From an uncultured Planctomycetaceae bacterium (GTDB lineage: Bacteria; Planctomycetota; Planctomycetia; Pirellulales; Pirellulaceae), in contig CAIPEB010000124.1 in assembly GCA_903863885.1 (NCBI GenBank), forward strand, positions 1 to 54,211: a stretch of DNA of 54,211 nt, written 5' to 3'. Positions 1 to 54,211 of this stretch are shown piece after piece. The position numbers and the translations under genes are program-made. Within the stretch, counting starts at the first letter, position 1. Every line of letters starts with the position of its first letter. The notes beneath the pieces are model-generated. The model made no database searches. It was not told the DNA's origin and saw only the letters and a list, made by a program, of their open reading frames with translations.

Positions 1-1
1 G

Positions 2-826
2 TTCGGAACGGCGATTGCCTGCCTGCTTGCCAATCTCTATTTGTCGGAACTCGATCATCGCCTCGCTGCGGTCGGGAACATCCGCTTCTTTCGCTACGCG
101 GACGATATGCTGGTTATTTCCACGCAGGCCGAAGCAGCCGCCGCGGCAGCCCGCATCCTGGACGGGGAACTCGAGCGACTCGGACTGCGGAGCAAGCCGA
201 GCCACGAAACGACCTTCGTGCTTGCCGATCGGACTGGTCCGGATGCTCCGCCAGCCGGCAGCGGGCCGCTGCCCGTATTGCACAAATTCCGGCATCTGGG
301 GCTGGAGTTTCGAGCCGATGGATCGGTGGGATTGAGCCGCGACAAATTCCGCAAGGTCTGCAATCTGTTCCGCTACGCTTTCCGCAGGAACCGCCGCAGA
401 TTCCGCCGCATCGTCGATTGGGAGCAGCGCGCGGCGCTTGCCGTGCGGATTGCCCGCGAAACCGTCGAACAGGGCGTGCGGAACGTGGCGATCATCGACT
501 ACTATCTGCGGCACGTTACGGACGAGAGCCAATTGCAGCAAATCGATCGGTGGCTGGCTGAGGAAGTGCTTTCCCTGGCTTTCGGCGGCGGCCACAAAAA
601 GGGATATTACCGGCGTCTTTCCGTGTCGCGACTGCGCGGAATGGGGTTGCCATCGCTCGTGCACCGTCGGCGACTGCTGCTGCACGGGCACATCCAGTCG
701 TCGTTCTTCGTGTGGAAGGTCAGCAAAAAACAACGAGGATACGGGGGGCAAGCTGCCAGGCGCGACCGCAAGCCGGTCGATGCTTTCTCTCAAAGCCCAG
801 AAGCAGCGGCTGAATCCACCTCGTGA
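2..826 (+). CDS. Reverse transcriptase, 5' end cut by window edge
   Basis: RNA-directed DNA polymerase fragment. The reading frame is open from base 2, so the N-terminal part (fingers, first catalytic Asp) lies outside the window. Visible are a motif-4-like helix (FGTAIACLLANLYLSELDH), the catalytic FRYADD box at about residues 33-38 of the fragment, and an LGLEF segment. The thumb-like C-terminal region is rich in Arg and aromatics and ends near GLPSLVHRRRLLLHG. No HNH endonuclease or retron-type VTG motif is seen. The residues after the conserved Gly (TAIAC) differ from the common group II pattern (GGVVSP), which points to one of the less-studied bacterial RT classes such as the UG/DRT defence types, but the class cannot be fixed without the missing half. 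The stop is TGA at 824-826. Confidence 0.8.
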   Translation, partial: FGTAIACLLANLYLSELDHRLAAVGNIRFFRYADDMLVISTQAEAAAAAARILDGELERLGLRSKPSHETTFVLADRTGPDAPPAGSGPLPVLHKFRHLGLEFRADGSVGLSRDKFRKVCNLFRYAFRRNRRRFRRIVDWEQRAALAVRIARETVEQGVRNVAIIDYYLRHVTDESQLQQIDRWLAEEVLSLAFGGGHKKGYYRRLSVSRLRGMGLPSLVHRRRLLLHGHIQSSFFVWKVSKKQRGYGGQAARRDRKPVDAFSQSPEAAAESTS

Positions 827-862
827 GAGAGAGGAGCCGCCTGTATATGGGTGTCATGGAAT

Positions 863-887
863 ACAGATACGGCTGAAGCGTATCTGT
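863..887 (+). other. Perfect 9-bp stem-loop after the reverse transcriptase
   Basis: ACAGATACG (863-871) and CGTATCTGT (879-887) pair perfectly around a 7-base loop. It starts 37 bases after the RT stop codon. No T tract follows, so it is not a clear intrinsic terminator; it may be an RNA end-processing structure or part of an RT-associated RNA. Confidence 0.4.
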
Positions 888-963
888 CGTTTGCAAGCTG
901 CCCCCGTATCCTTTTATATGAGACGGATCGAGCGTCGCACGAATTGCCGGAGGACCGCACGCC

Positions 964-1527
964 ATGGGATGGTTCGATTTCATCTTCTCGCGCACCGCGA
1001 CGTGTCCGAACTGCGGCGATCCCCGCGCCCGCAATTCGCTGTTCGGCGGAATCCGCTGTCCGAATCGGGCCTGCGATCACTTCGACCTGGAATTGATGCA
1101 CGAGCAGTCGGAATCGTTCGCCCGGAATTTCCCCTCGGCGGACTTTTCCGCACCGGCAGGAGTCGGGGGCGCCGGCCGAAAAGAGAGGTCTGCATTCGGT
1201 GCACCATCGTCGGGGGCCTTCGACCCCGGGCCGCATTTGATCGAAGTGCGATACCGGAACTTTCGCGGCGAGCCGTGTGCCTTTCAGGGAGACAACCGGA
1301 CGGTGCGGCGGCGAGGCAACCACCTGTCGCTGCAGGTCGCGCCGACGGGCACGCGAATCGCCCTCGATCGAGACCGGATACAGAATCTCGCCGAGGTTGA
1401 GGCGTGTGTCCGCGCCTGGCCGACGCCGCGCGAAGCGCACGTGCTGCGGTATCACCTGCGACGAGGCACGACCTCCCAGTTGTTCGAGCAGCTGCGCCGC
1501 AGGTTCCCCGACTGGCAACCTTCGTGA
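964..1527 (+). CDS. Zinc-ribbon protein with WYL-like C-terminal region
   Basis: A 187-residue protein of unknown function. The N-terminus carries four cysteines in zinc-ribbon arrangement (C14, C17, C32, C37). A low-complexity linker follows, then a beta-rich stretch (about residues 92-145) starting LIEVRYRNFRGE and ending in LDRIQNL, which resembles WYL-type ligand-sensing folds; that resemblance is judged by eye. A GGAGG Shine-Dalgarno lies 10 bases before the ATG. It is cytoplasmic, with no signal peptide. It sits 137 bp after the RT gene on the same strand, but nothing proves a joint function. Confidence 0.7.
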   Translation: MGWFDFIFSRTATCPNCGDPRARNSLFGGIRCPNRACDHFDLELMHEQSESFARNFPSADFSAPAGVGGAGRKERSAFGAPSSGAFDPGPHLIEVRYRNFRGEPCAFQGDNRTVRRRGNHLSLQVAPTGTRIALDRDRIQNLAEVEACVRAWPTPREAHVLRYHLRRGTTSQLFEQLRRRFPDWQPS

Positions 1528-1556
1528 ACCGACCGCTCTTTCAGCGGCCCCTCACG

Positions 1557-1668
1557 GGGCGGCAGAACCGCCGGCCAAAGCGGTGCCGCCGCGCCCGGAA
1601 ATTCGCCCGCTCCCGCCGGTTGCCGGTCCAAGCGCGAAAAACGAACATTCTGACGATCAGTCTCACAG
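1557..1668 (+). repeat. Dispersed intergenic repeat, copy A
   Basis: This segment aligns without gaps to 39769-39880; I hand-counted 83 of 112 identical bases. The start folds into a two-tier hairpin: GGCGGCA (1558-1564) pairs with TGCCGCC (1584-1590), and CCGC (1568-1571) with GCGG (1580-1583). It lies between convergent genes and its right end runs over the TGA stop (1663-1665) of the minus-strand oxidoreductase gene. No protein is recognised in it. Confidence 0.6.
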
Positions 1669-3060
1669 GGACCAGCCATCGCGGTATTCGCGATGGAGCA
1701 GCTTGTTGGCCGCTTCGTCATTCGTGATTTTGAAGTTCGGCCCGTCCCACATCAGCTTCTTGCCGGCCCGCAATGCGACATTGCCCAGCATGCAGGTCTC
1801 GGTCAGCACGCCGGCGTGATCGACGAAGTTCGCGCCGGCGGGTTTTCCTCCCCGGCACGCATCCACCCATTCCTTGTGGTGGCCGGGCGAGCGCTCGAGT
1901 TTCTTGGGCGGACGGCCGTAGGCCTGCATCTTGGTCTCGGGCACAAGGCGATGCCCCATCAGCGTTCCCTTGTCGCCGAAATACATCACATCGGAGATGC
2001 CCCGTTCCGGCTCGAGGTCCTTCGGCACGGGGGGCTTCAATCCACCGTCGTACCACGTGAGCTTCACGGGCGGCATGTCGCCGCGCGCCGGAAACTCGAA
2101 GTAGGCGATCACTCCCAGCGGATAAATGTCCGAGTCCACGCGAGTGGAGCAGGCTTCGACGCTCGTCGGATGCGTGAGCTTCAGGGCCTTGAAGATCGTG
2201 GACATCTTGTGGCAGCCGAGATCGCCGAGCAGTCCCGTGCCGAAGTCCCACCAGTTCCGCCAGGTCCAGGGACAGTAGGCGGGATGATACGGGCGAGCCG
2301 GAGCGGGTCCGAGCCACAGATCCCAGTCCAAACCCTCGGGAACCGGCGGAGTTTCCTTCGGGCGTCCTTCCCACGCGGGCCACGGCCAGAATCGCGCCGG
2401 CGACCATACCTGGACCTCGTGCACGTTGCCGATGGCTCCATCGGCGATGAATTCGCAGGTCAGCCGCGCCTCTTCGGAGGCCTGGCCCTGATTGCCCAAC
2501 TGCGTGGCGACGCCGGCCCGCCTGGCCGCTTCGGCAACTTGACGAGTTTCGTTCACCGTGTAGGCCAGCGGTTTTTCGCAGTACACGTGCTTCTTCTGCT
2601 TCAACGCGGCCATGGTGATGACCGCATGCGAGTGATCGGGCGTGGCAATCATCACCGCGTCCACGTCTTCCTTGGCAAGCAACTCGCGATAGTCGCTGTA
2701 CGTGCGGATGCCCTTGAACGTCCCGGAAGGGCGTTCCTTTGCATAGTATTCCTCGACCGCCGCCCGCGTCGGTTCGCGGCCTGCTTCGCGCAGCTCCCGG
2801 CCCTGCCCCCAATTCCACGACAGGTACCCGCCGCCTCCGCGATTCACGTCACACACGGCCACGACCTGGACTTCGGGAAACTGCGCAAGAGCCATCATGT
2901 TCTGAATGCCCTGCCCGCCCGTGCCGATGCCGGCCAGTGTGATCTTGTCGCTGGGCGCCACCTGTCCTTCGCCGCCGAGAGCACGTCGAGGTACGACCGC
3001 ACAAGCGCCAAGGACAGCAGCCGACTGCAGGAATTGCCGCCGTGAGACGGAGTCGCTCAT
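1663..3060 (-). CDS. Tat-exported Gfo/Idh/MocA family oxidoreductase
   Basis: NAD(P)-dependent sugar or inositol dehydrogenase-like protein, 465 residues. It begins with a Tat signal (SRRQFLQ, then a hydrophobic stretch to about residue 29). A Rossmann fold follows, starting LAGIGTGGQG with VVAVCDVN at the end of the second strand. The family EKPLAYT box is present, with its active-site-type Lys, and the C-terminal half is the substrate-binding domain (WPWPAWEG, WRNWWDFGTG). The ATG at 3060 was chosen because AGGGAAG lies just upstream and the Tat signal begins there; an upstream in-frame start at 3138 would bury the signal. The substrate is unknown. Planctomycetes carry many such paralogues, commonly tied to carbohydrate use. 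Confidence 0.93.
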   Translation of the reverse strand: MSDSVSRRQFLQSAAVLGACAVVPRRALGGEGQVAPSDKITLAGIGTGGQGIQNMMALAQFPEVQVVAVCDVNRGGGGYLSWNWGQGRELREAGREPTRAAVEEYYAKERPSGTFKGIRTYSDYRELLAKEDVDAVMIATPDHSHAVITMAALKQKKHVYCEKPLAYTVNETRQVAEAARRAGVATQLGNQGQASEEARLTCEFIADGAIGNVHEVQVWSPARFWPWPAWEGRPKETPPVPEGLDWDLWLGPAPARPYHPAYCPWTWRNWWDFGTGLLGDLGCHKMSTIFKALKLTHPTSVEACSTRVDSDIYPLGVIAYFEFPARGDMPPVKLTWYDGGLKPPVPKDLEPERGISDVMYFGDKGTLMGHRLVPETKMQAYGRPPKKLERSPGHHKEWVDACRGGKPAGANFVDHAGVLTETCMLGNVALRAGKKLMWDGPNFKITNDEAANKLLHREYRDGWSL

Positions 3061-3150
3061 GATCACTTCCCTTTTCTGCCGTAATTCCGCACGAGATGGA
3101 CGGATGGATGAATCGTCTTCCGCGGCGGCACAGGCCACCCGCGCAGCATC

Positions 3151-3178
3151 AATTTACCACACAAGCCACGCGACCCAA
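3151..3178 (-). promoter_or_regulatory. Possible promoter of the Gfo/Idh/MocA gene
   Basis: On the minus strand TTGGGT and TAAATT are separated by 16 bases, about 90 bases before the ATG. Four of six matches at the -10 box; weak by eye. Confidence 0.28.
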
Positions 3179-3232
3179 CGGGGCAACTCTCCGCCGCGAA
3201 AAACCCGCGGCTGCTTCAGGCGATTTCGGGTA

Positions 3233-3261
3233 TTCGCATCTCGCGACGGCCAGCTTATGCT
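3233..3261 (+). promoter_or_regulatory. Candidate promoter of the HEAT-repeat gene
   Basis: TTCGCA (3233-3238), a 17-base spacer, then TATGCT (3256-3261), ending 30 bases before the ATG. Each box matches four of six sigma-70 consensus bases. Confidence 0.38.
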
Positions 3262-3291
3262 AGGAGGCTTGACCAATCGGACAGGGGGAAT

Positions 3292-4959
3292 ATGAGCAAC
3301 CGTTTTTTCGCATGGTGGTTCTGTTGCGGATCGATAGCCGCTTTGTGGGCCGCTTCCCGGGTCGCATCGGCCGAGCCCGATCGTCCGGCTCCGGCCGGCG
3401 CGGCGGCGCCGCAGGAGACGCTTACCGCCAGCGCCCGCGATACGGAATCCCTGATCAACAGGCTCGATGCACCGCAATTCCAGGATCGCGACCGCGCCTC
3501 GCAGCGACTGGCGGAAGGCGGCCCCGATGTGATACCCGAATTGATCGAAGCGCTGGGGGCCCCCTCGGCTGAAGTCCGCTTTCGTGCCATTCTGCTGCTG
3601 AACCGCCGCCATTCGTTCGAGCAGATCGCGCTGCCGCTCATCGAAGCCACGGGAAAGCCGTACGCATCTCGCGCAAGGGTCGTGCTGCGGGAACGCACGT
3701 TGCAGCAGCTCGAAGTCATCAGCCATATGCCGTACGTCGAAAAGCTCTTTAAATTCTGGGGGACCGATCCGGAGACGTTCTGCAATCAGTCGCTCATCCG
3801 CTTTAACGAAGCATCCGACCTCGAACAGACCAGGCAGGCTGTCGAACCGCTGATCGGACTGGAAAAGAAAGCCCATCGATTCACGGCCGCCGTCGCGGAT
3901 CTCGAATCGCTGTCGCTTTCGTACGACCACCAGTACAGCCCCGGTTACGTCATCGCGGATACTCTGGCCATTGGCCTGCGGACCGATCAGGCACAATTGA
4001 CCGAATTTGCCGAGCAGCACCTGCAATCGCTGAAATCGCTCGCGTCCACCATGAGCGCACGCAACGAGGCCAGGTCCGCGATCCACAAGGAAGTCCTCGA
4101 TCGTGCCAACATGAGCCAGGGCGCTGCGGGTTTCCTGGTGAAGCTACTGGAAAAAGACTCCGCCGTTCGGACCGTGGTTTCCGAGCGTATCGGAATTCAT
4201 CCCGAAGACCTGCAGAAGTCATTCTGCCAGGGTCTGGCCGACGCCGACGCGCATACCTGCGATTGCGGCGTGGGACGAGTCCACATCGTGGATATGCTGG
4301 TCGAGATCCTCGCCAAATGGAAAACCGAACCGACGGATCCGGTCTGCCGGCAACTTATCTCGGCGATCACCGACACGGCCCGATCGGGTGACAAACCCAG
4401 GGCTCTGGCTCTGCTCGAGGCGCTGGACGCCTGCCGCAGCCTGCCGAACCATCGCTTGAGCCTCGAGGACGGACTGGGCAAACAGCTGGCCGAACGACTG
4501 CTCGCCGCTGCCCAGCGAGCCGCCAACAACCGCGCCTTCTATCCGACGCAAAGCGTCCACCTCCGGTTGGTCGCGCTGGCGGATATGAATATCACTCCCG
4601 AGCATCCGGCCTATCCTCGCAAGCTGCTCGAGCAGCACCTCGCCGGCTCCGATTCGACGACAACCGACGATGCACGCCAGGCCTTCGAACGCTATGTCCG
4701 GATTCTCGATCGGCTTCGGGAAACCGGAATCGATTGTCAGCAGTCGCAGGCCGCCGGATTCGTTGGATCGCTGCGTGACGCGTTGCCGGACCACCCCGAA
4801 CTGCTCGCAGCGGGCGTTGCCCAACTCGATCAGATCCTGCGCCAGGCCAGTGCCACAGGAAACAAGCCGGACGCAAAACAGGTGGCGGAAGCCCTGGATT
4901 CCTGGGCCAAGAGCGCCGCCCCATCGGCCAGTACGGGCAGCACCGCAGCCTCACAGTGA
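3292..4959 (+). CDS. Exported HEAT-repeat protein, unknown function
   Basis: A 555-residue protein with a Sec signal peptide (about residues 1-28: Arg, a Trp/Phe-rich core, Ala-Ser-Ala end). At about residues 53-110 there are helix pairs of HEAT-repeat type (LINRLDAPQFQDRDRASQRL, then VIPELIEALGAPSAEVRFRAILLL). The remainder is mostly alpha-helical without a recognised enzyme motif. A CDCGVG cluster at about residue 323 could bind metal. An AGGGGGAAT Shine-Dalgarno precedes the ATG. It is the gene immediately upstream of the nickel-type transporter, but 272 bp and a separate predicted promoter lie between them, so co-function is not implied. Proteins of this style are common and uncharacterised in planctomycetes. 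Confidence 0.85.
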   Translation: MSNRFFAWWFCCGSIAALWAASRVASAEPDRPAPAGAAAPQETLTASARDTESLINRLDAPQFQDRDRASQRLAEGGPDVIPELIEALGAPSAEVRFRAILLLNRRHSFEQIALPLIEATGKPYASRARVVLRERTLQQLEVISHMPYVEKLFKFWGTDPETFCNQSLIRFNEASDLEQTRQAVEPLIGLEKKAHRFTAAVADLESLSLSYDHQYSPGYVIADTLAIGLRTDQAQLTEFAEQHLQSLKSLASTMSARNEARSAIHKEVLDRANMSQGAAGFLVKLLEKDSAVRTVVSERIGIHPEDLQKSFCQGLADADAHTCDCGVGRVHIVDMLVEILAKWKTEPTDPVCRQLISAITDTARSGDKPRALALLEALDACRSLPNHRLSLEDGLGKQLAERLLAAAQRAANNRAFYPTQSVHLRLVALADMNITPEHPAYPRKLLEQHLAGSDSTTTDDARQAFERYVRILDRLRETGIDCQQSQAAGFVGSLRDALPDHPELLAAGVAQLDQILRQASATGNKPDAKQVAEALDSWAKSAAPSASTGSTAASQ

Positions 4960-5097
4960 TGCAGAACGTCTGCCGATTCATCCATCTCGGCCCCCTCGCG
5001 CCGCGGAAACCCGCGTCCGAAGAATGAACACTGCAGCTTGCGGGACAGCCCCCCTCCACCCATCGATGCCACATGCGACCGTCCGTCTTTGCGTCGC

Positions 5098-5126
5098 TTG
5101 CTCGACAGCGTCTTTTCGAGTATTAC
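5098..5126 (+). promoter_or_regulatory. Candidate promoter of the nickel ECF operon
   Basis: TTGCTC (5098-5103), exactly 17 bases, then TATTAC (5121-5126). The -10 box lies inside the left arm of the palindrome at 5120-5146, so a repressor bound there would block RNA polymerase. Confidence 0.45.
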
Positions 5127-5146
5127 AAGGTATGGAATCGTAATAC
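5120..5146. promoter_or_regulatory. NikR-like operator (27-bp inverted repeat)
   Basis: GTATTAC (5120-5126), 13 bases, GTAATAC (5140-5146): perfect 7-base arms. The length and GTA...TAC arms match the general form of NikR sites (for example GTATGA-N16-TCATAC in E. coli). It lies 85 bp before the transporter ATG and overlaps the predicted -10 box. No nikR gene is in the window. Confidence 0.6.
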
Positions 5147-5231
5147 GGACTCGGTGGAATCGCGACGAGCTGACAGGTTCGATCCGACAGACGGTGTGGC
5201 GGCACGCGGCTCTTTCCAGGGTGAACTGAAC

Positions 5232-6278
5232 ATGCACATGGCGGACGCATTGATTTCCCCTGCCGTGGGCGGCGCGATGTGGCTGGCTTCGGCCGGGCTG
5301 ACTGCCTACGCTTCGCGAACGATCGATGCGCGGTCGGACGGGCGATTGGTTCCCCTGATGGGTGTCTCGGGGGCGTTTGTATTCGCCACCCAGATGATCA
5401 ATTTCGGAATCCCGGCAACCGGCTCGAGCGGCCACCTGGGAGGCGGTTTGCTGCTTGCGGCCCTGCTGGGCCCATGTCCGGCTCTCGTGGTGATGGCCTC
5501 TGTCCTCACCATCCAATCGTTGTTCTTCGCCGACGGCGGCTTGCTCGCCCTGGGCTGCAACATCTTCAATCTCGGCGTGTGTCCCTGCCTGATCGCATAT
5601 CCTCTGGTGTTTCGTCCCCTGCTCGGATCGCACACGAATTTGCGCCGAGTGTTCATCGCCTCGCTGGCCGCTTCCATCGCGGGTGTGGAACTGGGTGCGG
5701 CGGGCGTCGTAATCCAAACCGCATTGTCGAACCGTGCGGAACTGCCGTTTTCGACATTCCTTCTGCTGATGCTGCCGATCCATCTGGCGATCGCCGTGAT
5801 CGAAGGGCTGGCTACGACGGTGATTCTCGGCTTCTTGTGGCGAGCGAGGCCCGATTTGCAGCCCACTCGTTCGCAACCAACCGGCTACTCGCAATCCGTG
5901 GTTCCTGTAGCAGCCGGACTCCTCGCCGCCGCGCTCGTGCTCGGGGGCTTTGTTTCCTGGTTCGCATCGACTCGACCAGACGGTTTGGAGTGGTCGGTGG
6001 CCAAGGCGACCGGCTCGAGTCCGTTGTCCGGCAGTACACCGCTCCACGCGGAACTTTCGAGGCTCCAGGAGCAATCCGCCATTCTCCCCGACTACGGGTT
6101 TCTGGGCGATGGCGGCGAAGCGCCCGCAGGAGAGAATGAGGCGTCGTCTGCGCATTGGCCGGCAGCTCAACTGGGCAGTTCCGTTTCGGGAATCGCCGGC
6201 AGTCTTTTCGTCGTGCTGGCGGCTTGTGCCGTTGGATGGGTCTCGCGTGCTGCTCGCCCGAAACGGGAACCGTCATGA
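5232..6278 (+). CDS. nikMN: Nickel/cobalt ECF transporter S component, NikMN-type fusion
   Basis: Membrane substrate-capture subunit of an energy-coupling-factor transporter, 348 residues. The start is fixed by the family N-terminus MHMADALISP, where Met1 and His2 bind the metal ion; the frame extends upstream to 5073, but that would cross the operator. His68 in SSGHLGGG corresponds to the further metal ligand. About six membrane segments fill residues 1-205. A C-terminal part carries the PDGLE motif (249-253) and a final membrane helix (about 318-338), the N-component domain fused in NikMN proteins. PDGLE-type fusions are usually nickel transporters, and the NikR-like site agrees; cobalt cannot be excluded. 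The stop overlaps the next start (ATGA). Confidence 0.9.
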   Translation: MHMADALISPAVGGAMWLASAGLTAYASRTIDARSDGRLVPLMGVSGAFVFATQMINFGIPATGSSGHLGGGLLLAALLGPCPALVVMASVLTIQSLFFADGGLLALGCNIFNLGVCPCLIAYPLVFRPLLGSHTNLRRVFIASLAASIAGVELGAAGVVIQTALSNRAELPFSTFLLLMLPIHLAIAVIEGLATTVILGFLWRARPDLQPTRSQPTGYSQSVVPVAAGLLAAALVLGGFVSWFASTRPDGLEWSVAKATGSSPLSGSTPLHAELSRLQEQSAILPDYGFLGDGGEAPAGENEASSAHWPAAQLGSSVSGIAGSLFVVLAACAVGWVSRAARPKREPS

Positions 6279-7060
6279 ACCGCGTCGAATCGGCGATGCG
6301 TGACCTGACGCACCTGGACGAAGTGGCACGGCAGCAGACATGGCTGCACCGCATTGACGCACGGGCCAAAGCGATTACAACCCTGGTCTATGTAGTCGCG
6401 ATTGCTTCGCTCCCGAGGCACGCGGTCCTGGAAATGCTTCCGTTTGCCGCCTATCCCCTGATGCTGCTCCTGGCAGCGCAGTTGCCGCTGCGCGTGCTGA
6501 CCAGACCGCTGCTCGTGACGATCCTGCTGGGAATGGCGATCGGCGCGGCGAACCCGTTCCTGGACCGCAGTCCCGTGCGGGTGTTCGACGGCTGGTGCAT
6601 TGCCGGGGGTTGGCTTTCATTCATCTCGATCCAGTTGCGGGCCGTCCTGGGCGTCACCGGAGCGATCGGCCTGATCGCCACGACGGGAATGGAACGACTC
6701 TGCCACGGACTGGCCCGGCTGGGTGTACCTCGCGGGTTTGTGACGCAACTGCTGTTTCTGTACCGTTACCTGTTCCTACTCGGCGCGAATTCCGCGGCCA
6801 TGTCGCGCGCACGCGACTTGCGTTCCAACGGACGACCTCTGCAGCTGTCCACGTACGGTTCGCTGGTCGGCCACCTGTTGCTGAGGACGCTCGATCGGGC
6901 CGAGCGAATTCATGCCGCCATGTGTTGCCGCGGTTTTCACGGGGACATTCCGCTGGGTGAAAGCGACCGCTTCGGTCCGCGCGACGCGGCGTTTGTGGCT
7001 GTCTGGTGTCTTGTTTTGATCGCAATCCGGGTCTCTCACTCCGGCAATTTCCCGCACTGA
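6275..7060 (+). CDS. nikQ: ECF transporter T component (CbiQ/NikQ family)
   Basis: Energy-coupling transmembrane subunit, 261 residues, linking the substrate-binding component to the ATPase. The start ATG at 6275 overlaps the stop of the preceding gene by four bases, which indicates translational coupling. Several hydrophobic helices are visible (TLVYVVAIASL, LLVTILLGMAIGAA, AVLGVTGAIGLIA). The conserved cytoplasmic coupling motifs occur as ARDLRSNG at about residue 180 and AERIHAAMCCRGF at about residue 210. A longer frame starts at 6155 but lies inside the previous gene. Confidence 0.9.
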   Translation: MNRVESAMRDLTHLDEVARQQTWLHRIDARAKAITTLVYVVAIASLPRHAVLEMLPFAAYPLMLLLAAQLPLRVLTRPLLVTILLGMAIGAANPFLDRSPVRVFDGWCIAGGWLSFISIQLRAVLGVTGAIGLIATTGMERLCHGLARLGVPRGFVTQLLFLYRYLFLLGANSAAMSRARDLRSNGRPLQLSTYGSLVGHLLLRTLDRAERIHAAMCCRGFHGDIPLGESDRFGPRDAAFVAVWCLVLIAIRVSHSGNFPH

Positions 7061-7076
7061 CGAGGCGAGTCGCCCC

Positions 7077-7847
7077 ATGAGTCCGGTCATTGAAGTCTCT
7101 CATCTGCATCACACCTACCCGGACGGCACCTCGGCCATCCGCGATGTGAGCTTTTCGATCGCTGCGGGCGAATCCGTCGGCATCATCGGTGCAAATGGCG
7201 CGGGAAAATCCACCATGCTCCTGCATCTGGTGGCCTGCCTCCAGCCGACCAGCGGGACGCTGAGCATCGGCGGACTCTTGTCGCACCCGGGCAACGTCAC
7301 GGCTATCCGGCAGCGGGCGGGTCTCGTATTCCAGAACCCCGACGATCAGCTTTTCATGCCGACGGTCCAGTCGGACGTCGCCTTCGGACCGCGAAACCAG
7401 GGTCTGGACGAAGACTCGGTCACGCAGCGGGTCACCGAGGCACTGACTGCGGTCGGCGAATTGCATCTGCTGCACCGCCCCCCGTACCGGCTTTCCGGCG
7501 GCGAGAAGCGTGCCGTGTCGATCGCGACGGTCCTGTCCATGCGGCCCGACATTCTCGTGCTGGACGAACCCTCGGCGGGACTCGACCCCAGCGCGCGGCG
7601 CAAGTTGATCAGCCTGCTGTCCAGTCTCGACCACACTCGCATCGTGGCATCGCACGATCTCGACCTGGTGCTCGACGTCTGTCAGCGGGTGATACTGATG
7701 CGCAGCGGCCAGGTCGCCGCCGACGGCCCGGCGCGAGACATCCTGCGCGACAAACCGCTGCTGGAACAATGCGGGCTCGAATTGCCGCTGGCAGCGCAGG
7801 CTTGCCCGAACTGCGGATGCTCGTCCGACTCGCCCCGCTCCGGCTGA
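7077..7847 (+). CDS. nikO: ECF transporter ATPase (CbiO/NikO family)
   Basis: ABC ATPase that powers the nickel/cobalt ECF transporter, 256 residues. Walker A is GANGAGKS (38-45), the Q-loop VFQNPDDQ about 84-91, the signature LSGGE (139-143), and Walker B LVLDEPSAGLD (160-170). The H-loop is in IVASHDLDL. The gene lies 16 bp after the T component and completes an MN-Q-O operon. The tail ends in a Cys-Pro-x-Cys-x-Cys cluster (C243, C246, C248) that the ATPase core does not need; it could bind the transported metal. Confidence 0.93.
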   Translation: MSPVIEVSHLHHTYPDGTSAIRDVSFSIAAGESVGIIGANGAGKSTMLLHLVACLQPTSGTLSIGGLLSHPGNVTAIRQRAGLVFQNPDDQLFMPTVQSDVAFGPRNQGLDEDSVTQRVTEALTAVGELHLLHRPPYRLSGGEKRAVSIATVLSMRPDILVLDEPSAGLDPSARRKLISLLSSLDHTRIVASHDLDLVLDVCQRVILMRSGQVAADGPARDILRDKPLLEQCGLELPLAAQACPNCGCSSDSPRSG

Positions 7848-7856
7848 TCGCAACGG

Positions 7857-7877
7857 GCGCGGAGACGTTCGCCGCGC
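7857..7877. terminator. Weak hairpin between convergent genes
   Basis: GCGCGG (7857-7862) pairs with CCGCGC (7872-7877) around nine bases, followed by only a short CTTTA. It is the only stem seen in the 61-bp gap between the transporter operon and the convergent fucosidase gene. Confidence 0.25.
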
Positions 7878-7908
7878 GCACTTTACAGACGTGAACGGTT
7901 GCCCGCAG

Positions 7909-9639
7909 TCAACGTGCCGCCTTCTTCGCCGACGGCGCGAACAACTGGAACTCGTTGATTGTCGGCCCGCCCTTTCCATGGATCAGCAGACGCACGCGCT
8001 GCGCGGTCCGGGGATCGAACTTCACTTCGCGATGAGGCCCCATCGCAGCACCCTGGAAGAAGGTCGTCCATTTTCCGGCATCCTGGCTCTGCAACTCGAA
8101 GGACGCCACGCGCACACCGAAATCCACGCACTCGTCGAGTACCGCGTGATCGAACGTCTCGGGCTTGCCGAGATCGACTTCCAGCCAGCATTCTTCGGTG
8201 CTCGCGTCGGTGGCCCAGCGGCTCTCCGCTTCGCCATCCAAGGCCTTCGCACCGTCGAAGGCGTCATGGTTCTGGTAGACGTTGGAAACCGTCGCCTTCT
8301 TGCCTTCGGTCAGAGACCCGCCAAGACTCGGCACGGATACGGGCGGGATGCCGATGGCCGGCTTGTCCAGTTGCAGCGCGATGATCGTATCGATTTCATT
8401 TCTCTCGCCCGGAGCCACGGAGATCGCTATCCCCGAATCGGTCTGTTCGACCTTGGCCTGACCGCCAGTGAGCACGCTGGCCTTGACGACCCGGGCGGGA
8501 ATTGCCGGCAGTTTCAGGACATCTTCAGGCCAGGTGAAGACGTGCAGATAAATCAAATCGTCCTTGCGGGTCGAGGCGAGATGCCTGGCCGGCTTGAACG
8601 GTCCGCCGCGTGTGGCGTAGATGGTCTCGCCGTACTTGCTGAGCCAATCACCCATTTCGCGCAGTCGTTCGACCTGTCGCGGCTCGATCTCGCCCGTCGG
8701 CATCGGCCCGACGTTAAACAGCAGGTTGCCGTCGCCGGACGCGGTCCGAATCAGAGTCTGCAGGCATTCCGGCAGCGTCTTCATCTTGTCATCCGGTTTC
8801 CATGACCATTGTCTGCAGATCGTCATGCAGGTTTCCCAGGGACGGTCCATGCTGAACCCGCCGACCCGTTGCTCGGGCGTATCAAAGTCGCCGAGTCCGC
8901 CGCCGGCTCGGTTGTTGACCAGGATGTCGGGCTGCAGAGATCGACAGAGCCGGATATTCTCGGATCCCTCAGCCGCGTCAAACTTCTGAGGAACGTCGAA
9001 CCACATCGTACAAAGCGGTCCGTAGTTCTTGATGATCTCGGTGACCTGCGAGCGCAGGTAGCGACGGTATGCGGCAATATCCGATTCCTTGCGGACCACG
9101 CTGCCGCCCGGACTGGTCAGCGGAAAGTCCGGGTGATGCCAGTCGCAGACCGAGTGGTAAGTGCCGAAAGCAAGTCCCTGCCTGCGGCAGGCATCCGCCA
9201 ACTCCTTCGTAACATCGCGGGCAAACGGAGAGTGCATGATGTTGAAATCCGTCTGCTTCGTATCCCACAGACAGAATCCATCGTGGTGCTTGGTCGTGAG
9301 GATGACGTATTTCATGCCGGCGGCCTTCGCCACCGAAACCCACTGATCGGCGTCGAACTTCACCGGGTTGAATCGCTTGTAGAGGCTGTCGTACTCTTCG
9401 ATCGGCGTCGCTCCGCCTCGCGACCAGCCGATCTCGTGCCCCGTGAGGCTGACCGGCCCCCAGTGAATGAACATGCCGAACCGCATCGCCTGCCAGTGCT
9501 TCAGCGCCGCAGGGTCCGGCTTGAGCCACGGCGAGGCTTCGGCTGGTGCTGCCGCTTGCGGCTTTTCTTCTTCGGCGCGAACCGGCGACACAACCAACAA
9601 AACGACAACAGCGGCAGCAAGGGAAATGCGTTTCTTCAT
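7909..9639 (-). CDS. Exported GH29 alpha-L-fucosidase with F5/8-type C domain
   Basis: Glycoside hydrolase removing alpha-L-fucose from glycans, 576 residues. A Sec signal peptide covers residues 1-22. The GH29 barrel shows FGMFIHWG (54-61), KHHDGF (117-122), CDWHHPDF (about 165-172) and TMWFD (211-215), in which D215 aligns with the catalytic nucleophile of the family. LLFNVGP near 307 is also typical. Residues from about 445 to 570 form a discoidin-like carbohydrate-binding domain (ALDGEAESRWAT, FELQSQDAGKW, INEFQLF). AAGGA precedes the ATG. It heads three more exported proteins on the same strand, a likely polysaccharide-use cluster. Confidence 0.95.
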   Translation of the reverse strand: MKKRISLAAAVVVLLVVSPVRAEEEKPQAAAPAEASPWLKPDPAALKHWQAMRFGMFIHWGPVSLTGHEIGWSRGGATPIEEYDSLYKRFNPVKFDADQWVSVAKAAGMKYVILTTKHHDGFCLWDTKQTDFNIMHSPFARDVTKELADACRRQGLAFGTYHSVCDWHHPDFPLTSPGGSVVRKESDIAAYRRYLRSQVTEIIKNYGPLCTMWFDVPQKFDAAEGSENIRLCRSLQPDILVNNRAGGGLGDFDTPEQRVGGFSMDRPWETCMTICRQWSWKPDDKMKTLPECLQTLIRTASGDGNLLFNVGPMPTGEIEPRQVERLREMGDWLSKYGETIYATRGGPFKPARHLASTRKDDLIYLHVFTWPEDVLKLPAIPARVVKASVLTGGQAKVEQTDSGIAISVAPGERNEIDTIIALQLDKPAIGIPPVSVPSLGGSLTEGKKATVSNVYQNHDAFDGAKALDGEAESRWATDASTEECWLEVDLGKPETFDHAVLDECVDFGVRVASFELQSQDAGKWTTFFQGAAMGPHREVKFDPRTAQRVRLLIHGKGGPTINEFQLFAPSAKKAAR

Positions 9640-9723
9640 CGGTTACGGTTCCTTAGCGGGAATGCGATTCGACGATCCTCGGCGCCTGCTTGTTAACTCG
9701 TGCGACGGTCAGATCGGCCGTGC

Positions 9724-10761
9724 CTACTTCGCCACCGGCGGAACCAGCGGCAATGTCAGCCAGGCCAGGCCGACGTCCCGCTGCATATGACTCTTGCTGT
9801 CGCCGCCCGGGGCGTCATAGATCAAGGCCAGTTTGTCCCGCACTTTCACCACGCCCGGAAGTCCGATGCAGCTCCTGCTCCAATTGCAGTTCTTGCCGTC
9901 GAGCACTACTGCCTTGCTGGCCGGATCCCAGCGATTCAGGTCTTTCGACCAGTACACCCAGATCGCATCGGTGTACTCAAAGCCTTCCAGGCCGATGTGA
10001 TTGGTGAAAAGGAACCAGTACCCGTTGGTTGGTTCGAAATACAGGGAAGAGTTCTCGATCTGCTCGGCCGCGGGAACGATCGGCTTGGGGTCGATCTGCC
10101 AGGGTCCGTTCAGGTCTTTTGTACGCGCGATGCTGATCGTCCGATGCGTTCCCTGATTGTCGTTCGATGCCGCGCTGAAGAACATCATGTACTGGCCGTC
10201 ATGACGCACAATGTGGCCGGGACTTGCGGTCACGTCATAATAGGTCCCGGGCGTGCAACGAAACGGCACGACATCGGGTTGCTTGACCCACGGCCCGTCG
10301 GGTCGCGTTCCGCGGGCCTTCATCGTGAGGTACGGGAACGCAGGGATCAAATCGGGCGCCGGCGAAGTATTCGGCGTTCCCAGGTAAAACATGTGCCACG
10401 TCTTTCCGTCGAAATACGTCACGCCGTAGGAAGCCGATGCCGAATCCTCCGAACCCGGTTTTCCAAAATCCAGCACCGGCCCTCGCTTGGTCCAGTGAAT
10501 CAGGTCGGTACTCACCGCCAGACAGGCAAGCCAGCCTTTAGGCCCGGCACCGTCGTAGTGCATGTAGTACGTTCCATCGGCTTCGTACACCCACACGTCG
10601 CGGGCGCCGAGCCGGTCACAGTCTCCGGGACCGTCACCGTGCTTCAGCACTACGCCGTGGTCAACTGCGTCCATTCGCAGATTCGCTTCAGGTCGGCCGT
10701 CGGGATAGGACGCGGCAAACGAAGCGAGCGTGGCAATCGCGGTGGCCAGAATGCAGTTCAT
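9724..10761 (-). CDS. Exported GH43-like five-bladed propeller glycosidase
   Basis: A 345-residue protein with a short signal peptide (about residues 1-18) and a beta-propeller of the GH43/GH32/GH130 type. Typical blades are GARDVWVYEADGTYYMHYDG, DLIHWTKRGPVLDFG, DGKTWHMFYLG and DGQYMMFFSAAS. A likely acid residue sits in SSLYFEPTNGYWFLF. The exact family and substrate are not clear. The ATG at 10761 was chosen because AGGGGACTCAGGGG lies just upstream and the signal peptide begins there; the open frame extends to 10881 without one. It lies 84 bp downstream of nothing but the fucosidase start region, on the same strand. Confidence 0.78.
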   Translation of the reverse strand: MNCILATAIATLASFAASYPDGRPEANLRMDAVDHGVVLKHGDGPGDCDRLGARDVWVYEADGTYYMHYDGAGPKGWLACLAVSTDLIHWTKRGPVLDFGKPGSEDSASASYGVTYFDGKTWHMFYLGTPNTSPAPDLIPAFPYLTMKARGTRPDGPWVKQPDVVPFRCTPGTYYDVTASPGHIVRHDGQYMMFFSAASNDNQGTHRTISIARTKDLNGPWQIDPKPIVPAAEQIENSSLYFEPTNGYWFLFTNHIGLEGFEYTDAIWVYWSKDLNRWDPASKAVVLDGKNCNWSRSCIGLPGVVKVRDKLALIYDAPGGDSKSHMQRDVGLAWLTLPLVPPVAK

Positions 10762-10910
10762 CCCCTGAGTCCCCTTACACCCGACAAATTGTAGGAACGA
10801 CAACGCGCACAGCTTACCACGCCGGATGAAGCGGCAACATCGTGAGGGCAACGCACCGATCCGTGTTCCGTCCGTGCCCATCCGCGGCCTCTGAGCCTTC
10901 GCAGGAAAGA

Positions 10911-10960
10911 GTCTGGAGTCTGGAGGAAGATGAATGCCCGGCCGACTACCGACTACCGAC
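10911..10960. repeat. Short heptamer tandem repeats
   Basis: Two runs of 7-base units lie next to each other: about two copies of GTCTGGA at 10911-10925 and about two and a half copies of CGACTAC at 10943-10960. The second run ends at the TAA stop of the PQQ protein gene. The first unit recurs as a longer array at 54171-54211. Confidence 0.5.
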
Positions 10961-12274
10961 TTACGGCATCCGGCGAACGCAGTAGAGGACCGGATCGGTG
11001 CGAATCAGCAGCGAGTCTCCGGACACTGCGATCGATGCGCGAGTCTGGCCAAAAAGCCGGTTGCGGGCGACCTCGCGGTATTCGCGTCCCGCTCGGATAA
11101 CGGTCGTGATCCCTTCCTCGCTGGTGAAATACAGATTTCCATCTGCCGCCAGCGGACTCGCCGAGTAGTTGCCTTCGAGCCGATGCTGCCAGACCGGCTT
11201 GCCAGTCTCCGCATCGACACACGTCGCGATGCCCCGCGACGAAATGAAATACAGTTCGCGATCGACCACCACGGGCGACGCGATTTCCGGCGCCTGCTTG
11301 TCGAACTTCCAGGCAACGTGCGAATCGGTGACGTCGCCGGATCCGTCCACGCGCACGGCCCAGAGTTGCGGCTTCATGTAACCTGTGCAGACGTAGGCCA
11401 CCCCATTGCGGAATACGGGCCGGGGAACGACCGCGTAGAAGTCCCCGAACCGCACTCGCCACAGTTCGCCGCCAGTGTCCGGATCGTAGGCCGCGACCCA
11501 TTGAGCGCACGGGGAAATCAACTGACGCCGTCCCGCATGCTCGATCAACAGGGGCGTGCTGAACGCCCGGCGCAGCTTGCCATCAGCCGCGACAATTTTC
11601 GGGCGGGGTGTGCGCCAAGCGACTTCGCCAGTCCGGCTGTCCAGCGCCACGAGAAACTGCTCGTCAGCGCCGTCGCAGGTCAACACGAGGCGATCGCCGC
11701 ACAGCACGGGAGAACTGCCCGCCCCGGTAATGTCGTCGATCTCGAAGCGTTTCCGCCACAGCACCTGGCCGCTTTCCAGCAGTATGGCAACCGTGCCGAG
11801 CGACCCGAAATGACAAAACAAACGCTTCCCGTCCGACACGGGCGTGGGGGAGGCATAGCTATTCGTTTCGTGGATCGCCGGCGGTTCCTTGCTGCTCAAC
11901 AGCTCCAATCGCCGCAGCAACTGACCGTTGGAGGCGTCCAGTTCGCTGGCAAACAGCGTCACGGCCGCGTGCGTTTGGAAGCCCTGTCCGCCTTCCGGGA
12001 GTCCGGCCAGCTTGCGCGACATTTCATCGGCCGTCAGCGCCGTCAGTTCCGCCGAGGTGACCCACACTCGCTGTCCGATGACGATGGGCGAAGACCAGCC
12101 GCCGCCGTCAATCGTCGCCTGCCAGGCGGGGGGCGACAAGAATCCACCCCACTCGGCCGGCAATCCGCGCACCGCCGAATGGCCCTCGCCGCCGGGACCG
12201 CGGAACTGAGGCCAATCGGCCGCGTTCTCCGCGCCGACAACCGCAATCAAAACGATGGACAAGCACCAATACAT
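10961..12274 (-). CDS. Exported PQQ-like beta-propeller repeat protein
   Basis: A 437-residue exported propeller. The signal peptide is about residues 1-19, followed directly by WPQFRGP (21-27), the usual start of planctomycete PQQ-binding-like propeller proteins. Blade motifs include GGGWSSPIVIGQRVWV, ASPTPVSDGKRLFC, GQVLWRKRFE, TGEVAWRTPRP and GKPVWQHRLEGNYSASPL. No dehydrogenase catalytic residues could be assigned, so a structural or binding role is as likely as an enzyme. AGGGAGA precedes the ATG. Many planctomycete genomes hold dozens of paralogues. Confidence 0.88.
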   Translation of the reverse strand: MYWCLSIVLIAVVGAENAADWPQFRGPGGEGHSAVRGLPAEWGGFLSPPAWQATIDGGGWSSPIVIGQRVWVTSAELTALTADEMSRKLAGLPEGGQGFQTHAAVTLFASELDASNGQLLRRLELLSSKEPPAIHETNSYASPTPVSDGKRLFCHFGSLGTVAILLESGQVLWRKRFEIDDITGAGSSPVLCGDRLVLTCDGADEQFLVALDSRTGEVAWRTPRPKIVAADGKLRRAFSTPLLIEHAGRRQLISPCAQWVAAYDPDTGGELWRVRFGDFYAVVPRPVFRNGVAYVCTGYMKPQLWAVRVDGSGDVTDSHVAWKFDKQAPEIASPVVVDRELYFISSRGIATCVDAETGKPVWQHRLEGNYSASPLAADGNLYFTSEEGITTVIRAGREYREVARNRLFGQTRASIAVSGDSLLIRTDPVLYCVRRMP

Positions 12275-12365
12275 TGCGTCTCCCTGAGTGGCCTACCAAA
12301 TATAGCCTGCAACTCAGGTCGCGCCGGATTGGGTGTGTGAATCCGATTGTGCGGGATACCGCGAT

Positions 12366-14411
12366 TTATCCTTCAATAACAATCGCTTCGTGTATCGCGA
12401 TCTGCGGCACAGTGAGTCGGATCGCGCCATCGCGATACTCAAATTCGAGCGTCTGTCCCGCCGGCTCCAGCGTGACCTTTGCCGGCTTGGCCGGTTGCCG
12501 AATCGTGACCGACAGCGGACCGACAGGCGCAATCGATTCGATGATCCCCTGAGTGCGGTGCGGGCCCGATGTATTCACGAGGTTCACGAGCAATTTGCCG
12601 TGATTCCGGGCCACGCACACATCCACGCCGTTGGATCCGGTTACCTCGACAAGCGGGTCGGGAAAGAGCCGCCGAACGAGACGGCTGAGGAAGTTCCGCG
12701 CCTCATCCGAAGGGGATTCGGAATAACTCTGCCCGAACGTGAAATACGTGGCGGCGATCCGGCCTTTGCCCAATTCGGCGATCGAAGCCGCAGGCTGCAC
12801 GGGAGCGGCGGGGTCCTTGGACGAACGCATCTTGCCGAATTCGCCGGCTGTCGCTCCGAGCTTCACCGACTGAAAGGCGCCTTTCGAATTCGCTGTCGAG
12901 CCGTCGAGATCCACGCAAATCGCATCGCTCGCCGCTGCGTCGCCGTTCGCGACAATATCCAGTTCCGACGCGAACAGTGCGGCCGCTCCGGGACCGACCA
13001 GCAGCAGATTCCCTCCGGCCTTTACGTAATCGACCAGTTCGTTGCGGAATTGCGGCTCGAGAAACGGCCACTCCGGCACTACGATCAGCGGATACTGGGC
13101 CATGCGTCCCGACAACTGGTGTTCGGCGAGCACTTCGACCGACTGCTGCGATTCGAGAAGAGCCTGCAGGACTCCATCGATGCGCGCATTATCCCGCGAG
13201 AACAGGCCGTTGATCGAACGGTAGTGGGCGGCGGTCGACATCAGCAGCGCGATTTGCGGCACCGCCTCGGCATGATGACAGAGCGATTGGCGCGCGCGGC
13301 AGAATTTCGCGACCTCGGCCATCGTCGGCATCTGCTCCTCGCGGACCGACCCGTCCCGCCGTTGAGTGTGATACGCCTGGAAACCGCCGCCGAGCGCGAC
13401 GACCACGGCCGCCTCGCGCTGGAGTTGCACGGCCGTCTTCTGCTGTCTCTCAGGCTGCGTGGAAAAGCTCCAGGCCATGAGGTCCCAGGGCTTTCCCTGC
13501 CTCGCGAGAAACCGCCCCGAAAGCCGCGCTGAATTCACGCTGTTCTGCGGCGAATAATCGCCGGAAAGGAAATCGACCGGCACGCAGACCGGTTCGGGCA
13601 TGTGGTCGCTGAAAGCCCAGTTGCTGCAGATCTGAAACGACGGGTTGGTCTGCTTCACTTCGAGAATGTAGTGATTCACGTAGTTGCGGAAAGCCTGGCG
13701 CTGGAATTGCAGAAACTCGAACCAGTGAGGATCTCCCGGCTTCTTCGGCACTTCTTGAATGCCTGTGGCATCGCGGAACGCTTTCAGCGACGCCGTCCCG
13801 TAGTCTGGAACCGAGGCCCAGCAATCGCCGTCAACCCACACGCCGTCCACGCGGTACTCGCCGGCCAGTTCCCGCAACTGCGGTATCAACAGGCGATCGA
13901 CGTAGGGGCCGAACAGCGACGTGGCTTTCGTGCCCGGAGCGCCGTCCGGTCCGACCGCTGCCCAATCAGGATGCTCCTTGACTGCATTGGAATCCCAGAC
14001 TCCCGAGTAATGCATGAACAGGCCTACTCCGCGGCGGGCCGTGACTTCCCGCCATATGCGCAACGGATCGCCGACAAACCCCGGCGCGGGATGCCCGACC
14101 TTCGTCGGATAACTGGAAACGCCCGGATGTCCCTTGCAGTCGATCTGCAGATAGTCGGGATGCACCAGATCGATGATCTTCTCGACCATCTCGGGCGTGG
14201 TATTCTTGCCCACTTCGCGGCAATCCTCGCCCGCGTGAAAGTCGAAGTGAATGCCGAGGAAACTGTCGGCCCGCGAAAGCCGCGGCGGATCCTGCGACTC
14301 CGCGCACCGCCCCAACGGCGCCCCGCACGCGGCGAACATCGCCGCAACCGCGAGAATGCTCCCCGTCAACAACCGCAGCCTGCGCAAATCACCAAGCTCT
14401 CGTACCATCAT
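12366..14411 (-). CDS. Exported TIM-barrel glycoside hydrolase-like protein with GATase-like domain
   Basis: A 681-residue exported protein. The signal region ends around residue 38 and contains FAAC (26-29), so lipidation is possible. Residues about 50-330 look like a glycosidase barrel (FLGIHFDFH at the first strand, GLFMHYSGVW, VDGVWVDGDCW near 188-198). A segment near 440-480 (YPLIVVPEWPFL, GGNLLLVGPG) resembles the GATase-like beta-galactosidase trimerisation domain, followed by a beta-rich C-terminus. This order matches putative planctomycete fucosidase- or galactosidase-like enzymes, but no family is certain. A strong AAGGAG lies 8 bases before the ATG. It probably belongs with the fucosidase cluster. 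Confidence 0.72.
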   Translation of the reverse strand: MMVRELGDLRRLRLLTGSILAVAAMFAACGAPLGRCAESQDPPRLSRADSFLGIHFDFHAGEDCREVGKNTTPEMVEKIIDLVHPDYLQIDCKGHPGVSSYPTKVGHPAPGFVGDPLRIWREVTARRGVGLFMHYSGVWDSNAVKEHPDWAAVGPDGAPGTKATSLFGPYVDRLLIPQLRELAGEYRVDGVWVDGDCWASVPDYGTASLKAFRDATGIQEVPKKPGDPHWFEFLQFQRQAFRNYVNHYILEVKQTNPSFQICSNWAFSDHMPEPVCVPVDFLSGDYSPQNSVNSARLSGRFLARQGKPWDLMAWSFSTQPERQQKTAVQLQREAAVVVALGGGFQAYHTQRRDGSVREEQMPTMAEVAKFCRARQSLCHHAEAVPQIALLMSTAAHYRSINGLFSRDNARIDGVLQALLESQQSVEVLAEHQLSGRMAQYPLIVVPEWPFLEPQFRNELVDYVKAGGNLLLVGPGAAALFASELDIVANGDAAASDAICVDLDGSTANSKGAFQSVKLGATAGEFGKMRSSKDPAAPVQPAASIAELGKGRIAATYFTFGQSYSESPSDEARNFLSRLVRRLFPDPLVEVTGSNGVDVCVARNHGKLLVNLVNTSGPHRTQGIIESIAPVGPLSVTIRQPAKPAKVTLEPAGQTLEFEYRDGAIRLTVPQIAIHEAIVIEG

Positions 14412-14546
14412 CGTTGCAACTCCTTCTGAATCGTCGTCGCGACTTCAGCCGTCATGTTGGCCGATCAGCCGGCAGTTGGCAATCAGTCGATGCAACCGCG
14501 ACGCGGTCGACGGCTGCGCAGTCCGCGGCATCCGATCGCACTCGCG

Positions 14547-15263
14547 CTACGATGAGGCCTGTCCTTTGACCAGTTCGTAAATGATGTGCGGGGCGACTTC
14601 GGTCTCTTCCAACCAACCCGACTCGTCGTCGGGTGCAGTGGGATAGGAAACCTGCCTGATCAAGAGCCCGGCTTCGCGGAAAACCTGGCGATAATCGAGA
14701 TCCGACCAGAAACGATCCCGAACCTGGACCCGCTCGGGCAACAGCATCGCCGTGACAACCTGTCCGGACCGAAGCGGTCGGCGGTTCTCGGGAAAGTCGA
14801 TTTCACACGATACCCAGCGATGGGCATAAAACTCCGGAGTGTTGGTCGCGACGAACATCGCGCCATCGGGATGCAGCACTCGCGACGATTCGCTGACCAA
14901 GTGCCGCAGTGCATTCAACGTGGCCACTTCGAGCACGGCCCAGGTGGACAGGACCACGCCGAACCGATTGTCGAGAAAGGGGAACTCCGCGCCCGCGGGA
15001 TAACTCACGTACCGTCCCTCCGGATCCGCGCGACGAGCCTCTTCGAGCATCGCTTCGCTGATATCCAGCCCGACCGTCCTCAATCCGAGCGACTGAAGAA
15101 AACGCGTCGACCTGCCGGCGCCGCAGCCCACGTCCAGCGACTCGCCATCAAGCCCGAGTTGCCGAAAGCGGGCATCGAGCAATCTGAAGACAAGGGAATC
15201 GGTTCCGACATCCTGCGGCCGACGCGCATAGCGCGCGGCAGACTGCTGATAATCATTGCCCAT
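14547..15263 (-). CDS. Class I SAM-dependent methyltransferase
   Basis: A 238-residue methyltransferase of the UbiE/Methyltransf_11 kind. The SAM-binding motif I is SLDVGCGAGRSTRFLQ, motif II is TVGLDISEAMLEEAR, and FGVVLSTWAVLEV is the post-II segment. The substrate is unknown. The start is uncertain: ATG at 15263 fits the family N-terminus (NDYQQSAARYARR), and an in-frame ATG at 15314 would add 17 residues; neither has a strong Shine-Dalgarno. It is a stand-alone gene on the minus strand. Confidence 0.82.
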   Translation of the reverse strand: MGNDYQQSAARYARRPQDVGTDSLVFRLLDARFRQLGLDGESLDVGCGAGRSTRFLQSLGLRTVGLDISEAMLEEARRADPEGRYVSYPAGAEFPFLDNRFGVVLSTWAVLEVATLNALRHLVSESSRVLHPDGAMFVATNTPEFYAHRWVSCEIDFPENRRPLRSGQVVTAMLLPERVQVRDRFWSDLDYRQVFREAGLLIRQVSYPTAPDDESGWLEETEVAPHIIYELVKGQASS

Positions 15264-15324
15264 CTTGCGAAGACCCCAATCGTGCCGGAGGACGCGAGAC
15301 CAGGGAGCCTGCATATACGGGCGA

Positions 15325-15346
15325 GTTGATTCCCGCGCTAATCAAC
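15325..15346. other. Small inverted repeat
   Basis: GTTGATT (15325-15331) and AATCAAC (15340-15346) with an 8-base loop, in the gap between the subtilase stop and the methyltransferase start. It could be an operator or the end structure of the subtilase transcript; no T tract follows on either strand. Confidence 0.3.
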
Positions 15347-15440
15347 CCGGAAGCGCATCATAACATGAAGTTAACCACCCAAATGCGCAGAGTTGCTTCC
15401 GGCGAGTCCGTTCGCGCGATTTGGATTGTGCGCAATCTCT

Positions 15441-18400
15441 CTACAACGAGCCAAGCCCGGCGTCACCGTCAGCGTCGTGCGACCAGATGGCAAACACGGC
15501 GTCGAGCGTATTGCCGCAATCCGCGTGGCGATCACCCGCGATCTTGCGACTGGCCGAGGCCACCCTCGTTTCCGCCCGACGCGGCGCATCGTTCGCGGCC
15601 CGCCCCGCACCATCCGACTCGTGCGATGAGTTTGCAGGCGAGTCTGCCGCAACCCGCGAGCGTTGCGCCTGGTGCGACGACGGACTCGGCATCGCCATCG
15701 ACCGCGGGTAATCCACTGGCCGCGATCCGAGATTCTCGAACACCGACTGCCTCGCGACTTCCGACGAGTCGGCAGCACGCGAAAACGGCCAAGGATCCGC
15801 AATCCCCTGGGGATTCGAGTTGGCGGTCAACAATGGAAAGGACTCGGTCATGACAGGTGCGGCAAGCGTCCGGCCATTCGCGTAGCCATAAACGCGATCC
15901 GTGCCGCTGTCGACAATCCAGATATCCAGCGAGCGATTGGATGGATCGATCGCGATACCGGTCGGCGACTTATTCGCCGAATTGATGATCCAGAAACTCT
16001 GCAGGGCAATGCCGCCCGTCGAAGGATTGACCGCGTACCGGAACACTCTGTCCGTCGTGGAATCGTCAACGACCCAAAGAGAACTGACTCCGCCGTAGCT
16101 GCCGAACACGATGTCCTTTGAGTTCGAATTCGCCGCATTGAGGGAAAAACTCGTTGCCGTTGCGGTGCCGGACAGGCGCGACGCAGCGCCGGCGTAGTAG
16201 TAAACCTTGTCGGACCTGGAATCCACGATCCAGATATTCGTGCCGTCCGTCGCGATCCCCTCGACCGTGGCCGACAAAGACAACGTGCCGGCAACCCAGG
16301 AACCGAGGAGAATTCCCGAATTCCCGTACACAAAGACGTTGCGATTCTTGTCCACCACCCAGAGTTTTTCGCCCGCGGCCGTGGTCGTGATTCCGCGGGG
16401 AGCGGAGTTCGCCGTGGCAATCGAGTAGTTCTCGACCGCGGCTCCGACGGAGTCATATTCGTACGTGCGGTTAACGTTGCCGTCATTGACCACGTAGAAC
16501 CTGGTCACCGGCGCATCGTTGTCGGAGTTCGTCAGAGAGATATCCGCGGGATCCTTACCGCTGTACAGGGAGTCACCGGAAACCGCTGCGTCAATCAGAA
16601 CGGTATAGACCACGTTCCCATCCACCAGGGTATCGTCGACGCCGGTGACGGTGACCGTCTGCGGTACATTCCAGTTTGCGCTGGTGAAAAGCAACGACGC
16701 CGGACTCACGGTGCCTTCGGTCGTGTCGCCGGACCTGACACCGATGGTGACGTTCGCCGCCGGCTGCGAGTTCAACTTCACAGTGAACGTCGCCGCACCG
16801 CCGTTTTCCGTCGTGCCGGTACCGGAGGGCGTACTGACCGTGATCCCCGCGGTGTCGTTGTCCTGATTGGTCAGACTCGCGTCCGCGGGATCGAGGCCCT
16901 GGTAGGCAGCATCGCCGGAAGCCGCGGCGTCCAACACGACCGTGTAGGCGGAATCTCCGTCGTCGACAAAGTCATCGACGCCGGTAACGGTAATGGTCTG
17001 CGGCACGTTCCAGTTCCCGGCGGTAAAAGTAACGGTATCGGCGCTCACCGTGCCTTCCGTCGTGTCGCTGGAGCGAACGGAAAAACTGACATCGGCCGTC
17101 GGTTGCGTGTTCAGTTTCACCGTGAATGCCACGGACCCGCCGGCTTCCGTGGTCTTCGACGAAGGGCTCGGCTCCGACACGGTGAAACCCGCAACCGGGT
17201 CATCGTCGTCCAGATTTGTCAGGCCGACGTCCGCCGGATCGAGTCCACCGTAGGCAGCGTCGGTCGAGACCGCTGCGCCCAGCAGGATGCGGTACGTCAC
17301 ATCGCCGTCATCGGTCAAATCATCGACGCCGGTGACGGTAACGGTCTGCGCCGTGTTCCAATTCGCGCTGGTGAAGACCACCGACGCGGGGTCTGCTGTT
17401 CCTTCCGTCGCATCGCTGGAGCCGATGGGAATCAAGACGTCGGCCATCGGCTGCGCATTCAATTTCACCGTGAATGTCACGGAACCGCCGGCTTCCGTCG
17501 TTGCGGACGAAGGACTTGGCGCCGAAACCGTGAACCCTGCCGCTTCCGCGCCCATCAGATACTCGATCGTGCGGCGCATCACGACCTTCTGATTGTTCGG
17601 ATCGGCCGCCGAAGTGCTGATCGACTCGAACGGCAGCGTTGAGAACACGATGCCGAAACCACCATCGCCGTAGTTGCCCCGGAAATTCACCGCCGAGAAC
17701 GGATACGCTGCCGAAGTGACACCGTGCCGGAATGTGCCCTCGGCTCCCGTGACGGGCGACAAAGCGTCCACGTAAAGGGACGTGAAATCCGATGGCCTGG
17801 CAACCGAAAGACTCATCCCGTTGCTGATCGCGTTGCCTGTCACTCCGGATTCCGTGTGACTTGTGCTGGTAACGTCGCTGACGAAACCGGCAACTTTCAG
17901 ATAATTCTGCCGGAACGTTGAGGAGACACCGTTGTAAAGAATGTCCTGACCTGAGATGAAAATCCGGCCCCCTGAGTCCAGGTACCCTGCAATCGCGGTC
18001 TGTTCGGAACTCGAAAGACCGGCCGTCGCGCTGGAATAGTTGTATCCCGTATTCCAGACGACAACCTGATAGGCACTCAATTCCGAGGCGATCGGAGTCC
18101 GGCCGGCGCCGACAACGTCCCATGTGTCGTACGTATAACTGTTCGCCTTAAACGCGCTCGTGTAAAACCGCTCATACGCAGCGCCCTGGTCGTCGTCAAC
18201 GAACAGGATCGGCGGGGTCGCCAAAGTCGTGAAACTGCTGGCCGCCGAAGTGGCAACGTTTCCGGCCGCGTCGCGCGAGATCATAGCGTAGTAATACACG
18301 GTGTTCGGCAACAGTCCGGTCAGAGCAGCCGCGTGGTTCGTGACGAGGGACGAGTTGCTCATGGACTCATTCAGGCTCGAAGGACTCGTGCCGAAGACGA

Positions 18401-20213
18401 CTTCGGTCGTCGCGGCTTCGTCAGTCGTCCAACGGATCTCGCTGGTCGTCGTCTTGGGAGTTGCCGCCGCATCCGAGATGACCGGCGCTGCAGCATCCAC
18501 CGTTGCGGCAATTGTCCGATTCAATGCCGCGCAGTAGGCGGTGATGGCGTCGCCGTCTGCCGCCTGCAGAAGTCCATCGCCGGAACTCCTGGCTCCGCTG
18601 ACCAGCGCGATCGATCCCACGAACCGTCCGGTGTTCGGCCCGGTTTCTGTGAGAGTCACGGTTTCAGGAGAACTGTCCGTCGTACTCTTGATCGTGACGG
18701 CAATCGCGTCCGCAACGGCGCCGTTCAAGTTGGCCGCGGCGTGATTGACCGTCAATGTGACGGTGGAAGGCAGCGTGTAGAACTCGCTGTCAAGTTCCAG
18801 GTACGAGGACCGCTTCAGCGCCTCGTAGACATTGAGCCGGCCGCCGGTCACGGTTTTCCCGGCGAGTGAAGCGGTTGGCGTCGCGCTGTCGAGGATCGCC
18901 GCCCTGATCGTCGCGGCACTGGTCCCTGCGGGCAGTGTCGAAGCAATGAGAGCAATCGCGCCGGTGACGTGCGGGGTCGCCATCGACGTGCCGTCGTACG
19001 ACGCGTAAGTGCTGTTCGGCACGCTCGACCAGATGCCGACGCCGGGTGCACCGATATCCACCGTCCTGGCACCGTAACTCGAAAAGCCGGCGATGCCGCC
19101 CGAATTGTTGATTGCGGCGACCGAGATCACGGAATCATAGCCGGCCGCCGACTCCGTCGACGTCCCGATCGTCGTATTGTAGTTCGCCGGATAACTGGAG
19201 CTCGAATCGTTGTTCGTTGTCGAGTTCCCCGCGGCGACCACGAACAGGATGTCCTTTTTCGCGGAGCGGATGATCGCATCCTGCAGCGCCTGCGAGTAGC
19301 CTCCGCCGCCCCACGAATTGTTCGTGGCCACCAGGTTTATCCCGTGGCGGGTCTTAAGGTCCGTCAGGTAATCGAGCGCCTTCACCGCATCCGCGGTGGT
19401 TCCGCCGTTCGACCCGAGGAACCTGGCCGCGATCATCGTGACGTCCCAGTTGACGCCGGCGACTCCCTGGCCGTTGCTCCCCTGACCGCCGATAGTCCCC
19501 GCAACGTGCGTCCCGTGCGAGTCGAGCCCCGCATGGTAGACGGTATTGTCGTTATTTACGAAGTCCCAGCCGTTAATGTCGTCGACGTAACCGTTGCCGT
19601 CGTTGTCGATGCCGTCGTTGGCGATCTCCCAGGGATTGACCCAGATGTTGTTCACCAGATCGGGATGATTGACCTGAATACCTTCGTCGATGATCCCCAC
19701 GACGACATTTGCGGAACCCGTCACGTTCTCGTTCCAGGCCTTTTCCGCCTGGATGCCATACTGGCTGGTCGTCCCGCCGGGTCCGACGGCGGCCGGCGAG
19801 TCGTCGCCGTACATTCCCCAAAGACTGCCGTTGGAATAGTAGGAGTCGTTGCTGATGGCGGTCGGGTGGTAGATATAGTTGGGTTCGGCGTACTTGATGT
19901 ACGACTTCTGATTCAATGCCGCGATGGCCTGCTCAATCCCCACGCCATTGCCGAGCGAAATTCGCTCGAGCTTCCCGAACCCGGCAGCCTTCATCGTCCT
20001 GGTCTGGGTTGCCTCGAGCAAACGCCCGCGGACATCGGATCGGGCTTGCGACTGCTGGGTGGCGGTCGCCTGGTCCGTGTATTGGATCAGTATCTCGTTC
20101 GGCACGTACTCGCGGCCGAAGAGGTTCGCCGCCAGCAACTGCCGGTTCTCCAGTGACTCGAAGACCAGCCCAGGCCGACGACGACGCTTCCTTGAACCAC
20201 GTCTCGAGTTCAT
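15441..20213 (-). CDS. Giant secreted subtilisin-like (S8) protease with repeat domains
   Basis: A 1590-residue exported protease. The Arg-rich N-terminus followed by ESLENRQLLAA (19-29) is the planctomycete LEPR-type export/sorting motif. A propeptide-like part (NEILIQY...) precedes the catalytic domain, whose triad is D176 (GIIDEG), H233 (DSHGTH) and S410 (GTSMATPH). Then come a segment with fibronectin-like character (SEIRWTTDEAATTEVVFGTS), a GATase-like stretch (ILFVDDDQG, GRIFISGQDI), three tandem repeats of about 105 residues of Calx-beta-like character (each with FTVKLN, TVTGVDD and a DPAD...LTN end), and a propeller-like C-terminus with WIVDS repeats. ATG at 20213 has AGGAG at 5 bases; the GTG just before it is too close. 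Confidence 0.93.
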   Translation of the reverse strand: MNSRRGSRKRRRRPGLVFESLENRQLLAANLFGREYVPNEILIQYTDQATATQQSQARSDVRGRLLEATQTRTMKAAGFGKLERISLGNGVGIEQAIAALNQKSYIKYAEPNYIYHPTAISNDSYYSNGSLWGMYGDDSPAAVGPGGTTSQYGIQAEKAWNENVTGSANVVVGIIDEGIQVNHPDLVNNIWVNPWEIANDGIDNDGNGYVDDINGWDFVNNDNTVYHAGLDSHGTHVAGTIGGQGSNGQGVAGVNWDVTMIAARFLGSNGGTTADAVKALDYLTDLKTRHGINLVATNNSWGGGGYSQALQDAIIRSAKKDILFVVAAGNSTTNNDSSSSYPANYNTTIGTSTESAAGYDSVISVAAINNSGGIAGFSSYGARTVDIGAPGVGIWSSVPNSTYASYDGTSMATPHVTGAIALIASTLPAGTSAATIRAAILDSATPTASLAGKTVTGGRLNVYEALKRSSYLELDSEFYTLPSTVTLTVNHAAANLNGAVADAIAVTIKSTTDSSPETVTLTETGPNTGRFVGSIALVSGARSSGDGLLQAADGDAITAYCAALNRTIAATVDAAAPVISDAAATPKTTTSEIRWTTDEAATTEVVFGTSPSSLNESMSNSSLVTNHAAALTGLLPNTVYYYAMISRDAAGNVATSAASSFTTLATPPILFVDDDQGAAYERFYTSAFKANSYTYDTWDVVGAGRTPIASELSAYQVVVWNTGYNYSSATAGLSSSEQTAIAGYLDSGGRIFISGQDILYNGVSSTFRQNYLKVAGFVSDVTSTSHTESGVTGNAISNGMSLSVARPSDFTSLYVDALSPVTGAEGTFRHGVTSAAYPFSAVNFRGNYGDGGFGIVFSTLPFESISTSAADPNNQKVVMRRTIEYLMGAEAAGFTVSAPSPSSATTEAGGSVTFTVKLNAQPMADVLIPIGSSDATEGTADPASVVFTSANWNTAQTVTVTGVDDLTDDGDVTYRILLGAAVSTDAAYGGLDPADVGLTNLDDDDPVAGFTVSEPSPSSKTTEAGGSVAFTVKLNTQPTADVSFSVRSSDTTEGTVSADTVTFTAGNWNVPQTITVTGVDDFVDDGDSAYTVVLDAAASGDAAYQGLDPADASLTNQDNDTAGITVSTPSGTGTTENGGAATFTVKLNSQPAANVTIGVRSGDTTEGTVSPASLLFTSANWNVPQTVTVTGVDDTLVDGNVVYTVLIDAAVSGDSLYSGKDPADISLTNSDNDAPVTRFYVVNDGNVNRTYEYDSVGAAVENYSIATANSAPRGITTTAAGEKLWVVDKNRNVFVYGNSGILLGSWVAGTLSLSATVEGIATDGTNIWIVDSRSDKVYYYAGAASRLSGTATATSFSLNAANSNSKDIVFGSYGGVSSLWVVDDSTTDRVFRYAVNPSTGGIALQSFWIINSANKSPTGIAIDPSNRSLDIWIVDSGTDRVYGYANGRTLAAPVMTESFPLLTANSNPQGIADPWPFSRAADSSEVARQSVFENLGSRPVDYPRSMAMPSPSSHQAQRSRVAADSPANSSHESDGAGRAANDAPRRAETRVASASRKIAGDRHADCGNTLDAVFAIWSHDADGDAGLGSL

Positions 20214-20534
20214 CACCTCTCCTCACTTGCGGCGCTGTCCCGCACGATCGTGCAACTCTGCGACCGCACTGCCACCCCAAATGAGTATTCGGGTACGGCC
20301 ATCCCACTTTCAGGGAGCCTAAACTCTTCTCAGGAGCAAAGTTAAACCTATTACCATGTTCGTCCCGCGTCAAGCTCGAGCCATTGGGCGCGGCGGAACG
20401 CCGTGGAAGTCGCGGTGATTTGTTTCCACGCAACTGCTTCTGTAAACCTGTGCAGGCACGCCCACTTACGGGCTGGGGCTTTCGAAGTTGCTCTGCGATT
20501 GAAGGAATTCCGCGTGGCCGGAGGACTGAAAATT
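20214..20534. other. Gene-free 320 bp between the subtilase and the EIIA-like gene
   Basis: It holds the subtilase upstream region. GCACGATCGTGC (20242-20253) is a perfect 12-base palindrome. No other gene or RNA is recognised. Confidence 0.6.
20345..20373 (-). promoter_or_regulatory. Candidate promoter of the subtilase gene
   Basis: On the minus strand TTGACG (20373-20368), 17 bases, then TAGGTT (20350-20345). The -35 box matches five of six bases; the -10 box is weak. It implies an untranslated leader of about 125 bases containing the 20242-20253 palindrome. Confidence 0.42.
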
Positions 20535-21029
20535 TCAACCATCGGAAAGCCGCAATCCCCATCCCGCCGCCGATTGAACCTCCTTCCAGAGACTCTCGGC
20601 GCCGCCTGCCGCAGCCGCCGCAATCAGCCGGTTGCGGAAGTCGCCGTTCGAGAGCGTTCGGGCCATGTCGGAAAGAACCTGCAGATGGTCGCGTGACTGC
20701 GATTCTGGAAAAACCAGTAGACAGATCAATTGGGCATCCTGACCGTCGGTCGATTCAAAAGGGATCCCGGCGACCGACACCCCCAGCACGCCGATCACAT
20801 CTTCGATGTTCGGGCTTCGCCCGTGCGGCAGCGCAACTCGATTATCCAACCCGGTACTCCGCATGCGTTCACGCGTGCACACGACGTCGAGAACCTCGCG
20901 GCGATCGAGGATGCGAATCTCGTGGGCTTCGACCAGATGGTCGACGAGTTCCTCGATCGCATCCCATTTGTTGCGGGACCGCATCTTCGGAACGATCATG
21001 CTCCCCTGCAGAATATCGGCGACTCTCAT
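20535..21029 (-). CDS. PTS EIIA (PtsN-like) domain protein
   Basis: A 164-residue protein of the mannitol/fructose/Ntr-type EIIA family, which accepts a phosphate on His. The active-site segment is VALPHGRSP with H69. The family core is clear (IEELVDHLVEA, VLGVSVAGIPFES, LICLLVFPES, DHLQVLSDMARTL). ATG at 21029 was chosen over upstream in-frame starts to 21152, which would overlap subunit D. No HPr, EI or EIIB/C gene is in the window, so a regulatory role is more likely than sugar transport. It follows the A/V-ATPase genes on the same strand after a 119-bp gap, which may hold its own promoter. Confidence 0.88.
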   Translation of the reverse strand: MRVADILQGSMIVPKMRSRNKWDAIEELVDHLVEAHEIRILDRREVLDVVCTRERMRSTGLDNRVALPHGRSPNIEDVIGVLGVSVAGIPFESTDGQDAQLICLLVFPESQSRDHLQVLSDMARTLSNGDFRNRLIAAAAAGGAESLWKEVQSAAGWGLRLSDG

Positions 21030-21148
21030 ACGGAGGCCTCGCGTCTCATGAAACGAACCGGCAGTCCGCGAAATCGGAACGAATATTCGGGAACGCGTGA
21101 GCTTCCTCCACGACTCTTCGCCCGAGATATTGAACTGCCCGTTCCGAT

Positions 21149-21865
21149 TCACTCTGCACCGTCTTCGGAGTTCGATTCCCCTATTGTCGAAGCCGTGGCC
21201 TTGCCTTCCGAACCAGCGTCACCCCGGACAACACCGGGCGAGCGGCGTTTTTTCTGCTTGAGTCTCTTGAGCCGGATCACGTCGTCGCGGGCGCGTTCAT
21301 CGAGCGTCTGGCTGATGAACCTGGCCTGTGCCTCGAGCCGCGGAATCACCTGCTGTTCCAGCGAATGGATTTTGCGATTTGTCTTTCGAATCTCCTCCCC
21401 GACGCGACTGAGCCGCATGTCGAGCGGGGCGAGGTCGAGCAGATCGCACACCCAGCGTTCGAAGCCGGCAGCCACTTCGTCCGCGGCAAGCTGCATGCCA
21501 CGCGGCGTGCCTCGGCGGGCCAGCATGTCGCGCGGTCGATAGGTGTGTTCCAGGTCGATGACGCGAACACCCCAGAGATTACGCGGCGTCAGCTTGATCT
21601 GAAAATCCGCACGTGCCGCAGTCGCGGCCGCAGCCATAACGTGCCTGCCTTCGACCGCTTCCGCCACCACTTCCTCGACCATCTCGCTGCGAAGAGACTC
21701 GACCAACCGCAATCGCAACTCCAGCGCGACCCCAACAAGGCGAAAGAACTCACGGAGCAGCGCGTCCTTCTTGCGGCTCAGCAACTCCGCGCCCTGTCTG
21801 GCCAGCGCAATCTGACCGCGCTTGGCCAGCAGGTTCATGCGTGTCGGATTCACCTGATCGGCCAC
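21149..21865 (-). CDS. atpD: A/V-type ATPase subunit D (central stalk)
   Basis: A 238-residue central-shaft subunit of the rotary A/V-type ATPase. The family start (NPTRMNLLAKRGQIALARQG) is followed by a long coiled coil. A second coiled coil (about 165-215) ends in KRLKQKKR. It is the last core ATPase gene and lies 49 bp after subunit B. Members usually have about 200-220 residues; the Gly/Ser/Glu-rich tail after residue 215 is extra. Confidence 0.92.
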   Translation of the reverse strand: MADQVNPTRMNLLAKRGQIALARQGAELLSRKKDALLREFFRLVGVALELRLRLVESLRSEMVEEVVAEAVEGRHVMAAAATAARADFQIKLTPRNLWGVRVIDLEHTYRPRDMLARRGTPRGMQLAADEVAAGFERWVCDLLDLAPLDMRLSRVGEEIRKTNRKIHSLEQQVIPRLEAQARFISQTLDERARDDVIRLKRLKQKKRRSPGVVRGDAGSEGKATASTIGESNSEDGAE

Positions 21866-21914
21866 GGGTCGAGGCCCTCACAGCTTTTTGACATTGGTCG
21901 CTGGCGTCCCGGCA

Positions 21915-23363
21915 TCAGCTGCCGGTCTTCGGTTCTTGATTCATGCATTGACCCGCTCGTTCGTCGCTGTTTGCCGGACCGGTTTCGGGATAGTAATGCT
22001 CCACAAGAACTCGACGGATGCGAGTCAATTCCGAGGCGGGGAACATCTGCAACAACTCCCAACCCTTGTCCAGAGTCTGGTGGATCGTTCGACGCTGGTC
22101 CCCCTGGTGGATCATCTCGCGTTCGAAGCGGTCGGCGAACACGAGATACCGGCGATCGGATTCGGTGAGCGCGTCTTCGCCGACGATCGAAACGAGCCGT
22201 CGGATGTCGATGCCGTTCGCGTAGCACGCATAGAGCTGGTTGGCCAGTTCGCGATGGTCTTCGCGAGTGCGTCCGATTCCGATGCCGTTGTTCATCAGTC
22301 GCGAAAGGCTGGGCAGAACATCGACCGGAGGAAAGAGCCCTTTGTGATGCAGCGCCCGGCTCAAGACGACCTGACCCTCCGTGATATAGCCGGTGAGGTC
22401 CACGATCGGGTGCGTAATATCGTCATCGGGCATCGTGACGACCGGAATCTGGGTGATCGAACCCTCTGAGCCCTTGACGGACCCAGCGCGTTCGTAGATC
22501 GAGGCGAGATCGGTGTACATCATGCCGGGGTACCCGCGCCGCCCGGGAATCTCTTCGCGCGCTCCCGATACTTCGCGCAGAGCTTCGCAGTAGTTGGTCA
22601 TGTCGGCCAGCACGACCAGCACGTGCATTCCGTGCGTGAACGCAAAATACTCGGCCGCAGTTAACGCACAGCGGGGAGTCACGAGACGTTCGATCACCGG
22701 ATCATCCGCGAGGTTCAGAAACGTGATAAGCCGCTGGCTGGCCTCGCTGCCCCGGATGCGGTCCAGGTACGCGGTCGCTTCACGATGCGTTATCCCCATG
22801 GCCGCAAAGATGACCACGAGGCCCTGTTCTTCGTTGTCGCCCACGACCCGGGCCCGTTCCAGAATGGAACTCACGATTTCATGGACCGGCAATCCCGGCC
22901 CGGAAAAAATGGGGAGCTTCTGCCCTCGCACAAGCGTATTGAAGCCATCGATCGCTGACAGTCCGGTTTCGATGAACAACCGCGGCTGCAGGCGCGCGAC
23001 CGGATTGAGCGGAGCGCCGTTGATGTTCCGGCGTTCCTCGTAGACGACCGACGGCCTGCCGTCGCGAGGACGACCGCTGCCGTCGAGCACACGTCCCATC
23101 AGATACGGCGACAGCTTTACGGTTGCGGCCGCTTCACGAAAACCGACCTGCGCGGCGGCGGGGCCGATCTGCGATGTCCCCTCAAGCACCTGGACCAGAG
23201 CGAGTTCGCGCGACGCTTCAAGCACTTGCCCTGTGCGGACCTCTCCTCCCGGCAATACGAGATCGAGCATCGCGCCGAAACCGAACTGCTCCGCTCCCTC
23301 GAGAAAGACCAGCGGCCCCGTAACGCAGGTCACGTTGCGATAGTAAGTAGTCACGAGTGACAT
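21915..23363 (-). CDS. atpB: A/V-type ATPase subunit B (non-catalytic)
   Basis: Regulatory nucleotide-site subunit of the A1/V1 head, 482 residues. Family motifs: [49 protein letters not shown] in the P-loop position, which lacks a Walker A motif, as expected for [27 protein letters not shown] and [17 protein letters not shown] are highly conserved. The C-terminus ends with a short hydrophilic tail. It is encoded 29 bp after subunit A. Confidence 0.96.
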
Positions 23364-23392
23364 GATCGGCCTCGATCTCGCGGGTCGCGCAG

Positions 23393-25150
23393 CTATGGCA
23401 CGAGTTGCCGGACCGCTTCTTCGAATTCCCTCTGAAAACGTTCGACGTACGCCTCGATCTCCGCGGCCGGCACCTCCTTCATGCGCGACAGGAGTTCACG
23501 CTGCGGCAGTGCCAGGATCTTCTCCACACCCACGCCCTTCCGCGCCGCCTCGCTGGAAACTCGATGAAAGAAGAGCAGCGTCCGGAGCATGGCATGCTGT
23601 TTCGCAAGAACGCAATGCATGTCGGTCGGCGACGTGGCGTTCTGCTGCAGAAAGTCCTCGCGAATCGCGCGTCCCGTTTCGAGGATCACACGTTCGTGGT
23701 TCTGCAGACCCTCGGGGCCGACCAGCTGCACGACTTCCTGGAGCTCCGCGTCGCGCTGAAGCAGTTCCCGCACGGCGTGCACGGAGTCCTGCCAGTCGCG
23801 CGACAGATGCTCGGCATACCATGGCTCCAGGCGGCGGGCATACAGCGAATAGCTGCGGGACCAGCTGATTGCGGGGAAATGCCGCCGGTATGCCAGCGAG
23901 GCATCGAGCGCCCAGAAGGCCCCGGTCGTGCGCTGGGAACATTGCGTCACCGGCTCGGAATAGTCGCCGCCGGGCGGCGAGACGGCGCCCACAATCGTCA
24001 CCGATCCGATGCGGTCGCCGTCGCCCAGACACCGCACCCGCCCGCTGCGTTCGTAGAATCCGGCCAGCCGCGAAGCAAGGTAAGTCGGGTATCCCTCTTC
24101 GCCCGGCATCTCCTCAAGCCGTGACGAGATTTCCCGCAGCGCCTCGGCCCAGCGCGATGTCGAGTCGGCCAGCAGGGCCACATGGTACCCCATGTCGCGA
24201 TAATACTCGGCCATCGTGAGCCCCACGTAAACCGAGGCCTCGCGAGCCGCGACCGGCATGTTCGACGTGTTGGCAATCAAGATCGTCCGCTCCATGAGCG
24301 GCCTGCCCGTCACCGGGTCATCCAGCTTGGGAAACTCGGACAACACGTCGGTCATCTCGTTGCCGCGTTCTCCGCATCCGACGTAAACGATGATCTCGGC
24401 ATTCGCGCATTTGGCCAGCGTCTGTTCGAGAACGGTCTTTCCGGTGCCAAAGCCGCCGGGAATGATGGCCGTCCCGCCGCGGCAGATCGGCAGCAGCGCA
24501 TCGAGCACACGCTGCCCCGTGAGAAACGGCTCCGTCGGGTCGAGCTTTTCTTGAAACGGCCGCCCGACCTTGACCGGCCAGCGCTGAGACATCGCCAGGC
24601 TTCGTCCGTCCGAAAGGCGAACCACCGGGTCATGCACCGTGTGACGGCCGGCATCAACGTGATCGACCCGGCCGGTCACCGCGGGCGGAACAAGCACCCG
24701 GTGCATTCGCCCCGGCCGTTCTTCGACCTCGCCGATGATCGCGCCCGGCATCAGTTGATCGCCGACGCGAACTCGGGGCACGAAGTCCCACTGTCGATCA
24801 ACCGAAACTGCGGGAGCCGACGCACCGCGAGCCAGAAACGCTCCCTGCATCGCGAGCAGCGATTCCAGCGGCCTCTGCACTCCGTCGTAGATCTGCCCGA
24901 GCAGTCCGGGGCCCAGTTCCACGGACAGCGGGGCTCCCGTTCCGGTGACCGGCTCGCCCACACGCAGACCGGTCGTGTCTTCGAAGACCTGCAGCACTGC
25001 GCGCGATCGCTCGACGCGAATCACTTCTGCCATCAAATGCGCATCGCCAACGAAGACGATGTCTCCCAATTGCACCGTCTCCATGCCCTCGACGACAACT
25101 GCCGGCCCGGCGATTTTGAAAATGCGTCCCTGATCGTTCCTGGAGATCAC
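23393..25150 (-). CDS. atpA: A/V-type ATPase catalytic subunit A
   Basis: ATP-hydrolysing or ATP-making subunit, 585 residues. The P-loop is GGFGTGKT near residue 235. It carries the non-homologous insert specific to A subunits (about 110-190: [17 protein letters not shown] through [10 protein letters not shown]). [26 protein letters not shown] is the conserved catalytic-site segment. The GTG start at 25150 overlaps the stop of subunit F (GTGA), and the protein then starts [15 protein letters not shown] as in the family; the frame is open upstream to 25207 but lies inside the F gene. Confidence 0.96.
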
Positions 25151-25506
25151 GACTTGCGTCCTCCAAAGCCGCTTCCGCGACGATGCTCCGCCAGGTTGAT
25201 CCGGCAACCGAGGATGCGCCCCAGACGGAACTCAAAATCAGCTCGCGCATCGCCCCTGTTCCGCCAATCCATGGGAACCGGAACAAAGTAAGGGGCGTCG
25301 CTGTCCAGGAGCAGGCGGATGGCTTCGGGCGAAATCCCGGCCACGAAATGTTCGGGAAACAGAACCAGTTGAGCGTCGCCGATCGCGCGGATGTCCAACG
25401 CGTGCTCGTACGCCTCAGCGGCATTGCGAGCCGACAGGACATCCAGCCCCGCAAGCCGGAGCGGGATAGCCATTTCACCCGGCGCGATGACGACGAGTTC
25501 AGACAT
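25147..25506 (-). CDS. atpF: A/V-type ATPase subunit F-like protein
   Basis: A 119-residue protein at the position of the regulatory F subunit. It begins ELVVIAPGEMAIPLRLAGLDV, the alternating strand-helix pattern of F, and contains QLVLFPEHFVAGIS. The last third (FEFRLGRILGCRINL...) is longer than in typical F subunits. The start overlaps the end of subunit C by 8 bp and the stop overlaps the start of A, so translation of C, F and A is coupled. The assignment rests on pattern and position. Confidence 0.8.
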   Translation of the reverse strand: MSELVVIAPGEMAIPLRLAGLDVLSARNAAEAYEHALDIRAIGDAQLVLFPEHFVAGISPEAIRLLLDSDAPYFVPVPMDWRNRGDARADFEFRLGRILGCRINLAEHRRGSGFGGRKS

Positions 25507-26758
25507 AGATCAGGCTCCCACCTACTTTGCCCGGCGGCAGACCGAAGTGGATGCCCCGGATAATCATGTCGAGATTGAGCAACTCGTTGCGCAGGCATGA
25601 TGCGTAATACAGCGGCACGGCAATTGAAACCGGATAGCGCCGGGCAAGACGTTTCTCCCTGAGCAGCTGCTGCTCGTCGAACAGCCGCTGAAATACGCTC
25701 GCGCGATTGACGTTGGCAAAGGCCAGCGTGCCTCGCTCCAGCGCGTCGGTCAGCGGCCCGCGACGCAGGATTCGGTAAAGCTGCTCGAGCACATCGGCTT
25801 CCATCAAGGCCCCGAACTGCTTCTCACTCAGACTTCCCCCTTTTACGTACAGCCTCGACACGCCGTCTGCGGAGAGATTTCGTCCGAGAAATCGCAGGCT
25901 CGTACGCAGATTGACCAGATCGATCCGCAATGCGGTGCATTGCCGGATGACGATCCCGTCCTCGCGGCTGGCCGTGTTACGCGCACAACGCAGCAGATGC
26001 TGGAAATGCAGGTTTTCGGCCAGCAGTTCCAATTCGTCGATCAACGATTCCCCGTGCGCGGCTTGTTTTGAGGCATCCAACAGAATGCGTCCCAGACCGG
26101 GGAACAGCGGCTCGATACCGTTGCAGAACTCTGCGAACGATCGGACGGCGGCGAGTCGCTCGTACTCTTCGCGTGAGAATGTTCCGAGCGGCACGCACGT
26201 CTGATTCGCAAAACTCTTCGGCGACAACTCCGCGTGAAGCGGCGTCGGACGTTCCCGGTCCGTCTCGGACAAAGAACCGGGCCTCGCATTTCGTTCACCC
26301 AGCTGACCCTCTCGGAACATCCGGCGCAACAGGCACCGGATGTGGTGCAAGTCCCACTGGCCTGTGAAGAGATCGAGATAGTTGGGAAACGCCTCTGCCA
26401 TCAAGCGGCACACGCCGGACAAACGGCGCGAGTAGCCCCCGAAAATCGCTGCTTCCCACGCGTCAAGATCCGCGGAGTCGAGAACTTCCCGCCTTGACTC
26501 CGCGGCATATTCGCCGACCAGCATGCGAGGCAACAGTTCCGCGAGCGTTGGCAGACGACGATATTGCTCGAGTTCGCGGGGCGAGAGCAGGCGGGGGAAT
26601 CTCGCGTGAATCCGGGCGCAGACGTACGACATGTCGGTCTTCGCCGCCAGGTCGCGACGGGCCCGGTGAGGTGGTGCACAGTCCGCCTGAGTCCGGGCGT
26701 CTTCTCGAAGTTCACCGGATTGCGGAACACCGGGTCGCTGGACCGTCTGAGCCGTCAT
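25499..26758 (-). CDS. atpC: A/V-type ATPase subunit C (V0 subunit d-like)
   Basis: A 419-residue helical subunit that joins the head to the membrane part. The core starts at about residue 43 with SYVCARIHARFPRLLSPRELEQY. Conserved stretches are WDLHHIRCLLR and, at the end, LRNELLNLDMIIRGIHFGLPP. The ATG at 26758 overlaps the stop of subunit E (ATGA). The first 42 residues are Arg/Gln-rich and not family-like; an ATG at residue 43 (MSYVCAR) would give a more typical protein, so the start is uncertain. Confidence 0.87.
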   Translation of the reverse strand: MTAQTVQRPGVPQSGELREDARTQADCAPPHRARRDLAAKTDMSYVCARIHARFPRLLSPRELEQYRRLPTLAELLPRMLVGEYAAESRREVLDSADLDAWEAAIFGGYSRRLSGVCRLMAEAFPNYLDLFTGQWDLHHIRCLLRRMFREGQLGERNARPGSLSETDRERPTPLHAELSPKSFANQTCVPLGTFSREEYERLAAVRSFAEFCNGIEPLFPGLGRILLDASKQAAHGESLIDELELLAENLHFQHLLRCARNTASREDGIVIRQCTALRIDLVNLRTSLRFLGRNLSADGVSRLYVKGGSLSEKQFGALMEADVLEQLYRILRRGPLTDALERGTLAFANVNRASVFQRLFDEQQLLREKRLARRYPVSIAVPLYYASCLRNELLNLDMIIRGIHFGLPPGKVGGSLIYV

Positions 26759-27366
26759 TGCCTGATCCGCTCGTGAATGGCGTCGGAGATGGACTTCAGA
26801 AACTGATCGTGCCCTCGGCGGAGGCGCGAGGCGAGCGTGTTCTTGACCAGCATGCGGCGATCGACACTTTCCAGTTCCACGCCGTCGCAAACCGTTGCAT
26901 CGAGCTCGATGCGATCGCACCCGTGCGAGGCAGAGCGGGCCAGAGATTCGTCCTCAGGCGAGACTCTCAGGACGGGTCGATCACGGCGCTGGTCAAAATA
27001 GACGCTGGCAGCCTCCTCGAGCAGTCTGCCCCAGATTGCCGGGTAGTCGTCGCGCTGCCGCACGCGAAGCGCGGCCTCGCGCACCTGATTGAGGACCTGC
27101 TCGGCTACTTCAAATTGAAAATTGCGAATCCGGATACGCCAGTCGTTTTCGAGCAACTGGCGTTTCTCGCGTGCATAGGCCTGCAGTTGCTGTTCGATCC
27201 GCGTCTGCTCGCGCTGCACGGCCTCCTGCACGGAACGGGCGGCCCGCTCCTTGATCTCCGCGAGTTCCCGATCCGTGCTGCGGTCGATCTCCGCGATTCG
27301 TGCGGCGATCTCGGCTTGCATCGCGTCGACCAGAGGTTGCCCTGTGGTAGTTGGCTCCGCTTCCAT
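26755..27366 (-). CDS. atpE: A/V-type ATPase subunit E (peripheral stalk)
   Basis: A 203-residue peripheral-stalk subunit. The N-terminal two thirds is a long charged coiled coil (about 15-75: EIAARIAEIDRSTDREL and so on). The C-terminal globular part carries a CDRIELDATVCDGVELES turn in the place of the usual GG.V..S.DG..... motif, followed by NTLASRLRRG, the family end. It lies between subunits K and C, and its stop overlaps the C start. Confidence 0.9.
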   Translation of the reverse strand: MEAEPTTTGQPLVDAMQAEIAARIAEIDRSTDRELAEIKERAARSVQEAVQREQTRIEQQLQAYAREKRQLLENDWRIRIRNFQFEVAEQVLNQVREAALRVRQRDDYPAIWGRLLEEAASVYFDQRRDRPVLRVSPEDESLARSASHGCDRIELDATVCDGVELESVDRRMLVKNTLASRLRRGHDQFLKSISDAIHERIRQ

Positions 27367-27379
27367 GGTGCTACTCGCT

Positions 27380-27760
27380 CTAGAGCAGGATCAATGCGGC
27401 AATCACGAATCCCAGGATGACCATCGTTTCCGGGACCACCAGGTAGATCAGGATGTTGCCGAACAACTTCGGGTTCTCGGCCAGCGCCCCCACGCCGGCA
27501 GTCCCGATGTGCCGCTGGGTATGGGCCGTGGCGAAGGCCGTCACGCAGATTGTGAGCGCTGCAGCAAACATCTTCACAACGCTCTGCCAGCTGACGTCGG
27601 GCGACTTCTCGGCCTGCGTCTCGGCGGATGCGGCTTGGGCGACCGGAGGCTCCGCTGCAATGGCCGGCGAATATCGAAGCACGGCCGTGAACCAGGCAAC
27701 GCACGCCAGAACGATCCCCAGGCGGAACACCACGGACAAGCGTGTGCAAAAACGCAGCAT
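27380..27760 (-). CDS. atpK: A/V-type ATPase proteolipid subunit K (c ring), with signal peptide
   Basis: Rotor-ring subunit that carries the ion, 126 residues. Residues 1-36 form a signal peptide (ACVAWFTAVLRYSPAIAA). After a soluble stretch of about 20 residues there are two membrane helices: VVKMFAAALTICVTAFA and, after a polar loop (ENPKLFGN), the second helix with PETMVILGFVIAALIL. The Glu in PET is the ion-binding carboxylate. It is a single hairpin, as in archaeal A-type rings, rather than the doubled form of eukaryotic V-ATPases. Proton or Na+ specificity cannot be decided. Confidence 0.9.
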   Translation of the reverse strand: MLRFCTRLSVVFRLGIVLACVAWFTAVLRYSPAIAAEPPVAQAASAETQAEKSPDVSWQSVVKMFAAALTICVTAFATAHTQRHIGTAGVGALAENPKLFGNILIYLVVPETMVILGFVIAALILL

Positions 27761-27777
27761 GATGGGTATCTCCTGTC

Positions 27778-29664
27778 TTACGGCACCGCGTCAGGTCGGC
27801 TTCCAAAGGGCTCGTATCCCCGGCCTTCGGGACGGTAGAACTTGGTGAAGAACTCCACGTAATGCAGACGCAGCGTGTGAATCGTGGGGCTGAACATGGC
27901 GATCGCGACGTTCAGCACGTGAAGCAGCACGGCGGCGAACAGTCCCGCCAGGCCGTAATCGAGCTTCGCGAAAATGCGGTTGGCCACCATCGCCAGAACC
28001 ACGGAAGCGACACCGAGAGCCATGAGCCGCGAGTAGGACAGGATGTTGCTCATCAGACTGAAGACTTCGAGCAACCCGACCACTCCGGCCCCGCACAAGA
28101 GCACAGTGAAGCCGATTGCGAGGCAGGTCAGCGCGAGCACGAACCAGTGCGAGCCCGCGAACATCCCCAGTGTGAAGAACACCGCGCCACCCAGGCACAG
28201 CAACTGGCCGATTCGCTCGTGCAGTGCGTGTCGATCGAGGATCTGTCTCGCGGTCATGATTCCCAACGACAGGCCGAGCCCGACGTGAACCGCGCCGATG
28301 CACACGGCGATTCTCAGCAGCAGCACCAGTTGTGCCGGGTCTTCGCGGTCGAGGAACGGCCGCAGTCCCAGCCAAGCGCCGAGCGACCCGAAAACTTCTC
28401 CGTACAGGACGCCGAACGCGATCGTGCTGATGGCGCAATAAGCGGCGATCGTGGCCGCCGACCGCACCACATCCCGCTGGCGGAACTGCCAGCGAAGCCA
28501 GGCAGCCAGCGTCAGGATGATCAGGCCGTACCCGATATCGCCGACAATCAATCCGAAAAAGACCGGCACACCGACCGCGTTGATCACCGTCGGATCAAAT
28601 GAGCCGTAAGTCGGCGGAGGAAACAGCCGGAGCAGCACTTCAAACGGCTTGGCGAAAGCGGGATTTTGCAGGACGACCGGCACTTCCTCCATCCGCGGGC
28701 CGAGCGGCAGTTCCTCGATCTCGAACCGGCCGCCGGTCGCATCCGCCGCGACACGGATCACTTCTTCTTTCTTGTCGATCGGCAGGAAGGCATGCAGCAC
28801 GCGCAGCAGCAGGCCTTCGATGAAATTGTGCCGCGCTTCGAGCCGCTGTGTTTCCTCGGAGCAAACCTCGTCCAGGGCGGCCGCCCAGCGTCCAGCCTCG
28901 CATCGAAGCGAGTCGAGTTCACCGGCCAAGTCGGCGATCTGCCCCGGCATCGAATCGATGTCCGCCTGCACACGGCGAAAACTCTCGGTGAGGTGAGGGC
29001 CCCGATAGGCCGGAGGGAGCTTGAACTCGAGCGTGCCGGCTCTCCAAGCCTGATCGCGCACACACGGCGCATCTTCGGAACGGCACACCACGGCCGCGAC
29101 CGTATTGCCGCCGGCGACGCGAAAGAGCCGAAGCCGCGTCTGCCGCGGCTCCATTTCACGCAAACGGTTCCGCAGCGAGCGGCCGATCAGCCGCTCGTCG
29201 CTGGGAAACACAAACATCAGAACTTCGGTCGTGTCCTCGATCGGGCCGATCCTGGGAACGAGGCCGCCGACCCGCACGTACCGCTGCAGAACCCGACGAT
29301 CCTGCTCCAGGTTGTGCCGCCGGCGACGCAGCGAACGAACGCGGCGCAGCAGTTCATCCGCCGCATCGCGGATCGCCTCGGGGCTCTTTTGCGCCCACGC
29401 CTGCCTGTCAACGATCGACGATCTCGGGAATTGGCCGAGGATAACCCGCAGTTCCTCCAGCCGGCTTCTCGCTTCGGACAGCGTCTGGCGCCGCTGTTCG
29501 TCCTCCACCGTCAGCTGCATCCGGTGCAACGACTCCGCCCGTTGCGGCATGTCGAGAGAAACGGGTTCGAGATGCAGATAGCCGAGCTTTTGAAGAGCTT
29601 CGACGAGCGGCTCGAACTGCCCGTCGAGTGCGACGATCCGATATTTGCACATGTGGACGATCAT
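27778..29664 (-). CDS. atpI: A/V-type ATPase subunit I (a-type stator subunit)
   Basis: Membrane stator subunit forming the ion half-channels, 628 residues. The N-terminal half is cytoplasmic and partly coiled coil (EDEQRRQTLSEARSRLEELR). The C-terminal half from about residue 370 has 7-8 membrane helices, starting with VPVFFGLIVGDIGYGLIILTLA, the family signature, and ending HTLRLHYVEFFTKFYRPEGRGYEPF, also typical. ATG at 29664 has GAAGG upstream; a second ATG four codons later (MCKYRIVAL) is possible. It starts 27 bp after the stop of the H-like gene. Confidence 0.93.
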   Translation of the reverse strand: MIVHMCKYRIVALDGQFEPLVEALQKLGYLHLEPVSLDMPQRAESLHRMQLTVEDEQRRQTLSEARSRLEELRVILGQFPRSSIVDRQAWAQKSPEAIRDAADELLRRVRSLRRRRHNLEQDRRVLQRYVRVGGLVPRIGPIEDTTEVLMFVFPSDERLIGRSLRNRLREMEPRQTRLRLFRVAGGNTVAAVVCRSEDAPCVRDQAWRAGTLEFKLPPAYRGPHLTESFRRVQADIDSMPGQIADLAGELDSLRCEAGRWAAALDEVCSEETQRLEARHNFIEGLLLRVLHAFLPIDKKEEVIRVAADATGGRFEIEELPLGPRMEEVPVVLQNPAFAKPFEVLLRLFPPPTYGSFDPTVINAVGVPVFFGLIVGDIGYGLIILTLAAWLRWQFRQRDVVRSAATIAAYCAISTIAFGVLYGEVFGSLGAWLGLRPFLDREDPAQLVLLLRIAVCIGAVHVGLGLSLGIMTARQILDRHALHERIGQLLCLGGAVFFTLGMFAGSHWFVLALTCLAIGFTVLLCGAGVVGLLEVFSLMSNILSYSRLMALGVASVVLAMVANRIFAKLDYGLAGLFAAVLLHVLNVAIAMFSPTIHTLRLHYVEFFTKFYRPEGRGYEPFGSRPDAVP

Positions 29665-29690
29665 GTGCCGCTTGCCTTCGCCCGAGGCGA

Positions 29691-30035
29691 TCAGGGCAGC
29701 AGCAGCAAATCGGCGAGTAGTCTCGCACAAAGCTCGTCGCGCAAAACATCGAGGGCGGACATCGCGCGGTCGAGTTCTTCCCGCCTGCTGTGCGATTCCG
29801 CCGCAAGCTGCTCGTCGATTTCCCGCCGCCGCATTTCCAGTTGCGCAGTTCCGCTGGCCGTGCAGGCCCGGCTCTGGGCCAGCACGTACTCGTCCGCTTT
29901 CAATTGCGCCTCGCGGACGCGTGCTTCCGCCTCAAGCCGATGGGCAGCCATCCGCTGTTCCAGCGCACGTTCGACCTCCACCAGAACGCCGAGGCGGCCA
30001 TCCTCAGCTCCGGAGTCATTCGAGGCTGCTGTCAC
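29691..30035 (-). CDS. A/V-type ATPase subunit G/H-like coiled-coil protein
   Basis: A 114-residue, almost wholly coiled-coil protein (about 15-95, rich in Glu, Arg, Ala). Its place directly before subunit I is where the peripheral-stalk partner of E (subunit G or H) is encoded in related operons. The GTG start at 30035 was chosen because GAGGTGG lies 5 bases upstream; the frame is open upstream to 30272 but overlaps the preceding gene. There is no motif that proves the family, so the assignment is from shape and position. Confidence 0.72.
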   Translation of the reverse strand: MTAASNDSGAEDGRLGVLVEVERALEQRMAAHRLEAEARVREAQLKADEYVLAQSRACTASGTAQLEMRRREIDEQLAAESHSRREELDRAMSALDVLRDELCARLLADLLLLP

Positions 30036-30058
30036 GGCATCCACCTCGGTCTTTCTGT

Positions 30059-30826
30059 CTAGTGGTGCGCTGAACGCCACCAGTCGTGATACTTGCCGTG
30101 CAGATCGTTGTACGTCGGAAACGGATAGTACAACAAGGCGGTCTGGTCGCCGACATAAAAGCCGTTCTTGATGCAGTGATACGGAAACTGCTGCGTGTGC
30201 GACCGATCGACCGTCTTGGTGTCTTTTGTGGCGCTCGCCTGCAATTCCATCAGGCAGCCTCGCAGGTGCCAATAGTGGTCCGGGTAGTACAACTCGCGCG
30301 GCTTGCCATGTTCCGGATCATTGGCCATCTCGGCCAGATCCAGGTCGAGGAAGCAGAGTCGAGGAAGATACAGCGGCTTGCTCGGTCGCGTGATGTAATC
30401 CACGAATGCCGGCGGCGCCAATCGGCTGGCAATCAGCGGATGAACGGGACAGACCTCCTGGTAGAGGTAGTACTTGGACGAGAATTCCGGCAGCGTGGGG
30501 GACGGCTTCAATTCCAGGACTTTGCCGTGCTGGCTGGCCAGCCAGAGACTGCGAATCGCCCTGGCGGGAACCTGCTCCAAAACGCGGTAGATCGAGAGAT
30601 ACAGGCTGTTCTTGGGTTTTCCGTCGGGATGGGCGACGCATCGCTGCGCGGCGTGTTCCAGATCGAAAGCTCCCGCGCACATGTCCACATCGAGATCAAA
30701 GAACAGCGCCCGGTCGTGCGCGCTCTTGCGCGTTCCGACTGCCAGATACCTGCCAAAATCTGCGGGCTCCAGCATCGACGCGACAAGAGACTCCGGGACC
30801 ATCGAGAGGTAAAGATAGTGTCGCAT
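30059..30826 (-). CDS. Uncharacterised lead gene of the A/V-ATPase operon
   Basis: A 255-residue soluble protein of unknown function. The start ATG at 30826 has AGAGGGGTG upstream. It contains two short DLD segments, ALFFDLDVDM (about residue 46) and RLCFLDLDLAEM (about residue 160), and YLSIYRVLEQVPARAIRSLWL between them. The sequence is rich in Tyr, His and Pro near the C-terminus (QQFPYHCIKNGFYVGDQTALLYYPF). No signal peptide, membrane helix or enzyme motif is seen. It is the first gene of the apparent operon, 23 bp before the H-like gene. The position suggests a role in assembly or regulation of the ATPase, which is inference only. Confidence 0.75.
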   Translation of the reverse strand: MRHYLYLSMVPESLVASMLEPADFGRYLAVGTRKSAHDRALFFDLDVDMCAGAFDLEHAAQRCVAHPDGKPKNSLYLSIYRVLEQVPARAIRSLWLASQHGKVLELKPSPTLPEFSSKYYLYQEVCPVHPLIASRLAPPAFVDYITRPSKPLYLPRLCFLDLDLAEMANDPEHGKPRELYYPDHYWHLRGCLMELQASATKDTKTVDRSHTQQFPYHCIKNGFYVGDQTALLYYPFPTYNDLHGKYHDWWRSAHH

Positions 30827-30912
30827 GCTCACACCCCTCTCAGCAGCCGAAAAGACGTGCGCCGGAGCGTGGCTGCCGCTTTGATCTCTCCGGCGAACCT
30901 CCGTCGAGACCA

Positions 30913-30937
30913 ATCATGAACATACCGGATTCATGAT
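30913..30937. promoter_or_regulatory. Inverted repeat over the ATPase operon promoter
   Basis: ATCATGAA (30913-30920) and TTCATGAT (30930-30937) are perfect 8-base arms separated by 9 bases. The right arm overlaps the predicted -10 box at 30933-30938 and the rest covers the likely transcription start. This is the usual placement for a repressor site; the factor is unknown. Confidence 0.45.
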
Positions 30938-30961
30938 ACCGCTATTGAGAACGGCAGGCAA
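30933..30961 (-). promoter_or_regulatory. Candidate promoter of the A/V-ATPase operon
   Basis: On the minus strand TTGCCT (30961-30956), exactly 17 bases, TATCAT (30938-30933). The -10 box matches five of six and the -35 four of six. It implies a leader of about 100 bases before the ATG at 30826. Confidence 0.5.
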
Positions 30962-31058
30962 TCTTTACGCGCAGATTGCGCCGTGTCCGTGCACGAAGCG
31001 ATCTCGGCACTCGGGCTTCGCCCGCGGAGATGCAGTGAGGCGACGTGTTCGGGCTCGA

Positions 31059-32273
31059 TCAGTATCCGCGCGGGGTCACTCGCGACTGGACGCGCACGGG
31101 CAGGCCCTGGATGCGGAGAAAGCCCTCGGCATCGGACTGGTTGTACGAACCGCCGCCTTCCATCGTGGCGATACCCTCGTCATAGAGGCTGAAGCGGCTC
31201 GACCGGCCATCAACCGTCACGTTGCCCTTGTAGAGCTTCAGCGCGATTTCTCCGGTGACCGTCCGCTGTGCCTCGCGAATGAAGGCCAGCAGCGCATCCA
31301 TCTTGGCGGTGTACCAGTATCCGTAGTAGACCATCTCGGCAACTTCGGGAGCGAGCCGATCTCGCAGATGCATGAGGTCGCGGTCCATCGTGATCTGCTC
31401 GACGAGGCGATGGGCGTCGTACAACAGCGTCATACCCGGCGCCTCGTATACGCCGCGGCTTTTCATCCCCACGAAGCGGTTCTCCACCATGTCAACGCGG
31501 CCGATTCCGTTGCGGCCTCCGATCCGGTTGAGTTCCGCGACGATCTCCGCGGCGCTCAGGGCCTTGCCGTTGACGTGCGTGGGAATTCCCTTGTCGAAAG
31601 CGATCGTGACGCGTTCGACCTGATCCGGCGCCTGCTGCGGAGAAAGGGTCATCCCGAAATCCACGAGTTCCACGCCGTTGACGCCCAGGTCCTCGAGCTT
31701 GCCCGCTTCGTAGCTGATGTGCAGGCAGTTCTCGTCCGAACTGTAGGGCTTGGCAACCGACGCTTTGACCGGAATGTTGCGGGACTGGCAGTACGCGATC
31801 ATCTCGCTGCGGCCGGGGAACGTCTCGCGGAAGCGGGCGATGCGCCACGGCACGACGACCTTGACGGTCGGATCCAGCGCTTCGGCGGCCAGTTGAAACC
31901 GGCATTGGTCGTTACCCTTGCCCGTCGCACCGTGTGCGTAGACGTCGGCCCCCACTTCGCGGGCAACCTGCAGGCAGACCTTCGTAATCAGGGGGCGAGC
32001 GATGGACGTGCCGAGCAGGTAGATCGACTCGTACTTGGCCTGCCATTGCAGAACGGGAAACGCGAAGTCGCGGCAGAGTTCCTCGCGGGCATCCACGATC
32101 CGGGCGCTGACGGCTCCGGCATCGCGGGCCTTTTTCAGAATCGCCTCGCGGTTCTCGCAGGGCTGGCCGAGGTCGACATAGACCGCGTGCACCTTGTAGC
32201 CCTCGTCCTGGAGCCAGCTCAGAATGACCGAAGTATCCAGACCGCCGGAATAGGCCAAAACGCAACTAGACAT
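31059..32273 (-). CDS. argG: Argininosuccinate synthase
   Basis: Joins citrulline and aspartate using ATP in arginine synthesis; 404 residues, the usual length. The N-terminal ATP-binding loop is AYSGGLDTS. Other family boxes are YAHGATGKGNDQCRF, SRNIPVKAS, PYSSDENCLHISYEAGKLE and GIGRVDMVENRFVGMKSRGVYE, all intact. AGAGGGTG lies 10 bases before the ATG. It diverges from trpB with 252 bp between the start codons. No other arginine gene is in the window. Confidence 0.98.
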   Translation of the reverse strand: MSSCVLAYSGGLDTSVILSWLQDEGYKVHAVYVDLGQPCENREAILKKARDAGAVSARIVDAREELCRDFAFPVLQWQAKYESIYLLGTSIARPLITKVCLQVAREVGADVYAHGATGKGNDQCRFQLAAEALDPTVKVVVPWRIARFRETFPGRSEMIAYCQSRNIPVKASVAKPYSSDENCLHISYEAGKLEDLGVNGVELVDFGMTLSPQQAPDQVERVTIAFDKGIPTHVNGKALSAAEIVAELNRIGGRNGIGRVDMVENRFVGMKSRGVYEAPGMTLLYDAHRLVEQITMDRDLMHLRDRLAPEVAEMVYYGYWYTAKMDALLAFIREAQRTVTGEIALKLYKGNVTVDGRSSRFSLYDEGIATMEGGGSYNQSDAEGFLRIQGLPVRVQSRVTPRGY

Positions 32274-32457
32274 GGTTCGTCATCACCCTCTCTTGGCAGT
32301 ATCCAGTCCCAGGCAACATCCACTTTCCCGCCGCCTCCCGAGCCACGCCGAAGCCGAACGAACCGGGCGACGGGCCCGAGACGGTAAGAAAAGCGGAAAC
32401 GAACATTTTGCTTGGCCCGCAGTTCGGCTGCAAGGTGCCGTTGGGCGTCTCACTCCC

Positions 32458-32486
32458 TTGACCGTTTCGAGCCACGGCCTGAGAAT
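32458..32486 (+). promoter_or_regulatory. Candidate trpB promoter
   Basis: TTGACC (32458-32463), 17 bases, GAGAAT (32481-32486), ending 39 bases before the ATG. The -35 box matches five of six. No leader peptide, T-box or terminator is visible between it and trpB. Confidence 0.42.
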
Positions 32487-32525
32487 CGCTGCAGAGTGAT
32501 CCTGATTCCCGTGAAGAGCGACGCC

Positions 32526-33767
32526 ATGAGCCAACCACCGCAGTCCGGCCGAGTTTCGTCCCATGTACCCGACGCGCGGGGCCGCTTCGGCGCATTTGGC
32601 GGCCGGTACGTGCCCGAGACGCTCACGCATGCACTCGATGAACTGGCGGCGGAGTACGAGAGTGCCCGGCGGGATCCGGAGTTCCAACGCGAACTCGACG
32701 AGTTGCTTCGCGACTACGTGGGCCGCCCCTCGCCTCTGTACCACGCCAAGCGGCTGACCGACTTCTGCGGCGGGGCCCAGATCTGGCTGAAGCGCGAGGA
32801 TGTGAACCACACCGGCGCCCACAAGATCAACAACACGATCGGCCAGGCCCTGCTGACCAAACGCATGGGCAAACGCCGCGTGATTGCCGAAACGGGCGCC
32901 GGACAACACGGTGTGGCAACGGCGACGGCCTGCGCGCGGTTCGCCCTCGATTGCGTCGTATATATGGGCGAAGAGGACGTGCGCCGCCAGGCCCCCAACG
33001 TATACAACATGCGGCTGATGGGTGCCGAAGTGCGCCCCGTCACGAGCGGCTCCCGAACGCTGCGCGATGCGGTCAACGAGGCGATGAGGGACTGGATGTC
33101 CAGCGTGGAAACCACGCATTACATCCTGGGATCGGTCGTGGGTCCCCATCCGTTTCCGATGATCGTCCGGGATTTCCAGTCCGTCATCGGCGTCGAGACA
33201 CGGCGGCAATGCCTCGAGCGACTCGGACGCCTGCCGGACCTCGTGGTGGCCTGCGTCGGCGGCGGCAGCAACTCGGCCGGCATGTTCTATCCGTTCGTCG
33301 AAGACTCCGGCGTGGAACTGCTCGGGGTTGAAGCCGGCGGGCGTGGCGCGGCTCCGGGCGAGCACGCTTCGACGCTGAGTTTCGGCAAGCCCGGGGTCCT
33401 GCACGGCAGCCTGAGCTACGTCATGCAGGACGAGGACGGTCAGACCTGCGATGTCCACTCGATCTCCGCCGGCCTCGATTATCCCGGCGTCGGACCGGAG
33501 CACAGCTACTGGAAGGACACCGGGCGTGTGCGTTACACGTACTGCCGCGACCAGGAAGCGCTGGACGCCTTTGACCTGCTCGCCCGCCAGGAGGGCATCC
33601 TTCCGGCGCTGGAATCCTCGCATGCGCTCGCCAAGGCAATGGAAATGGCACGCCTGCGTCCGGCCGACGAGGCCGTGGTCGTCTGCCTTTCGGGCCGAGG
33701 CGACAAGGACGTGGCCGAGATCGCCCGAGTCCGCAGTCAGTCCAACGCGACGGCAAAGAACCCCTGA
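32526..33767 (+). CDS. trpB: Tryptophan synthase beta chain
   Basis: Condenses indole and serine to tryptophan with pyridoxal phosphate; 413 residues. The family start [15 protein letters not shown] is followed by the PLP lysine K100 in [22 protein letters not shown], and the phosphate-binding loop [13 protein letters not shown] at 32526 is preceded by GTGAAGAG; the frame is open to 32412 but that part is not family-like. trpA follows after 33 bp. The rest of the trp pathway is elsewhere. Confidence 0.98.
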
Positions 33768-33800
33768 ACCAGCCAACCTCCAACGCGACGGCCGCAAAAC

Positions 33801-34637
33801 ATGTCCGACATCGATCTCCTGTTTCGACGACTGAGAGCTTCCGGGCAGAAGGCATTCATGCCCTTCATCACGGCAGCCGACCCCGACCTCGATTTCACCG
33901 CACTCGCCCTGAAGGAACTCGCGGCTCGGGGCTGCCACCTGTGCGAACTGGGAATCCCCTACAGCGACCCGATCGCCGACGGCCCAGTGATCCAGGCCTC
34001 CTATACGCGCGCCCTCGCGCAGAAAGTCCGGCTGGCGGACATTCTCGCGACTGTCGGCGCCGTCACGCCGCAACTCGGCATGCCCATCGTCACGATGGTC
34101 AGCTACTCCATCGTGTATCGCCATGGAATCGAGCAGTACGTCCGCGACGCGAAGCAGGCCGGCGTTTCCGGCGCCATTGTGCCGGACCTGCTGCTCGAAG
34201 AAGCGGATACCCTGGCCGATGTCTGCCGACGCGAAGATTTCAGCCTGATCCAGCTCGTCACGCCCACCACTCCGCGCGACCGGGCGGTGCGTATTGCGGA
34301 ACGATCGAGCGGCTTTCTCTATTACGTTTCGGTCACGGGGATCACCGGCGAGCGGACCCGGTTGCCCGACAACCTCGTCCAGAATGTGGCATGGCTGCGC
34401 GAGCGAACGGAACTGCCGATCTGCATCGGTTTCGGCATCAGCCGCCCTGAGCATGTGCGATTGCTGGCTCCGGTGGCCGACGGCCTGATCGTCGGCTCGG
34501 CCCTCGTGCGACGCATGGAATACGCGGCCAGCCGACCGCGAGCCGAAGTTCTCCGGGAAATGGGAGAACTCGCCGACGAACTGCTCAGCGCACTGCGCGA
34601 AACGCCCGACGTGCAACCGCCGAAGAGCGGCAAGTAA
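33801..34637 (+). CDS. trpA: Tryptophan synthase alpha chain
   Basis: Cleaves indole-3-glycerol phosphate to indole, which is channelled to TrpB; 278 residues. The catalytic acids are E49 (CELGIPYSDP) and D60 (IADGPVIQ). Phosphate-binding segments are intact (FLYYVSVTGITGER, CIGFGISRPEHV, DGLIVGSALVRRM). It is cotranscribed with trpB. Confidence 0.98.
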   Translation: MSDIDLLFRRLRASGQKAFMPFITAADPDLDFTALALKELAARGCHLCELGIPYSDPIADGPVIQASYTRALAQKVRLADILATVGAVTPQLGMPIVTMVSYSIVYRHGIEQYVRDAKQAGVSGAIVPDLLLEEADTLADVCRREDFSLIQLVTPTTPRDRAVRIAERSSGFLYYVSVTGITGERTRLPDNLVQNVAWLRERTELPICIGFGISRPEHVRLLAPVADGLIVGSALVRRMEYAASRPRAEVLREMGELADELLSALRETPDVQPPKSGK

Positions 34638-34689
34638 GTCAGGTTCGTCGGGACACACGATGTGCCGCCGTCATTCGGGCCGCACCCGG

Positions 34690-35916
34690 TCAGGGCAGCA
34701 GCCCGCGAGCGCCCGCGTACAGATCCAGGTTCGCTCGATCGCCGATCAATGCGAACAACGAGCGAATCTGCTCGAGCCCCTCGGAAAAAACGAAGCTCGA
34801 GTCCCGGCCGCGACTCTTGGCTCCCAGCACGTAAAAGTGCGGTTCGGCCTGCACCAGGATTTCCGACGGCGGGATCGGTCCGCCGTCTTCGTCACCGAGA
34901 AGGCGTTTCATGCGAACCGGGGCGGCGGCGCAGTCCGCGTAGCAGTCCTGGAAGACCTGCAATTCGCGGTACAACTCGTGGTCAGGCCGATAGCCCGCGT
35001 TCGCAATGACCTCGTCGAACTCGCCGGCCCCCGACTTCTCCCCGTCAAAACGAACGGCAAAAACCCCGGTCGATGCATCTCGCGCAACATCCAGCAGGAA
35101 CGTGTCGGCGAGGTGATCCACGCGTTCCGACGATTCGGCCGCGGCACGCGCCTGCTCGACGATCGACGCTTGCTCAGCCGTCTGCTGTCCGACTGAGCCG
35201 GACATGGACAGCCAGTGCACGCGAGTTTCCGGAGCTTCGCCGGACAATTTCGCCAGGGCCAACAAGGTGACCGCCGCGGTGAAGTCGCTGCCCACGAGCA
35301 ACACGCGCCGATTCGCGTATCGTTGCCGGTCGCGTCCGAGCACATCCGGGAGGCCGTATTCAATGTGACTCCGCAGACCGTGCTCGCCGACCGCCGGTCC
35401 CCCCTGCCCCGCCCAATTCGGACTGGACTGCGTGCCCGACGTATCGATCACCACGTCTGCGAGATATTCCCTCTCGCGGCCTTCGCTATTGCGGCAGACC
35501 ACCCGCAGCGTCGATTCGGCCCGATCATCGGCGGATGAACGATCGGCCTTCTCGAATCCGCTCCGCGCCACGGACAGCGCCTCGACACCGAGGTGGAGAT
35601 TATCTTCCAGCAAATCCGTCCGCGCCAGGGGCTCCAGATACCGTTCGACCCACTCGTCGCCGGTCAGCATCGCGTCGGCAGGCGGAGCGGCGTAATCAGC
35701 ATCCTGCGCCGTCAGCGCCGCGAGCCCCAACGGCGAACTGTTCGCACGAAAGGGCGTAAACATGCGCACATGCCCCCACTTTCGCACATGCCCGGCAACC
35801 CCTCCCCGCTCCAGAATATCGACGTCGTATCCGAGAAACCTGGCATAGAGCGACGCCTCCAACCCGATGGGTCCCGCTCCGATAACGACAATTCTCGCCG
35901 GCGTATCGACAGCCAT
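34690..35916 (-). CDS. FAD/NAD(P)-binding oxidoreductase, substrate unknown
   Basis: A 408-residue flavoprotein of the pyridine-nucleotide-disulfide/monooxygenase-like group. The N-terminal dinucleotide-binding fold is VVIGAGPIGLEASLYARFLGYDVDILE. A second nucleotide-binding site is seen in RRVLLVGSDFTAAVTLLALA at about residue 205. DTSGT near 160 and DEVIANAGYRPD near 305 fit the FAD domain. No redox Cys-x-x-Cys pair is seen, so it is not a thioredoxin reductase. AAAGGA lies 9 bases before the ATG. It converges on trpA and is followed on its own strand by nothing. Confidence 0.82.
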   Translation of the reverse strand: MAVDTPARIVVIGAGPIGLEASLYARFLGYDVDILERGGVAGHVRKWGHVRMFTPFRANSSPLGLAALTAQDADYAAPPADAMLTGDEWVERYLEPLARTDLLEDNLHLGVEALSVARSGFEKADRSSADDRAESTLRVVCRNSEGREREYLADVVIDTSGTQSSPNWAGQGGPAVGEHGLRSHIEYGLPDVLGRDRQRYANRRVLLVGSDFTAAVTLLALAKLSGEAPETRVHWLSMSGSVGQQTAEQASIVEQARAAAESSERVDHLADTFLLDVARDASTGVFAVRFDGEKSGAGEFDEVIANAGYRPDHELYRELQVFQDCYADCAAAPVRMKRLLGDEDGGPIPPSEILVQAEPHFYVLGAKSRGRDSSFVFSEGLEQIRSLFALIGDRANLDLYAGARGLLP

Positions 35917-36100
35917 GAATCACATTCCTTTGCGGATCACGAATCCGCTGCGCCGCATTTTGGAGGCGCAACGGCACTCGCACTAATAACAACGCGAGGC
36001 CTGACTACGGTCGGTGCTGCGAAAGCCCGACCAAGAGACCAAGTTAAGCAGCGCACAGATGGTACCCGCCGCGTGCCGTCGCGCCGAGGACCTCTTTGAG

Positions 36101-36337
36101 CTACGGGATGGCCACGCCATTCCTGATCAGGCGGCGAAGCAGCACTTCGTTGATGCGACCGCGGAAACGTTCGCGACCATTCAAGACCAGAACGGGCGCG
36201 CAATCCGGCTTGCGCGACGAAACCGGGTACTCGCTTATGTCGCGCACGTCGGGTTCGATGCCAAGTCTTCGCAGCATGGCATGGGCCTCCTCGCAGAGGG
36301 GACAACCCTGCCGCGTATAAAGCACAGCCGTCATCAT
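36101..36337 (-). CDS. Glutaredoxin-like thioredoxin-fold protein
   Basis: A 78-residue thioredoxin-fold protein with the redox pair CPLC (C12, C15) in VLYTRQGCPLCEEAHAML, and a cis-Pro loop at CAPVLVLNG. It belongs to the DUF836/glutaredoxin 2-like type. ATG at 36337 fits GAGGG 8 bases upstream; ATG at 36334 or TTG at 36352 are alternatives. It is the likely neighbour partner of the flavoprotein on the same strand, 184 bp upstream of it, which could suggest a redox pair (inference). Confidence 0.82.
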   Translation of the reverse strand: MMTAVLYTRQGCPLCEEAHAMLRRLGIEPDVRDISEYPVSSRKPDCAPVLVLNGRERFRGRINEVLLRRLIRNGVAIP

Positions 36338-36518
36338 CCGCATATCCCTCAAGAAAGGATGCCGGCAATCTCCCGTTCCTGAAACTAAGGAATGAAAGGC
36401 CCGCAGCCAATAGCTAGTAAGGTTACGCGTGGCATGTTAGTGTGAATTCGTCGGGCCATTCCGCATGGCCGTTTCGACCCACTTCTTCTCCCCAGTCACG
36501 TGTGCCCGGCACTTCCGC

Positions 36519-38168
36519 ATGTCGAACCCGAGCGTGAAGGCATTTGTCGAGTTGATTCAACGCAGCGCGCTCGTGGAGCCAAAGTCGCTGAAACGCACAC
36601 TGCTGGACTGCAAGCAGCACTACGGCGGACAACTTCCCCGCAATGCGGAAGTGGTCGCTCAATGGCTCATCCAGGCAGGCCTGCTGACCTCATGGCAGCG
36701 TGACCGGCTATTCGAACGCCGGCACCGAGGCTTCTTCATGGGCCAGTACAAGCTGCTCGAACACCTGGCCACAGGCGGCATGTGCAACGTGTACGTGGCG
36801 GAACACACGGTGCTCAGGGTCAAGCGGGCGATGAAAGTCCTGCCTCATACCCGAGCGGGCGATTCGTCATACCTCGCGAGATTCGAGCAGGAGGCACGGT
36901 CGCTGGCAGCGATGGAACATCCTAACATCGTGCGGGCTTTCGACCTGGACCGGGATGGGGACCGCCACTACCTGATCATGGAACTGGTCCAGGGCCACGA
37001 CATTTCGCTGCTGGTCGCCAAGCACGGCCCGCTTCCCAGTGCGCTGGCCGCCAACCTGATCACGCAGGCGGCCGAAGGACTGGAGTACGCACATCAACAG
37101 GGCCTGGTCCACCGGGATGTGAAGCCGGCCAACCTGCTGCTGAACAACCGCGGAGTCGTCAAGATCCTGGACCTCGGACTGGCGCTGGTCGCGAACGACG
37201 AAGCCGCCTCGCTCACGCTTCGACACAACGAGAACGTCATCGGAACCGCGGATTATCTGGCACCGGAACAGGCGCTGAACAGCCACGGCGTGGACGCCCG
37301 CGCGGACATCTACGGATTGGGTTGCACGCTGTATTTCGCACTTACCGGGCACCCGCCCTTTCCGGAAGGCACGATCCCCCAGCGCATCGCCAAACATCAG
37401 CACGAGGCGCCGCCCAGCATCCTCATCGACCGCCCGGACTGCCCCGCAGACCTGAATGAAATCTGCATGCGCATGATGCGCAAGAAACCCGAAGAGCGAT
37501 ACGCATCATGCCGTGACGTCGCCAACACACTGGAACGCTGGCTGCAGCATCACGGCGTACTGTCCGGCCTGAACAAGCTGGAAACCGAGGAGAAAGTCGA
37601 ACTGCTCGCCAATGCGGCGGCCGAACAGGCAGCGGCCTGGACCTCCACGGATTATCGCAGTGAAAGCGGCTTCGCATCGGATCGAGCAACCGACCGTTCG
37701 ACGCTACCGCTCAGCAACAACCAGTTCGCCGACCCGCCAGGCGGGACCGCGCCGACCGGCATCAAACAACGGACCGGCGACTCGGATTCCTCTCCGCCGG
37801 CAGCGACCTCCGGAAGTTCGCGAAACGGCTCCGCCCCTCCTGCGGCGACAATCAGCGATCTGGAACTGGAGGCTATTCCTGTCGGCAACGGTTCGTCGCC
37901 CGAGAATGCAGAAGCCGGAACGAGCAGCATCCTCGACGCCGAGCCTCTGCCTCCGCTTCCACCTCCGAAGATCGAACGGCACACCCCGTCAAGCCACGTC
38001 GCTGAACATCTGCCTTCGACGCCGATCCTCATCCAAACACCGCGCTCAGGCGTCCGGCGCTACCGCCGAAAACGGCCTTGCTCTCCACTTCGGGTTTCGT
38101 TGTGGCTCGCCGTTGCCTCCGTCGTTGTGCTCGGACTGGCTGCCGGCATCTGGGCCGCTCTGCGGTAG
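36519..38168 (+). CDS. Membrane-anchored Ser/Thr protein kinase, planctomycete type
   Basis: A 549-residue eukaryotic-like kinase. Residues 1-75 are the planctomycete N-terminal extension (FVELIQRSALVEPKSLKR, LIQAGLLTSWQRDRLF). The kinase domain (about 77-345) has a Gly-rich loop ATGGMCNVYVAEH, Lys K106 in AMKVL, HRD at 198-200 with VKPANLLL, DLG (218-220) instead of DFG, and APE (248-250). A long Ser/Pro/Thr-rich linker (about 380-520) follows and one C-terminal membrane helix (LWLAVASVVVLGLAAGIWAAL), so the catalytic part faces the cytoplasm. The start is uncertain: ATG at 36519 fits relatives, ATG at 36465 adds 18 residues; neither has a good Shine-Dalgarno. Confidence 0.92.
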   Translation: MSNPSVKAFVELIQRSALVEPKSLKRTLLDCKQHYGGQLPRNAEVVAQWLIQAGLLTSWQRDRLFERRHRGFFMGQYKLLEHLATGGMCNVYVAEHTVLRVKRAMKVLPHTRAGDSSYLARFEQEARSLAAMEHPNIVRAFDLDRDGDRHYLIMELVQGHDISLLVAKHGPLPSALAANLITQAAEGLEYAHQQGLVHRDVKPANLLLNNRGVVKILDLGLALVANDEAASLTLRHNENVIGTADYLAPEQALNSHGVDARADIYGLGCTLYFALTGHPPFPEGTIPQRIAKHQHEAPPSILIDRPDCPADLNEICMRMMRKKPEERYASCRDVANTLERWLQHHGVLSGLNKLETEEKVELLANAAAEQAAAWTSTDYRSESGFASDRATDRSTLPLSNNQFADPPGGTAPTGIKQRTGDSDSSPPAATSGSSRNGSAPPAATISDLELEAIPVGNGSSPENAEAGTSSILDAEPLPPLPPPKIERHTPSSHVAEHLPSTPILIQTPRSGVRRYRRKRPCSPLRVSLWLAVASVVVLGLAAGIWAALR

Positions 38169-38580
38169 CGGTCTCGCATCTCGGCAATCTCGCAACTTGT
38201 GGCTCGCGGCTCCGAGTACCGTTCCGCAGGCCTGCCTCTTGAGCCGCGATAACTCGACCGTTCGCGTTGCCAATGCAGCGACAGCTATCGCATCGCAACT
38301 CGTTAGCTGAGAACGGACTCTGTATCCAAGCACCCCAAACGGCGGGTATGGCGTGGCAACCTTCGCCCGACGCCGGATTCCTGCCAGCACCGTGTTTCGA
38401 CCAAATTCATGCTTCGCAAGTCGTTTCAGAGAAACCACTTGCCTTGTTCACTTGTTTTTTCATAGGGGCCGTTTCTAGCATGCAGACAGAGCGTTTTTTC
38501 CGACTAGGCGCCGAGGCAAGCGGCGGCGGGATGGCTGGCGATGCGAATCGTCACGTTGAACACTTCGATGAGCAGGCACC
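38169..38580. other. Gene-free 412 bp
   Basis: Only short incidental open frames. A TTGCCT box at 38439-38444 and a T-run before CATAGG (38461-38466) could be a weak promoter for the next gene, but spacing is 16 and the match is poor. No RNA or terminator is recognised. Confidence 0.5.
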
Positions 38581-39258
38581 ATGACACATCACATACGGAC
38601 ACGAAAAGTCTTTTCGAGAACGGCCAGGCGTCATCCGGCTCTGTCCCGCGCCACCCGCAACTCACTCGAGTTGGGTCACCGAGCGCGCGGGGCGGCGTCC
38701 CGCGTGGACCGGTCGCATCTTCCACCGGAGGACTGGCACGAGCCGAATGAAGCCGTCCCGGCCGGGTATCGTATCCGCGTCTACCCGCCGGGGGCGGGTT
38801 ACATCCACGTTGTCACGCCCGAGGAGATCCGGGACCGCCTGGCCCAACTGCCGCGGCACATGGTGGACTCCCTCGAGGTCGTGCAATTGAGCCGAATGAC
38901 GCGGAAGAAGAAGACGTTTCCCTGCTACGGCATGCAGTGGGGAAGTGCGATTTACCTTTACCCGCTCGAAGCGACGCTGGTCGAGGAGTTCGCCAAGCCG
39001 CCGAGGCCGGCCGAGTTTATCGAAGCGCGCATGTACGGCGGGAGATGGGTGCAGGAGGGCGAGGCGTGGAAACTGGTCTGGACCCGGGATTCCATCCGCG
39101 ACTTCTACTTGAACAATGTCCTGCTGCACGAGTTGGGACACGTCATCGATTCGCGCAACGCGAAGTCGCGCGACCGCGAGCGATTCGCCGAGTGGTTCGC
39201 CATCGCGTACGGCTATCTTCCAAGCCGGCGCGGATCTATGCTGAAACCCCGCCGATGA
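38581..39258 (+). CDS. Putative zinc metallopeptidase-fold protein (HELGH)
   Basis: A 225-residue protein of unknown function. Residues 183-187 are HELGH, the zincin HExxH motif, followed by VIDSR and, 17 residues on, E204 in RERFAEWFA, which could be the third zinc ligand (gluzincin-like spacing). The N-terminal 50 residues are Arg/His-rich and not conserved-looking; residues 62-130 form beta strands (RIRVYPPGAGYIHVV, SAIYLYPLEATLV). There is no signal peptide, so it is probably cytoplasmic. The Shine-Dalgarno is weak and a later start is possible. The spacing to the cupin gene (52 bp) allows cotranscription. Confidence 0.72.
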   Translation: MTHHIRTRKVFSRTARRHPALSRATRNSLELGHRARGAASRVDRSHLPPEDWHEPNEAVPAGYRIRVYPPGAGYIHVVTPEEIRDRLAQLPRHMVDSLEVVQLSRMTRKKKTFPCYGMQWGSAIYLYPLEATLVEEFAKPPRPAEFIEARMYGGRWVQEGEAWKLVWTRDSIRDFYLNNVLLHELGHVIDSRNAKSRDRERFAEWFAIAYGYLPSRRGSMLKPRR

Positions 39259-39310
39259 CTGGGGCTTTGGCGGGACATGCCACCTGGGGATTTTGCCGGC
39301 GGAGGATACC

Positions 39311-39640
39311 GTGCAGCGATACTTTATTGACGCCGATGACTGCAAAGCGAAAGCGATTTTCCCCGGGGTGCAAATCCGCACCGCCGCCGGATCGCAGATG
39401 ATGCTCTCCGTGGTCTACTTCGAGCCGAACTCCGTGGTCGAGTCGCATTCGCATCCTCACGAGCAGGTCGGCATTCTGCTGGAAGGGGAATTGACGTTCA
39501 CGATCGGCGACCAGACGCAGGTGGTGTCACCGGGACAGATGTGGTGCATCCCGGGCGGTGTGCCTCACCGGGTCGTGGCGGGACCGAAACGGGCCAAGGC
39601 GCTCGACGTGTTTCATCCGGTTCGCGAGGACTACCTCTAG
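39311..39640 (+). CDS. Small cupin-domain protein
   Basis: A 109-residue single-domain cupin. Motif 1 holds H46, H48 and H50 (ESHSHPHEQVGILLEGE) and motif 2 ends with GGVPHRV (H86), so metal binding is likely. Small cupins of this kind bind sugars or act as isomerases or dioxygenases; the substrate is unknown. The GTG start at 39311 is fixed by GGAGG 5 bases upstream; an in-frame TTG at 39293 would precede that site. Phe/Pro-rich end HPVREDYL is typical. Confidence 0.85.
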   Translation: MQRYFIDADDCKAKAIFPGVQIRTAAGSQMMLSVVYFEPNSVVESHSHPHEQVGILLEGELTFTIGDQTQVVSPGQMWCIPGGVPHRVVAGPKRAKALDVFHPVREDYL

Positions 39641-39768
39641 GTCGCCCCGGGCGAGGTCCGCAGGGACGCTCTCCGGCACGCGGCACTTGTCGCCATGCAT
39701 TGGTTCGACTAGGATTTCTCGTGGAATGTTCGGCGGTAACTGCTTCCGATTCGTGTTGATCACACACA

Positions 39769-39880
39769 GGGCGGCAGGTCCGCCGGCCAAAGCGGTGCTG
39801 CGGCACCGGGCAAATAACCTGCTCCCGTTCGTGGCTGGGCTTTGGGCGAAGAACAAACATCCTGACCGGTAGTGTCACAG
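39769..39880 (+). repeat. Dispersed intergenic repeat, copy B
   Basis: Ungapped partner of 1557-1668 (83 of 112 bases identical by hand count). The start again folds: GCGGCA pairs with TGCTGC using one G-T pair around the inner CCGC/GCGG stem. Identity is highest in the first 30 bases (28 of 30) and in the last 20. It lies between the cupin gene and the DAHP synthase leader. Confidence 0.6.
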
Positions 39881-39890
39881 TTATCTGTGA
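39875..39890. promoter_or_regulatory. 16-bp palindromic element before the aromatic leader
   Basis: TCACAG (39875-39880), TTAT, CTGTGA (39885-39890): perfect arms ending 18 bases before the leader-peptide ATG. It may be an operator or the first hairpin of the leader RNA. No convincing -10/-35 pair was found here. Confidence 0.4.
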
Positions 39891-39908
39891 GAATTTGCGG
39901 CTGTCGAT

Positions 39909-39983
39909 ATGTTGCGTTCCTGCTTCGGCTATTTTTGGTTTTACTTTAGCCCTCGGGTTCGAGGGGCCGGAGGAGGTTCATAA
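39909..39983 (+). CDS. Aromatic-rich leader peptide of the DAHP synthase gene
   Basis: A 24-codon ORF (ATG at 39909, TAA at 39981-39983) too short for usual gene calling. Residues 6-13 read FGYFWFYF: three kinds of aromatic codon, seven in eight positions (TTC, TAT, TTT, TGG, TTT, TAC, TTT at 39924-39947). The stop codon falls in the loop region of the second hairpin of the leader. The 110 bp between the terminator and the next ATG leads to a DAHP synthase, the first enzyme of aromatic amino acid synthesis. This is the layout of pheA/trp-type attenuators, where ribosome stalling on scarce charged tRNA decides termination. The ribosome-binding site is weak (GAGAA at about 15 bases), the main doubt. 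Confidence 0.75.
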   Translation: MLRSCFGYFWFYFSPRVRGAGGGS

Positions 39984-40008
39984 CCTCGATCCAGAATCGG
40001 AAAGATTC
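39950..40008 (+). promoter_or_regulatory. Leader hairpins of the putative attenuator
   Basis: Three perfect small stems follow the aromatic codons: CCCTCG/CGAGGG (39950-39955 with 39960-39965), GAGGTT/AACCTC (39973-39978 with 39982-39987) and GAATC/GATTC (39994-39998 with 40004-40008). TCGGGTTC (39953-39960) can alternatively pair with the terminator segment GGACCCGA (40020-40027), with one G-T pair, and GGG beyond an internal loop with CCC at 40014-40016; that would sequester the 5' arm of the terminator. Confidence 0.55.
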
Positions 40009-40010
40009 AC

Positions 40011-40048
40011 AAGCCCTGAGGACCCGAAAGATCCTCAGGGCTTTTTTT
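40011..40048 (+). terminator. Intrinsic terminator / attenuator before DAHP synthase
   Basis: AAGCCCTGAGGA (40011-40022) pairs perfectly with TCCTCAGGGCTT (40032-40043) around a 9-base loop, and the run of seven T (40042-40048) follows at once. It lies 110 bp before the DAHP synthase ATG, on the same strand, with no other gene in between, so it is placed to stop transcription of that gene. Confidence 0.9.
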
Positions 40049-40158
40049 GTTGAAGGGCAATCTTGCTGCACGGCCTTTTTTGCTGCAGCTTCAGTTGCTG
40101 AGGTGCGGGCGTAATTCAGAAGATTGCGGGCAGCGTCTTCGGAGGGAGGAGTTTTTCG

Positions 40159-41172
40159 ATGATTGTTGTGATGCAGAAGGGCGCGACACGGGACCAGGTT
40201 GACCATATGGCTCAGCGCGTGGAAGAGCTGGGACTTAAGAGCCATGTGATCATCGGGGCCGAGCGGACGGTGATTGCCGCGATCGGCGAGAAACGCGATT
40301 ACATGCGAGACGCTTTGGAGAGCGGTCCGGGTGTCGAGCGGGTGGTGCCGATTCTGGCTCCATTCAAAGTGGCCAGCCGCGAAGTGAAGCCAGAGCCGAC
40401 ACAGGTGGTGGCCGGCAGCCTGCGGGTCGGTGCGGGCACGATCGGCGTGATTGCGGGTCCCTGCTCGGTCGAGAACGAGGCACAGATTATTGAGACGGCC
40501 CATCGCGTCAAGGCCGCCGGCGCAACGGCACTGCGCGGCGGGGCTTTCAAACCCCGCACCAGTCCGTACAGCTTCCAGGGACTGAAGGAAAAGGGCCTTG
40601 AGATGCTGAGCCGGGCCCGCGAGGAAACGGGGCTCGCGATCGTCACCGAAGTCATGGCGCCTGAGGACGTGCCGCTCGTGGCACAGCACACCGACGTGCT
40701 GCAGGTGGGCGCCCGCAACATGCAGAACTACCGCCTGCTGGAAGTCGTCGGCCAGTCGAAATGCGCGGTGCTGCTGAAGCGAGGCCCCGCGGCAACGATC
40801 GAAGAACTGCTGCTGGCCGCGGAGTACATCCTCGACGGCGGCAACAAGAACGTCATGCTCTGCGAACGGGGCATCCGCACTTTCGAGGCCCACACTCGCT
40901 TCACGCTGCCGTTGGCCACGGTCCCGTACCTGCACAATCTGACTCACCTGCCGATCGTCGTGGATCCCAGCCACGGCACCGGCCACACGTACCTGGTGCC
41001 GGACATGGCGGCCGCGGCGGTTGCTGCTGGAACGGATGGCCTGATCATCGAGGTGCATCCGGATCCCGAGCACGCGATGAGCGACGGATACCAATCGCTG
41101 GACTACCGCCAGTTCGAGGAGACGATGGAAAAGTGCCGCAAGATCGCCAACGTGCTCGGCAAGACGATGTGA
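40159..41172 (+). CDS. aroF: 3-deoxy-7-phosphoheptulonate (DAHP) synthase, type I beta with regulatory domain
   Basis: First enzyme of the shikimate pathway, joining phosphoenolpyruvate and erythrose 4-phosphate; 337 residues. Residues 1-70 are a ferredoxin-like regulatory domain as in the Thermotoga enzyme, where it binds Tyr/Phe. The catalytic barrel follows: [51 protein letters not shown] and [13 protein letters not shown] strong GGAGGGAGGAG precedes the ATG. Expression is probably controlled by the leader and terminator upstream, which together with the N-terminal domain would give both transcriptional and allosteric feedback. Confidence 0.97.
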
Positions 41173-41897
41173 CGCAACCGGACTCGGTGATTCCGACCGC
41201 GCAACCGGCTTCGCACCGACCGCCATCCGTCCGGGAACTGCCCATACCGGGCGGATGGCAGGAAACGCGAATGACGATCGCGGGGCGCGAATTCGATTTG
41301 CTGCTGCCGGCGGATCCCGACATGTTTCTCGAGCAACTCGAGGAACGGGCCGCTCAAGGCGAAGCCACGCCCGACCCGTACTGGGCCCGTCTCTGGCCGT
41401 GCGCGATTGAATTAGCCGCGTCGATACTGGATGCCTCGTGGACCCGCGGCGAAGCAGCATTGGAAATCGGCTGCGGGGTCGGCCTGGCAGGTCTGGCCGG
41501 ATTGCACCGGGGACTGAATGTCACGTTCAGCGATCTGGAAGCGACGGCGGTTGCCCTGGCACGGGAGAATGCGCAGCGAAACGGATTTCCCGACTCGCAG
41601 GGCGTTTCGTTCGATTGGCACGAACCGCCGCGCCTGACCTATCCGATCATCCTCGCCTCGGACGTGCTGTACGACCTCAAACTCCACGACGTGCTGCTCT
41701 CGCTTCTGGATGCCATGCTGCCCGGGACCGGCATTTGCTGGATCGGCGATCCGGGGCGAGTTCATGCGGAACGATTCGTGCAATCCGCGCGAGCACGGGG
41801 CTTTGCCGTGAGTCTGCATGACGCCCGGGGAAATGAGCTTCGCAAACCGCACACCGGCCGGTTTCAGAGGCTTGTTTTGACTCGCGGTGATTCCTGA
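41169..41897 (+). CDS. Class I methyltransferase, METTL/ETFB-KMT-like
   Basis: A 242-residue protein. DPYWARLWPCAIELAASIL followed by the SAM motif ALEIGCGVGLAGLAGLHRG and VTFSDLEATAVALARENAQRNGF is characteristic of the protein-lysine/nicotinamide N-methyltransferase-like family (Pfam Methyltransf_16). PIILASDVLYDLKLHDVLL is the post-motif segment. The GTG start at 41169 overlaps the stop of the DAHP synthase gene (GTGA), so translation is coupled; the larger open frame from 40761 lies inside that gene. The substrate is unknown; a link with the shikimate pathway is not evident. Confidence 0.85.
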   Translation: MTQPDSVIPTAQPASHRPPSVRELPIPGGWQETRMTIAGREFDLLLPADPDMFLEQLEERAAQGEATPDPYWARLWPCAIELAASILDASWTRGEAALEIGCGVGLAGLAGLHRGLNVTFSDLEATAVALARENAQRNGFPDSQGVSFDWHEPPRLTYPIILASDVLYDLKLHDVLLSLLDAMLPGTGICWIGDPGRVHAERFVQSARARGFAVSLHDARGNELRKPHTGRFQRLVLTRGDS

Positions 41898-41904
41898 GCG
41901 GCGG

Positions 41905-44073
41905 TCATTTCTTCGCCGCCCGCAATTGGCCCATCAGCGCGGCGAGCGATTGCTGCTGGGCCTGCGTCACGGCCGCCAGCAGACACTGGCTGGGAGCGTC
42001 GAATCGCAGCACTCCAAGGCCGCCATGTTCCCTGAGTGCATCTTCCCCCAGATTCGCTTTGGCCTTGTCGATCAACTGCTCGCCGGTCATTCCGCCCGCG
42101 ACGAGATCCTTGGCGGGGTAGAACTCCAGTTCAATCCGCTTGTCGAGCACCTGCCGCGAGGTGACCTGAAACGTCGATTCATCCACGATGCGATAGGTCA
42201 AATCCAGCGGACCGAGCAGGATGCGCAACGCCTCCGACAAGGGCTGGTTTCGCACATTGCACGGCACCTGGGCGCCGGGGTTCCAACCCATTTCCCCAGC
42301 CCCGTCCCAGTCGATCAAGATCTCCGTCGCGGACTCTTTCGCCAGTCGGCGGACGATCGTCGAAAGCCGCTCCGGGCGAGGACAGGTCAATGTCACGGCC
42401 GTCTTCAGCTTCGACTGGGCTTTCTCCGTGCGCGGAGTCAATTGAAACAGCGCCGGATCCATCTTGCCGCGGGGCGTCAATCCCTGAGCCACGCGCAGCT
42501 TCTCGCAGAAGGCCAGGACCTGGTAAAGGACCGGTTCCTCGTTCTTCACCAACAGCGATTGATCGCGGGTCTGCAGGGTGCCCGTACCGCCGGCTGCCTT
42601 CCAGGTTTCGGGGGCGATCAGTTCCCGAATCAACTGCCCGATCTGCTCCAACCGGACAGCATCGTTGTTGGTCAGGTCGCCCAGTTCAAACGGCACCTCA
42701 CGCGTGCGGGCCCCCTTCGCATCGACGCGGGTCACAAACACCTGCCGCTCCATCACCGTGTATCCCAACCCGAGCCCTTTGAGCGTCTCGCCGAGCAGAT
42801 CGCCGACCGTCACCTTGGTCTGGCGGGCGGTGACGGGCGTTTCGGGTGAAATATGCAGCCAGGGCAGAACATCGGGGTCAAGCGTGACCGGGATCGTGCT
42901 GTAGTCGGAGACAAAACTGAGGAAATCCACCAGCGGGACTTCGTTGAAGTCGATCTGCTGTATCACGTCAGCCAGGCGAGATTCCATGTCCACCACCACC
43001 GGATCGGGACGAGGCACGGGCGGCCGAGCGGGCAGGTCCGGCGAAAAACCGCCGGCCGGCGGTATCGCCCCTTCCGCAACGGGTGATTCGCCAATCACGG
43101 AGCCGAACGCCTTCAGCGTTTCCCGGAGCGAAGCGGCGGAGGACATCGAGTCCGCCGCGTCCTTTGCCGCCGGCTTGGCCTCGGCGGGCATGGATTCGGC
43201 CGGTTTCGTTTCCTCCGGCTTGGCCTCGGCCGGTTTCGGCTCGGCAGGCTTTGATTCTTCGGGCTTGGGCTCAGCGGGTGTCGGTTCGGCCGGTTTGGCA
43301 GTGCCGGGCGTGGGTTTCTCGACCGATGGCGGCCCGAGGTCCGACGGCACTTGCGCCGTCGGCGACGCCGGTTCGGGCTTTGCTTCTGGACTCGGCGCCG
43401 GCGGGTCCGCCTTGCCTGTCTTCGGATTCTCGGTCTTCGAATGCTCCGGCGTTGCCGGAGTTTCCTGTCCCTTGGCGGGCGCGGGAGTCGGGGGCGACTT
43501 CGCGGCCGAATCGCGTTTGGCCACTTCGCGCGGGTTGCCCGTCGTCCGGTCGTCCGGTCTGCTCATCCACATGAACAGCAGCACGGCCATGACAATGCCG
43601 CTCACACCGGTCAGAGCGAGAATCAGCCTTCCCCGCCACAAGGCGACCTGCGGCAAATCGGGCTCCTCATCCGGCAACGCAAGTCCGGCATCCAGAGGCG
43701 TGGGGGCAGGTTCCTCGGATGACTCCCCGGCCGTCGCGTCGGTCAGGTCACCGGATTGTCTCGCGGCCGTTTCGCTGGCCTGTTGTCCGGCCGCGGAACT
43801 GTCTACAAAACCATAGAGCGTGGGATCCTCGACGGTGTCCGCGAGATTTGCGGCCGATTCGGAAGTGCTGCTGCCTGCGGGAGGCACTGGTTCAGTCTTG
43901 GGCCGAGGAGGAGGCGAGGCCGTGCGGGGCGCTGCGTTTGATTCATTCGAGGGCGGCTCGACCAACACCATGCTGCCGCACTTGGGGCACGTCAGGATCT
44001 GGCCGATCGCCGATCGATCGCGGACCCGCAACGTAGTCTGACACGTGGTGCAGGCAATAGCGAACGGTTCCAC
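41905..44073 (-). CDS. Large membrane protein with zinc ribbon, PAEPKP repeats and STN-like domains
   Basis: A 722-residue protein. C8, C11, C29 and C32 form an N-terminal zinc ribbon (ACTTC...LTCPKCG). One membrane helix lies at about 148-170 (RLILALTGVSGIVMAVLLFMWM), giving a cytoplasmic N-terminus. Residues about 250-320 are low-complexity Lys/Pro/Glu/Ala repeats of PAEPKPEE type that could span the periplasm. From about 365 two regions (VIQQIDFNEVPLVDFLSFVSDYSTIPVTLDPDVLPWL and KLKTAVTLTCPRPERLSTIVRRLAKESATEILIDW) resemble the STN/secretin N-domain fold. It could couple envelope and cytoplasm. GTG start at 44073 with AAAGGA upstream. Converges 7 bp from the methyltransferase. Confidence 0.75.
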   Translation of the reverse strand: MEPFAIACTTCQTTLRVRDRSAIGQILTCPKCGSMVLVEPPSNESNAAPRTASPPPRPKTEPVPPAGSSTSESAANLADTVEDPTLYGFVDSSAAGQQASETAARQSGDLTDATAGESSEEPAPTPLDAGLALPDEEPDLPQVALWRGRLILALTGVSGIVMAVLLFMWMSRPDDRTTGNPREVAKRDSAAKSPPTPAPAKGQETPATPEHSKTENPKTGKADPPAPSPEAKPEPASPTAQVPSDLGPPSVEKPTPGTAKPAEPTPAEPKPEESKPAEPKPAEAKPEETKPAESMPAEAKPAAKDAADSMSSAASLRETLKAFGSVIGESPVAEGAIPPAGGFSPDLPARPPVPRPDPVVVDMESRLADVIQQIDFNEVPLVDFLSFVSDYSTIPVTLDPDVLPWLHISPETPVTARQTKVTVGDLLGETLKGLGLGYTVMERQVFVTRVDAKGARTREVPFELGDLTNNDAVRLEQIGQLIRELIAPETWKAAGGTGTLQTRDQSLLVKNEEPVLYQVLAFCEKLRVAQGLTPRGKMDPALFQLTPRTEKAQSKLKTAVTLTCPRPERLSTIVRRLAKESATEILIDWDGAGEMGWNPGAQVPCNVRNQPLSEALRILLGPLDLTYRIVDESTFQVTSRQVLDKRIELEFYPAKDLVAGGMTGEQLIDKAKANLGEDALREHGGLGVLRFDAPSQCLLAAVTQAQQQSLAALMGQLRAAKK

Positions 44074-44192
44074 GATCTCTGGATTCCTTTCGTGCTGCTG
44101 GCAGGGAAAAGCGATCGGGGCGCTCGAGCACCTTCAATCTGAGCATGAACGTCGCAAGACGTCCAGTCGTTGTTTGCACGCAGCAGCGGGAG

Positions 44193-44432
44193 TCACTCGC
44201 CGGGCAGGGAATCGTCGTCCTGGATCGCTTTGAGCCCCAGAGCGATGACCAGCAGAAAAAGGTCCGTAACCGTCAGAATGAGGCAGGCCACCGCCGTCCA
44301 GAGCAGCGCGCGCGCGGCCGATTCGTCTCCGAGCGAGCGGACGAGCAAAAAGAAAGCCATCAGCATGGTGAACGCAACAACCAGAACGGCCGCAGCGCCG
44401 ACCAGCACGTGAAATAGTCGACGTGGAATCAC
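44193..44432 (-). CDS. Small two-helix membrane protein
   Basis: A 79-residue protein with two predicted membrane helices (VLVGAAAVLVVAFTMLMAFFLLV and ALLWTAVACLILTVTDLFLLVIALGL) and an acidic C-terminus. GTG start at 44432. It lies 120 bp upstream of the large STN-like protein on the same strand. Function unknown. Confidence 0.65.
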   Translation of the reverse strand: MIPRRLFHVLVGAAAVLVVAFTMLMAFFLLVRSLGDESAARALLWTAVACLILTVTDLFLLVIALGLKAIQDDDSLPGE

Positions 44433-44686
44433 AGCGTATCCCGCAAAGTTTCACTGAACCGCCCAATCTTCCAGTGAAAGCGGTTCTATGTCAACCGTGG
44501 CACTTGCAGTTCGGGACCGTTTGTAGCGGGCGGACAGCGACAAAAAGCCTCGCTGCCGAATTGAATCACGCCACGAATAATGCGTTCGCGTTAGAATAGA
44601 GAATCAACCGCTGAATATGCCGGGCCGTCTCCAGGCGGCCGCGGGTCGGGGGCTCGGCGGTCACACCGGCGCGAGGCTTGAGCTTC

Positions 44687-47089
44687 ATGGTGACAGGTGG
44701 TCGGTTCGGAGGCTGCGTACGACGTGGGTTCGCTGGCCTTGTCCGTGGCGTTTTCGGCGTGGCCGTGTTCTGGATTCCATGCGGCTCGGTGGCGGCCGCC
44801 GTGGTAACCGTCAAGAGCGGCATGCAGTTCGAGGGCCGCGTCGATCGCATCGCGTCGCTGGGAGAAAACCCATTCGCCGCGGCGGCCAAGGGCGAGGTGG
44901 CAGCCCGTCCGATCGTGATCATTGACGACGAGTTGCGATACACGCTCGTCGCCAACTCGCAGGTCGCATCGTTCACTGAGAGCCCTCCCGGCGGGGTCGA
45001 GCGGATCAAGATCGACCAGCGGGTGGCTGAATCGGGACGCAAGATTGCCTCTGTCGGGCCGATCCTCGGCGTCACGCCCTTTGACGAGTATGGCCGTCGC
45101 ATCTTTTCCATGCGAGGTCCGCGAGGCCGCATCGACGTGATCCAGGGCATCACCGAGGTGACTCCGACCTACGCCAAGGTCGAGGGCCTGCTCGTCAGCA
45201 GCGCGTACGTCTGGGACATGCGGGTCAACACGAACTCGATTCCCCGTGAGAACCTGTCGACGATCCTGATGCGCCACCTCGACCCGCGCGATCCGGACGC
45301 GAGACTGCGGCTCGTGCGGCTGTATCTCCAGGCCGAGCGATTCCGCGATGCGCTGGTCGAACTCGAGCGCGTAATGCGGGACTTTCCGGATCTGGAACAT
45401 CTCGGCGAGCAGGCGGACCGCATCCGCCAGGCGCTGGCCGAAAGCGTGCTGCGCGAAATCCAGGTGCGGCAGCGCGCCGGGCAGAACTCGCAGGCCATGG
45501 CGCTGCTCAACAAGTTTCCCGAAGCGGGCATCGCCGGCGAAACGCTGCTGAAGGTCCGCGACATGCTGGCCGAGTACGGTCGGCAGGACGAGCAGCGGAA
45601 GCGGACGATCCAGCTTTTCGACAAACACATGGGGGAATTAAAGGACGACACGCAGCGAGCCGCAATCGGTCCGGTCAAGGACGAGATCGCAAAGGAACTG
45701 GGCTTCAACAACTTGAACCGGATGGCCGACTACCTGCGGCTGGCGGACGACGCCACGATGACCGCCGACCAGAGGTTGGCTCTGGCCATAACCGGTTGGC
45801 TGCTGGGAAGCGGATCCGGCCGCGAGAACCTCACGGTCGCTCTGTCGCTGGTGCAGGTGCGGGATGCGGTCGTGCAGTATCTTGCCTCGGATGCGCCGGC
45901 GGAGCGCCAGGCGATTCTCGAGCGTCTCAAGAGTCTCGAGGGCGCCTCGCCCGACTACATCGCGAAGATACTGGAGCACATCAAGCCGCCGATTGCGATT
46001 CCCCAGACCGAACAGAAGATTCCCGGACTTTACGAAATCGCGGTACCGGGAATCGAGCAGCAGGACGAGTTCAAGTATCTCCTGCAGTTGCCGCCCGAAT
46101 ACGATCCCTACAAGCGGTATCCGTGCGTGGTGACGATGAACAGCAGCGTCACGTCCGAACTGCAGCAGATCGACTGGTGGGCCGGCGCCTGCGACGAAAA
46201 AACGCACGCACGCACCGGACAAGCCACGCGGCGCGGGTACATCGTACTGGCGCCCCGCTGGCAGAAGCAGTACCAGTCCGAGTACGACTATTCGCTGCGG
46301 GAACATGCCGCCGTGCTGTATTCGCTGCGCGACGCGTGCCGGCGTTTCAGCATCGACACCAACCGCGTATTTCTCAGCGGACATTCGCTCGGGGGCAACG
46401 CGGCTTGGGATATCGGCCTGGCACATCCCGACCTCTGGGCGGGCGTGATTCCGATCGTCGCCAATCGCGGGAAGTACATCAACCACTACACCGAAAACGG
46501 TCGAGGCCTGCCGATGTACTTCGTCGGCGGCCAGATGGACAGCAACTGGGTGCAGGACAACGCGGACAAATTCAACGACTACCTGCGGTTCGCCAATTTC
46601 GATTGCACGATCGTCCAGTATCGGGGGCGAGGCCACGAACCATATTACGAGGAGATCCAGCGGATCTTCGACTGGATGGAGCTCGAGGCGCACCGTCGCA
46701 ATTTCTTCCCGAATGAGATCAACGCGCTGTCCATGCGGTCGTGGGACAATTTCTTCTGGTGGATCGACGTGGACGAGATTCCGCCGCGTTCGCTGATCTC
46801 GCCCGAAGAATGGCCCGACAAGGGGAACATCGAGGCGAGGGCCATCAAAACGAGCGCCCGCGTGGTCGAGAACAACCGCATCACGGTGACGCCTCGCAGC
46901 GGCAAGGTCACGATCTGGCTGGCTCCCAAGATCGTGCAATTCGACAAGCCGTTGGGAATCCTGGTCGAAGGACGCGATCTGCGCCAGGACATCAAGCCCA
47001 GCATTGAGGTCATGCTCGAAGACGTGCGGACCCGCGCCGACCGCCAGAACCCGTTCTGGGCCAAAGCCGTCTGGCCCGAACGCAAGTAA
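44687..47089 (+). CDS. Exported alpha/beta hydrolase (esterase-like) with helical N-terminal half
   Basis: An 800-residue exported protein. The N-terminus is a signal peptide with a hydrophobic core (FAGLVRGVFGVAVFWIPCGSVAA). Residues about 40-150 are beta-rich, about 170-430 alpha-helical with TPR-like character (DPDARLRLVRLYLQAERFRDALVELERV). The C-terminal half is an alpha/beta hydrolase: GHSLGG with the nucleophile Ser near residue 567, preceded by YDPYKRYPCVV; FDCTIVQYRGRGHEPYYEE places a His at the usual end of the triad. It resembles secreted PHB-depolymerase/feruloyl-esterase-like proteins. ATG at 44687 is preferred; TTG at 44678 is in frame. Confidence 0.82.
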   Translation: MVTGGRFGGCVRRGFAGLVRGVFGVAVFWIPCGSVAAAVVTVKSGMQFEGRVDRIASLGENPFAAAAKGEVAARPIVIIDDELRYTLVANSQVASFTESPPGGVERIKIDQRVAESGRKIASVGPILGVTPFDEYGRRIFSMRGPRGRIDVIQGITEVTPTYAKVEGLLVSSAYVWDMRVNTNSIPRENLSTILMRHLDPRDPDARLRLVRLYLQAERFRDALVELERVMRDFPDLEHLGEQADRIRQALAESVLREIQVRQRAGQNSQAMALLNKFPEAGIAGETLLKVRDMLAEYGRQDEQRKRTIQLFDKHMGELKDDTQRAAIGPVKDEIAKELGFNNLNRMADYLRLADDATMTADQRLALAITGWLLGSGSGRENLTVALSLVQVRDAVVQYLASDAPAERQAILERLKSLEGASPDYIAKILEHIKPPIAIPQTEQKIPGLYEIAVPGIEQQDEFKYLLQLPPEYDPYKRYPCVVTMNSSVTSELQQIDWWAGACDEKTHARTGQATRRGYIVLAPRWQKQYQSEYDYSLREHAAVLYSLRDACRRFSIDTNRVFLSGHSLGGNAAWDIGLAHPDLWAGVIPIVANRGKYINHYTENGRGLPMYFVGGQMDSNWVQDNADKFNDYLRFANFDCTIVQYRGRGHEPYYEEIQRIFDWMELEAHRRNFFPNEINALSMRSWDNFFWWIDVDEIPPRSLISPEEWPDKGNIEARAIKTSARVVENNRITVTPRSGKVTIWLAPKIVQFDKPLGILVEGRDLRQDIKPSIEVMLEDVRTRADRQNPFWAKAVWPERK

Positions 47090-47121
47090 TTCCGTCTGCT
47101 CCGCCGCATTCGAAATAAAGA

Positions 47122-47151
47122 AAGGGGGCATCCCCGAAGCGATGCCCCCTT
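47122..47151. terminator. Bidirectional intrinsic terminator
   Basis: AAGGGGGCATC (47122-47132) pairs perfectly with GATGCCCCCTT (47141-47151) around 8 bases, and CTCTTTCTT follows. On the other strand an A-rich AAATAAAGAAA flank gives a T tract. It serves the convergent genes ending at 47089 and 47233. Confidence 0.8.
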
Positions 47152-47232
47152 CTCTTTCTTGGCCGTTCTTTTCTGTTCCTTGCTGCCCCTTTTCCCTGAG
47201 CCGGCCCCGATTCTCAGGCGGCGGGCCGAACG

Positions 47233-49320
47233 TCACGGAGCCTGCTTGCTCAACAGGCAGCCCGTGATGGACCATCCGTTGTCTTCGGCATGGCTGAACA
47301 ACCCGGCGGGCCCGAGGTAGCGGCGAGCCGCGTCATATTCCGGCAGTTTCGAGCCGTCGATATACTGCTCGCGGACCACGCCCTCTTCTTCCGGTTCGAA
47401 GGCCCGGTTCAGCAGTTTGCCGAGCAGCGTTTCGGCTTCCGGCATCTTGCCCTGGCGAATCAACTCGTAGGTGGCCCGATACGCTTCGTCCGTGCGGCTG
47501 AAGACGCGGGCGCAGTCGTTGCCGGCGCCGAGCTTGTCCAGGGCCACTTCAATCAGCTTGTATTCGCCATCCGTATCCAGCGACGGGGCGTCCTCCGCTG
47601 CGTCGATGATCTGCTCGATGTAATCGACGTGCGTGGAGACAATCAGGTGGCCTTTCGCCACGGTGATGGCACCGTTGGGCCGGAACGGCTTTTCCTCTTC
47701 ACTCGCGGGCGCCGCCTTTTCCTCGGCTTCAAAGCCGAAGTTCGCGTCAATCTGGACCGTTTCGACCTCGGGAGCCGTTTCGGGAACCATTTCCCAAATG
47801 ATGTGCCCGTTGTGGTCGCGGCGCTGAGCTTCGGGATCCGATTCCATTGCCTTGTTGATCGTCTGGCGAACGGCTTCAGCATCTTTCAGAGAAACAGCCA
47901 CCAGCACTCTTTCGCTCTTCGGCGTGACCGGAATGCGGCAGTCGGCCATCAGGACGATGCTCTGATCCAAGTGGGCCACCAGGTCCTTTTCGAGGTTGAT
48001 CATCGGGCCGTTCGGATCCGTTTCCACGCTCTTGAGCACATCGCGGAATACCGCTTCGTCGCCGGCGTATTCATTGACCAGCGTCTCCGCGTACTTGAAG
48101 GCGTCCTGCAGATTCCAGTTGAACGCAGCGTAGGTGGCCAATTCGCGGGGAACCCAAGCCGGCGGCTGGGCGTTCTGCGTGTTCGGGAAGTTCAGCATCC
48201 GCATGGCCAGATCATACTTGTCCGTGTTCGTGTCCCCGGACTTCCGCACAACCGCCGGAGCGTAGACAAACGCGTTGTAGAGCATCTCGTGCTCGCCGGT
48301 GGACAGCGAAAGATAACCGCCGACACCCTGAATGGCGGTGAAGCCCTGGTTGGTCACCACGCGCAGCAGGTCCGTGCCGCGGCGCTTGCGGCCGCCGCTC
48401 ATGCCGCGGATAACCTCGGCCATTCCGAACGGCTCCACAAACCAGCGGACCTGCGGGGCCGTGTCGCCGAACGTCTCCTTGCTCTTGGCCATTGCCGCTT
48501 CAAACGCCGGCACCTTGGAAAGCGAACCCGTGGCGTCTCCGCCCATCCGCTTCAGAATGCCTTCGGCGACCGCCTTGTTATCGGTGGCCAGCAGCATGTC
48601 CTGGTGCACACAGTAATATGCGGTGTGGCTCGCCGCCGGCTTGCCTTCGCGCTCGACCGTAATGTCCAGCGTCAGCATTTCGACGCCATTGACCTGAGTC
48701 GAGCCCTGCTTGGCTCCGCGATTGACCAGTCCGTCGGTGACCTTCTTGACCAGGGCGTTGGCCTGCTCGTTGTGCGCGGTTACGTCCACGAGCAGAACGA
48801 GGCTGTGCACTTCCTGACGCTTCCGATCCTGCTCCTGCTTGGCAGTCGCCCGGGCTTCGGCTTCAGCGACCTTGGTTTCCTCGGCAGACAGCTTGTCTTC
48901 CTTGGCCTTGGCAACGGCAGCCGCCGCCGCGTCCTTGATTGCCCGCTCGGATGCCGCCGCATTCGCAGCATCCCAAGGCTGAATGGCCGCCACAGCCAGC
49001 TCTCCGCCGTAAACACCTTCCAGATCTTCCCAGACCAGCCCGATCCGGTTGCCCGCCTGATCAAGCCGCGCCTTCAGCTGCCGCTGAAGATCCTCGACAA
49101 ACGGTTTCATAACCGGATCGCTCACGAGATGCCCCATCTGAGTGGCCTCCCACTTCTCGCGAAGCGTCGCCACGTTGGGCACGGAGACAAACCCCTTGGT
49201 TGTATCGGGCAAGAGCGTTTCAGCCGGTGGCACGGCTCGTGCCGGCGAAACGCACGCGAGCAGGCTAAGACCCAAACTGGCAATTAAGACGGGAAAAGAA
49301 CAAGCGACTTTGCGGCCCAC
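47233..49320 (-). CDS. Exported planctomycete protein of unknown function
   Basis: A 695-residue protein with a clear Sec signal peptide (residues 1-29, ending SPARA). Residues about 120-175 form an Ala/Lys/Glu-rich coiled coil. Otherwise it alternates strands and helices (GFVSVPNVATLREKWEATQMGHLV at the start of the mature part, AYYCVHQDMLLATDNKAVAEGILKRM, GAITVAKGHLIVSTHVDYIEQIID) reminiscent of a repeated domain of DUF3352 type; this is by eye. No catalytic motif is evident. GTG start at 49320 with AAGGAG 8 bases upstream. Confidence 0.8.
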   Translation of the reverse strand: MGRKVACSFPVLIASLGLSLLACVSPARAVPPAETLLPDTTKGFVSVPNVATLREKWEATQMGHLVSDPVMKPFVEDLQRQLKARLDQAGNRIGLVWEDLEGVYGGELAVAAIQPWDAANAAASERAIKDAAAAAVAKAKEDKLSAEETKVAEAEARATAKQEQDRKRQEVHSLVLLVDVTAHNEQANALVKKVTDGLVNRGAKQGSTQVNGVEMLTLDITVEREGKPAASHTAYYCVHQDMLLATDNKAVAEGILKRMGGDATGSLSKVPAFEAAMAKSKETFGDTAPQVRWFVEPFGMAEVIRGMSGGRKRRGTDLLRVVTNQGFTAIQGVGGYLSLSTGEHEMLYNAFVYAPAVVRKSGDTNTDKYDLAMRMLNFPNTQNAQPPAWVPRELATYAAFNWNLQDAFKYAETLVNEYAGDEAVFRDVLKSVETDPNGPMINLEKDLVAHLDQSIVLMADCRIPVTPKSERVLVAVSLKDAEAVRQTINKAMESDPEAQRRDHNGHIIWEMVPETAPEVETVQIDANFGFEAEEKAAPASEEEKPFRPNGAITVAKGHLIVSTHVDYIEQIIDAAEDAPSLDTDGEYKLIEVALDKLGAGNDCARVFSRTDEAYRATYELIRQGKMPEAETLLGKLLNRAFEPEEEGVVREQYIDGSKLPEYDAARRYLGPAGLFSHAEDNGWSITGCLLSKQAP

Positions 49321-49644
49321 GGTGGCTCTCCTTGGTCGATCGTAAGGCTCTTGCGGGTGGAACGGCGAATCACCCGCGGACCAGGAGTGCGGGTGGTTAC
49401 TGGTTTATCGGCCGCGCATTGCGATCCGGAATAACTTCCACAATCATAGAGCGACCAGGTTACCTGACCGGAACAAATGCCAGCCTTCGCGATGATAGCA
49501 AACCCCTCCCAAGCGGGTAAACCGGCTGTTCCAGCGACCCTTCGCGCAATCCTACGGCCGGTATTTCCGATCGAACAGAACCGCCGTCGCTGCAATGGCT
49601 ATGGCATTCTAGACGATCCTCACGCGAATGCGGATAATCCGCCC
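49321..49644. other. Gene-free 324 bp between divergent genes
   Basis: It contains two odd-base palindromes: CAGGTTACCTG (49456-49466) and GCGGATAATCCGC (49630-49642), the latter directly before the HD-protein ATG at 49645 where the ribosome-binding site should be. No promoter pair was convincing. Confidence 0.5.
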
Positions 49645-51042
49645 ATGCGAGCATATCACCTGGAAAATCTGAGCCACGACGCGGTCCACGGCTATATACC
49701 GTTCTCAGCTCGTCGAGAATCGCACTCTGACGAGACATCCGAGCGGCAGATCATCGATCATCCCTGGATACAACGACTGCGCCAGATCCACCAGTTGCAG
49801 ACCGCCTGGTGGGTGTTCCCGACGGCCGAACACACACGCTTCCCCCACGTAATCGGGGCAATGCACCTCGCCAGTCGAGCGATAGCCGTTTTGTATGACA
49901 GCCTCAAGGACACCTGTGCGGATACGCCGAGTCGAGGCTATGTCGAGTGCCTGCTGCGGATGGCGGGTCTGCTGCACGACGTGGGACACGGGCCGTTCGG
50001 CCACTTTTTCGATGAGTTCTATCTCCGCGATTTCGGCCTGAACCACGAGACGCTCGGCGCGATGATTATTCGCTCGCAACTGGCGGACCTGTTGCGCGGG
50101 ATTCGCCGCAATCCGAACAGCGAGCTTGCCCGGCACGAGCAGTTGGATCCCGAACAGGTCGCCTGGCTGATCCAGCGGCCGCGAGGCGGCGACGAGGACC
50201 AGCCGCGGTGGCTGCGTTTCCTGCGCGGCCTGCTGAGCGGGATCTATACGATCGACAACATGGACTTCGTGCTCCGCGACGCCTACATGACCGGCTACAG
50301 CGTGCGGGCTTTCGATCTGGAGCGTTTGCTGCACTACAGTTTTTTCAGCGAATCAGGGCTCACGATCCACGACCGAGGGCTGGATGCGCTCGTGCGGTTC
50401 ATGACGGTGCGGGCCGAACTTTTCCGCTCCGTCTACTTCCACCGCACGGTTCGCGCCATCGACCTCACGCTGGCCGACCTGTTTGCGGTCAGCAAAGCGT
50501 ATCTGTTTCCGGGCAATCCGGCCGAGAACCTTGACGCCTACCTGAACTTCACCGAAGCCTCGCTGCTGATCGACGTGTCGCGGTGGGCGTCGAGTTCAAG
50601 CACCGAACAACGTGAATTGGGGCGCCAGTGGGGCGACCTGCTGCGGCGACAACTCCGCTGGAAGATGGCCTGCCAGCGCAACCTGGTGTTTGCCGAAAAC
50701 GACCGGGAGCGCAGCAGCATCTTCAGCGACAGCAAGCTGGTCGAACGCCAGTTGCGTGCGTGCCTGCCCCGCGCGATCCAGGATGCGCCGTTGCGGATCG
50801 ATATTGCCCGGTTGCTGCAGAGGCCTCACACGCACGGGCCGGCGCAGGGCCAGAACTTCCTGTTCGATTCGGCGCGCGGATCGGTGCGGCCGCTCACGAC
50901 CAACGAGTTGTTTCGCCGGATTCCGGTCAGTTACCGGATCTGCCGCATTTACGTACAAAACGAAGAGCATGCAGGAGAGCTGGCGACGGCGCTGGACACG
51001 CTGATCGGCGGTCCCTCCGACGACGATCTCACCAACATGTAG
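49645..51042 (+). CDS. HD-domain phosphohydrolase, SAMHD1/dGTPase-like
   Basis: A 465-residue metal-dependent hydrolase that probably acts on (deoxy)nucleoside triphosphates. The metal-binding H, HD and D residues are H63 ([11 protein letters not shown]), H111-D112 ([17 protein letters not shown]) and the D in [17 protein letters not shown] near residue 205. The intervening H134/E135 in GLNHE fits the family. ATG at 49645 was chosen at the start of the conserved HGYIPFS...[12 protein letters not shown] segment; a longer frame from 49477 has a non-family leader. purB begins 20 bp after the stop, suggesting a purine-related operon (inference). Confidence 0.9.
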
Positions 51043-51062
51043 CCCCACGCAGGAATGCCACG

Positions 51063-52487
51063 ATGTCGCATGACCGCTACGAAAACCCGCTGATTGCCCG
51101 CTACGCTTCTCCGGCCATGTGCGAATTGTGGAGCGACCAGCGCAAGTTCAGCACATGGCGCCGGCTCTGGGTCATGCTGGCCGAGGCGGAACAGGAACTG
51201 GGTTTGCCGATCAGCGACTCGCAGATCGCGGAAATGAAGGCCCATATCCACGACATTGATTTTGAGGCCGCCGCGCGCTACGAGCGCCGCCTGCGGCACG
51301 ATGTGATGGCTCACATCCACACGTTCGGCGACGTTTGCCCGCAGGCCCGGCCGATCATTCACCTGGGTGCGACCAGCTGCTTCGTCACGGACAACACCGA
51401 CCTCATGCTGATGCGCGAGGCGCTGCGACTCGTCAGTGACCGCCTCGTGGCCGTGATCGAGCGGCTGGCCGGATTCGCCGAGAAATACCGCGATCTCCCC
51501 TGTCTGAGCTACACGCACCTGCAGCCGGCTCAGCCCACGACCGTCGGCCGCCGAGCCTGCCTGTGGGCTTACGACCTGGTGCTGGACCTGCGCGAGATCA
51601 ACCACCGCCTCGAGACGCTGGCCGCGCGGAGCACCAAGGGCACCACGGGAACACAGGCGAGCTTCATCGAGCTGTTCCACGGGGATCACGCCAAGGTGAG
51701 GCGGCTCGAACAGCGGGTCGCGGAGAAGATGGAATTTTCCTCGAGCTACTCGATCACCGGCCAGACGTATTCACGGAAAGTCGACTCGCAGATCCTCGAC
51801 GCGCTGTCGGGAATCGCCCAGAGTTCGCACAAGGCCGCAACCGACCTGCGACTGCTCTCGCACCGCAAGGAAATCGAAGAACCCTTCGAGGCCGAGCAGA
51901 TCGGTTCGTCGGCGATGGCCTACAAACGCAATCCGATGCGATGCGAACGCATCTGCTCTCTGGCCCGTTACGCGATGAGCCTGCCGGGCTGCGCTGCGCA
52001 GACCATGGCCGTGCAGTGGATGGAGCGGACGCTGGACGACAGCGCGAACCGCCGCATCATCCTGCCCCAGGCGTTCCTCGCCGTGGACGCGATCCTGATG
52101 CTGTACCAGAACGTCGCTTCCGGCCTGGTCGTGTACCCCAAGGTGATCGCGCGCAGCCTGAACGAAGAACTGCCGTTCATGGCCACCGAGAACATCCTGA
52201 TGGACGGCGTGGCGGCCGGCGGCGACCGGCAGGATCTGCACGAGCGAATCCGGCGTCACAGCGTTGCGGCCGGACAGACCGTCAAGGTCGAAGGCAAACC
52301 GAACGACCTGATGGAACGGCTCGCCGGCGACGAAGCCTTCCGGAATCTCGACCTCAGCCAGGCCACCGATCCGCTGCGTTTTATCGGCCGGTCGCGGGAA
52401 CAGGTCGACGAGTTCATCGCCGAAGTTGTCGCTCCCCTCAAGCGTCAGACGTCGACAGGCTCGCCCGACGCGGAGATCCGCGTCTAG
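51063..52487 (+). CDS. purB: Adenylosuccinate lyase
   Basis: Catalyses two fumarate-releasing steps of purine synthesis; 474 residues. It is of the fumarase/aspartase superfamily: [31 protein letters not shown] and the signature [16 protein letters not shown] are intact. The GTD loop appears as [14 protein letters not shown] at 51063 fits the family start ([16 protein letters not shown]); the larger frame from 50628 is inside the HD gene. The HD hydrolase gene ends 20 bp upstream. Confidence 0.97.
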
Positions 52488-52530
52488 CACCCCGGATACC
52501 GCGACCGCAACCCAAAAAGCCCGCAGGAGA

Positions 52531-53034
52531 TCAACCGACCCCGGCCCGACGCCGCATGCGACGCTGGCCGCGACGGCAATCCTCGCAGATTCCGGAAATG
52601 ATCAAACGGTGCCCCGTGACGTGAAAGCGGTTTTCGCGGGCCACGTGCGATCTCAATTCAAGCAATTCGTCGCTCTTGAATTCGATCAGCTTCTGGCATT
52701 CCAGGCAGTGCAGATGATCGTGCTGGGGATAGCCGTAGTCATGCTCGTACATGGACCGCCCGCCAAGCTGAAAACGGCGCAGCAGGCCCGCATCAACGAA
52801 CTCGTTCAGAGTGCGGTAGACGGTCGGCCGACTGACATGCCCTTCCCTGCCGCTGGAAGGCATCTGCTCGATCAGTGAATCCGCGTCGAAGTGCTCGTGA
52901 CGACTGAAGACGTGATCCAGCAGGCAACGCCGCTGCTGAGTCATCCGCATGCCGCGGCTTCGCAAGTACTCCTCGAGCCTCGCCAGGGGCGACAGCGCAA
53001 CCTTGACGGTTCCCAGCGAGAAATCTTCCGCCAT
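52531..53034 (-). CDS. Fur-family metal- or peroxide-responsive repressor
   Basis: A 167-residue Fur/Zur/PerR-type regulator. The winged-helix DNA-binding part holds RMTQQRRCLLDHVF and HVSRPTVYRTLNEFVDAGLLR. The dimerisation part has a structural zinc site C110-x-x-C113 (HCLECQKLIEF) and C150-x-x-C153 (CEDC), with regulatory ligands HDHLH (105-109). The subtype is not certain. An ATG at 53034 is preferred over a TTG at 53049, which overlaps the FlgM-like stop. It begins 8 bases after the stop of the FlgM-like gene, so the two are probably cotranscribed. Confidence 0.93.
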   Translation of the reverse strand: MAEDFSLGTVKVALSPLARLEEYLRSRGMRMTQQRRCLLDHVFSRHEHFDADSLIEQMPSSGREGHVSRPTVYRTLNEFVDAGLLRRFQLGGRSMYEHDYGYPQHDHLHCLECQKLIEFKSDELLELRSHVARENRFHVTGHRLIISGICEDCRRGQRRMRRRAGVG

Positions 53035-53041
53035 GATGCAA

Positions 53042-53320
53042 TCAGCCAATCTCGTCCAACAACCGGCTTACCGCCAAATCCAGCTTGTCATCGGTTTCGT
53101 ACGTGCCGGCTTCGATCTGCGCGCGGATAGAAGCAACTCGATCAGCGCGGATCCCGGGGACGTCCTGCAATCGGCTCGCCAATTCGGCTTCGTGCGAGAT
53201 CTCCAACTGGTCGACGGGCGACATCGAGTCGCTGGCTGGAGTGGATTGCGGAGCCGCCGTCCGATGCGGTGCATTGATCGATTGCGCTACGTGAATGTGG
53301 GCGGTTCCTTGAATCTGCAT
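53042..53320 (-). CDS. flgM: FlgM-like anti-sigma factor
   Basis: A 92-residue protein. The C-terminal two thirds (RADRVASIRAQIEAGTYETDDKLDLAVSRLLDEI) matches the FlgM family segment that binds the flagellar sigma factor (sigma-28); the N-terminal part is Ser/Thr/Ala-rich and disordered-looking, as usual. No flagellar gene is present in the window. It lies directly upstream of the Fur-like gene in the same direction. Confidence 0.85.
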   Translation of the reverse strand: MQIQGTAHIHVAQSINAPHRTAAPQSTPASDSMSPVDQLEISHEAELASRLQDVPGIRADRVASIRAQIEAGTYETDDKLDLAVSRLLDEIG

Positions 53321-53892
53321 TGCTTTCTTCCCCCATGGTACAAGCCACAGGCACGGGCCGAACGGGTTCCACCCATTCCCAGCTTACCCGCCCTGATTTC
53401 GGCTTGCTAGTGTCGGTTTATAGCAAGTCGAGGGGTACGTGAACGAATCTGGCGTCAAATACGGTACGCGCCATCCAGTCCTTGCGACAGGAAACGCCCT
53501 CGCTGCCGGGTTTCCCCAGGCAACAGGAGACTTCCTCACTAGTTCGCAAGGCGACTCCGGCTACCAACGCTGGTCTGAGACCTCAGATCCCACGTCCCCA
53601 AAATCTACGTCACGTTTCGGTTGCGGCGTTGCGATCCGTGTCGTGCAGAGCTGTCCATGGCTAAAGATGTGACTACCGCGAACGCGTTGCACTTCATCGT
53701 CCCGCAGCACTCGGCTAGTGAACCGAAACTTACCGCGAACTCCTTGTAGCGTTGACGTGTGAGACGCCGACTACGTCAGATTTGGCGATGCTCACGCAAA
53801 GTCCAGTAACCTCCCTGTCTTTCGATGCAACTCGGCAATGCGAACAGTTGACTTCTTGTTACGCGCGTCCTACCAGGCGTTCCAGCAAACTC

Positions 53893-53938
53893 CCTGACAA
53901 GTTCCCCCGACAAGCATCTCGTCGAGCGACTTGTCAGG
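53893..53938. repeat. 10-bp inverted repeat with 26-base loop
   Basis: CCTGACAAGT (53893-53902) and ACTTGTCAGG (53929-53938) pair perfectly. It lies in the gene-free end of the window. It could be the stem of an unknown RNA or the remnant of a mobile element end. Confidence 0.4.
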
Positions 53939-54170
53939 CGTCCAATCAACCCGCCTCGTTGCCGCCACGAGGACATTCTTCGCACGGCACCGAGAAAAGT
54001 CGAGGACCCCGTCGCAAAACTCGCTTCGCGAGCTTCGCGCTGACGTCGCGCGCTCGCTCTGCGCGGGCGAAGTTTAGGATATGAAGTCAATGGGAGCAAG
54101 TTCAACCCGCAACCTTCAATTCAAAGCAGAAAGGCTGCTAGCAGGCAGGCTGCATTGAGTGATTAACTCG

Positions 54171-54211
54171 TCTGGAGTCTGGAGTCTGGAGTCTGGAGTC
54201 CGGAGTCTGGA
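54171..54211. repeat. TCTGGAG heptamer tandem array
   Basis: Nearly six copies of the 7-base unit TCTGGAG, one with a T-to-C change at about 54201, run to the last base of the window and likely beyond. Two copies of the same unit occur at 10911-10925. Confidence 0.85.

Follow-up and report, generated by a model that had tools for sequence, protein, structure and literature searches.

A candidate ribosome-mediated attenuator with mixed phenylalanine, tyrosine and tryptophan codons before DAHP synthase in Planctomycetota

Introduction

What is the role of a 24-codon open reading frame (ORF) crowded with aromatic codons that precedes the gene for DAHP synthase (3-deoxy-7-phosphoheptulonate synthase) in a planctomycete genome? 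The window, by which we mean the whole 54,211-nucleotide stretch of DNA analysed, is contig C124 and belongs to an 11.0-Mb genome whose relatives are planctomycetes. The best reading of the leader is a ribosome-mediated transcription attenuator, to which we assign a probability of roughly 93%. The parts of such a device, their conservation in other genomes, the covariation of their pairings and a geometry computed by folding are described below.

Organization of the locus

The short ORF with its aromatic run stands as a sequence-only reading of this DNA had described it, as do three small stems (39950–39965, GAGGTT/AACCTC and GAATC/GATTC), a 12-bp terminator stem followed by seven T residues, and a DAHP synthase gene downstream (Table 1). 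The alternative pairing proposed there, of 39953–39960 with 40020–40027, which uses up the 5′ arm of the terminator, also exists and extends further, through GGGGC (39963–39967) with GCCCU (40013–40017). Region 2 overlaps the 3′ arm of hairpin 1:2 (39960–39965). The complete antiterminator duplex amounts to −26.2 kcal/mol, and none of 100 shuffles was as good. The locus thus places codons for the products of the pathway in a short ORF upstream of a biosynthetic gene, as expected of an attenuator.

Rfam, whose families include Trp and Phe leaders and the T-box, was searched with positions 36000–44000; at E values up to 10 four matches appeared, all of them away from the leader. A T-box or a riboswitch was considered and set aside. 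A simple consensus scan of 39400–40300 returned neither a sigma-70 promoter nor a terminator; the terminator was missed because the scan allows loops of up to 8 bases and this loop has 9. Farther downstream, a methyltransferase-like ORF overlaps the 3′ end of the DAHP synthase gene, and its true start probably lies near the end of that gene, since its Pfam match covers only part of the ORF.

Table 1 Features of the leader region in the window, with two further leaders from the same genome
Feature	Position	Strand	Remarks
Cupin ORF	ends 39640		5′ of the leader region
Candidate −10 box GAGAAT	39889–39894	+	weak; TGT before it (extended −10 type); no good −35
Leader peptide ORF	39909–39983	+	24 codons, MLRSCFGYFWFYFSPRVRGAGGGS, then stop (39981–39983)
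Control codons F G Y F W F Y F	39924–39947	+	composition kept in relatives
Region 1, 5′ arm of hairpin 1:2 (CCCTCG)	39950–39955	+	adjoins the run; compensatory changes
Region 2, antiterminator 5′ arm	39953–39967 (39953–39960 and 39963–39967)	+	TCGGGTTC and GGGGC
Region 3, antiterminator 3′ arm	40013–40027 (40013–40017 and 40020–40027)	+	common to the terminator 5′ arm
Intrinsic terminator (3:4)	40011–40048	+	12-bp stem 40011–40043, seven T 40042–40048; compensatory changes
DAHP synthase	40159–41172	+	NCBIfam PRK08673, E 1.5e-143; proposed regulated gene
Methyltransferase-like ORF	40761–41897	+	Pfam match at residues 225–322
Ile-rich leader MRRPIGIIGIICAQA and terminator before cimA (citramalate synthase), L323	C437, 6305–6405	−	window's genome
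GTG-started Leu-rich leader VISLLLTPVLLLAADGRP, then hairpin and T-run, before leuA, L403	C394, 3800–4700		window's genome

Distribution of the leader

DAHP synthase protein is present in 114 of 117 relatives and, in a sample of genomes spanning the phylum, in 292 of 294. Upstream regions were collected for 256 loci, and 228 that were non-redundant and at least 300 nt long were kept; the named set comprises 80 of 569 loci encoding a relative, and L002 (a distant second match) and L003 (a duplicate of L001) were removed before counting. Under a strict criterion, an ATG-started ORF of 12–60 amino acids with at least six Phe, Tyr or Trp per nine codons in the last 400 nt, a leader is found in 91 of the 228 regions and in 0 of 1,140 dinucleotide shuffles. 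With at least five such codons in the last 400 nt, the figures are 114 of 228 regions and 12 of 1,140 shuffles. The leader ORF is an observation far beyond chance. A terminator belonging to the cupin ORF is conceivable here, and the leader could then be a chance ORF that happens to lie beside it; with these counts, and with −10 and −35 signals of their own before about half of the leaders, that account is scarcely credible.

Divided by batch, the strict criterion selects 44 of 77 regions from the same genome, family or order, 27 of 74 from the named set, 7 of 16 from the same class, 11 of 41 from the same phylum and 2 of 20 in the last batch. In the last batch, 7 regions belong to second copies of DAHP synthase, whose genomes also have a closer first copy, and the other 13 to best copies, most of them in distant genomes. 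A leader precedes none of the 7 second copies and 2 of the 13 best copies (L251 and L252).

An ATG-started ORF with at least five Phe, Tyr or Trp per nine codons, together with a terminator, was found within the 450 nt searched in 117 of the 228 regions. The terminator lies a median of 28 nt past the leader stop in these 117, all of which have one; its presence is informative for the 92 leaders with at least six aromatic codons, where, as in the window, it stands between leader ORF and gene, and was demanded of those with exactly five. A leader is absent from 111 of the 228 regions by this caller, which accepts ATG starts only and misses GTG-started leaders, such as the one before leuA.

In the anammox-type family f52, three of four regions carry a leader (L230, L231 and L233; not L225), and hydrazine synthase alpha, a marker of anammox bacteria, is encoded in two of the three genomes with a leader. 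The three f52 leaders are rich in Tyr, such as NFYYFRYYYRKG. A locus titled Phycisphaerales (L103) also has a leader, and a second with the same title (L109) has a candidate farther upstream, beyond the 450 nt searched and hence outside the 117. The leader is also present in a cultured planctomycete, Roseimaritima sediminicola (L043). The three Kuenenia-titled loci of the named set (L050, L056 and L069) all lack one; these may be mislabelled, because they match at 68–70 percent. By sequence comparison the element appears to reach deep planctomycete lineages, the anammox-type family included, which is new here. On a tree of 119 DAHP synthases, 68 of them with a leader, leader presence requires 24 changes, and 100 shuffles on the same tree require a mean of 38.6 (range 30–46); the leader therefore appears to be inherited along this tree, with repeated losses or misses.

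A run of codons for three amino acids

The runs of the 117 leaders contain 410 Phe, 215 Tyr and 138 Trp codons, at 5–9 aromatic codons per nine, and Trp occurs in 102 leaders. All three amino acids occur together in 94 of 117 runs, with 72.0 ± 4.3 expected from random dealing of the residues, and runs lacking Trp (17 against 32.3 expected) or Tyr (5 against 14.1) are scarce, although related leaders are non-independent and the significance of this test is overstated. The preferred order is F-W-F-Y-F: Phe occupies the last position of the run in 95 of 117 leaders, position −2 in 82 and position −4 in 55, with Trp at −3 in 39 and Tyr at −1 in 46. Order and spacing differ by lineage, and Phe, Tyr and Trp substitute for each other.

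Peptide arrest with tryptophan is known from TnaC, and a favoured residue order could likewise reflect an aromatic nascent peptide that stalls the ribosome by itself, perhaps with bound free aromatic amino acids, rather than a shortage of charged tRNA. We consider such arrest improbable: the order and spacing vary between lineages and the three residues interchange, Leu and Ile/Val versions precede leuA and cimA (see below), and, given the geometry, a free-amino-acid signal would be expected to switch the gene on by its end product.

The leaders are 17–48 amino acids long and variable in peptide sequence, and their conserved properties are aromatic composition and base pairing. This pattern speaks against the ORF encoding a functional small protein, with the terminator acting as a constitutive filter. 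A trans-acting leader peptide does exist, peTrpL of S. meliloti, as described in the available part of that report (PMC7298713), and the small-protein account nevertheless seems to us very improbable.

Two further features of the leaders were observed. Across 68 loci, the TTT:TTC count for Phe is 172:69 in the runs and 67:251 in the corresponding DAHP synthase genes; this inverted choice may heighten the sensitivity of stalling or prevent the RNA from folding. An AGGAGG-like, Shine–Dalgarno (SD)-like stretch, GGAGGAGG, lies near the end of the leader ORF in the window (39969–39976), and a comparable stretch (at least five of six) is found at the leader end in 56 of 117 leaders, against a shuffle mean of 21.3 and maximum of 34; our guess is that it holds the ribosome at the stop codon.

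Covariation of the alternative pairings

Across the 117 leaders, the antiterminator ranks within the best 5 of 100 shuffles in 85, beats all 100 in 45 and lies outside the best 5 percent in 32. For covariation, the 117 leaders were reduced to 81 by a filter on length and group, of which 41 were chosen for similar architecture (alignment A1). Compensatory changes occur among these 41 in all three pairings, 1:2, 2:3 and 3:4. Covariation in 1:2 and 3:4 together scores 0.292 against 0.147 in shuffles, and in 2:3 it scores 0.210 against 0.144, values that hold for the 41 chosen leaders and that kinship can inflate; in both cases none of 500 shuffles is as high, and the score drops at every slide of the alignment. 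The share of paired cells likewise exceeds all 500 shuffles, for hairpin 1:2 plus terminator and for the antiterminator separately, with 90.7 percent of cells paired in the terminator, 78.3 percent in the antiterminator and 71.1 percent in hairpin 1:2, the innermost pair of which forms in just 12 of the 41. Distant leaders (L048, L074, L077, L079 and L082) keep the antiterminator with other letters.

The sequence-only reading had staked itself on an alignment of the regions upstream of DAHP synthase genes, and was to be abandoned if ORF or terminator proved unconserved in relatives. The comparison revealed the opposite: a short ORF rich in Phe, Tyr and Trp codons is conserved together with terminator and antiterminator, the latter two being mutually exclusive, and the stems covary through compensatory changes.

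Predicted effect of ribosome position

Each transcript was folded up to the terminator loop with a model ribosome masking −15 to +12 nt from the first base of the A-site codon, at equilibrium and on truncated RNA rather than kinetically. The median number of antiterminator pairs in the 117 leaders is 11.7–11.9 for a ribosome placed 2 to 6 codons short of the run's end. It falls to 9.0 on the final codon of the run, to 7.0 one codon beyond and to 3.9 five codons beyond, reaching 2.8 at the stop codon, and is 9.9 without a ribosome. Part of the loss at the stop arises because hairpin 1:2 is allowed only there, all RNA upstream being masked as well for stalls and the footprint alone for the stop. 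A ribosome at the stop leaves fewer than 5 pairs in 78 of 117 leaders, and fewer than 2 in 52 that have at least 5 when stalled; 39 of 117 keep at least 5. In the window, 12.9 pairs form in free RNA, 7.6 with the ribosome at the last run codon and 1.9–2.4 three to five codons later; the sixth and seventh codons past the run bring a renewed rise, to 6.8 and 5.1, and the number at the stop is 2.7.

These pair counts indicate a computed switch of structure between run and stop. In the model, the run ends at the point from which the ribosome starts to disrupt the antiterminator. Read-through is predicted for ribosome-free RNA, a default ON state.

Transcription and translation start

In 59 of the 117 leaders a −10-like hexamer ends 6–7 nt 5′ of the ATG. 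Other ATGs of these regions have a hexamer so placed in 10 of 378 cases, and DAHP synthase starts in 1 of 117. Divided by batch, the leaders with it number 40 of 56, 13 of 36, 0 of 10 (same class), 4 of 13 and 2 of 2. Among the 59, a −35 match (at least four of six) occurs with a spacer of 16 in 16 leaders and of 17 in 21, with at most 5 at any other spacer tried. SD matches of at least five of six are scarce before the leader ATG (5 of 117) and commoner before the DAHP synthase start (49 of 117). For the group, these signals place a promoter for a start at the AUG with little sign of an SD, and because of both the −10 placement and the scarcity of SD sequences, the AUG is probably the transcription start in roughly half of the 117, whose transcripts would then be leaderless; this is new here.

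For the poor ribosome-binding site that had been named as the weak point of the attenuator, leaderless transcripts are the probable explanation in many relatives. That explanation carries over to the window less directly. Because the sole −10-like box there (four of six) lies 14 nt 5′ of the leader ATG, a short 5′ untranslated region is as likely as a leaderless transcript.

Related leaders before leuA and cimA

A model of the element (R1) has one strong match in the window's genome, at the leader itself (107 bits), the next-best being at 29 bits before cimA. Matches with E up to 0.01 occur in 48 of 57 genomes of the order, some of them weak and away from DAHP synthase. Twenty secondary matches were read: a leuA-like gene follows 9 of them and a cimA-like gene follows 4, as judged by the start of the protein (three checked, the others among family matches), and the remainder are cut off, unclear or, in one case (L332), another aromatic leader. 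Leu-rich leaders (at least five of eight codons) precede leuA at 20 of 30 loci against 2 of 300 shuffles, and Ile/Val-rich leaders precede cimA at 17 of 29 related loci against 2 of 290. In the crossed comparison, an Ile/Val-rich leader precedes leuA at 1 of 30 loci and a Leu-rich leader precedes cimA at 0 of 29. Comparable leaders thus appear to precede leuA (Leu) and cimA (Ile/Val), which is new here.

No Trp-rich leader (at least three Trp in eight codons) was found before trpE at 30 loci, that of the window's genome (L277) included. One trpE region (L261) has an ATG-started ORF with six Phe, Tyr or Trp in nine codons (MRRFHLGPAWIPSQLTSTFFFASHYYYTTYVSLGF), the sole case in the 30.

Proposed mechanism

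In the proposed attenuator, RNA polymerase would start shortly before the leader ATG, or at the ATG in many relatives, with a ribosome translating the aromatic run behind it. Should Phe-, Tyr- or Trp-tRNA run short, the ribosome would stall on uncharged tRNA within the run and leave region 2 free to pair with region 3, so that no terminator forms and DAHP synthase is transcribed. With all three tRNAs ample, the ribosome would reach the stop codon and cover part of region 2; region 1 would pair with the rest, the 3:4 terminator would form, and transcription in vivo would end near 40048. The gene would respond in this way to each of the three amino acids.

About as likely as not is a broader proposal, that of an ancient, phylum-wide attenuator in which a run translated from a leaderless transcript acts as an OR gate, reading three tRNA pools at the committed step of the pathway, is ON by default without translation, and belongs with its Leu (leuA) and Ile/Val (cimA) sisters to a general amino acid control of Planctomycetota. 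If the attenuator before DAHP synthase is real, planctomycetes, whose cell organisation has been debated, need close coupling of transcription and translation, and the integration of three amino acids by one ribosome becomes directly testable.

Comparison with known systems

In the attenuators of E. coli, the 1:2, 2:3 and 3:4 pairings are mutually exclusive, the leader ORF has an SD sequence, its stop codon lies between regions 1 and 2, and termination occurs without translation. In the planctomycete leader, by contrast, the stop follows region 2, and ribosome-free RNA is predicted to antiterminate. The E. coli attenuators also sense one amino acid each, against the three proposed for the Phe/Tyr/Trp run here. 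The trp, pheA and pheST attenuators of E. coli carry their control codons in a leader ORF, as here, according to the available part of a recent account (PMC11802643).

The closest known case is aroR of Corynebacterium glutamicum, likewise a leader peptide with aromatic codons (Phe-Tyr-Phe) before a DAHP synthase gene, aroF, the transcription of which rises when Phe is limiting (PMC4046766; PMC11802643, reporting Neshat 2014; both available in part). It belongs to another phylum and is described, in the available text, without Trp and with no effect of Tyr availability (PMC11802643), whereas 102 of the 117 planctomycete leaders contain Trp. Transcripts that begin at the leader AUG, as predicted here, are reported for trpL of S. 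meliloti and for leuL, trpL and ilvL of Streptomyces lividans (PMC7298713, PMC8079986 and PMC10117765); as far as the available parts of these reports go, they concern other genes, single amino acids or the branched-chain group, and other phyla.

From the portions available, a 2005 comparison reports no conserved RNA structure before the Phe or Tyr operons of Actinobacteria (PMC1262725), and a 2010 survey restricts demonstrated leader-peptide systems to Proteobacteria and Actinobacteria, apart from its own histidine system in Firmicutes (PMC2965389). No earlier description of such an attenuator in Planctomycetota was found among the open-access papers listed, in agreement with the sequence-only reading, which knew of no example in the phylum. 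Ribosome-mediated attenuation is itself known; what is new is the phylum, the three-way mix of codons and the predicted default-on state.
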